From assembly GCA_030141605.1 (NCBI GenBank), contig JAQGDQ010000050.1, forward strand, positions 628,971 to 692,970: DNA of 64,000 bases, written 5' to 3'. A program made the translations under genes and the position numbers. Every line of letters begins with the position of its first letter. Position 1 is the stretch's first letter. Shown here one piece after another: positions 1-64,000 of the stretch. The notes beneath the pieces are model-generated. The model made no database searches. It saw nothing but the letters and a program-made list of their open reading frames with translations, and was not told where the DNA came from. Origin of the DNA: Tubiluchus corallicola. Taxonomy: Eukaryota; Priapulida; Priapulimorpha; Priapulimorphida; Tubiluchidae.

Positions 1-76
1 TTTGTTTATTGTTTGCTTTCACACCATTTTTCTGGTGCAGTATGTGATGCGTTTTACCATGTATGTTGTTCTGCAG

Positions 77-278
77 TGAAACCTACATTTTTGGCAAATT
101 TGACCAATTTTGTCAACGACTAAGGAAGCTGCAACAAATATCAGACACTATGGAAACACTGCGCTGCATTATTGACTTGCAGATTGACGGGATGTCCTCA
201 TTAAAAAACAGAAACCAAACTGCCTTAGATACAATGTACAAAAAATCTGTGTCAGCGCTAGATTATAAAAATAGCGAG
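77..278 (+). CDS. DNAH5-like: Dynein exon 1 of visible part (tail)
   Basis: Encodes aa 1-67 of the partial product, from [11 protein letters not shown] to LDYKNSE. The YIFGKF phrase is a tail landmark of DNAH5. The acceptor is ttctgcag at 69-76 and the donor gtttgt follows. The exon starts with one base of a split codon and ends in phase 0. An earlier acceptor at 39-40 is excluded by an in-frame TGA at 45-47. Confidence 0.85.
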
Positions 279-3200
279 GTTTGTCTTTAGTATATTTTAC
301 GAAAAACAAATGCAAAACCTCATATTTTTTTACTAGAAATTAATGGACTATATCATTTAACTAACTTGCATTTGAAACTATTTGGTACTGAAATGTATAT
401 TAGAAGTAAAAGTTATGTTAGAATAGGGCGCTAAAGTTATTATCACAATGAATTACTCAATTTCTTGCGTGTGTGTGCATGTGCATGCATGCATGCATTT
501 TATTAAACGGGTATATAATTCAAACTTCTTGGATATGTGCTATGTTACATAACTATAATGCACTAAAGACCATTCTTAGTGAATTGTAACAAACATCAGA
601 GTTTTAGTGTAAGTGAAATAATTATTAATTATTTTAGATTTTCTATTCCAGTTTGAAAATGTTTACAAGTTCTATATGGATGAGGCTGAGGTGCTGCGCT
701 CCATGTTGCAGGTGTTTGTTGATTCGATATTTAAACAGCCACTTACAGTGAGTATTTATTTATAACCTACTTTAAATATAGTAAAAATTTGAATAGTTAC
801 AAATTTGTGGGTGATGTGTAAACATGTGACTGTATTTTTGCGACTTTAACACACGTCCTTTTGGCCATGTCATCAGTGCTTGGGTGAAAGACCCGTGCAA
901 GAAGGATGTTTATTTAAATAAAACTCATCTTGGCACCTTTAAATTACTCTTTTAGTACATTTTCAGTCATAATTCTGAAACTTAGGTGCCGACATTGTTT
1001 CATTAAGCTCATGACTCATGAGTGCCAATTGATGTGCATGTAATAGACGTAAATCAAAGAGTTTGAACTGCTTTTGTTTGCCAGATTGCCAAGGCATTAC
1101 ACCTGCTACAAATGCTTCAGCAAACTTGTGGTGCAAATGTGAACTTTGAGGCAATTGGTCTTCACATTTTAAATGATTTTAGTAAGGAAATGGAAGAGGT
1201 ATGACATATAAATAATGCTGCACAGTAAATTTCAAAAAAAAATTTAGTAACAAGTTTTTGTAAAATATAACTATTGGATATTATATATTGTTTTTCACAC
1301 AATAACGATATTACTAAATTTCATGTTAATGTGTTTGTGCTGCAAAAACCTTAGAGTTTAATGCTTCTTATTAATTTATGCAACTAGTAATATTATTAAT
1401 AACTCTAATGAAACTCCATATACTGTGTAATCAGCACGGTAAAGCAGTAAGAGATAGGTTTTAATAGAATACGCTGCTTTTATACATGGATCACAGATTC
1501 TCAAATGTACACTTTTTGTTTTATTTTGGAGAAACAATGTATGACAAAATTTTTGGGCATGCTTTCTCAGATATCCCTAACATATATATTGTGAACTGAA
1601 AAGAGCAGAAAGGACAACAACATTTGTTGAGGCTTTCTAGACGATGAATTCTATTTATAGGTGAGGCAAGTTTATGAAAGGGACAAGGATGATCCCCCAA
1701 TAGAGCGAAACCTGCCCCCAGTTTCTGGCAGAATTATGTGGGTGCAGCAGTTGCTGAAACGTATGCAAGTTCCAATGAAGCTTTTCCAGAAACGCACAAA
1801 TGTACTTTTGGTAAATACTTTTTAGTTCATTTAAAAATTCAATTAAAGTGATTTTGTAAAATGTTGTAACCTCAATAATGACTATTGTTGATAACAACCT
1901 GGTACTTCTTTATTGCTGATGTTTCCATGCAGTCTTGCATCATCGTCAAAGCACTTCCATGAGAAAGCTACAAATATGCATGTACATTAACTTATAAATT
2001 AATAAACTAATAATACAATATATTTCTAGCTGTCTTGTGAAAGTGTTTTGATAATGATACAGTCTACTTCATATTCGTCTATCAATTTTTCTTTTTCTAA
2101 AACTTTTCAAGATTTCTAAATTTTTCAGATGCCAGAAGCACAACGAGTCGTGAAGAAGTATAATAAAATCATGGAGACCTTTGTGACATATGACGTGATG
2201 TACCATGATGCTTGGTTTAAAAACCTAGATTCGGTCAAACGGAGAATGATCAGTACACCTGTATTAGGAATCTGTTATGACACTAAAGTGAGTTTTTTAC
2301 GTATTTGCATTTGATAGAACACAAAATTTGTTCACAAAAGACTGTGTAGTTTGTGAAGTGTGGGTGAGTTCTAATAGTCGAAAAAATGTTTTGAAATATA
2401 AAAAATATAACTTTTTTGTTGCTCCTTTTAGTCATGCAAGGCTAGATGTTAGAAACCACAAGCAACAAGATTTCTGCACTCATCTATAAAGCCCTGGTTT
2501 CTAAGTAGAAAATTGTCTTTAAACACCATTTACCTTTGAACACCATTACCATTAATCACCATTACCCTAGTGAGTAATTTAGTAATTAAACTGCACTTAA
2601 GAACATTTAATAAAACAATTGTCTTGCTCCTTAAGTACAAATACGTCGAATAGCATGAATTAAGCACTGGTAAAACTTCATCTCTACAAAAATACACTGG
2701 AATGATAACAACAACGACACGGTAATCTAAATCAATTTTTTGATTTATAAGTTAATTGTATTTTGATTAAGATAAGATAATGATAGTATTCGTAATGTGT
2801 GTTTGTAAATACATGTAAATATATATATATATGTATTTATATACTTATCTGTATATCAGTTGTAGTAATCATCATAATTCTGACAGTATTTCGTCTATAA
2901 ACTACAATAAATAACGTTTAATATGTGATTTCTTTCCAATGAATATTTTACAGATCCATCAATGCCAAACGTCAGGTATTAATTGCCCACCTGCTTGCTT
3001 AGTTTAATTTAATTTTAATAATTGCAGGCAGGTGGCGCCACTGTACAGTAATGTTTAATTGTGATAAAATTAATAATGCCAATCCTCTACAGACAGTTAT
3101 AGTTGTGGTTATTCCCATAGTTTTGGTGTTTCTGGTTGTGGTGTGGTAGTAATGGTCAAGGTGCCTGGTAGTGTTTTAATTTTGATGGTTTTTGCTCACA

Positions 3201-6200
3201 AAAGTGATTTCCTACATTGACGAACAGCTGCGCAGGTTAAATTAAATAAGTGGCCAGATCTATGATCAAATCTTGTCACTTTCTCAAGCACCTGTTTTGC
3301 CTTTTATTTGTTTTTTATTTTTATTGTTCGTATAAAATTTAAATAAAATCAAATAGTTACATGAAGTTAGAGTTGATTCATTTATTGCATTTAAAATTTG
3401 CCTTAATTTGTAGGAAGTTTTTGTCAATATGGACGAAGAAGTCCGTGTTGTACTTCATGAAGTGAAATATATGGATAAGCTCAAACACAAAGTACCTGAT
3501 TCTCTTCGTATTGTACTTCTGAACGGGCAGAGAATCAAGTACCTGCAAGGACGGTAAGATCATTCATGTATACCTTTTGGCACACTTAGAATTAGTTTTT
3601 ACAGATTTTAAGGAAATGCGAATAAATCAAATGTAGTATATACGTAAGAATTTACAATTTTGAAAAGCATTGAATTACAAATTATTGAGATTGTGGTACC
3701 AGATTTGAAACTATCACTAATTTTGGGTGCAAAACATTCATCGTATTGCTAGTAAGGATTTATTTTTCAATATCCTGTCAATTGCCATGGTGTGATTTAT
3801 TGCCTTACCTTATTATCATAATTTATTGTCTTATCTTGTACAAATCGTATAACTAAAATTTGTAAAAAAGAAAAAAGGAGTGGGTCCGCCATCCATGTAA
3901 TGAGTTTGTCATACCATTGACGTATAGCAACTGTTGTACACATGAATACAGAAGACTGAAAATGAACTTAAATGTTAGTAGATTTCATTGATGTTTTATT
4001 TTTCATCATGTCTATCAAATGTGCACTACCAAAACATAAAATTTCAAAAACCTGATATAAACAAATATCTTATATAAACAAAGAGTTGAATGCCTTTTTT
4101 TAAGTCTAGGTTTTACAGGGTTCCTGACTTTGGTGACTATCCAAAGATTTCTGATTCTGACAGTCGCCAACTGTGCTCCAAAAGTTCCCCAAATTGTCAT
4201 AAAACATTCGCGGACATTCATCGTTGTCACCAAAGGTCGCTGGCTTCCGCATGAATTTTTATTAAAACATTTTTAAAGTTTGTCGCAGGTATCGCAAAAC
4301 TCTCCATCTCACCAAAACTTCCCCAAACTGTTGTAAAATTGTTTGAACATGCAACAATCCTAGGCAAATATATTGCAAATTATTTGCGCTCTTTGTCAAC
4401 AAATTTAAAATTTCTCGAAAACTTGAAGAACATTTTGAGATGCTTTGAAGAATGCTGCTATGACTTTGCTATTATTTTCAATATTTTGGCAACACTTTGG
4501 AAAAACTTGGTTGTCTTGCATGCAGTTCTTTCTGCGAAAATTCTTTAAAATTGTCATAAAATAATAGCAAAATACTCAAGCCTTCTTGCAGAAGTCGCCA
4601 AATATTGCAGCAATTTTCATCTAGCGAAAAAGCCCAAAATTCGTAAAAATGTGGCAAAAATTGTGTGAAACTATTTAGAACTTCGCAGGAATGATTTGCA
4701 ACAAAACACAGTCGCGGGAATTTTAAGGCAACTGTTGGACTTAGAAAGCTTTCAATCGTCGCAAAAAAGTTCTGATGGTGTGAAGCCTGAGCTTTAGTCT
4801 CAAAACATCTTATTGTTATGAAGAGCTTTTCCCTAACGGGCCTAATCAGCTGAATTGACTGTTACGAAAACTTGTGCTGTTACAGTTAACAGCACAAATT
4901 TTCATAATACTGTAGTCAGTTCAGCTGATGAGACCTTTAGGGCGAATGCTTCTGATAATAAAAATCTGTTTTGAAACTAAGAAAGAAATCTGTTTTCAAC
5001 TTTTTATTTTAAAAGATTAACTGAATATGAATCTTAGATTGTATTATGGCACATAATAGGAGGTTGTTTTTATATATTTAGTTTTTGTGTGAAATGAAAA
5101 GTGTCTTTATTTAGTATAACTTGAAAGTCAGTTAGTTTGTTTTCAAATTTGAAATTGTGAATGTTAAAGATGCTTTTCATATTTGTTTGTTAAGCACCAC
5201 AATTTTGACATTTTTAATTGCTCTGGTCTGATGTGGTAGCTGATTTTAACCAACTACTATGTAACTATTTTTATATAAACAATCAGCAGTGCACATCGAT
5301 GCTCCAAAAGTATCTACAGATGCCAGTTCACATATTGTTAAATAATTTTGCATATTGGGTAGAAGCTGATGAATATGGTTTCCTCTATTGTAGGTTGGAA
5401 GAAATTCTGGATGATTATAAAACGGCCTTGGAAAATGTTTTACCTGTCGTTAGACCACTGCTTTTTCCATTGACAAAAAAAGTTGATGCCGTTGTCAAGA
5501 AAGGATTGACTTCAATATCCTGGGCATCTTTAAACCTTCCATTGTGTATGGTTAAGATTATATGAAATTTCTAAAGCAATAGTGATTATTTTACTATGCA
5601 GTTTATGGCAATGTTAAGAATCAGACCAACTGAGTTAATTTTTACTTAGTACCTTAACAAGTTTGAGCCTCATGCTGGATGTTGATGATGTTACCTTTGA
5701 GTAGGACGGCTTGTTGACTGACAGACTTTCTGTAGTACTTTGCTAGCTCTGCGAGAGGAAAGTGTAAATTACGATTAGTATTGAAAGATGATCTCATAAG
5801 GCTATATGCTTCGCCTTATTATGACAGCTAGGTTTGCGAGCTCAACAAAACCGTATTGGAATAATAGGGCTGGACGATGAGAAATTGTTATAATTTGAGA
5901 ACATGTTTGTGGAGCTAGTGTAAAACCTAAATCTTTTTATCTTTATCTTTGAGTTTGAGTGGGTATTTTAAACATTTATTCTGCACCTAATTAAATAGCA
6001 CAGAATTTTACACCAGCTACCAGGCTGTGGTTTATTTGGTTACCGGACTTTGGTAGGTAACTAGGTATAAGTTAATTTGTTTGCCATGATGTTTTAGTTG
6101 AGTCACAGTTTTAACAACTTTAATAATAATGTCAAGTAATGTGAAAATCTGGGAATTTTGACAGTAGCAGAAATTGAAACGAAATGATGCAATAAATTTA

Positions 6201-7146
6201 TTAATGCTCTTGAAGCAGGTTTTGTGCCAGGTTAAAGAAACAGTGAATAATTATTTATCAAAGTGATAAAGGAGTATAGCTTGTGATATCCCACCAAATT
6301 TATTTAATGCATGATTTTTGAGGCATGCACTGAGATAGAGCCTCACTCTTGAAGTATTTAAAATTCGTTAATGGCAGTTCAATCTGTAGTTAAGTGACTA
6401 ACTGCACTTTGGAGCAATGTAAAAATACAATCATGGGAAAAGTAATGAGCATTAGTAAGTCAACAAATGTGTAGGCATCAGTAGATTACTAACAAGAGTA
6501 TTACCTGTTAGAGGGTCATTCTGTATACTTAGTGATGGAAATAAGGATTGATGCACATGCCTTATTAATAAATGTATGGGATTGCTTGGAAATTGCTTTT
6601 GTGCATTTTCATTTGTTATACCTCTTCCTGGAATTTATTCTCATTGAGGAGGTGTATATTCAAACATGGCTTTGCAAGACACTTCTGCTGGTTCAGTATT
6701 TCATCTTTCAAGACCATTTGATAATGAATCAGATTCTGGTCCCATAACCATCTATATTAAATAGGCCCGATGTTAAATGCAGAGTCACGCAGTGCATCTT
6801 GAAGCTAGTAGAAGCAAATTATACTTATTCATAAAGCACATCTCGTGCGCGTAGCCTAGCATAGTTTCATAACTAACAATTAATGCCAAAATTAATTTAA
6901 TAGCATTCTGTTCCAGAAACACAGCAAATGTGGTGGCCATTTTCTGAAAACTGCCAAAATGACGGCTATGGTAAAAACAGTTAAAATTCTTGCCTATATC
7001 GGGGTTAGGGTTAGGGTTCTATAATTCACATTTTGTGTATCTGCAATATTTCTGGATGCATTGTACAATTATCACAAAATAAGTTTTATAATCGCATCTC
7101 TACATAAATTTTTATATATATAACTGTGACTGTAATATAATATATG

Positions 7147-7216
<70 letters not shown>

Positions 7217-9779
7217 ATTATATGTAATATATATTTCATTATTTTTTAATTCGCTCCTTTTTCAAAAGTTTTTTACTTTCTTTCCTTTTAGTTACCACAC
7301 AGCTTGAGACGGCCGTGCAGTATTTCATTGTATCTTCGAAACCAATCGTAGATTTAATCATCACCACCATTGAAGGTGCACTGAAGGAGATATCAGAAAC
7401 ACCACTCTGCTATTTAAGAGAGGTGCCTGTTTCTAATGAGGAGTTCTTACAGCTGTCTGAGGAAGCTTCTAAAGAAGGATACCAAAATATAATGAAGTAA
7501 GAGTAATATTCTAGGTATATAGTAAACTGTATAACACTTGAAACACTTGAACACCTCGAGACCGGAAAATTTGTTCGAGTTATGCGAAAGTACTAGTTAG
7601 ACAATGTTCGTAAGAACACAAGATTGAGTCGCTCATCAATGTCTGACAATACTCTAGTAACACTGCAGCCTGTCAAAATAACAAACTGAGCCTTTAAATA
7701 ATATCAAACAACAATTTTTATGAATAATCAAAAATAAAATGACTGGTCCACCTCTATTGTAGACGAGTATAATGGTTAATAGAATCCGACAGTAATAATG
7801 TTGTGATCTACATTAAATGACATTCTTTAGTTTATTAAGCATGTTGTGTGCAGCATTCTGCTAAGGTAATACAAGAAATCTTAGCATTTATGCTAGCAAT
7901 TAAATTGTAATGTGGTGCACACTTTCGCATGGGACTTTTCGCTTGGGAGGCTGTTCGAGATAGGTGGGGTAATTTCAATCACATTGTTAAGAATTGTACC
8001 GGGAATTCGGTTTGAGTTATTTGATAATTCGAGTTATACGTAGTTTACTGTATATGGAAATTATAAAGCCTTTAAATGCCACATTTTCTGATTTTGCAAA
8101 GTGAAAAGAAAGTTCTAACTCTATGTTGCTTTTGTAAAAGGATTGATATTTCTTATAGATACACAGAAAAGCTGAAAAATGAGATGAAAGAAGTGATACT
8201 GTTGATGAAGGAGATTGCTAACAAACGTGAGATGGATTTCAATATTCAAGCTGATGTAAGTATTAACAATTTTATCCTGACACATAATGCGAACTTAGCT
8301 CACCAGTTGGAGTGATTATTATTAAATTCTGATGAGTAATCATGATGTGTACATACATGTATGTTTGCCTGTTTGGACATGCATGTCATACATATATGTG
8401 TGCTAGAGTGTAGTATATTATGAATTGCCTGTGCATAAATGTGCTTGTAAGTATCTGATGTCGCATAATTATAAACTCAGGTTGGGGAATACCATCTCAT
8501 CATCATCATCATCATCAACACATGCTCATCACGTCTGTTTTAGACATTGGGTAAGCAGAATTCTAAAATAAAAGAAATCAACCCTTCAGACAGGTAAACA
8601 CAGCAGTAATCCAGCAAATTAAAACTAGACACTGCTATGCCAATGGCTTGTCAGCACCACTTTCAATCATTATCATCTAGCACCAGCTATATTTAAGTAT
8701 TTAAACAAAGAGATTCCCCTTGTCCCAGCTGACGAATTGTGTTCTTGTGACTACACATATTAATTGTAGTTCTGTGGAGATCGCTGGCATCTATTAGAAT
8801 TAAATAGAACATTGTAGAATGTTCCGTTAGAATAATCGTCTTACCTTGTAAAATGTTTTGGAATGAAACTTCTCTGGCATGCTATATAAGGCGAAGCTGG
8901 CCGCTGACACACACGCGCAGATTCACACGGATGCACACTTACACATTCTCTTGTTTACTTGTATTTTCAGATACATGTAAACATTTTCCAGATTTTCATG
9001 TTTATTTTAAACATTTCGCGTTCCTTCATACTTTTGTCTTGTAGAATTCTCGCTTAATAAACTAGTTTAATTTGATGACGTGTTTTCTGGTTTTCTCTAC
9101 GAGCCTTCCGAGAGAAACAAAACACAACAAGTTCACAGATTACCATATTTTAATAGATAATACTTATGAATCGCACTCCCCACTTTGCTTGAAATTTTGT
9201 TCTGCACGCTTGATTCGCAGTTTACATCTTGTCAACAAAATAAGAACTGTACCTGGTCCAAAGTGTAATGGATATTCCACATCTAGTTGTACCTGTGGTT
9301 AATATGTGCATATTGTGGTCATAATTACTGTCATCCTACTGATAATTAAATATTAATTAGACTAGCTGATTAAAGTGAAATCATAGTCATTTTAATCTAT
9401 TAAATATTATTCAACTAAAATTAAATTTCTCTCCTTTCCCTGTTTAACAATATCGTTTTTCATTAATTACATGTAAAACAAAAATATAATCAAGTGTATG
9501 AATACTTGCTATTTTTGTCAGATGGACTTTAGATGTGAATCGGATTCTGGTCGTCTGCAGAGATGTCAAGAATGTCTGCCATGTCATTATTATGTATTTA
9601 GCCAATACATGAACAATCGTTTGAGTGATGCGGTGTTAACTAGTGAGTAACAGGAAAGAGTGATCGATCTCTAGTATTAAAAGAATAAAGCTGTCAATTC
9701 GAGTTCTTAAAAATAATATGGAGGAACTAAATGTATTCTTAATTAAATTTATCAAAATAAGTTTATGTACTTAAGTATC

Positions 9780-9825
<46 letters not shown>

Positions 9826-12800
9826 TGCTGTACGTACTGCAATAAATCTATATAATCAAGTAGAACTCTAATAGCTTGCTACTTGCTAAACACTTTGACA
9901 TAGTTGGTCAAGTTACACAGTTTGCTATATATATATAGTTTATAAGTACATAAACTTATTTTGATAAATTTAATTAAGAATACACACATGCACACACACA
10001 CATGCACACACGCACACACACACACATGTTACAAATACATATTTACATATTAGTCAGTCAATGGGGCTTAATAATATTTCATTAATTTCATCTGTTGCAA
10101 AACTAGCAATTAAGTAGCAAAAGAAAGCAGCAATTAAGCTGCAAAGTAGCAATTAAGCTGCAAAGCTGCAGTTAACCTGCAAAGGCCAGCTGTAAAATTC
10201 ATGTGCTAATTTGTCTAAATCAGTGTAAAATCCCTTTCTGTCAAATGCTGTCGTAGACATGAATAGTCTGTTTTTTCAAGTACATATTAGGCAGTAGATG
10301 GCAGAGCTGAAACTGAGTCAGCTTTGGCCCAGGACATCCATGACGTACCTGCATCTTTTAATATACCGAGCATGTCAAAAATCACTATAGACTACATATT
10401 TTTAAATAAGTGGATCAGAAGCTTTGAAATTAGGTGTAGATGAATTAAAACTTTGATTATACTGTTATTGAAATTGGTAACGATCTGAGAAGAATTACTT
10501 CACCGGTAAGCTTCTGCTTGTGCCAAACTTCCTTCAAATGCATTTGAGCAATGATTAGCATGTGCATTTCAAATCACATATTTTCCCAACAGTTTGTAAT
10601 GCTTGTAATTCTTATTTCAACTTCAATGAAAGCCTTTTGGTGTATTTACAAAAACTAACTAGTAATGTAGAAATTAGACTGATTATTCACTAGTGCTGAA
10701 TTTACTTAAAAAATGTATATAGTCTTCTATACAATGCAGTAGCAAACACATTGAAGATGGTATCATCAGTCAGACAGGCATATTCTATGTGTCTGACAGC
10801 TAAATGACTAGTATGTATTTTTTCGGTGTGAAAATTAAACTGGGTAAGGTTTATTGACAAGGATAAGTATATTGACCTTGATAATGTAAGTGTATTGTCA
10901 CCAGAATTTTTATCAATATAAATTTTCATTTAGGTACAAAACACTCACTGGAAACTATGAAGAGACAGCTGCTAGATAAAGAGAATGTGTATTTTAGTGG
11001 AGAATTGGCTTTGGTGATTCCAAATATTCAAGCATGCCCATCCACTGCTGAACTGCAGGTAAATAATTTCATGTTGCAACATGTTTGTACTACCTGGTCA
11101 TGTTCATCCAATGCTTTTGCGAGTGCTTGTATATCGCTTAACAAATCTGCCCTATTTGTGCTATATTGCTGTTTGTGTCTAACACTTGGTGGTTAAAAAT
11201 TTCCTGCATAGTATATCTCTTAACTGTAAATTTCGATGTAGCATTCATGTCTTTTTTGAATCTAGTGAATGTAACTTGTAAGAAATGTATGATGGCATGT
11301 GGCTATAACTCATTTTATTTGATTAATTCACTGCACCAAAGTGACGTGGCAGCGATGATGATGCAGTTACACTACGGTAATGATTAAAGCAGATTGTGTT
11401 GCATACAAATTTGTTATTGTATTTAATCACTGTATTGTAGAGTTCAATCAACATTGCTGTAGAGAAAATGCTTGATGTATCAACAATCCTACCATTTTGG
11501 AGAGATCCTCATTGTAAAGCCAAGGTTTGTCTAGTTGCAGTTATGTCTCAAACACTGCTGTAATTAAGCTGTGCAGTTACCTTGAAGTTGGCTTGATTAT
11601 CGTCAATCAATAAATATCTTCCTAATTAGTATGCTGACTGTTAGTTTTCTACTGCACCTGTTTACACAGTTTGCTATTTAATAGCTTTGCAATCTGAAAC
11701 ATTTTTCATTCCGCAGCTACATATGATAGATGTATCTTATTTTGATCATGTTTTTGTAAGATTTCACAGCTACAGGAGAGAGGTTGCTCTACTGATCTTT
11801 AGTGCAAATGCTAAAGCCTTTCAGCGATGAGTTATGTACTCTCATTGAGTCATCTGAATTACACATCAGTTTTGCCGTACATACTGCAATAAATCTATAT
11901 AATCAAGTAGAACTCTAGTAGCTTGCCAAACACTTTGACATAGTTGGTCAAGTGTGTTATTTTTAATGAGACAATGTAAGCAAGTTAATTACTAACACGG
12001 TCTTAAAAAATTCATTTAAAAAATAATGCACCACTGAAGGAACCACACAGACAGGTTAATTTTTTTCATCAGTTACTACCATTGCACTAAAGGCCCTAAA
12101 CTGAATGTGATGACGTACATTTCACTGATATTTCATTCTGTGCAAGGTGCTTAAAGAACTTCCACTTTGTCTTGCAAATGCTAAACTAATTTTTTCCACG
12201 ATACTTTAAATATAGCTGACGCAGAGAGAGAGAAGGTTTGTGGTGCCAACAGCGAAAGACGGTTCCCCCATCCACCGCAAGCTTCCTCCCGGTGCACGAG
12301 CACCCACAAAGCCACTGCATAAGATCATTATTGAACATCCCGATGTGATTGAGGTGGTTGCTGATCTTCATTCCATCATGTTCCAACAGGAAGATCAGTT
12401 GAAGAACATAATTAACGAATATGAAAAATTCTCTGACATTTGGATGCAGGTTGGTTGAATGCAAAATATTTTTATAGTGGAAAACTGCTTTAAAAAACTC
12501 AGCAGATGACACTGCTTGTTTTGGATCGGGATATCTCCATCTGCTTAATTTCATGGAAAACTTAAATTATAAAATTAATTTGTAGATGCTACTATTACTG
12601 CTGTTACTACTGCATTTATGGCTACAGTGAGTACCCCTACTACTACAGGTCCAGATGATGATAGAACTGTTACATCTTGAGTTTTCACTTTAACAATTTG
12701 CATAAGCTCATGAACTGGTTTCACTGACTTTTTTGTTATACAGATTGGTGATCTGTATCCAGTTAGATAATTGGTGACTTTAACTTTAAAACAGCCTTGC

Positions 12801-15800
12801 ACCATGGTACCTGTCTGATTTTCTAAAGTTCAACAATCTGTACCTGCCTAGATTGATACCACCTTCAAAACTACCGATATTTGTCTCTAGAACAACGTGT
12901 AACTTGCGATGACCACATACTTCGTGTAGTAGTATCCTACACTGTTGGTAGTCTATCCAAATTAATACGTCATGAAATAAACGTTTTTAAATTCAGTTAG
13001 TTTTAATTCATTGTGAATGGTATTTTTTTAACATTACTGCTAACTCACTTTTAAATGTTTAGGTTGTTTGATGACAACTGTCTGAAGTAATTTTAACTTT
13101 TTATTGGTTATTAACAACATACCGATTTCCAGTGAGAAAAATCTTTTAATAGAACAAAAGGTATGTAGTAATTGTTGCACATATGTTGATTTATAATTTA
13201 CCAAATTTCTGTATTTCAGGAACCGAGTACAGCAGTAGCAAAGCTGCAGCAGAACAATGCAGGATTTTTTGAACTTGAAAATCACATCGCACATTTCTAT
13301 GTAAGCAGCTACTTTCAAGTGTCACCACTTCATGCATTACGCATTATTAATATTATTTACTCACAGTATTGCCATCCATTAAGATTATTTTACAATTAAC
13401 AGAGCATAACATACTTTTCATATTTGTATGGCAATGGCTATGGTTCAAATAGTTAAGGATCAGTTTGTCCTATTTCCAATTTGCATATTATTGTTGTCAC
13501 CAAACATACCTCATTTGCTGTCATTCTCTGAACTTTTCATTTCAATTTTCCATGCAGTTTTAACAGCATTTGTAAGCTTTTACCCTCCATTTCTACAAAA
13601 ATAAACTTGTAGCTTGCTTAACAATGAAATTGAGATGGTTCACCTTATATATATATATATATTCACCTTTATAAATTTGGAAATTATAACTGGTTGTAAG
13701 CAATGTTTTGTACATAATGCTGTAACTATTTTTCTGCTGGCTATACTTTGATGATTAAATTATAAGAGCTGCGGTCCTGATGGCTATTGTTCATTCGGAG
13801 AAATGACAAGTATTTTGTCTCAACAGTAATCATGGAAAGGTTATGAAATTTCAGTAAAATAAAAACTACAAATAAACATCTCTGATTATTTTGCATTGTA
13901 GTTCTGGTATAGTAGGTTATCCACATGTTTGATGCTCAAGTGGCCAGTTAGGTAAGTGGAATGAAAGTCCTTTTTATAATATTGTTTAAATACTTCTTAC
14001 ATTAGATTTTTGAAGTGACTGGCTTAAGAGACTAGCTTTATATTAACTTTTGTCATATGTAGAATTTACACCGTGAGATTGAAGATTTGCCTACCTCTTA
14101 TCATGTTCATTGTGTGGACTACACCACAGAATCACTCAAAATGTCTCTACAAATTGAAGCCAAAACATGGAAGAAAAGTTTGTCTGTTGCACTGCAGCTT
14201 GCTGCTAAGGTTAGAATAGAAGAAATGACAAACTTTATTGACCGGATGACCAAAAAGCTGGCACAGAAAATAGAGACATTAGGTAAGGTGCTTAATATAT
14301 GTAGGTTTTCTTAAATTAGTTGTAAGTAATGTGATATTTATTGTTTAATGCCGAAAAAATAGTCAGTGTGAATTCTAATTATCGCACATGCTGTTCTATA
14401 GCACGATCAGTCATTTTTCAGCTAAGTTTTATTATAAAAGTGTTGAGGCTGTTAAACCCTAGTAAGAAGCATATAAGATACAAACTTAATTTTTGAATAA
14501 AAAATTATTATGAACGAGTAGTAGTAGTTTTTTCCAGCATAATTATTATACTTCCTGATTCTATTTTCAAAGTCTGTGATACCAAAAACGTAAATTTTTG
14601 TTTGTACTATATGTGTTAGGTCTATCACCGTAAAATTCTATACACTGTTTGGTATAATTAGTCTGTGTGGAAAAATCGTCTCACACAGACTAATTTCAAA
14701 GTGCACTTTTTTGTGTCTTCTTCTGGTATTTAATTATTCTGTTTCAAAAATTGGCTGCGCAGCGCAGGTCTTGAACGTGTGAAACAAACGATGGTGCAAT
14801 CCACTGGAGTCGATTTTAACTGGCAACTGTGAAGATGTTGAGTGAGTTTCAACAATTTTTTGTGCCTTATTCCGACACTAGAGAAGTGTCCTAGTGAAAC
14901 ATCATAATCACATCAAATCAAACAGCTCCTGTAAATCTGTTGCTATGCATTCCGATAGCAAATGGAATACAACTCAACTGTACCCGGTGTTGTAGGAAAT
15001 CATAGCAAAATACCAAAAAGAGTTTGAAACTTCCAGCTCCGAAATAACTTTGGTTAATTAATAACATATAACACAAAATAACATATTGAAATGGAAAAAA
15101 TTCTATGAAATTGGTCTGACTAATTTCGGTAGTGCACATTGAAAAGTTGGCTTCATAATTAGTCTCACACAAACTAATTGCACTAAACAGTGTAATTAGC
15201 ACGGTCCTTTTTGTACTCTTCGACTCATTGATTACACTACTATATTATACGACACTACTATTGCCGATCATTTTCCGCCCACGTTTTCGATTGATCCCTT
15301 TTGTATGTTCAACAACTTCAACCAAATCTATCTTTAGGAGTAGAAGAACTTGAGCTGTTAGCTGCAGATTGGAGTTGCTGAAATACTCTAATAAATGTTA
15401 ATGTCTCAATATCTACAATGGATGGAATGAGACTTTGAAGAATAAACTTGTGTGTTAGCGCTCAAAGAGAGCGGACATGTAACACATTTCCAATGCTTTT
15501 ACATCGGAGTTGGTAGATCACAACAAATCTCTATTGTCATTAGTGTCAGTTCATTTAGAACTCCTTAATGTCTTATGTAACAATAACATTGCTGCATCTG
15601 ATAGATTGCCTCTGGCGTGAATAAATGATTATTATACATTAATTCGTTGTTAGTGATTGAGACAATTCCAATGTGGTGTGTCATCTATCACGTTTAAGTC
15701 TAACACAGGACAACCATAATAATAATATTTATTTAAAATTGATGTTAATACCCTCATACGGACTAAGTCTCAGCACTAAGAAGATGCAAAATTCTGTGGG

Positions 15801-18800
15801 CTTAAAATTAATAGGAAAATGGAATGCTGTGTTTTGCAGATGATATAAGGGAAAGATTAGATGTCCTAGATAAAGTGCGAAAAATGGAAATGGATATTGA
15901 GATGATGCTAGCACCTATAGAAGAAGCTTATGATGCCATGATTCACTATGACGTTACTGGAATTGTGAAGGATTCTGAAGTTGTAGAATCCCTTATATAT
16001 AACTGGAAGAAGCTGCTGTCACAGGTAACAATCTCATAGATTCTAGCATGACTCTATTCACCTGCAGTTGACAGTCATAAAGATCAGGGCAGCTTATATA
16101 AACAAAGCAACCTTTTCCACTTGGTCCTCAACAATTTTTGCGAATTAACATATTAAGCTTGTCAGAGGTTGCCTAGTTCTGCACTTTTTTGCTAATTTTA
16201 GGGAAAAATAAGAGTCCAGTTGATTTGTATGGCTCAGTACACACTTTCAAGCATTTTTAGTGAGTAAATGATTAAAAAATTCAATACAGTTGAGTGGCAA
16301 GGAGATTGTATAAATGCAAAGTATTCAGGCTGATCCATAAAATCAAATTTTCTTTATTATATAAGTATTATATGTGAATCAAATCGGCATGCAGTAAAGA
16401 ATCTTTGAATATTTTGCTCACGTTAAGAATTCATTGGGTTCAGTAATAGAGAAGAAGTAAGTAACATAGCAGTTTATTATCATCAGCTATATAAACGTCA
16501 TATAAGACTGGATGTACCTAAGAACTTCTACTCCCAGGATGTAATCAGTCACTGGAACAGACTGCTGCAAGCCGCAATTGACGCTACAAGCATAAATCAA
16601 TTTAAAAACAAAATAGGATCATATATCAAAAAGTTGCAATACGCAAATCTAAAATACTTTTGTAACAGTCCACAGTGCTGCCACATTTAATATGCATCTA
16701 TAGCCCTTTTTACTGGGCTTTTGCATTTATTTTACCATCCACGAAGCTTTGAAAATCTCAGAGGATCTATGGAGTTGATGGCATGGGACCTCTTTCCAGG
16801 TAAATTTAGCTAAATATTGTCCTTTCATTCCTATTCGACCTGTTCAAAACATGAAGGAAAAACGTGAACAAATGTTCCATTGTTCTAAAAAAAGGTAATA
16901 CTCACTGCAACAGGAGCTGTGTGTACACCTGACAATTTCAGTGTATGATTTATACAAGTGACAAATTTTGCTTTTGGGTTAATTTCTTTGATAGATTTCT
17001 GCAGACCGGTGTGTTGACACAGCAGCATTATCATAGGCCTGCCCTCTGCAGTTTTGTATATCACTTCCTTCATTCTTTAGTTTTTCCACAATCATAGTTG
17101 AAACATTCTCAGCGGTTTTATTTTTATTTCAATGAAATCAACAAAAGATTCCATAACCTTGACGATATTCCCGTCGATTATAACGTAATGTAAAACCTGG
17201 CTCATTTAATCTTCACTGCGAAATATCAGGAGTGCTGTGGAAGGTCATAGAAAAATATTTAGCTTGTCTTACTTGCTCAATTATTTTGCTCTTCATGTTT
17301 TCTCCCAAAATTTCTATAAACTCATTATCCCATTATCAAACGAGTTTACCCATAAACTCCTTGGTAAAGTAGCAAACTTTTTACCAACCTTGATTCTCAA
17401 AAGGTGTTCAGAGGTGATTCTCAAAACATTAGCTTCGTAGTACTGGCTAATATTTCACTAATAAATGAACCAACTGTAAAAAATTTCGTCTTTTTCTGAT
17501 TGCTTCATGGCGAACGTCAATCTCATCAGTCTCACAACCAATTTGTTCTCGGTGACCCCGTAAAGCCAAATTCTGTTTAGCTGGGAATCTAATGATATCA
17601 AGTAATCTTGAAAGAATCTCCCTCCACTTTTTCACTTCGTTTTCTCTAATTTCTGGTTCTTTCTTATCAATTGTTGCTCCACAACTATCCTAATTTCTAA
17701 CTCCTTCCATTGGGTGAAAGCTTGGACGTGAGCTATACTACATTTGTGCTCAATAGTTTAGGATTCAGTTTCCACCACATGTTGAATCCATCCACGGAAT
17801 TAAAGTGGGAGTGACTTCTGTTTGAAAGAGTTTGCAACAAAAGCAGTAAACTGCTTTTTTTGTTTAGGAGAGTATACCATCCACGATCTCAAAAGTTTCT
17901 CACCAGTTGGCAGAGTTTGAAGAAACCCCTCGCGTGTTAATCATCTAGTTTTTTTTTCCTTTAGCAGATGCACTCTGATGCATCTCTTACAAGGTAGGTT
18001 CAGTAGGTTCAGCAGTAGCAGTAGGTTCAGAAACTGCTTCAGTGTCTGCTAAAGCAGTCAGTTCAGCCTCAAAAACCGCTGCAGTTTCAGCAGTAGCACT
18101 GCGTTAAAGCTCAGAAAAGATCCGGTTTCAGCAGTTACAGTAGGTTCAGAAACTGATCCAGTTTCAGTAGTAATGGTTGGCTCAGAAACTGCTTCAGTTT
18201 CAGCAGTAGCAGTGCGTTCAAGCTCAGAAACGGCTCCAGTTTCAGCAGTTCTAGTAGGTTCAGAAACTGATCCAGTTTCAGTAGTAATGGTATGCTCAAA
18301 AACTAGGGAAGCTATTGTCTGCTAAGGAAGAAACCATGCACCCTGCATGCTTCAAAAAGCAAAAGTCTCGTTACTTTGCAGCTTCTTCAAATTTTAACAG
18401 AGCAAAGATTATATGAATGTCAGTTAACTTCAGCAAAGAGTCAGTTAATACAAAGCGTGCACAGCGCAGAAACTTTGAAATCGGAGAGTGAAAGACTACG
18501 CAAATATCACAAAGCTATTAAATTACTAATTATCAATGAAACATCATCACTTCTCAGCATTTGTCTTTTTACTGTTCCGACACAATCAACTTTTTCAGTG
18601 TAATGTCCTGGCCCACCAACACAAGTATTGCTATACTCAAAAGTAAGGCGTACTAAACTGGATGACCATAAAGATCTTACAGATGTGCGTGTACACTATC
18701 GTCAGGGGAGTCTCCGCCTACGTGAATTTGTTTTACCTGTTGTTTAGTGTAACTGTCATTGTAACCTAAAGCTGCATTCACGTTTATCATCTTAACAAAG

Positions 18801-21800
18801 CATAAATATACAACAGAACGCATCATATAAAATAGTACAAAAATATATAATTAGTAAAATAATACAAATACACACCGTTTACCAGGGATAAACAACTATA
18901 GAAATTTACATGTACGTAGTTGAACACTTGAGAGTTGGAAGCTGGCCCGTTATGCATCAATACCATGAATAATACCACACTCGTCGTCTAGATCTCCTAT
19001 ATGTATGCACCTCCACTGCATTCCAGGGCACACTCCGCTCCTGGTTTGCCTCCTCGTCAACTCCCTGTCTGTTGAATCTGACTCCTCTAATGACCCTGTC
19101 ATGCCAACCGTAACCACATCAGCTATCACTGACAACACAAATAGTATTTCCTCATTGACCTCCAAATCCAGGTCTTCCCTTTTCCAACTACGGCTCGTAG
19201 CATCACTGACCCTGTCCTCCAAGCTCCAGCCATAACCATAACCCAGCAGACTGACGTAGAGTTTAACAGTCTATCCGCCAACAAAAGAACAGCTCCTCCA
19301 GATGCAGCACGAGACGCAGGCAGGTTAAGCCTCATATGGATTCAGCCACTAACATGGATTCAAGCACATTCTTGTGGACATTCTAACCAGGATAAATGCA
19401 AATGAACAGATAACATTATCCACAGTCATGCTGACTAGCATTCCAAATAAATATGACAAAATAAACTAAATACTGGTTTCAACACTAAGATAGTACACCG
19501 TATGCCATGACATATCAATTCTGCCCACTCCCCAACTAGCAAGAGGAAACCCATTTTTTTCTGATTCACCTGTCCAACCCCTCACCAGGCACAACTAATC
19601 TGTCAGAATAATCCCAGCAATCAATACTTATATAAGCTGACCATTGCACCCCCTGTCTCCCCCTAGCTACTTTTGTCTTGCCATTTTTGTGTTCAACTGA
19701 AAGGTAATTGAATTTGCTCTTTTTTTTAGTGTCTAGTAGCACAAAGTCATCTACAAGAAATACAGCCAATAATGAAAGCAGACTTGATACAAAAGGTGGC
19801 AGAGTTTAAAACAGAAGTGAGAGCCTTCCAGGAGGCCTATGATTTCAGGTAAGTGTTGAGAAGTACTGTGAACTGTGGTTGATGCAGGATTTACCTGATC
19901 AGCATAAATGTTGCAACTTTGCTATTATTTTGTTTAGAGGATCTAATCAACAACATATACCACCTGACCAAGCATTGGACAAGATTGCTGTATCTCAGGC
20001 GAAGTTTTCTGAGCTGTGGTCGAAGTATGAGATGTACGGACGTGGTGAAGACCTGTTCCAGTTGCCAAGATCTGAATTTCCTGAACTCGTTCGCATCAAA
20101 AAAGAATTAGGTATGCTTAAAAATAACTCAAGCCTTTTTTTATAAACATTTATTTGAAATAATTGCCTTTGGTAAACAGTAAATAAATGATGAATTAAGT
20201 TGCCTCAGGCTGCAAAATTTACAGGAGCACACTTTAACAGGAAAAACAAATCTATCACAAAATATACATAACTATTCCAATTGTTTATTAAGATAATTAA
20301 AATGGTTAGATGAACCAATATATTGCTGTACCAGGTCAAATGATGTTCTGTTCATAACTTAGTAGAGAACTACCAGAAAGAAAAACTGAAATTTTTAATT
20401 GTGGGTCAAAGTTATTACTATATTTATTTTGCAAGCTCACGAGTAAGTAGTCCATTTAATTCATTAACTGTCAGTTTAAATAATTTGCTTGTTTTTCTTC
20501 TTTACAGGACTCTTGCAAAAGCTGTATCAACTTTACAGCACTGTGGTAATGAAAGTGAACAGCTACTATGAGTTACAATGGAACAACATTGACATTGAAA
20601 CCATTAATGCAGAAGTTATTGAGTTTCAGAATAGGTATAAATTATTGCTGTGTGTGTTAGTCACAAACACTTGGGACTAATCTTTGCAGAAATTATTGCA
20701 GATACCTTATATTATTATCAGATAATAAAAAGTATATTTTATGAAATCAAAGTATTACCTGTTGTATGCCTTAGATATAACCAAGTAAAAAAAATACAGA
20801 CAATTAACACGACAGCTACATAAAAATCTGTCAGATCTGTTTTGACAGTGGTGCTAATGTCATCTCTGTGTGTGCAAACCACGAGCCAATGCAACAAACT
20901 GTGTATGGATGCAATGAATAGCGTGTGTCAGTTTGACACTAAAAAGTTACCTGATTAATAGCCCATTATAAACGACAATTGAGCAATTTTTAGCAATGTG
21001 AACATCTAAGTTTACTAAACTTTAAACATACTAAAACCTTCAAATACAGAAAATTGAGCTAGCTGCTGAAACATCACTTTGCACTAACTGGGGAACCTCA
21101 CAGTTGTTTGCTTCCCCAGATGCCCCAGTTCACTGCATACTTTGCTCTACAAGTCACTATATGCCACAGGCTGTTTTGTTATATTTTTACCTTACCACAT
21201 GATGCCAACAAAGTCAAAATGATTACTTCGAATATTTCAGCTGTTGGAAGTTGCCTCGTGCATTGAGAGAATGGCCTGCCTACAATGAGTTGAGGAAGAA
21301 GGTTGATGACTGGAATGAGACAATACCGTTGCTTGAGCTGATGGCAAACAAGGCAATGCAGCCAAGGCACTGGGAAAGGTTTGTTTATATTTATTAGAAT
21401 GACACAACCTGTTGACTAACTGCAACGGCTGTTGCATTATTCTGTTCTCAACCTTTTATTCCAGGAGACTTTCTAGGGCTTTTTAAGTATTGATGCAGCT
21501 TTTTGGAAACCAATACTTCCTCACTAATTGTTAAAAGTAGTCCAATGTTTTAAATGCATTCTTTGCTTAGCCTAATACTGCTGAAATGCTGTTGTCGAAT
21601 GCTATCAGCATTTTGTGCTACCTATCTGCATTTGACAATGTAGCAAGCTATTGCAGTGGCATTATAACATGACAAAATCTTTAAACTAAGATCATTACAT
21701 TTGAAAACAGAATTTTTGAAACTCAAATAGACCTACAAGCAAAACTCAATGGAGAAGTTGTCTTACCTGCAGTACTTATAAATTTGCCAAAAATATGATA

Positions 21801-24800
21801 GTAATTTTAATGATTGTCTCATGCATGTTAAAATCAGTTTCTGAATGCTCTGTTATTAGTGCTGGCATTGACAAAAGTTCATTTGTTCTGCATTTAATAC
21901 ATTGCCATTAAATAGGTAAAATCTTCAACTATAGAGTTTTGAAAAAGTTATTACATTTTTGGAAATTTCCATAAGTGAAAACTACATCACAAAAAGCAAG
22001 TGCCTTTGTAACCTCTTTAAGTACCTGAGTTGTAATTGTGCTTATGCATATATTATATACATAGCTGTCATACATGGGCTAGTCTAGACCATCTACTTTG
22101 ATAGATCCAGAAAAGAATCATTAACTTTGTTGGCCTTGACATGGCATCAAATCTTGAATCTCTTGATTGATGAATGCCAATTGCTTCACTGTGCCTTTTT
22201 GTAGATGTCTTTATTCTAGGTGGTTTGATAGTACTTATCTTATGTCTAAGTTACAGCAAAATACAAAGTTCTGCTGTTGCTGATTTCTTATTTATATCGT
22301 TGGCATTCTTAAATGCAGAATAGGCTTTTTTATAACAATTTCTTTTCACTGACATCACTTCTTGAAACACCTTGTCAGCATTTTGCTTCCATTTTTCCTG
22401 AAACCTCCTGCCATTTAAGAAAAAACAGCAATGGGCACCTGCGTAGTGCCTCTTAATAAATTAAACTTTCTATATTTTATTTTTAATTATATTCTCCTTT
22501 ATGTGGTCTGTTTAGAGTAGAGCAGTTTGGTCTTCTGAATATGAAAAACTGCCTAAAAAAGTTCTGGTTTAGCTGCTAATTGTTTATGTGCTTCGACACA
22601 CCAGTTCTCAGAGGAGTGTTTGTCACAGCTTATGTATCATAGTTCTTGTTTTTAGGATACAAAACGTTTTGCAATATAAATTTGATGTCAACATGGTGGG
22701 ATTTTTGCTGAAACATTTGATAAAGGCTCCTTTGTTAGAACATAAAGATGATATTGAGGTGAGTGAATATATTTAACTAAATCGTATGTTTTGTTACATT
22801 TGAGTTACATTCATATTCAGTGTTTTACTGCTTTACTTTTTTATTAATTACTTATTTTCCATTTTTTGTTTTCAGCAACATACAAATGTTGGTCACTTTG
22901 CTCAAGTTGCTAAATAAAAGTCTTATGTTAATAAAGCACTAACATTTTTAAAACTAGTATGTTGTTCTAATGATCTACAATCGTGTGAATCCTGATTCTA
23001 TTGCTTGCTCTTATATTATGATAACTATGTACATCCTGGAAGTAGAGTTAACACAATATTAAGGAAAAAATTGATATATTTATTAGATAATTTAGAAAGC
23101 CACTTGTTTCAAGTTATTGGTTGACAATGATCACCTTATCCTATTGCTAGACTGCAGCTTGGTTGTTTATTGCTTCGTTGTTTTGCAGTTTAGTTGTTTT
23201 TTGCTTCCTGGCAAGTTAAAGTTATTTTGAGGGTTAGCAATAGCTGACAGGTTTGCTTAGAATTGATTTCTTGATGTAATATGAAAACAACAAGTTTGAA
23301 TGTGATGCTTTATATAAACATGCTACCTTTTTAACCAACTTATCGTATAACTGATTATGTTGTGTTGTGTAGGAAATTTGCATATCGGCTGTTAAAGAAA
23401 AAGACATTGAAGCTAAACTGCGCACAGTTGTTAATGAGTGGGAGTCACAAGTGTTTGTTTTTGCCTCATTCAAGCATCGTGGTGAACTACTACTAAAATG
23501 TAAGTATTATGACATTAACGTATCAAATAATATATTATGGTGGAGGACTACTATAACATTTTAAACTTTTTTCTCCAGTGCCATAGGATTACTCAAATTA
23601 TCCATCTGTTCTGAAAATTGTATGTTTATTAGAAGGGAATTTGAAATTTTTAGGCACCTACATAAATGTTAAATTGGAGTGATGTGCTGCTAACACAGAG
23701 TGTATTCTTCAATAATATACTGCCTTAGTTTGATATATTATACTGCCTAGATTGTATAGTCTTTACCTTATTTTTTGCACTCGACTTTTTTAAAATAATT
23801 TTTTTCTGTAGCTGAACATCTCCTGGAGCTGATAGCCATGATGGAGGATAGTTTAATGATACTAAGCTCATTGATGAGCAACAGGTACTTAAGAAATAAT
23901 TACTATGTTAGAACAGAAGCAGTAACATAATTAACGAAATTACAAAAACCGTAACAGAAACTAACACCAATAGCAATAAAAACAGCTACGATAACAAGTG
24001 AATGATGCAGTAGAAGTGACAAGAACTGAGCCAGGGACAAGTTGCATAAACAATTGCAACAGCAACACCGGCAACTGAAACATAAACAGCTACAACAGCT
24101 TCATTGCAACAAATGAGCAATGTCAGTGACAACATCAACATCATCATTAATTTTCATTAGTGTTTCCTGCTATGCTTGTTCGACCACGAGGAAGCTTTTT
24201 ATAAAATTGCCGTCAAGTGGAATAGGATCATGTCTCTCAGAGTCTCTCTGGCTAGTTTTTGGCAGAAAACAGAATACAAAAAATTGTTGTATCTTGAGTT
24301 CGTTATTTTTTTCATGTACTATACTTGATTTTTCCAGTGTCACTACTTTTACTAAATGATTTCATTTCCATTTCTGTAATGTAACCTGTCAATTTATATT
24401 TAACTATTGAATTATCTTACAGATACAATGTGCCGTTTAAAGCAAGCATTCAGACATGGATACATAAACTCACTGGTACCACTGAAGTGTTGGAAAACTG
24501 GCTCAGTGTGCAGAATCTTTGGATATATCTGGAAGCTGTATTTGTCGGAGGAGATATTGCTAAACAGCTACCAATGGTATCTAACTGTTTTCATATTACT
24601 GTGTAAATGATTATTCATGTGTAAGCATGGCTTATTTCACTGATTGAAGCAGGTGTTTCCAAAAGCAAACTAATTTCAAGTAGACCTTTTAATTGTGAAC
24701 GTGATGTAACTGCAGTGAAATTATGAGTATCATTACATAGCATTCTGCAAGTTGAAATTTTTTTCTGTTCTACTCTATACTGCTAGAAAAACTTTTTTAA

Positions 24801-27800
24801 AAATTTCTAGAGCTTTCCACGAGCAACCAGCCAAATTTCTAAAATAGTCTTTTCCCATATTCATTTCATTATTGTTGTGTTGTATATATGATATGATATT
24901 AAATTTAATTAAACACGGAATATGATATTAAATTAAAAAGCCAGTGTTTAATACAGTCAAACCTCGTTATAATGCCTCCTTTATCATGCTAACCTCTCTT
25001 AAAACCTAATTTTTGCACAATTTTAAATGTCCAGATTTGCATAGATTTGCACCTCATTATAATGCCAAACTCACATAATGCTAACTTTTCTGCAGTCCCA
25101 AAGTAGAGAGGATTAAGAGGTTTCACTGTACCTATATTTTGTTATAGACGGCATTTTCTCAAGACAAAATGGGCCGTGTCAGTTAGTTTGGTTGAAGATG
25201 TCATACTGCTATTAGGTGTTGTAATTGCCATTTGAGTGACACGTGTTTTTTGATCTTCTTGTATAAGTATATCATATTAAGTATATGAAGTTCTTAATAT
25301 AAAACTGCTTCACCTCTACCAGTTTAGTGCCTCATCTCAGACAATTATCCTGATAATGAGCAATGATAATGATACTTTATCCTGACAAGTTCCTGTCCTG
25401 CTACAATCATCAATTTTAGCAGGCCTTCTGCTAAGTGTGATATTTTGATGTGCAGTATGCTCAAAAACAATTTGGCTTCTCACTCCTGTATTAAAACTCT
25501 CTACCATGTGCATTCCTTCTTGCATTGCTTGCCTTTCTAATGTGGTAGGTTTTAGATTGCAGTCCTTTCTTGACACTAAATTTTCTTTTAAATTACCAGC
25601 TTATTTGAGTATTTTTTTATTTTGCTGCGGCAAGAGCAAAATTTTTGGTGAGTGTGTAGCATAATATTTTATTTGCTTATTATTACTTTAGGAAGCTAGA
25701 AGATTTCAAAACATTGATAAAACTTGGGTGAGGCTCATCAAGCGTGCGCATGAAGTCACAAATGTTGTTCAGTGTTGTGTCGGTGACGAATCACTTGGTG
25801 TTCTGCTGCCAAGATTGCAAGATCAACTGGAAATCTGTCAGAAATCACTTAGTGGTTACCTGGAAAAGAAAAGACTAGTTTTCCCCCGTTTCTTTTTTGT
25901 TTCTGATCCTGCCCTTTTGGAGATTTTAGGTCAAGCCAGTGACCCACACACTATACAGGTGCAAAGCATTTATTGCTCTTACAAGTGGTTTTTTACCATA
26001 CATAACTAAAAGTAAAGTGGTACTCAATATGAAAACCTTTTTTGCTGTTGCGCCATTTTCTTAAAGCACAGAGTACTTATATTTCCAACTGCATGTGTTT
26101 TATGTTATTCATATCTGCTTACAGTAAAAAAGTAAAACAAATTTAATTATAAGTAGTTGTAAAAATGTCATTTATGCTGCGAACAAGAATTATGGTAGTA
26201 GCAAGCAATCAGTCAACAAGAAAAACTTTTCTTTTACTTTGAGTGATTTTTCTGGGCTGCTTTTTAAGTGCTTCTTTGTAAAGTGAGTATAACTCTTAAA
26301 GTTGGGTGTTTGTAAAAGAAGCCAACATTGTTAATATGGACAACAGCTTTATAGCATTTGGTAATCCTGCCTTCGACAGACTAGTTTATCTCTGATTCCT
26401 ACACTGGAATCTGATTAAAAAGGTGCTAACAAGACCAGTATTTAGCTAGATCAATGAGTCCCAATAATTTGAATAATCTAGTTATTTGTTCTCCTTTCAC
26501 TGAGCTTCTGTAACTTCTTCTGAAGCACAGCATATCCAATAATGAAGTGTAGTAAAAACAAACTGAAGATATTTTTTCTGGGTTTACTTGATCTGAGTTT
26601 TTATTAGCTCCTTTTTGTTCGAGTAGTACAGATTATAAATGTAGATACATGTTTGTTTTTCATAGTCTCATTTGCTGAGCGTATTTGACAACACGAAGAA
26701 TGTTGAGTTCACAGATGATGAATACGAAAAGATAGTCAGCATCACATCGCAAGAGGGAGAGAGAATTGAGCTTGAGAATCCAGTTTTTGCCAAAGTAAGT
26801 GACTGGCTGATATCAGCTAGGTGCAAAATTGGATTGGTTTAAATAAGACAATTCAGCTTTTGGTTGTTATTTTCCATGGCTGTACAGGTAGTCATTGACT
26901 TACAACCACAATTGGGGCTGGCCGATTGGTTGTAAAATGAATTGGATGCGAGTCGGACCTGTATATTTTAGCGGTGTGCCTCTACACAGAAGTATGGTGG
27001 CAGCTACGATTAATTTATCAAAACAGATAGCGATTTGAAGTTAATTTGATTAAAAAATAGAAAGAAATATGAGTTATAGTTGGTTTTGTATAATTAATTC
27101 ATTTTAATTCACTTAAAAGTTGCTATGGGGTCATAAAGTGGAACAGTTGTAAGTCGTAGAGGTCATAAGTCCATGACTACTTGTATTGTAAATCAAATAA
27201 TTAATGCGTGCTGGAATTTTTACGAATTTTGCATAGAAGTCCTGACATAATAATTTCCAAGCATGTAAATTACAATAATAATAAAGTCGCTTACTGGCTA
27301 TATAACAGTATTAGTTGAATGGTTATTTTACATAGGCCAGTCTTTTAGTTTTAAAATCACTATTAGTTATTTACTGCACCATCTGGACTTATGAGTCCGC
27401 TTTCTACAACTTTTAGAAAAATTAAGTACATGTAGTTCTAGATAGCATGTCATTTATTGCAATGTTTGGTAACTTCTACTTTTACATCAACCTCAAATGT
27501 AAACTATTTGTTATGTAAATTCTCTTTTAACAGGGCAACGTTGAGTGTTGGCTTGGGGACTTGCTGTCAGCATCTAAGAATAGCATACAGCACATTATTT
27601 CCAATGCCGTCTCGGAAATGGAGTTACCTGATTTTAATCTTCTCACTTTTGAGAATAATTTTCCAGCCCAGGTAAGACCATTTTCCAGTTCTACCTACCT
27701 TGATGTGTAAGTAACATTCTGCCTCAGAAAGTGCAAAACACAGTTTCTTACCCATCTAGCTAGTTTGTAAAGAAGTCAGTTAATTAGCTTCATGCTAGCG

Positions 27801-30800
27801 CTATTAAAATCTGTTAATTACTTGTAAAGTGTAATTTCTTCAGGTTTACACCCAGTGTGAAGGAGTAAATTAAAGTGCATGTTTTGGCAGATATATTGCT
27901 TTCTTGTTATTTTAGAATGTATTAGCAATGTTTTTGGTTCTTTGTCAGAGTTTTAGTCAGGTCTACTAAGCCCGAAATTTTGATGAAATGGGGACTGACT
28001 GGATACACTGCCAAACCTTCAAGAGTGATCCTTTAGGTCATCATTCTCACAGCATTTTGGACATTTTTACAAAATTTCACATTTTGGGCTCTTGTCCCGA
28101 GTTATTTCAAGAAAAGACCTAATCTTAATGTGTGCTTTGGTAGTGCACATGTTGTTCTGCATTTTTGTTATATTTCTGCCATTTATTAATTTTATACTTT
28201 TATTTTCACAGTAGACCTGGTCATGTGACTAGAAATTTGTCATTAAGAGTAATAAGATACATATACTTAATTAAGATACTTACCATACTTACCTATGTGA
28301 AGATAATTCCATCGTGTCTCCATCTACAGAGCGATTTAACTGTACTTACCTGTTACTTACCTCTTGAAATGGTCCAGTGAATCCTGGTCGAGTTTTCATG
28401 GCTGGTCGATTTCAAAACTGATAGACATGTTTTTTGTGTCGTGAATTATGACTAATTGTAAAGTTGAAAGAGGCAAAGATGAAAGTCAAATTCATTTATT
28501 ACATTAATATGATTACTTGAACTTGATTTAAAAATTCAGTATCATTATTTCTGTTTATCAAAGTTTGTTAATAAGCTTATTCTAACATGCAAAAGTAGTG
28601 AAAATCTTTATTTTATTACAGATAAAACGTTAATGGTTACTTGGTTAATCTGTTGCATGGTTACGTGGTTACTTGGTTAACTAGTTGGTCAGTCACTTGA
28701 TTTATTGTGTTTGCCTATGGACATCAAATAAAGCCGATTAAATCACTTGACGCTTTGTGGACATTTTTTACAAAAATCTCAAACATGTTTTTGACTTGAT
28801 GAGCATCACTTTGATTTCTCTGTGATCCTTTGCTCCTGACTTGTATTAGAGCAGCATTTTTATTGACTTTGGGGTATTGATTTTTCGCAGGTTGGTAGAT
28901 TGGGTTTACAAATAATGTGGACCAAAGACTCGGAAGCAGCATTGCAGCAAGCACGTTCTGACAAGAAAATCATGGCTGCCACCAATCAGAGGTTTCTTGA
29001 CATCTTGAATCAATTAATTGACATCACATCAACTGAATTGACCCAAATGGACCGAATCAAGTTTGAAACACTTGTGACGATACATGTGCATCAGCGTGAT
29101 ATATTTGATGATATGGCAAGTTTTTCGATATTGAAAAATCAGCTTTCATAAAAATTGTCCCTGTAATTGTTGTACCAAGAAAATGACTCAATGATATACA
29201 AAGGCATGTACTTTTAACATTCTGCACAATGACATTCTTTGTTAGCACCACCCACTGGTGTTCACTGCCCCATTCAATATCCCTAGATCAAAGCAGAAAG
29301 TCACCACACTACTCCATTAAGGTACCAGTACACATAAATAAAAATTGTTGCTTAGCCGCAGTTTGTAAAAGGTTATCAGAACTTGGGCCTCTGTTTTTAA
29401 ATTTTGATCCCTAACTCCAATTCTTCCCAATTTTGGATTAACAGAAATTATTCCATTCATAAAACCTTCAGCCTGTCTGTCACACATGTAAGTTTTAACA
29501 ACTTGCTGTTAAAAGTCTAGAAGGAGATTAAGTGGCAAAACATTTGAGAAAATAGATATTTGACCTTAAAACACATACCCAAGTTCATCAACTGCCTCAC
29601 CAAAATAAGACCCTCGTGGTCCAGTAAGCTGTTTAACTTCTCTCTCTCTCTCTATCTCAGTTTCCAGTTTTCATGTTACAAAGTCAAACAATTTATGTAT
29701 CGGACTAAAACCTAAATTGCAATTCAAATACAATAGTGTTTCCCATTTTCATTGTAAATTGAAATACCAGTGAGTTACTGACTGAAAACACCCTGGTATG
29801 TTGTAGGTTCGTTTACATGTGAAGAATATTAGTGAGTTTGACTGGCTGAAGCAATCAAGATTCTACTACCGTGATGAAAGCGATCAGTGTGTTGTTTCAA
29901 TCACTGATGTTGACTTCATTTATCAAAACGAATTTCTTGGTTGCACAGAACGATTGGTCATTACTCCTCTTACTGACAGGTATACACAAGTAAAACATAG
30001 TACCTGCCATTGTACGAAATTTTTTACATTAATTGTTTTAGTGACTGGCTTGTTATACAAAAAGTGCATCTGTTGCAACACAACAATATGTAATTTTCGC
30101 TGTATTTTAAGGCTAAGGACATACCTTTTCGTAACATGGTGTCACATTTCTGGGATTGCTAATCATTGGAATGTTCGAATGTGCTATCAAGCATTTGGAT
30201 GAAAACACATTAACAACCAATTAGCTTCATCAGTTGATGCACAATTCCACTTGTTGCCACTGTGTCACTGTTTCAGACTTGAGATACATAGAAACAATAA
30301 TTAACAACCACGGTTGTTAATTAAGGAAGTGCTGTAGCACAATGCCAATGTCACTGTGTTATGTGATTTTTTGGCAAAATTTAATCAGCATTTTTTTATC
30401 ATGTCCAAAAAAGTTCTCTGGAGACAAGGTACAGTAACTACTTGCTCAAAGAGGCTAATGCGTTCTTGCAAAAAGGCATCTGTCAATTTTTCCTGGTAGT
30501 TTAATTTTTAAACCACTCTGCAACAAGCTACTAGTTGTTTTGCTAGAAATAATGCTGGTTGCTGGTAAGCAGAGCTCGTATCTTTGAAGTCAAATATTAG
30601 ATTAATAAACATTATTAATGAAAGCTGAACCCCCACTGGAAAAGCCTTCAGGCAATTTTGTATTGACAATGTTCTGGTAACAATAGCGACAAGGCTGTTC
30701 ATGTTGCCTTGTTCTGTCGTCATTTTTGTTTATTTTGTTTTCACAATAGTGTTTTTTCGATTAGTAAAAAAACAATTTACTCACTATAAATGGTTCTTTT

Positions 30801-33800
30801 TGCGAAAGTATTGTTTTACATGATCTTGGCTATTTACCACAGAGTTGTGAATACACTTTTGTTTAACAAAATTTCGATAACTGCAGAAATTTCAAAATTA
30901 AGCTTTTCACATTTGGAAAGTCAGGCTATTAGTTTCAAAATGGTAGCCTAGGGGACTTCCGCAAATGTCTGGTTAGCAATGCTGAATAATATTTTTCATT
31001 TTTATGATCATGTCATTGTTATTAATGCGTAATCTTTTACTCTTATTTAAATCAAACAACATGATTTCAGGTGTTACATAACTCTGTCACAAGCCCTTGG
31101 AATGTCAATGGGTGGTGCACCATCGGGGCCCGCAGGAACTGGAAAAACGGAAACAATCAAAGATATGGGTCGGTGTCTTGGCAAATTTGTGATTGTCTTC
31201 AACTGTTCTGATCAGATGGACTATCGAGGTCTTGGTCGAATATTCAAAGGTAAGACGTTTAAGTTTTAAGTGCACTGCACCATTAACTTACATCAATCAT
31301 AAAATATGGTTTAATATTTGGTAAGCCAACTGAACAAGGAAGACTTCTGTGCTAACAAGTTATTGATTAATCGGTATCCAGTGATGCATTAAATTACCTT
31401 TGCTATCATCACCAAATAATGTATGACATAAATTTTGTGATAGCTTTATTGCCTATCAGTCACCTAGCTGAACTTGCATACTTTCCTATAACTTTAACAC
31501 AGATTTAACGTAATAGCAAATAAATTATCATTTGTACTGAATCTTGTGTTATTATTGAGTTTCACTAATTAATATTCTCAGTATTATTCTTTTTTATTAC
31601 ATTGTAATTTTGAATGCAATATAGCAACTCAGCTGCTTTGCTATAACTGAATTATTGAATTAACAGTTTAATTTAATCTAATGTTAGAGGCAGTTAGTGT
31701 AGTTCTGTGCATATAGCAAGTCAGAGTGGAAGATTTGACTGCCCAAGATATTATTCATCTTCACAATAACATTTCAAAACACAAAATGGCACTTAGACTA
31801 TTAGTTTGTGTAACTACTAATGAATGGTGTCAAAACTGTAATTATTGCAATTTTTTGCTGATTGCTAGGCTTGGCTCAGTCAGGTTCATGGGGTTGTTTT
31901 GATGAATTTAATCGCATTGAACTGGCTGTACTGTCTGTTGGAGCTCAACAAGTGGCCATTGTTCTTGCAACAAAAAAAGAACGCAAGAAACAATTTAAGT
32001 TTTCTGATGGGGACATTGTTAACCTTGATCCAGAATTTGGCTTCTTTTTAACAATGGTGAGCTGGAGTACATTTTTGTTGATTAATGTGCCAAGTTAAAT
32101 TAATCCAAGTCATTTACTAGATTTATTCTGCATATCAGCTTGTGCCAGATCTGTTTGTCACTCCTTGAGTTTATTCCCTGTTTACTGTCTATTTTAACAA
32201 ATACTAAATGCTGGATTTTTTGCTCAAAAGCTTGAAACTTTAAAATTTTATTTTTTGGTTCTTGATTCTGCTGATTTTTTGTGGTTGTAAATTTTGTAAT
32301 TGTTTGCATTACTTGTAGAATCCCAGCTATGCTGGACGAGTGGAACTACCAGAAAACATGAAGATACAGTTTCGCTCCGTAGCCATGATGGTGCCAGACA
32401 GACAGATCATTATACGAGTTAAACTGGCTAGTTGTGGTTTTCAAAATAACATTGTCTTGGCAGCCAAGTTTTACACATTATATGTGCTCTGTGAAGAACA
32501 ATTAAGCAAACAGGTAAAATGAGCTTATGAGTCACATGTTTTACGTGTTTGCATCGTCTGTCCAAATACTAAGAAACTTGCTTAATTGAATATTTTCTTG
32601 CACTAGTTCATAGTTTTTCATCTTACCGATTTTAAATGCTAATTTTCTTAGGTGCACTATGATTTTGGTTTGCGAAACATATTATCAGTGCTGCGTACAC
32701 TTGGTGCATTTAAGAGAGCTCACCTACAAGACAGTGAATCCATGATTGTTATGAGAGTTCTCCGTGATATGAATCTTTCCAAACTCGTAAGTTTTCGCAT
32801 GAATTTTTCCAGCCAGTACATTTTGACACAATTTTTTCAAAATTTGTGTAAGTCTTTACAAGCAAGAACGAGACTAGTTTGTTAGCTTTGTTTAATGCAG
32901 TGGATACACGATTAAAAAATATTCATAATTATTGAGTTGAGTAATAATAATCATAATTAAATTTTGTACATTTTGGTAGAACAACAATTTAACTCACTAT
33001 TAACACAAAAATGTTTTTCATGTATTTTATTTACACTGGACCAGTTGCCTAAAACTATGCCATTGTTGTAATTCTAGTGTTTGTTTGGCAAATCTCTTTA
33101 AAAATAGGATAAGCAGGTGTGAAGCAGAGTTACTTACAAGAAAATTACTGTTCACACTAGGAAATCTTTAGAATATCTCTATGACCTCCTTCTGTGATAG
33201 TATGATTTATGGAAATTTAAGTATCCATACTTGTGTGGATTTTTAGTATGTATCCATTCATAGGTGATTGATGAGGCAGTATTATGTGGATTTTAAGTTT
33301 ATTCTGATTCTACTATTGGCTGTTATGAATAAAAGTGGACAGCACTGGCAATAGCCCATGTTCTACAACATGATGACTGGATTTTTCATTGGCATTTAAG
33401 CTTTTCTTCAGTTATATGGAATCGATGTAACATGGCTGTACCATCTTAAACTTTTATTACTTAGTTGATTGATTTTCTCAAAAGAGGGGTGTGTGTGCTT
33501 TTGTATGCAACAGTTTTGTAGCAACGTGCACTGCCGTATGCCAGTTCAGTTTTAACTAATGTAAAGCAGACAATCTGTTTTAACTGTTTAGAGCAATAGT
33601 TGCACTTTCTTCTGAAAAAGCTTGAGGTGTAGCTAGCCCTTCTCTAGCTTGAGCTTATTGCTGATAAAGAGTCTGAAGATATTTTGCTTGGTTGGCTTGA
33701 CTAAGTAACATTTCATAATTTCTACTAAGTTTAAAGGTAATTTGTTTCGGCAGAATTTTATAACATTACATTTGCTGGAGTTAATCCACAAAAACATGAT

Positions 33801-36194
33801 TTGTACTTGTTTCAAGGTCTTGCTAATTCTTATTGTTTTAAATGACTGATTATATGCTTGTATGTAATCCTTGGGACATTAATAATCTGCCAGCTGATAG
33901 GTACCATATGGTGGAAATTACTTCTGCTCATCTCAGTCAGTAGAAACTCTTCGTGAATAAACCCTTCTGAATATCCGGTTCAGAAAATTGACATATTACC
34001 CTCTTCATTGCACATACACATTGCTATACATGTGTTGCTACACAATAGTTTGCAACTGTTGTGGTTGTAAACTACGTTATGATGCTTCAAAGTAGAATGC
34101 ATGAAAAATTGGGTCAAATATCAATGTTTTGTAAAAACAAATGTTAAATACATTGGACTTTTATGTTCCAGCATCAAAACATCAGGCTATTGTTTAAAAA
34201 ATACTAAAAGTTTAACTTTATAGCTCCTTACCCACTTCTCTGCCTAAAAACAGTATTGCATTTGCCAAAAACTCGCATTTTCAAATTCTGATTCTCCTTT
34301 CTCCTTTAAAAGGAGCAAACTTTAACAGCGATCTTCTAATGGTTTTTTCAGTAATGCAGTATGCACCTGAACTTCAATGCAGATTATCTTAGTTTTGAAA
34401 TAACATAGAGCACTGAACTTGGTATCAAAATGATCCTTTTGAATAGAGGTTCTGGATATGTGAATAACTAAAAAAGCTGCCAACTTCCAGACGTTTTTGC
34501 TATGCAAACACACATATTTAAATTATTTATTTGATATGTCACTGAGGTCTAGTTTTGTGATCAATAAGTATATTTTGAATTATTTTATACATTTAGGTAG
34601 ATGAAGATGAACCATTGTTCCTTTCACTAATTGATGATCTGTTTCCTGGCCTGAAGCTTGATAAGGGTCATTATCCAGAGATAGACTTAGCAATTCGAAA
34701 CCAGGTATTAGCTTACATTGCCATTAAAAATATATCGGTATGGCAGCGTAACCTTATTAACAAGGGTTACCTTTGCTGAATAATTAATGACAGTTCAGTT
34801 CCAGCTAATTAAAATAACTGATTTTCGATTTATTTTAAAGTTGGGTTTTTTAAGGTGTCAAAAGCAAGTGTGTGTTATCCCTGACCTTACGTAATAAGGT
34901 ATATGATTACTCATGTCTAAAGAGGAACAACTTAAAAGTTTCTGCATAGAATTATTTTGGGAAAACCTAATGTTCGTATTGCGAAGACAATTTCTGAAAA
35001 TTATTGTGCTGCAGAGATGAAATGATTGAAATCTTAAGAAAACACACCAGGTTATCATTCGACTACTTTCAGCAGATAGACGTCAGCTTCTAAATGCACT
35101 TTTGCTAGCAAATTGTCTTACACAATAAGACTTTTCACAGTTTCGTTGTGAGCATGCAGAGTTGATGTAGGTAGTAATAGTTCAGTAATCCAAGGTCAAA
35201 GGTTAAGTGTACCACAGCAACTCGCCTTAATTACAACGGTCACTTGACATGTGGATAAAGCAATGCCATATGCCACATCAGTTCAATAACTTCAGTTGCT
35301 TTACATGGTCTTTAACTGTAGTCTGTGCATACAATGATTTACTAGCAGGATTTTGCTTGGGAACAAGAAAAAATGAACTAGGTAAGGTTCTAAATAGCTG
35401 TTAAAACTGTTACTATTACAACAGCATGGGCTGTGAGTCATTTTAAAGTGTACACAAATGTGTTGTCTGGTTCACTTAACCTTTGACCTTTTCACAATCA
35501 TCATCAATCGCTAGAAGTGTGACCTTTTCACAATCATCATCAATCGCTGGAAGTGTGAAAAGGCTTATTATTTAGCTATGCGGGCATGTAGGCTTAATGT
35601 ATGTGATTATACACCATTTTAGGTGAATATAAATAAATTTTCAATCCCGGGAGGTGCATATACACCATATACTCCCATATTCCTATTAAACACCATTAAT
35701 TATAGTGCACCTTTCTGCATTTTGCAAAAAACATATGCAGATAGAGGAAAAGGCATTATTGAGGGGATTCGGATTGTCTCTTTGCTGCACACTTCTGCTA
35801 GTCTAGTAAATGCTTGAGTGGGTTTATCAAAACCCAAGCAACATATTTTTGTCTTTAAGGTTCATGCACTTTTTTAATTATTTGTTTCAAGGTAAAAGCT
35901 GCTGGTTTGGTACACCATGAACCATGGGTGTTGAAATTGATTCAGCTGTACGAGACACAGCGGGTCCGACATGGCATGATGGCATTAGGGCCTCCAGGGT
36001 CTGGCAAAAGTGCATGCATTCAGGTTAGAAATACATTGTAATGAAATGAGTTATCATTGCAAACATAATAATGTTAATGTAACTAAAGTCATGATGATAC
36101 TTACTACGTGTAAGAAAAAAGATCCGCTGTAACACTATTTGGAATAAAATTATTGTTTTTATTGTTTTTATTATTATTATTATTATTATTGTTA

Positions 36195-36240
<46 letters not shown>

Positions 36241-36241
36241 G

Positions 36242-36295
<54 letters not shown>

Positions 36296-39200
36296 CATGA
36301 AATTTACATAGCGCCCCAAATATATAAAAATACACAGTTACACTTTATAACCAAAGACTTTACAAAGCCTGAAATAAATTATACACCTATACACAGTATA
36401 TCTTCATAAAGAATATCCTTAAAAAAATTTAAATTAAAAAATTAATATAAAAACGTAGTTAGAGTATGCATATTACATATTCAATAAATTTCATTTCCAC
36501 TTCAGCAACTCTTCAAAATACCTGATGACAATAGGTTCTCAAAACACACAAAAAAATCCAGAAATCAATCATCATTGAGAAGACAATGAGTCAAGATGCT
36601 TCGACTGGTGTACAAGGTGGAACTGTCGTAGTCATAGCTGCAGATATTACATATGCAGCAATTATTATGCGTGCTATAACAATCATTTGGCAATACTACA
36701 TACACTAAAAATGTTCGTATCATGGTTTTAAGTTGCACAGGGTAGTTACAGCAATTGTCACGCTTTTCATATCACGTTCTGAAATCTATCTATACGTCAG
36801 TGTCATTTTCTCTACTCGTAGTACTGTGCCGTCACATGAAATTGTGTATGACTGCTAGCAAACAACTGCTGAACTTGTATCATTAGCATGGCAGCATGAA
36901 TGGAGCAGCCAGTAAACAAGGTAGCTAAAGCTTGTGAAGTCGGAATAGCAGTGTTATCATGGATGTACTTGCGTGTGGTACAGGCTTCTTTTTGAGTCAA
37001 TTACAATTCATAGTATATTTAGTTTCAGGAGATGAACTAAATAAAAATGCAACGATACCATAAGTGTAAGAGTAGGTACTTAGATGTATCTACCAAAAAA
37101 TAAATAGAACTAAACTACGGATAACTGATTTCTGCCACTATTTAAAATGAAGTGGGAAATAATATTTTTTTATCTTTTTATTTTGCTTTGTTATGTAATA
37201 ACTTCTCATTATGGTGATAACTGTACTAATGACAATAGTTTGCATGCTTCATTTTGTCAAACTAATGTATGAGTCTTTCCACACCTTGACAGATTTTAAT
37301 CAAGACATTGACAGAAACTGGAAAGCCGCACAAAGAAATGAGAATGAATCCAAAATCTATAACTGCATCTCAGATGTTTGGCAAACTGGATGTCATTACC
37401 AACGACTGGACAGATGGCATCTTTTCTGCTCTTTGGAGAAAAACACTTAAAGCTAAAAAGGTATAATGGTTTAAGATATGAAGTTTCAGTCAAACAGTGA
37501 ATTAGAACCTCACTGATATCAGATCTGTGAACAAACTATTTAACTCTTGTAAAAAAGTTAATGAGAACTGTATTTTTTCTACGCATTTATCATTTGCTAT
37601 TATTTGGAAAATTTATCATTGTTCTATGAGATTATTATTACAAACACACACAAAATTTTGCTGAAATTGCTTTTGTATGCAAGTGAAAAAAATTACCAGC
37701 TTGTTCTTTGATCCAAAGATTTTTGCTGCGGCTGTCTAATGCAATGCTAAAGTTATGTTTTGTACTTTCAAGAATGAATACATTTGGATTGTGCTTGATG
37801 GTCCGATCGATGCTATTTGGATTGAAAATCTGAATTCTGTTTTGGATGATAATAAAACCTTGACATTAGCAAACGGAGATAGGATTGCCATGTCTCCCAA
37901 TTGTAAGATAGTATTTGAACCTCACAATATTGACAATGCTAGTCCTGCAACTGTGTCCCGAAATGGAATGGTTTACATGAGTTCATCAATACTCGACTGG
38001 AAACCAATACTGACAGGTTTGTTTTCCATCATGGATTTTTGTAGATTTTATTTTTATGTTATGAACTAAGATAAGAACAAAATCTTATACTTTTTTATTT
38101 GCACTTTTCAAGTTACTTAACATATAAAAACAATATATATCTTCACTATTTAACTACATGTCAGTTGACTTGTTGACAGGTTAGTTTATTTTTTATTAGA
38201 ATGCAAGCTGATGCACCTTATATGAAATAATAATTTTTTTAAATATACTGTTTTTTCTGCAGCTTCCCTGAAAAATCATCCTAGCAAGCAAGCAGAAAAA
38301 ATCATTGCTTTCTTCAACAAATGTTTTGTCTCCATTTACAACTATGTGGTTATAGACTTGAAAGCAAAAATGAAGGTCTGTACACAATAAAAAATGGCTT
38401 GTTGCTAATTGTTGATGTTGTCGTAGGTTATGCATGCTAGGGGTATGCCATTCACAACAAGAATTGATGAACAATAGCTATTATCCAGTCAGGTGTTTTC
38501 AAAAGTGGTCAGCATTGGAAAAAAGCTTTAGAATGAATTGGTAATTTGCTATGAAAGCCAGTGCCATTGTCCAATGTTCAAAAGTGAATGGTATATTTGT
38601 TGTCCTGTGGGTTTGTTGAACCAATGTTTTTGAAGGCATAATATAGCATTTAAAATAAGAAATAATATAATAAATAAATCGTAATAGTACTATTTATTAT
38701 TTACTATTTATTCAGTTTTTTTATTTTAATGATTGATGCTACCAGCTCTGATCAACACTTAAAATCATTGCATTTGACCAGCTTATTTAGTTTAAAACAC
38801 CAGTTATTTTGTCATTTCTAGTCTTTGGTTGATGTGATGATGATGTGATCATTAATTACTAAATGAATTCTCTACAGTGGTTCAACAGTCTTTAAGCCTA
38901 TCATTGTAAACGTTTGCTAAGTTTGACCTCAAAGTTGCAAAATACAGAGGAAGCCGATGATAACAGACTGTTGGTAATTGGGTGGATGATTGATGGGAAA
39001 TTGACACTAGTGATTTACCAGTGATCAAAATGTAGCCTTGATAGCAGATTAAATAATGATCCAAGAGAAACAATCCATGCTTTCTCATCTGCATGTTACA
39101 AAACGCTGTAGACGTTGAACTACATTTTCCAATGTAAAAACAATGTAAAAATATAAAATATATTTCGAAATTTGTGCATGCTCTGCAGCCATTAGTGGTG

Positions 39201-42200
39201 ATTAGATCAATGATCACTTTGTTTATCTGTAAGCATAGTATTTAAGGTAAACAGGCTAGGGACCCATCTATATAAATGTCACATACAATAAAAAATTGTG
39301 TTGGTTTGGAGAATTTCTAACTTAGATTTTAATGTCTATTTATAGTCCAGTGGTTAGCTCCAAAACTTTATTTTTTGTGTGCAGTTTGGTGGCAAACAAA
39401 ATAAGTATGCTAATTTAAAAAAGTATATAGCATCAACTGTCGACACACTGGTGGGCATTTGGTCCTACTTTACTATAACTGTTTGACTTCTAAACTGTAT
39501 ATTGCACTACTATCTGTTCACCATCTGGAACACATGTTGTCCCTGTCCCTGGGGAGTAACAGGACTTGTTGTTGTTATTATGACTGTGATTGATATTTTA
39601 AATATAGTGGACATTTCAATGTGAAATATTTCAGCTACATTCCTGCGCAATTTTGGAAGTCTTTTTGTAGTATTGGGGAAATGGTTAGGGGCTTATTTGC
39701 CAGACCATAAAAAAAAACGATATGAAACTTACTTTGCTATGTTTATGCCATGACAAATCAGTGGTCTCAGTAGCATTATAGTAAAGGGGTACTACTGAGC
39801 CCTAGGGTGTTATGGTGTGGCCAGATTGTTTCCACACAAAAAAGTTTTGTGTAAACCAGTCTTTTAGGTGAACCCACTACCAGATATATTCTTATTTGTT
39901 TCCAAGTTTCTTTCAACTCGTCTATTGTTCCTCTAAAATAATTAAGGTTTTCAATTAAGGTCCTACAAGTCAACTACATAAAACAATCAATACATCTCCT
40001 GGAAGCTCTTATACCAAGAACTGAAGAGGGCCAATATCAAGAACCAGAGAACGAACATCTAAACAGACTTATCGTATTCAGCCTCATGTGGTCACTAGGT
40101 TCACTACTTGAATGTGATGACCGGCTAAAGGTACTCATGTAATGCAATGCAATGTAAAATTTATTTATATAGTGCATTACATCATTTAAAATCTCAGCAC
40201 GCTGAACAGTAAAATAAATTAATCTTTATAAGATTGATTAAAATTTAAAATACATAAAAAATCAAAAAAATTAATTCATCATAAAAAGTACAATCTAAAC
40301 AAATGTGTTTTGAGATGTTGTTATTAGAATCTAATGAATTTGCATAATGTACTGCAACAGGTAAATTATTTCAGAGATGCGGGGCACAGACAGAAAAAGC
40401 TTTTCACCATAGAATACTGTATTAGCAATTGGCTGATGTAAATTCATTTGTTCATTAGCATTAAAGAAGTGTTAACTAGAATTTTAGGATTTAAACAGCT
40501 GCAATAGTACCTTTAAATGCAGTATTGCATTTAGCAAAACAAGTAGTCAATATAATTAAGTATTCCAGTGATGTCGTTAGGTTTTCATTTGATTAGAAAC
40601 AATAAAATCACAATCATAATTGAATAATTGTTGCCTTTGTTGGTATAAGTCTGGTGAACTTTTCATATAGTAATAAACAAATCTTAAGAACACGCTTCCG
40701 GTTTTTCTAATGGTTACAATACATTGTAATGATTCTGTTATGATGTTACTATGTCTTTGCAGCAGTTTCACTTTATTCTGAATACAACAAGCTAAATAAT
40801 GTCACTCACTGGGTGAGACTGGTCATTTAGTCGTGTATTAGTGAGATGTGTGTTGAACTAACAGATTAGTAACGCTTATACTAACATTTCAACACACAAT
40901 AATCCCAACCTTGCCTATTGTTATCAGCTAGTGAATAGTTTTTAATGGTGTTAATGTGTTGCTTTGTATTCTTTAGTATTTTTATTCACTAAAGTTAAAT
41001 TTCAGTTACAGGAATTTATGATGTCACAAACTACATTGGACTTGCCAAAGTTGAGTAGATCAGACAACAGTACTATATTTGATTACCTGGTTGATGCAAA
41101 AGGAAATTGGCAGCATTGGTCCAGTAAGGTTAGTTATAGAGTAACAGAAATATAATGTACTGGATTGCAGATAACTTTTTGCTACCGGGTACAGTACAAG
41201 TAATAGTACAAAAAATGGTCGTTTCATCAAAGTATTGCTGTTTCAATAGAGAATTATTATGTTCTGAGTATTTAATGCAAAAGCCCTGCATGTTTTGTAT
41301 AGCCTCCAATTTTGAAAGATATGATCGGCAGCGTTGGGTAGTAACGTATTGCCAGTACCATGTTACTGTAATCAGATTACCAAGTACTTTTTATAGTAAC
41401 AAGTCATGTAACACAAGATGCTTAGTCTTGTAATCAGATTACTTGGTTGCTTTTTCGATAATTCTACTAAATCTGTTATTTTTAGTAGTTATTTCTAACA
41501 ATATCATTTAAATCTTAGGCCGTTGTGATCATTTAGCTGCTTTACTTTTGTTTATCTCTGCCATGCAATAGTTGTATACACGAGGCAGTTTATTAGTTTG
41601 CTCAAATAATGACCTCATTTGCGTCATAAAAGCTTCTACAGCTGCATTTCATTATTTTATACACTCAACGTTTGGTCATGTGCACGGTGCACATACTGTA
41701 GGGCCAGCAGCGGATTATGATTTTATGGGCCTTAGGCTTGAGCTTGGAACGGGCCTTTTAAATGTTGCTACACTGCTGAGCTGACGTGTTTTTGTTCTCT
41801 AAAGGATGACAAATTAAACAATTTATCACAGATGCATATTGAGTCAGATATGTTGAAAAAAATGGACTTTTCAGAAATTATAACTGACTTTGCCCCCAGA
41901 AAAATTCGGAAACTGAAATTTCGAACTTAAACTGTGTGAACGTGAATTGTGTAAACTTAAATTGTGTAAACTTGAATTGTGTAAACTTGAATTGTGTAAA
42001 CTTAAATTGTGTAAACTTGATTTGTGTAAACCCGATTTGAAATATAGTGACTGACTTTTGAAAAAAAACCTTTTTTCTATATTTTATTTTGGCGGGCCCC
42101 TTGCTCTTTTGTCAATTTATTTTTTTTTACAAAAAAAAATTTTTTTCGTTTTATTTTGCCGGGCCCCTTTTGATCCCGGGCCTTAGGCTTCAGCCTATAG

Positions 42201-45200
42201 GGCTATCCGCTACAGTGTAGGGCAATGTAGTTAGGTAGCTCAGTAAAGCCAGTAACATGGCTGAACGCTATTGTGTGCGTATGTGTCTTAGTTATTTTCA
42301 GTTCAGCAAGCAGGAGCTTTTGACAAATGGCAATATGAGCATTATTTTAATTTTCTAAGTGCAGAATAACTAAATACAACAGTGCGCTGCACCTTACGCC
42401 AAGGTAAAAAACTGCTAATGACAGCTTTAGGCAAATTGCAGATGCAATTCTTTGATTTCACTAAAGCCAAACAGATGCATTCTTTTTGCCAAAGTGTCAC
42501 TCACATTAGCAAACAAAAGTACTCAGTAATCAGTAAGGGTTTACACTTGCTAAAAGCAACCAGTGGTGATTTGATTACAATTTTTCAGAAGTAATTAGTA
42601 TTCATGACAAAATAATTGCTAAAAGCAATGAACCATCACTTAATTGACCGGAGAAGTAATCTGAAAACTATGGGAATAATGTTTCGATGTAACTGGAAAT
42701 TTACTGGACCTCAAGTACACTGAACACATTGGAGCTAACTGAAAGCAGAGGAAATGCTAAGGTGATAAAAAAACATCCGTGCATTGGTTTTTACAAGCTT
42801 ATGACACATCTACATCTGTTGGGGTATCCTGAGTTACTTGAGCCGCTGCTCCGATCATACTTCTCAAGTTTGCAGGCTGTGTGAGACACGCAAAGGTTGT
42901 ACACTAATTTTGAGGACTTCATAGATTCTCTATTGTTGTAGCAATACTTCGCCGTAACAAATGCTTCAGTACTAGTGGCTTTGCTTTGCTTTGCTACGTC
43001 CTGGCAAATGGTTATAATATGTACCATCCAGTATTTATGTGGAGTAATAACTGGTTGGAAATTCTGCATACACCAACAAACTATAAGTTGTTTTACAGTT
43101 AACTATAAAACATTTTGTGACTAACCCTGTAATTAAGAAAAGATAGATTAAAATTGAATTGTGGTGTATTTCCATTAATAGTTTATTTGCATAACAGGTG
43201 CCAGGGTATGAATATCCAAAGAATTTTGTGCAAGAGTTTTCTATGGTTCTCGTTCCTAATGTAGATAATGTGAGAACTGAGTACCTCATTGACAAATTGT
43301 CTTCGCTTGGAAAGGCAGTGCTGTTAATTGGTACGTAATTAAACAGATTTGTTCACTAGTAGTGAAAACTAGTATGTGCTTTTTTGAACACAGAAGCTAT
43401 TGTTTAGCCAGTGTGGTGGATTTATGATAATTAATTATTTAGAGTTAATTGTTTTTGATGCTACTGTTTAAATAAAAAATAGCTTATTAATGGATAAGTG
43501 CAACTACATAGTCCAGTAGCTACAGATTTTCTACTAAATTAAGATTTGTTTTAGTTTGTTACAATAATATTGCAAATGAATAGAATGTATAAACTTATAA
43601 AAAAACAGTTTTTAATAAACAAGAAAGATCATTGCTCAATTACCAGCTTGAATTTGGTTTGTGAATCTGGATATGTATGAACCGTGACCGTGTCTTGTGT
43701 TGTTAACAAGCTCTGCAGATTTTGCTAATTTTATAAAGTAATTTTATGTTTAACATGATAAAAGTGATACCATTTTGTGTGTAAATATCTACAGAAGAAG
43801 AAGGTAATAAACGTTTGCACTTATACAGTTGGATTTAGATATTAAAAGTGAAAAATTGTTGAAATTCTTCAAGTTCTATTGCAAATCGACAATTCATGGT
43901 CACCGTACCTAGTTGAGGCTATTGTGTCATTGATTAGACCTTAATTGGTCTATTCACCTGTCAACAAAAACATTCAGGTAGATAGCAACGCAAACTGGTC
44001 CTACAATGGGAGAAAGGAAAAGCTGCGCTCTATGTAGATATGAGGATACATATATTTGGATACGCTGCATGCTGCAGATGAGTGAGAACATTTCTTTTAT
44101 TGTTTTTACAAAGTACTTTTGCTAATTTTTGCTTTTGAAAACTTTGAACGTATAATAGACTGGTTACCATTTGCAACGTATTTCCCATATACCTGCATAT
44201 ACTAAGGTCACGCTGAAATAATATAGAAATAGACTGGTTCACTTCCCCTATTTCTGATACCTGCATTATTTGTTGAATATGTCTGACAAACCGAAGAGTA
44301 TCGATGAGCTGTGTGCATGTGACCGTAAGAAGCTGAAAGCCATTAGAAATCATACTGGCTGCCCCCCCCTTCGGCCGCTTCTGGTGGTGCCGATTCAGCT
44401 GTGTTGAAACGCCTGGATGAACTATCTAATAATATTAACACTAAATTTCAAAATCTGGAGGAAAAATTGTCCCAAAAGATTGAAGACAAACATTCTGAAT
44501 TAAAGACTGAAGTGAATGTCTTGCGTCAAGTTGTTAAAAATCAACAACGGTTTTTGGAGCAGGTTGACGGTCGTCTCCGAAACCAGAACTTAATTATGAT
44601 GGGCTTAAGTGAAAATGAGGATATCGATGGTGCTAATTCCGACGATGATAAGATAAGGAAAATTCTTGATGTAGTGGATGTGGAAGCTGCTGTCGTCTCA
44701 TACAAGAGACTCGGTACAGCTACGAATGGCCGTGATCGTCCTGTGTTGGTCATTGTTGAAAATCATGACCAAAGGGACAATGTCGTGAAGAATGCTAATA
44801 AGCTTCAATCGTCTGCCAATGCTGCTGTGAAAAAAGTCAGAGTGAAGCGAGACACCCACCCTGCAGTTCGTGCCGAATGGAAGCGGCTATTTGACGCTGA
44901 GAAGTGCGAACGTGACAAACCTGAAAACCGGGGATGCCATATTGAGTTTGACAAGAAAAAGCGTGAGATCACCCGGGACGGTGTTGTTATTGATAGTTGG
45001 CAACCAATGTCTTTTTTGTAAACAATCGAGATAGTTGCACTGAACTCCGTATTACACATTGGAAAATTAATGCCGTGAAAAATAAACTGGAGATCGACTT
45101 TGTTCGCCAAAGTTTATGTAAATCTGATATGATATTCTTAAATGAAATCAAAACTCCGTTGAAGTTCACAATGCCTGGGTATAAAACTCTCCGAACTAAT

Positions 45201-48200
45201 CAAGCAGCTGGTCACCGTGGTGGCTGTGCTATACTGATTTCAAATGTGCTAGCCTCTTCGATTCAATCGGTCGAATTTGGTTCCGATGTTATTGTGCTAC
45301 GCCTCAATAATATACCTGGTATTGTTTTTGTATGTGTTTATCTCACGCCATCTGACTCTCATTACCACTCACTTGAATGCTTAGCAAAAATCAACGAAGT
45401 TATGATGTCCAACCCTCATGATCAATTTGTGATACTTGGTGATTTGAATGCCCGTTACGGGCCTGCTATTAACAAATTTTTACGTAATGTTAGTGACAGT
45501 GGTGCACGATATCTTGCTTCCGAGGATTCGATTGGATCCCCAAATGAAAATGCCAAAGTTGTTTATAATTCTTTTAACTCTTTAATCGTTGTAAATAACA
45601 TTCAGTATAAAGGCAGAACATTTAAAAGTAATCTGACGTATAGAAAACGTGAGAATTGGATTTCTGAATTAGACTATTGTCTTATTTCTCCTGCACTAAT
45701 CGATAGTGTTGTCAATTTCACTGTCAATCAAGACTTACGATTACCTTCGAATCATGCCCCTCTGTCTGTGATTTTTGATATCAACATGTTATCTCGTGGA
45801 GCCTTACCTCACAATCTTCTTATCAGATCCGAAGCCTTAGGTGCTCATGCAGCTGAAGTTAAAACTCCATACCGCAAACATTGTAGCCGTCAGATCCGTA
45901 TTGCTGAAACAGACTGTGTCGAATTTCAGAGAGTGATGTCTTCAGTTGAACCTCCTGATGATGTGGATGATGTAAATAGTTGTGTTACTGATATTAATAA
46001 TGTTTTCCGTGATAAACTGATTAGATGTAAAGCTCCGAATCGTCTCATCAATCGTTATCAGCCGACGGATCGTTGGCGCCGTATGCTCGAGCTCAATGAT
46101 TCTAAGGAAATATGGAATGCCATAGACTGGAAAGGAAACACGATTGAATCTGAATCCTTTGAATCTCCAACTAGCGAAGAATTCAAACGTCATTTCGAGG
46201 ATCTTCTCAACCCAGATCGTGATGGTCCAGAGGACTTATTATCACTGTGCGATGGTCCAAGTATCCCTATCACAGATGATCCGATCGCTTTCGATGAGTT
46301 TGTTTCTGCTGCTTCCGAATGTAAATCAAGTAGTAGTGGTGGACCCTCTGGTATTCCTGGTGCTGTGTTCAATTTTATCCCAGATACTTGGATTAATTAC
46401 CTGTGTTTTGTTCTGAATTTCATATTCTTTTCGCGATCTTTCCCGATTCCGTGGTGCTTTAGCCGCCTTGTTACTATTTTTAAGAGAGGATCTCGTAAGG
46501 ACTGCGATAATTACCGCGGTTTGTCAATCATGGATTCCCTTGCGAAAATATACGATCGAATTTTGTGCAAACGTTTAGAGATGTGGTTCAAACCCGATAG
46601 GGAGCAGGCTGGCGCCCAAAAGGGTAGATCCTGCCTTGAGTGGATTGTGACTCTAAGACTATTAATGGACTATGCACTGTTTAAAAAGAAGAAATTATAT
46701 ATCGTTTTCGTAGACTTCTCGAAAGCTTACGATAGAGTTCCACGTTCTGGTTTGATTAGGGCCTTGAGAGCTCTTGGCTGTGGTCGTGTGATGCTTTCTG
46801 CTCTTGCTGCCATGTATGTGAATACGCAGCTGGTCCTTGGTGCTGCCGTTATTGGTGTTACATTAGGTGTGAAGCAGGGTTCTCCGTCATCCTGTTTCCT
46901 CTTCACACTGTATATTAACCCTCTTATTCGTGAATTAAAGTCTAGATGTGGTCTCGATGGTTTCCTAGGAAATTTACACTGTTTGATGTTGATGGATGAT
47001 ACAATCTTATTGTCAACATCTAGGGAAGGTATTATTCAAAAACTCAGTATCCTTATTGAGTTCTGTGATCAATCCGGTATGAAGGTGAACTTAAAAAAGA
47101 CTAAATTTATGGTTATTAATGGCGATGCTGTTGATCGTCTGGACCTCGTAGTGAACCCCCTTACTGTTAATCACTGTGACTATTACGTTTACCTCGGTGC
47201 TGTCTTTAGCTCAACAGGAAAATTTAAACCCGCTCTGGAAAAACACTGCGAAGACAAATATTGTCACGTACTGAAGTTCGTGTCATTTATTTCTAAGAAT
47301 TCAGCTTATCCTTTTGCAGTTAAGAAGTTAGTTTTAAATGCCGCGCTACTTGCTGCAATTACTTACGGATGTGAGTCTTGGCTATGCAATGTCCTTAATC
47401 CTATTCAAGGGATGTATATTAGTGTTATTAAATGTTTACTCGGTGTGCGACGTACAACTGCTAATGATTTGTGTCTCATAGAGTTGGGCCTTCCCTCCCT
47501 GAATGGTTTTGTGAAGGACACCCAATCTCGCTTTTTCAATAAGATTGTTCGCTCAAGAGTGAATATTCCTGATGATCCGTTTATGATTGTTTACAATTTG
47601 TGTCGCGAGTCAAACACCCCATGTGCTCGATATTTGCGTAATATAACTGGATACCGTGGTGATTTTATCGATGAAGACTCTGTTCATGTGGACAAATCCA
47701 AACAGAACTGCACGTAATATGTGAATGCCCTGAAACACGTATCTTAAGAAACAATTCCGAGTTAATATTTGATGATTTAGTGACTTTTTTCAGCGGAAAT
47801 CCCGCTGATATTTGTAATTTTGTACACGATGCTCTAGCCATTTTTGGTCTCTAATTGTTACTACACCATACATTGAGTGATCTATGGACTATGATCAGCC
47901 TAAATTTCTTAAATGTTGCAACTATCTCGAAACGATTCTTATGATTTTTTGTATATATCTTTGACCATGGTCAATAAATAAATAATAATAATAATGTGAA
48001 TCTCATTACTATTTTTATTACTTTGGTACTATAAGACTAATTTACAAGTCTTTATATTAGATTTATTGTGGGAAGAAGGATATCTGTTTACTTGCCACAA
48101 ATAGATTTAGTTCTTCATATAAGCAGTGCAACAAAAAAATTTTGAATAAATTAATTTTGATTAATTGATAAGGGATTAACAACATTCCCATTTCAGCACT

Positions 48201-51200
48201 GTTAAATCTAATAAAGTAACTTGTGTCAAATTCTTGGTAATCTCTTTTTTGCAAAATTTTGCCTAAATGCCCGACTAACTACGTAACTAAATGGCTAGTG
48301 AATTTTTAGGTGAACAAGGAACAGCGAAAACTGTCATGATCAACAACTATTGCTCAAAATACGACCACGAACAGCATTTGTTCAAGAGTTTCAGCTTTTC
48401 AAATGCAACAACTCCAATGATGTTTCAGGTGAGTTTCACCTTTTTGAACTCAATAAATCTGATGATGTTTTAGGTAAGTTTCAGCTTTTCAAATAAAAAA
48501 CTCTGACAATGTTTCAAGTTCATTTGAGCTTTCATACACAATAACTTCGATGATGTCTCAGGTGAGTTTCAGCTTTTCAAGTGCAACTACTCTGATAATG
48601 AGTCAGGTAAGTTTTGAATTCTTTCACATACAGCAACTCTTTAAAGGTAAGTTTCAACTCTTATCAAATGCGCCAACTCCAATGATGTTCCAAATGAGTT
48701 TCATCTTATTAAACAAATTCGATGATGATTCGGATGAGTTTCAGCTTTTTAGATTCAAAAACTCCTATAATGTTTCAGATGAGTTTCAGCTTTTTAGATG
48801 CAAAAACTCCAATGATGTTTCAGGTGAGTTTGAGCTTTTTAGATGCAAAAACTCCAATGACGTTTCAGGGGAATTTCAGCTTTACCCATGGAAAAGAACT
48901 GATGACGTTTCAGGTGAGTTTCAGGCTTACTCATGGCAAAGAACTGATGACGTTTCAGGTGAGTTTCAGCTTTATGCATGGAAAAGAACTGGTGACGTTT
49001 CAGGTGAATTTCAGCTTTACACGTGGAAAAGAACTGATGACGTTTCAGGTGAGTTTCAGCTTTATGCATGGAAAAGAACTGATGACGTTTCAGGTGAGTT
49101 TCAGCTTTACACATGGAAGAGAACTGATGACGTTTCAGGTGAATTTCAGCTTTACACATGGAAAAGAACTGATGACGTTTCAGGTGGGTTTCAGCTTTTC
49201 ATATGCAACTACTCTGATAGTGGGTCAGGCGAGTTTTGAATTCTTTCAAATGCAGCAGCTCTGATAATATTTTAAGGTAGGTTTCAACTCTTGTCAAATG
49301 TGACAAATCCAATGGTGTTCCAAGTGAGTTTCATCTTTTTAAATAAATTCAATGATGATTTAGATGAATATCAACTTTTCAAATGGAAAAACCCAGATGA
49401 TGTTTCAGTAAGTTCCAGCTTTTCAAATGCAGCAACTCCAATGATGTTTCCTGTGAGTTAGCTTTTTTAAATCAAGAACTACAATGATGTTTTTTTATTT
49501 TCATTTAGACTAATACTTTGACAATATTTGGCAGCTTACTGTCCAATTGGAATGATCTAAAATCAGTTCTGTTTGCTTAAATACATGCTTAGCATTTTTT
49601 TTAGTTGTATAAACAAAAATACATTGCAGGATCCAATATAGCAAGACATATCACAAAGCATATCAATTATATTGCATTATCAGAATTGCATTGAATAAGT
49701 AATAATAATTTTCTGTAGTTCCTTCAGGGAAATAAAACTATAGGCACAATTTAAATAATGTGTAAGTTTTTTTTTACTAGCTATAGGTACAAATTTTTAA
49801 GGTGTATCAATTTTTTTTATTATATTAGAGATAGAGACATGTCGAGCACTTTTCACATAAAGGTAAATCACAACTCCAATGTGCCGTAATCATTGCAAAG
49901 AAACCATGCAGCTATTATGATGCCCCACATTTGTTTCAAACAAATTAGTTTTTTATTATGTACCACCTTATCACCCATGCCTTACTCCATTTACATAAAT
50001 TTTCTGTTCACAGTTTTGTAACGTTTGTTAATATTAAAACTTATAGAGAACTATTGAAAGCTACGTGGACAAGCGCATTGGTAATAACTATGGACCACCA
50101 AATGGACGTCGGATGACAATTTTTATTGATGACTTGAACTTACCTGTTGTGAATGAATGGGGTGATCAGGTAAATCTGCAAGCATTTTATTCTTTACACA
50201 AGTGTGACTTGGCTAGAAATGGATGTCATCTTTTTAATTTAATCCCAGAAATCATCTCTTCATTTATACCAATTGTTTGGCCTAATAATACAATTTAGTG
50301 TAGCAGTTCTTTTTTCTGGCATATCAGAAATGCGGTAAAAAACTGGCGAAATGCATTTTCTTTTCCTTCTGTTCAGTATACATAACATACACCACTTTCA
50401 TCTCTTTTATGTCCTGCCGATAAAGTTGATAAGATAATAGAAATAATAGAGTAATTTTTACATTTTTTTGGTTTAATGACAAAGGTGTAGTTTAATTGAA
50501 ATTTTATATACCTGACTATAATTTTCCACTTTCCTCTACATGCCACGCTTTCGTAGATATGTCTGTTTTTGTTGGTTTCTTGTGATAATGAATTAAATTT
50601 TCACTCAGTTTTAATTGACTTTAACAATTTCAAATTTGTGACATTATTGTATCACATTTCCAATGACTTAGCTTTATCGCTTGAAAAGTTAACACGTTGA
50701 GTTTTGCATGGTCTACAAGAATAAAACAGGTGTTGTAAATCACTAAAGCTGTTGTCTTTGTTGCATTTCCTCTAGCCTGTAAAGTAGTGATCACTAAAGT
50801 TGTTGTCTTTGTTGCATTTCTTCTAGCCTACTAATGAGATCACGAGGCAAGTAATGGAGATGAACGGTTTCTACAGTTTAGAAAAACCTGGTGACTTCAT
50901 TAACATTGCCGACATCCAGTTTGTTTCAGCCATGATACAACCTGGTCAGTTATTTTAACTGTTTTAAAATATATTGATTAATTGATAATTTAATCTGTGT
51001 CAATAGTAATTAATCCTAATCCTAACTGTTTTACAATGTTTCTACTTCGAAGACTATACTAGAGTGGTCTTGTATATCAGTTCGATTTGTCTACTACTTC
51101 AATATCGACAACTATTGAGGCTGTTCTTGTCCTCTATGCTTAGATTTTGCTATGGTTGCTATGTAGTACGTTGATTGTCCTCTGGCCTTAGCACTCACTC

Positions 51201-54200
51201 TTACTGTAAATCGCCTGGTTTATGTAGACCTGTTCTCAACCACCATTATTCTTGCTAAATTCTACAGACACTTTTATTGCTGGTAGGTGTTAAATTACTT
51301 TGTTAAGACCAATTCAATCTTTCTACTGCACAATTATACATTGTACAGTAATTTTTGCATTTGTTGCTACTATTGCTGTGCATGAATAATCGATTATTCG
51401 AACCTTAGAATGCTATAAAGCTGGAAAAAATTGCGGACTAAATTTTTGTGATTTAGCCTTCAAAACCTTGTTTGGGAAGTGATAGTTTTGTGACCTACCA
51501 CTCTGGAAAAAGAATTATACAGGTTAAAGATTGATAGAAACTTATGGATTCTTTTCAGAGTAAGGCACATTGCCAAGTAATGCACAATGTTATTAATAAT
51601 ATTACTGCCCGTATTTACCAGCCTGTACAAAAACCTACTGATTTAGCAGCACTTGCTTTCACATTAGTAGCTTCTGTATCTTCAGTTGTAGTGACGAAAG
51701 GCGAGAAAAGCAAGTAGTGCCGTTCAATGGGTAATCACTAATACATGTGCTGGTCTGCTAACTATTCTAGCATTATCCAGTGTTTTTTGGTGTCTAAATT
51801 GAAGGGATACCATCAAATAAAGCCGACATGCTACTTCAAAGACCCAGCAGTGACTTGAATACTACCGCATAATTTATACGCCTGGAAATTTTTGCATATG
51901 GTCTTCCGCCCAAAATTCACAAACATTTCCAGCATTGAACTAATGTTACAGTTTACAGTCTTATAATGAAATGCAATTTGGTTACCCTATGTACACAGTA
52001 TTGACTGCCCGCTCACTTATGGAGACAAAAAACCTTAGCACTGAACCAACATCATATTCCTGATAAAAGCAATTCTGCTGTCTTTGCTGCCTCTGTATGG
52101 CAGATGGGAGAATAATCAGTCCTCAGTGCCCTGATAATACTAATTCACTAGGAAGTTGGATACCGCCTTATGTACATAGACATACTTATGGCATCAAAGA
52201 GCTTAGAGCTTGGTATGGGAACATTTCAGAAATGTTTATTCAAACACCATAAAATGTTCATTATGCAAAAACACGTTATCGAAAGTCAATAAATTGTGTT
52301 TAATTGTATACAGCTTATTTTCATGCTAAATAATGCAGTAATAGTATTATTAACTACAGTTCAGTTAAGATAAGAGCTTCAGTGTAGGTAAATTTATCTT
52401 TCCAGCTTGACAGCAGGAGGTTTTGGGCCTTGTCGGTTAACAATTTACATAAATCAGCCCAGAAAAGAGAATATTCAGCCCCGAATATTCGATTATTTGA
52501 ATAACTTTTCCTGGAAGATGAGCTACATTAGTACATCAGGTTATCATGGCATTTTGACTTAATCTAATGGTTAACATTAATTCTGAATTAGTGGTGAATT
52601 ATTCATCAGTAATTTATTATTGAGAAATTTATTCTGCTCTTGCTTATACCCATAAAAACATTTTTTGCTTCACCTCTTCAGCTTTTCTTATAAATGTTAC
52701 TAGTAATTAGAATAAGTTTTTAAGTACATTTTGAGTGTTGTATGTTACCATAAATGTAATTGAAACTTGCACTTATTTAGGTGGTGGCAGAAATGACATA
52801 CCTGATCGGTTGAAGCGCCACTTTGCCATCTTTAATTGCACTATACCGTCGGAGTCATCCATCGACCGGATATTTACGGTTATCTGCAAAGGCCAATTCA
52901 AAAAGGTTACATTCTTTTGTATGATGCACTTTTTGTTTTGCATTAAATTTGCACAAATTTTGTCAATGTAAAAGTAATGTATATTTTTGCAAATATTAAG
53001 ACTAATACAGTGTACATATGTGTATTAGATTAATCTACATTTTACATTTTTTGCTATTAATTATAGAGTATCATAATTATGTGTTTGAAGTTAGGTCCAT
53101 TACAGACAGAACTTGAAGGTTAATTAAAAAATTGTGTCCTAGTTACTAAGGGTTTAAACATTTGGGTTTAAATTAAAATGTGTATTATGGATTGTTGTTT
53201 TTTTTTGATAACCACCCTGCAGCATCTGATAAGTTGAGGTAACTTACTAATGAATCGGGATTCGTTCGGTTGTTACTGATGTTTATCCGTCGGCTGTACT
53301 CCATCGGTAGGCAGATTGTTGCATATTATAGTTATATGCAGAACTTTAAAAAATTATAAAAAATTCAAATGTGCAACAATTGGCCCAAAGATAAGTAGGA
53401 TCAGAGTTCGAACTATATTAGCTTCCGAGATTGCTCCAGAACGGAGAAAAACTGGTGACAGTCAGACAGAAAGAAAGACGGGCACAACTAATAATTCTAC
53501 AATTGCCCACTTTGTATGCACATTCATAATTAATGTCACTTCTTTTAGCCACTAATGTTTTATTTGCAGGAAAATGGCTTCTGCGAAGAGGTTTGCAGTG
53601 CATCTCTTAGACTGGTAGCTTTAACTCGCAAACTGTGGCAAAAGACGAAGATAAAAATGATGCCAACCCCAGCAAAGTTTCACTACATTTTCAACTTGCG
53701 TGACCTCAGCCGAATATGGCAGGTGTGTATGATTTACAATAGAAAAAAACAGCTTCTTCCATATCATAAACATGTGTCAATACACTATAAAACATGTAAG
53801 CATTGGTTTGGGAAAACATCTGCAATTTCAGTGTTGAAGAAAAGATTTTCAAAAAAATTAGCAGCAATTATGATAAAACTCCAATATATATTTGATTGGT
53901 TTGAGTTTGTTAGAAGTTAACCTTGAACCTTGATCAAGCCAAGTCCTGATTTAATTGATTTTACATTGTGATTAGTGAACAACGTCATTTGACCCTTTCC
54001 AAGAATTGGGCCCAAGTGGTCAGTCCTGTCATCATTGTCTTTGTTGTCATTCTTGTGGAGACAGTAAACAGTCAGACCACAAGATGTTCTGTCTATTTTG
54101 CTAAGGATTCTGCAGCAACAGATTCAATCTATCTGTGATAGTTGTTATGAACGTGGACAGCACTATTCCAAATGTTACTGCAACACAAATAATGAGAAAA

Positions 54201-57200
54201 TGTTTTCAACACCCAGAATAAAATTGTCAATATAATCAAAGTCTAATATTTTTTTAATATATAAATATTTCTAGCATACTGCCCATCTTCAATACGATTA
54301 AGATCTCATAGTTTTAATGTGAAATAAGCTAAACAAAAACAGGAAATAAACTAATTACATAAAAATCACTAAACCTTTTTAGTTTTGTGCTGAAACTGAG
54401 CAGAGCGCTGGAATTGTTCACAAATAGAGAAAATATTATGTTTATAACTTTGTATCATCATACTTGTGAATGTTTTTATTTTCTTTGATTGGATAGGGGA
54501 TGCTTGTGGCAACAGCTATAGAACGAGAGGTAAAGTCCATCCATTAGGCTGTTCAAGCATGCAGTGATGCATATTTTTATCCTGTTGTTTACAAACTTTT
54601 GTAGAATTCTAAGTGGTATTTGGCTAATGCTTTCTCTGCAGCTTGCACTTGCTCTATTTTTGTTCCTTTTTAAATGCAGTTTTGCACACTGCAAGCAGGG
54701 ACGATTTGCTAATGTCGATGGTTGCACTTGGGCTGAATTTGCCTATAATCACTTGAGATTAGACACTCGAGCCAGCAAAAGTGAGTAGATGAAACCACCC
54801 AGAACCAACTTTCTCAGCAGTTGCACTTACTGCCAGGTGTGATATTGCTTAACTTCTGTAGCTTTGTTACTTGTCGCAACCTCTCAACTATATCTCCTGC
54901 CCAAATGGGGCTTTTTGGTGATAAAAAAGCGACAGATTGCTCGTTATTTGGAAAATCATGTTCAGTAAATCCTCACTGAATGGTACATCATTCGCTCAAA
55001 TTTGGTATCTGTACCAAATGTGGGAATTTGGCAAATGAAAGCCTACTGTTGTGCAAAAATGTCATCGTTAGAAAAAAACCCACTGCTGAACAGAGGGCTG
55101 TTAGACAAACTTAACAACTTGTTGTTAAATATTTTCTGTTGCTACTGTTTTAGTTTTTAACTACTCAGCATATGCATCCTGAGAACTATTGCTTTCAACC
55201 TAATTCATCCAGAGTTTTGTGAACTTTAGTAAAATGTAAATTATAGATCAATTATGAGTAAAAGCTTTGGTACAGGAACAAATTATTACATTTGTTTTGT
55301 TATTGAAGGAAAATTAATTACATCTTAACTGCAATGCCACAACCAGGTCAAATAAATAATGTTTGTTGAGTACTAGGTTCTTCATGCCAACATGCTATCT
55401 CATTTATATTATTTGCTTTTTTATGAAGTTACTTAGACTTTTGTGAGTTAAGGTTTCTCAAGCTTTTGTTAGGTTAATACTAATTTTAGTTGATGTCGAC
55501 GGCAAAGTGTATCCGTGCTTGTAATAGCACGTTGTGCATAGAGTAGTAACATTTGTTGATGAAGGATGGAGCATTTTACAGTGCTAGCCATTTAAATAGT
55601 TTGCAAAATGATATGTAAAAAAATTTTAAATTAATTTTACATATTAGCCATTTGTCATCAACGTAGCCATAAGCTGTTATATGGTTTCGTGATTATTTTT
55701 TGCATTTTTAAATGATGCATTAAAAATTATCCACTATCATTGCTTGTACTAATTTACTAATGTACTTAATTCGTTTACTGAATTTACCCTACATTAGTGT
55801 TTATTTGTACTAAGCAATGCTTTTCTGTTGGGAAACGCACAAGTTTTGTGCAGCTTTGCACTAGCTGTCATTTATACCATACTTATCTTACATATTCATT
55901 TTTAATAACAGAAAAGTGTGAAATTTTACACATTCTATGCACATCTGTTGCAGCTAGCCAGTCTGCTTGTGTAACAATACTTTTTTTGGCTGGTAGTTGT
56001 TGTCATCATTAGTGCCGTCCTTGTTGTCCTCATTGTGGCCTATTGTTGTTAGTAGCAGTAGATAAAGTAATGTTAATGTGTATCTCATGATATAAACATG
56101 TTTTTAAACCTGGAAAGTTTAAGCACTTTAAAGTAAAATCAAATTAAATATTTCTATTTTTGATCATCACGTGAAGTGAGTTCATTCAGCAGTGCAAAAG
56201 CTACGAAAGCTGCTATCAGTTTTGCTACCACAGAGTTAAGAAAATAATTCAAAATATTGTGTGAAATAGAATCAAACTTTGAAACTTCTTGTGTTTGTGC
56301 TTTGCTTAACAATTTTGCTTTCTTGATTAGACAACAGTATGGCATGTTTCGTCAGCTAAAGTGGGACAGAAAATTCCTATTTTGTAACTTTAAAATGTTT
56401 TTGTTTCTGTAGCATTTATACATGCGATACTTTTGTGACATAACTCATAAAACAAGGTGTGCATTTCTGTAGTAACCTGATATTGTAATTGTTTATATAA
56501 TAATATTTGTATTGTTGTATATAATAGTTTATAAATTGTATAGCAAGTCAATGTATATAATTTTCATCTAGGGAATGTTGGCTGGAACGTCTGAAGTAAT
56601 AAACAGTCAACACAGTCTGTTGTTGCTATGGGAGCACGAGTGCTGCAGAGTGATATCTGACAGATTTATTGTTCAAACTGATATTGAGTGGTTCAAAAAT
56701 GCTCTGAGAAAGGTATTAATTTTACTAGCTAATGCCGCCAGTCCTTTCTGTGCTTTTAAATTGGTTTTCAATTACAATATATTAAAATAATATGGAATTA
56801 AATAAAATTTGTTGTATATAAATGTTATAAGTAGTTGTGAAAAATTCTTCAGTCTTTTTTGTGGACGTATTGTGTTTTGTAGTATGATGGACTGATTTTG
56901 TTTTTTTGGATTAATATCATAAATGATCTGTAGAAGCTGAAAACTTGTGCAAAAGTAAAGCACAACAAAAATAAGCTGCCAGTTAGCAACAAAACACAAA
57001 TATGTGTAAATTTTATTCAGCTAAAATAATTTTTTACCCATAATGTAGCAGCTTCTTAATTAGCCTAAAGTTAAAATCTGATAACTTTCTGCTTTTCTAG
57101 CTGGTTGAAGAGGAATTTGGCAAAGAAATTGTGGAAGAGTTGCCAGAGAATACTTATTTTGTAGACTTCATGAGAGATGCTCCAGAACCAACTGGTAATT

Positions 57201-60200
57201 TAATATTATCTTGATGATTAACTGCACATTTCTATGTTGGCAGAATAGTTTATAGTTTTGATTTGATGACACAAGATACAGAGAGAATTATGGCTAGATT
57301 ACTTTTTCGTATCCTACGCGAATGTAAGAAGGCATGCAGGTTAATATTTATAAACAAAGCTGATGTCATAGTGATTTAAAGTGACATTAAAGAAACAGTT
57401 TTTTCTTAATAGAACTTTAATTACAAGAAAAAATTCACATTATTTAAGCAATTTCCACAAACAACTTCAGGCCTCAAGCTGGTAATTTGCATTTCTACTT
57501 ACTAGTATGCAAACCATTCCATAGTTCAGACCACTCATTTGATGACAGAGTTAGTCTGTTTCAGCTAAAATTATCTGGTATTTTTTTCAAGAGCTCAATT
57601 CTTGTGTTACACAATGACTGTATAATCTAGATTCACCTTTTAAATCAAATAGAAAATTGAAAAATGTCATGTCCCAAATTTGGTGCTGGACAATGATTGC
57701 ACAATTTTCTAGTAGCAGCAGAATTTTAGTAGATTAACACTTAAAGCTTTCTTTTTCTTGTTTTTATTACACGCCCAGAAACATGTGTACACATTTGTTG
57801 TCTAAACTGCTTTTAATAATTATAATGTGTTTAAAATGTTTTATAAGGCAATCTATGATTAACATGTACAATAAAATTAGTGATCCTTCTTCGTTCAGGT
57901 TGTGAGTAATTGATTGCTCAATTCTTATTTCGAGAATTCATCTGAGTTTTTTCCATAGGTGATGAAGAAGCTGACGTGCAATTGACAGCGCCAAAAGTTT
58001 ATGAGCCCATTCATTCCATAGACTTAATCAAGAACAAACTGCAGAATTACATGCAGCAACACAACGAGACTCAGCGTGGTGCTGGACTTGATTTGGTCTT
58101 TTTTGCCGTAAGTTTGCTTTGATAATACTTCATATATCCTGTAGCGGATAGCCCTATAGGCTGAATAGGCTGAAGCCTAAGGTCCGGGATCAAAAGAGGC
58201 CCGGCAAAATCCGGATTTATGACGATACGCCATATTTCTGAAAATAAAAATATAAGAATAAGTACTAATAAGAATAATATAAGAATACTTACTAATAAGT
58301 ATAAGAAATTAGTAAGAAACTAAAGTTACTTTCAGAGTTTCTGATTGGCTTATTTTAGTTGACATCTAACCCAGAAACTCACCAAGCTGTAATCGTGTTT
58401 ATATAGTCCTAGTCCACAACTCAAGGATCAAAAAGATATAATTTTTATCACAATCGGTGGGCAAAAACTCACAAAATTAAACAAACTTACAAATGACGAG
58501 AGCTCCACAAAAACACGTCAGCTCAGCAGTGTAGCAACATTTAAAAGGCTCGTTCCAAGCTCAAGCCTAAGGCCCATAAAATCATAATCCGCCGCTGCAT
58601 ATATCACTGCTACGCATTAACCAGAACAAGGCTGCTTAACAAAAAATAATAAGCTTTTCATCGTAATTACGTTTGTGTAACTTTAAAATATTCATTGTTG
58701 CCACATATTGACTGTTCGGTCCACATCTTTGCTTGTTTTTTAATTCTGCAGGCTTATAGAATGTCAATGAGATTTCTATGTTTTTGTGTTTATATTACAT
58801 TGTTGTGAGTTAACTGTCTCTGCTTAAGCTTGTATAGGTCTAGAAACAAAGTGCTTAATTATGGGTTAATCCTGGTTTACCATATGTGCCATAAACCTAA
58901 ACAGTACTTGCACTGTACTATTAACTACACTATCTATTTTGTATGCATAAATTTAAATGGCACCATTTGCATTATTTAAATATGTAATTATGTATGCATG
59001 CAATGCATGCAGGCGTGCTCAGTATGTGTGTATCCGTATGTGTGCGTGCGGTTAACTCATTCATATTGCTGTTTTCAGGATGCTATGGTTCATCTGGTAC
59101 GCATTGCTCGAATCCTGCGCACCCCTCAGAGTAACTGTTTACTTGTTGGTGTAGGCGGGTCAGGAAAAATGGTTCTTACCAAACTGGCATCTTTTATAAA
59201 TGGTTACCAATTTGCACAGATTACCTTAACACGGTAAGCGTGACTCAGTACATGCACTTGTTATACTGTAGAGACAATCAGTCAGAATTGTTGTGTCATG
59301 TAATTACAAGACATTGAAAATGCTGTGGATCTGATCAGCAAAATAAACAAGGCTTTCAAGCCTGCCTTATGACAAAGTTACCTTGAGAAGTTAGTTCGGT
59401 AAAGTCCTCAAGAAGGTTCAGGCTTGCGGAGCATAGAAAGTGAACTGGCTCTATCGATCATATACACTACTTTTTGATTTAGAGGGCAGGTTGATTCTTC
59501 CGCAAGAATAATTCCGAAAAAAAGGATTTGTAATATATAAACAGTCTAATCTGTTGGAGTGCGAACAAATTTGCATTCTGTGCAGTTGACATTTTTTATG
59601 AAAGTCCACATGTGTGTTCTTTGTTACTCCCTGAAGTTTGGTCAGCCGTGTTTTTTAAAATACTAGTCGAAATTATGTTGTACATGAAACTTGTTTATGA
59701 TACTGTACTTATATCAACTGAACTGCACAATGTTTAAATGTTTGAGCCACATTCACATTAGAGGCAGACTTAGATTAAACACCATTTGTGTGAAATTGTG
59801 ACATCATCTTCATCGTGATACTTTAAAATTTCACTTTGACTTCTTCTACCTTTATGAAAAGTATGAAATGTCGTTTAGGATAAAGCAAGCCAAAATAAAT
59901 ACAATCATGTGTTGCTGCATTTAAAAAAATCTGTATAAGTGCTAAGCATGCCTTCTCTCTAAGCAAGAGCATTGTCATTTCTCATTTTAACCAGTGAGTA
60001 TCAATTGAAGTGAAGCAGATTAATGTCTCAATGTATCAGGTGACTCAGCCAAAGCAAAAGTAATTCATAAGTGCAACTTCGGTTATCTGACTATAGTTAC
60101 AATTTTTGTAGAGGCTATAATGTGAGCAATTTACTGGAAGATCTTAAGTCATTGTACAGGAAAGCAGGGCTGGACGCCAAGAAAATAACTTTCTTCTTCA

Positions 60201-63200
60201 GTGAAAAGGTCATCAAGGACGACTCTTTTATGGAGTATATGAACAATATTTTAAGTAGTGGAGAGGTACTTGGTTTGTTATTTTCAGTGTTTTGTTTAGT
60301 TTTAGGACTTAAAATGTAAGATGTTTTGCATATAAATTAATCTACAAGTAACCAAATTAAATAGTAATTATATCTCAGTATAGTATGAAAACGTTGAATA
60401 GATAAGTGATGTAAAACTAGGACCAACAATGCTAAATGTATTGCATTTGTCTTGACATCAAATTACAAAAATCTAATATGTTTTGCAGTATTAACTATAT
60501 TATTTTGCAATTTCTTTTTAAATTTCACTTCAATTTTGCAGGTATCAAACTTGTTCAACCGAGATGAAATTGAGGAGCTATGTCAGTCTTTAACGCCCGT
60601 GTTTAAAAGGGAAATGCCACGGACAATGCTCACGACGGAAAATTTGTATAATTTCTTTTTGAGTCGAGTCAAAAATAATCTACACATAGCTCTTAGTTTC
60701 TCACCAGTATGTTTTAATACTTTTAGTTTTGATTTTTTTTACAGTGCAATATGGTGAATGTAATGTGCAGAATGTGCAGCATTTCTTTGTAGCTGCATAG
60801 TCATTTGTCACGAGTTATACGATGTACTTATAGAAAAAATTGTGCAAAGGTTATGAAAAATTTTCATACGAAAGCTGGAAAAGTGTAAAGCAAATTACAA
60901 AACTTAGTCACTTTCCAGCAATGGAGATTTCATCCATAGTAGGCCAATTTTTTTGCGGCTCTATCTTTTTTGAGAGGTCAATTAACTCTGTTAGTACAAA
61001 ATTGTTCATTAGCCGAATGGCCTGTTGTTTCATTCGAAGTTTCTGGGCATTCACCAAACCTAAACATGCTGATTACACTCATATAGAATCAAGATTTGAT
61101 CAGTTGCCAGACTAAAGTGGCGTTTACCAGCATACGGGATGCGTTATGTGTCATCCATCTGCAGAGTTGTTGCGTGATAAAAATTAATAGGAAATAGCTG
61201 CAAAAAAGTAACGCATAATGCAGGTCTGATAAACAGGTGCATTGAAAACTATATAAACCGATTTTATCCATTCCGCACCCGCATTCCCGATATCCACTAA
61301 ATGCCACTTAACACAATAATCTTGATTAACGTCCAAGTTTATAGCATTTACAAGAAACATTTCTTTAGTACGTGTCGCATTTCTCATATTGTTGAAAAAT
61401 GGACATTTAATGTAAATTGAATAAGAAATGGACATTTTTATTTATTATACACTAAAAGACACCCATGTTTAAATAATAAATAAACGTTGTCATTTAATAA
61501 TAGTGATGATAATGATGACGATAATATTAAACAATAATAATTATCATTGATAATTATGTCAACGTCACCAAACAGTTGCATTATTGCATTAAATTATTAC
61601 AAGTTTATTCACTTTTTACAGGTCGGAGAACGATTTAGAAACTGGGCATTAAAATTTCCAGGACTAATAGCTGGGTGTACAATGGACTGGTTTCAAAGAT
61701 GGCCAAAAGATGCTCTTGTTGCCATGTCTGAACACTTCCTAGAACACTTTGAAGAAATACCCTCCCAGGAAGTGCGATACTCACTAGTGTCTGCTATGGC
61801 TGACTTTCAGGTGCCTTTCAATTAAGAAACTATAGAAGAAGTACTTTAGTCATTCTTGTAAAAGTATTTGTGACAATAATTAGTTAATATTCCTCATGAG
61901 TACAATATAACCAATAATTTAATAACTATAAGAACTGGGAATTAGCACCTGTTAGTAGGTAAATTGTTAAAAATGTATTAATTAGCTAATAGTTTTTGTT
62001 CTGTTGTTTGTTGTTATTGTTAATTGTTGTTGTCATCATCGCCGTCATCACCACCACTGCTGGCGCTGCTGCTGCTGTTGCTACCACTTTGCTTTTGTTA
62101 TGTATTTTATTCTTGTGCAGGACTTAGCTGTGGATATGTGCAACAACTACTTCCAACGTTTTCGACGGCAGGTTCACGTAACACCAAAAACCTACCTATC
62201 TTTTCTGAATAGCTATAAAGACGTTTATTGTCGCAAGCTTCATGAAATTAATGTTTTGTCTAAGAGAATTAATAATGGTACTCATACTTAACTAAAAATT
62301 CATTTGCACCGATACTGCAGTGTTTAACAATGTGAGTTTTTTAAAGGAGCACTGCTACACAATAAAAGTATCCCTTCTCAGTGCAGTTGTTGTTACAGAG
62401 CCTGTTATTATCGGTTTATTTGTTTGGTTCTTTTATATGTGCCACAATACATTGGTTTATGTGTGCTACAATACATTGGTCAATGGTGTGGTGCATGTTT
62501 TAATACTTCTGTAATCACTGCATGCTGCAAGTGTTCACATTTCATAAATTTTCTGCTTAGCAACAATTTGTTGCCACAACAACAAACTTTTATTTTTCCA
62601 TTTAATAGCAATTGCTTTATTTGAACAACCATTTTTTGCCTTCATATCAAACCAGAATACAAACAAATCCACTTCGACTGATAAAAGTCTGTTATATTTT
62701 ATGAAGATGTTTGATTGTAGCTGAATTCAGCAACCACTTTACTTGTGTTTATGTTATCAAATGAATAACTCTGTATGAACAGACAAGAGAAAAAAGGATC
62801 GGTCAGTAGCTTTTCCAGCTAAAAAAAGTTTCATATCATGTCACCATTGTTCAGCTAGGAATAGAAACTTTTAAAATTTAAATATTTAAATATCTTGGCT
62901 TACAAAGTCATAGCACATGCAGCTAGTAACTTTTTACATTATGTAACTAAATGGCAAATAAATGTAAAATCAGAGAACGTTAGATTTAGAAGCACTAATG
63001 ATTTTTCACTTTGGACTGCATTTCTATGCTTTTAAACATTTTTATAGAGCCACTGCTTTATTAAAAATGTTTATTTAACATAGCATATGACTGAGAGAGT
63101 GCTGTTAATAAAGGAGTTGATGTATTAATTATAACAACTCTGCAAATTATTTTAGAATTGACATCTCATTTTAATGCATAAATATTTCTTGTAATTACTT

Positions 63201-63618: not shown

Positions 63619-64000
63619 GTATACTGTGTATTAGTAATAGTGGCTAATTAGCTTTTCTAACAATGGCGACTTACCCTGAATATTTTTATTCACCGCAAGT
63701 GACTAGTGTTTTACTGTGCAGCATTTGCATCCATTAAAAATAATCCAAATATTTACCTTTGTAAAGTGCCTTTGACAAATACCGAAAGCATGTCATTCCT
63801 GTAGCTTATAGAAAATTGGACATGTTCTGCATGTGATTAGCGTAATTCCTCTGCAACACTGGACTGACAATCACCTGGACAGGAAGTAAGCACACATCTT
63901 AATTGTAACTAACTATTTGTCAATGTATAAAGCTGCAGTATGTGGTAATTTTAAGATATTTAATAGTAGCCTGACTAGCTTCTTCATGATTATTAGGTAT
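63619..64000 (+). other. Intron 55, runs off the window
   Basis: No further exon or element recognised up to the window edge. Confidence 0.7.

Follow-up and report, generated by a model that had tools for sequence, protein, structure and literature searches.

A 45-bp minisatellite spanning the exon/intron boundary of a DNAH5-like dynein heavy chain gene in Tubiluchus corallicola

How does a coding exon of a motor protein come to end inside the first unit of a long tandem repeat, and does it matter for splicing that the repeat carries copies of the exon's donor? This question is raised by a 64,000-nucleotide (64-kb) stretch of DNA from Tubiluchus corallicola, referred to as the window, which holds a dynein heavy chain gene on its + strand. 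We favor the reading, at a probability of about 0.8, that the repeat is a boundary-spanning minisatellite of a known but uncommon kind, which is probably neutral and leaves the protein unchanged.

The gene was identified through protein matches. The best match of the 1,154-residue exon concatenation was axonemal DNAH5 (8j07), with E given as 0. The 80 residues around the array matched DNAH5 (8j07) with an E of 1.8e-35, and for this query a second chain, 9fqr_I3, was nearly equal to 8j07 (123.3 vs 123 bits). The exons and units concerned are as follows.

48310..48428, + strand: array exon of a DNAH5-like axonemal dynein heavy chain, AAA3 Walker A part (DNAH5 homology)
48386..48430, + strand: unit 1, made up of 43 bases of exon end and the GT of the true donor CAG|GTGAGT (unit decomposition, left edge)
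48431..49495, + strand: units 2-25 of the 45-bp array, all within the intron (unit list; the TRF end is 49492)
50047..50169, + strand: next exon, AAA3 Walker B part, which starts RTIESYV... and includes NEWGDQ (DNAH5 homology, ungapped junction)

The array exon contains GEQGTAKT, which we take to be the Walker A motif of AAA3, and the next exon is presumably the Walker B part of AAA3. As read from the sequence, the acceptor AG of the array exon lies at 48308-48309 and its donor at 48428/48429. The next exon has the acceptor ...acttatag (aaaacttatag) and the donor CAG|GTAAAT. Since the listed homologues cross the MFQ|RTIE junction ungapped, 48428/48429 is the expected donor, and on the combined grounds of homology and sequence the transcript is most likely spliced from 48428/48429 to 50046/50047. 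The intron between the two exons is 1,618 bases long and the array makes up about two thirds of it.

TRF placed the array at 48386-49492 with a period of 45, 24.9 copies, 71% matches and 6% indels, and a wrap-around alignment divided it into 25 units of 40-48 bases. Both results agree with the initial annotation, which had counted about 25 tandem 45-bp copies, and the unit decomposition bore out its description of unit 1 as a GT preceded by the final 43 coding bases of the exon for AAA3 Walker A. The tandem unit spans the exon/intron boundary, as placed by homology and sequence. The left edge of the array is sharp, with each of the six exon bases before 48386 agreeing with at most 4 of 24 units. 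Farther upstream, the bases at 48379, 48378 and 48374 agree with 21, 19 and 17 of the 24 units, which is possibly weak older self-similarity or chance.

The resemblance of the intronic units to the exon was measured with ungapped + strand matches of the exon-end 45-mer. Its best five matches among the intronic units were 42 (at 48781), 40 (at 49410), 39, 38 and 38 of 45, and its best match outside the exon and the array was 25/45. Shuffled exon-end 45-mers searched in the array reached a maximum of 26/45 (n=200), and the control, made of the 45 exon bases immediately upstream of the exon end, matched the array at no more than 22/45. With 42/45 against 22-26/45 in the controls, the exon-specific similarity is thus far above chance, and the lack of any such similarity (the outside match and the shuffles stand at 25-26/45), which the initial annotation had named as grounds for dropping an exon origin, was not seen.

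The direction of copying is also indicated by how the units relate to one another. Unit 1 is the medoid, with a mean identity of 0.792 to the other older units (the runner-up, unit 10, has 0.774), and for 14 of the 17 older intronic units it ranks among the three most similar units. The exon end aligns ungapped to DNAH5, in line with the earlier claim that it is conserved in dyneins. Differences of the 17 older intronic units from the exon number 33/227, 47/233 and 44/246 at codon positions 1, 2 and 3, respectively, a spread that resembles non-coding drift. Silent differences in these units make up 29/124 (0.234) vs 0.178 expected under equal changes, a small excess given here without a significance test. 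We interpret this pattern as nearly neutral, star-like drift away from a constrained center, the exon being the ancestor. Conserved coding, the medoid position and the 42/45 match together give good support to the earlier proposal that the exon is ancestral and the intronic units are copies, and by sequence the exon is the likely ancestor of the array. The ancestor of this minisatellite can be named because it is an exon held by selection on the motor protein, and it offers a built-in reference for the drift and turnover of tandem copies. With an identity to the exon of 0.93, unit 10 resembles it more closely than unit 2 does (0.78). This would not be expected from simple slippage in order, and it calls for conversion, later exchange or drift at uneven rates.

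Several layers can be distinguished among the intronic units.

48564..48735, + strand: old block, units 5-8, repeated 14 units downstream as units 19-22 (pairwise identities)
48871..49185, + strand: young subfamily, units 12-18, mostly ...GAACTGATGACGTTTCAG (nearest-neighbor identity 0.89-0.98)
49186..49365, + strand: units 19-22, second copy of the old block (pairwise identities)

Units 5-8 compared with units 19-22 gave identities of 0.87, 0.73, 0.85 and 0.88. The same spacing of 14 units relates unit 10 to unit 24 (0.82), and the pairs 9/23 and 11/25 are weaker at 0.73 each. A direct repeat of 139 bases with 83% identity, 630 bases from start to start, also lies within the array. Nearest-neighbor identity among the 17 older intronic units is 0.73-0.89 in 14 and 0.91-0.93 in units 9-11. 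The block repeats and the young subfamily point to probable growth of the array over several rounds. Initial copies would have been followed by drift, then by block duplication, and then by a fresh burst in the middle of the array.

The copies bring donor-like sites and a stop codon into the intron.

48471..48473, + strand: in-frame TAG ending unit 2 (translated in the dynein frame)
48559, 48604 and 48644 (48559..48652), + strand: perfect donor-like 9-mers at the ends of units 4-6 (consensus count)
48821, 48911, 48956, 49046 and 49091, + strand: further perfect donor-like 9-mers (consensus count over the window + strand)

The initial annotation had stated that most units keep tttcag|gtgagt. 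This was overstated because the exact 12-mer TTTCAGGTGAGT occurs only six times on the window + strand, all inside the array; what holds is that GT is retained at 18/25 unit ends, leaving 7/25 without it. At 15/25 unit ends GT comes with at least 8/9 consensus positions, and 9/25 (the exon's own included) carry a perfect MAG|GTRAGT. The claim that a cluster of strong U1-like sites follows the true donor does stand, as 9 of the 10 perfect MAG|GTRAGT 9-mers on the window + strand, the true donor included, are in the array. The concentration of nine-tenths of such motifs on one strand of 64 kb behind a single exon, in a gene with weaker placed donors elsewhere, offers a natural test of how the spliceosome settles on the first among many similar sites.

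Donor strength was scored with a matrix of the gene's own donors. The table behind it holds 23 exon ends hand-placed from homology and frame, some from frame and sequence alone, and comprises the array exon, 21 GT ends (three uncertain ones were kept) and one GC candidate outside the matrix. None of the 21 other GT donors is perfect and three have 8/9 positions. The true donor scored 10.1 and the end of unit 5, CAG|GTAAGT, scored 11.4; the highest score of any other real donor, computed with that donor excluded from the matrix, was 9.8. Among the 18 GT-bearing unit ends (exon included), 12 scored at or above the median of the 21 other placed donors. By these scores, the exon's donor is therefore the strongest real one placed, and some of its copies match or surpass it. 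At 29115-29120 (+), GATATG|GCAAGT at a homology-defined dynein exon end is a candidate GC donor.

What would follow from the use of a later donor can be read from the dynein frame. As stated in the initial annotation, the next donor would place a TAG just before the junction. The same TAG at 48471-48473 precedes every later donor tested (17/17), so transcripts that used array donors would be likely to decay; only the first of the 17 downstream donors keeps the frame by length. Selection on the copied donors was looked for in the diversity of the unit columns. For the 17 older intronic units, the nine donor columns had a mean diversity of 0.328 vs 0.283 overall and placed 35th among 45 circular windows, the first being the most conserved. 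With all 24 intronic units the values were 0.264 vs 0.286 and the rank was 19 of 45. No extra conservation of the donor columns was thus seen in column diversity, either in the 17 older units or in all 24. A post hoc core of 23 columns, which takes in the donor and the second TTTCAG, varied less than the remaining columns (0.255 vs 0.311 in the older units, and 0.218 vs 0.357 in all 24). This core speaks against the neutral reading, though it was picked after the data had been seen. We read these data as no evidence for selection on the donors, with the caveat of the post hoc core. The suggestion that the array competes with, buffers or regulates splicing therefore found no support, as the donor columns are not extra conserved and 17/17 later donors meet the TAG.

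No excess RNA structure was detected in 48386-49340, where 20/20 shuffles folded at least as well. Peptides from the array were considered and set aside. Two + strand open frames have no Pfam match. A minus-strand frame of 119 aa at 48842-49198 (-) matched SCIN (E 7.6e-05, 23.2 bits, with a curated cut-off of 23) and, below the cut-off, involucrin (E 7.7e-04); both matches were read as artifacts of a repetitive frame.

One alternative is that the donor cluster is functional. The surplus U1-binding sites would compete with the true donor or buffer it, or divert transcripts to a TAG-bearing poison form that lowers dynein output. The concentration of perfect 9-mers, the score of unit 5 and the 12/18 unit ends at or above the median are consistent with this, as is the early stop shared by the 17 tested later donors. 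In human ABCA7, about 2% of transcripts keep one unit, and longer arrays go along with more exon skipping (PMC5954066). The unremarkable donor columns and the seven unit ends without GT argue against such a role, and the number of sites is explained by copying alone, so we consider it unlikely. Another possible explanation is a chain of recursive mini-introns, in which many units of about 45 bases, each with a GT donor, a CTGAY branch-like motif and a TTTCAG acceptor, would be removed stepwise or at random to give the same mRNA. In a recursive splice (ratchet) site, GTRAGT comes immediately after a pyrimidine-rich AG. Nine juxtaposed AG|GTRAGT sites follow the true donor, and CTGAT or CTGAC occurs near base 30 in 11/24 intronic units, but no pyrimidine-rich tract precedes the AG, where the sequence is typically GATGTTTC. 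The branch-like motifs are short and owe part of their recurrence to common descent, the sites are not conserved, and about 45 bases is at or under the usual lower size limit of animal introns. This chain is very doubtful. As the units close with a duplicate of the exon end and its donor, splicing from the true donor into a unit's AG would restore a donor-bearing exon end and leave the mRNA unchanged. The array could then act as a self-healing splice buffer, trimmed unit by unit in any order with the protein unchanged, a scenario that we regard as a long shot.

Two further alternatives concern origin. If the satellite had come first and the exon end had been captured from it, the near identity of the exon and some units would also be accounted for, but the exon segment is ungapped against DNAH5 and unit 1 is the medoid. 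A search with a unit profile (nhmmer) also found no convincing unit copies elsewhere within the 64-kb window, where the best match outside the array had an E of 0.064, and we give this direction practically no credence. The intron itself could instead have arisen when an exon segment containing AGGT was duplicated in tandem, and have grown later by slippage. The unit carries TTTCAG|GTGAGT, which is the substrate of that model (PMC4974935; PMC2891723). The array ends about 550 bases before the acceptor at 50046, though, and that acceptor, aaaacttatag, is not unit-like, with no units found there by a profile scan. Because the acceptor is far from the units and unlike them, the array does not fit intron gain, which is highly improbable here.

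The reading that we prefer is a probably neutral minisatellite across the boundary. We infer that a tandem duplication, probably by replication slippage or unequal exchange, copied the 43 exon-end bases and the first intron bases into the intron, and that later slippage and block duplication would have raised the number of units to 25. Constraint from the conserved dynein motor sequence that it encodes would have kept the exon copy close to its original state, and the intronic copies would have been left to drift. With splicing from the first donor to the acceptor at 50046/50047, the array would be removed as part of the intron. If a later donor were used now and then, the in-frame TAG would be brought in, presumably yielding a transcript fit for nonsense-mediated decay. 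The nine perfect donors (true one included), in a gene whose placed donors are otherwise weak, count against neutrality, as do the high score of the unit 5 end and the small silent excess. By analogy with ABCA7, where longer arrays go with more exon skipping and reduced expression, "neutral" may also be too simple.

Arrays of this kind have already been described, a point absent from the initial annotation, and the dynein array is a further case. Two papers on amphioxus describe "mirages", a name coined in cephalochordates, as tandem units across an exon/intron boundary, many but not all of which carry AG/GT signals, with concerted turnover and diverged edges (PMC3087553, PMC3902484). Mirages reportedly leave splicing undisturbed, and TnC and PGBD5 are given there as having similar repeats (PMC3087553, PMC3902484). 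For amphioxus, a tendency of the lineage to form such arrays has been suggested. Like the mirages, the dynein array spans the boundary, keeps splice signals in some units and not in all, and has undergone concerted turnover, with a homogenized core and diverged edges. Unlike the mirages, it has a 45-bp unit in 25 copies and lies in a dynein gene, and it is known from the sequence of one haplotype.

A human parallel shows that such arrays can matter (PMC5954066), although any function of the dynein array is putative. The VNTR in intron 18 of ABCA7 has a 25-bp unit and 23.7 reference copies, and its first bases are the donor GT of exon 18; about 2% of transcripts, if the figures follow the listing order of the isoforms, use a one-unit-longer donor (PMC5954066). 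Skipping of exon 19 rises with array length, which also correlates with lower expression (PMC5954066). As in this splice-modulating VNTR, the dynein array starts at the donor of the upstream exon, spanning the 5' splice site. The ABCA7 unit lies on the intron side and starts with GT, whereas dynein unit 1 consists of 43/45 exon bases. A further difference is that effects on splicing and expression have been measured for ABCA7. In human CBS, a 31-bp VNTR, c.1444_1467+7(16_21), is polymorphic in people with 16-21 copies (PMC2630376, citing Lievers 2001). By this notation, its unit joins 24 exon-end bases to 7 intron bases, an architecture shared with the dynein array, and at 31 bp it is shorter than the 45-bp dynein unit. 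Intron gain by tandem duplication of AGGT segments is described for the potato RdRp and for Drosophila cases (PMC4974935, PMC2891723). The dynein array resembles these in the tandem duplication of an AG|GT-bearing segment and differs in showing no sign of a new intron, its copies being contained in an intron whose own acceptor is far away. A literature search, with most subscription journals outside its coverage, found no report of such an array from a dynein gene.

The rest of the gene was scanned for similar events at its placed boundaries, which are not every exon in the window. When 23 donor-side boundaries were searched for copies within 1,500 bases, only the array exon stood out, with 41/45 vs a shuffle maximum of 26; the other donor-side boundaries gave 20-24/45 vs shuffle maxima of 24-28. 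Among 22 acceptor-side boundaries none was comparable to the array exon. The acceptor-side boundary at 25692 reached 28/45 vs a maximum of 26 from 40 shuffles and was treated as noise. No Rfam family was found in the window at the gathering score. A search of viral contigs for relatives of the array returned two pattern matches, none of which was confirmed, and a search of plasmids for the dynein peptide returned none.

Other features of the window were recorded along the way. The intron directly upstream of the AAA3 exon holds a non-LTR retrotransposon at 44347-47717 (+), with frames of 224 aa (no Pfam match) and 906 aa (endonuclease and reverse transcriptase domains). The GC content of 44001-48000 is 0.397, the highest 4-kb step in the window. 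A second tandem array lies at 18068-18304, with periods of 36, 42 and 114 bp and a repeated GTTTCAG. It is covered by open frames of 90 aa (+) and 87 aa (-), and the + frame has no Pfam match. At 35484-35558, a 36-bp unit is present in 2.1 copies with 97% matches, and this repeat is apparently intronic and recent.
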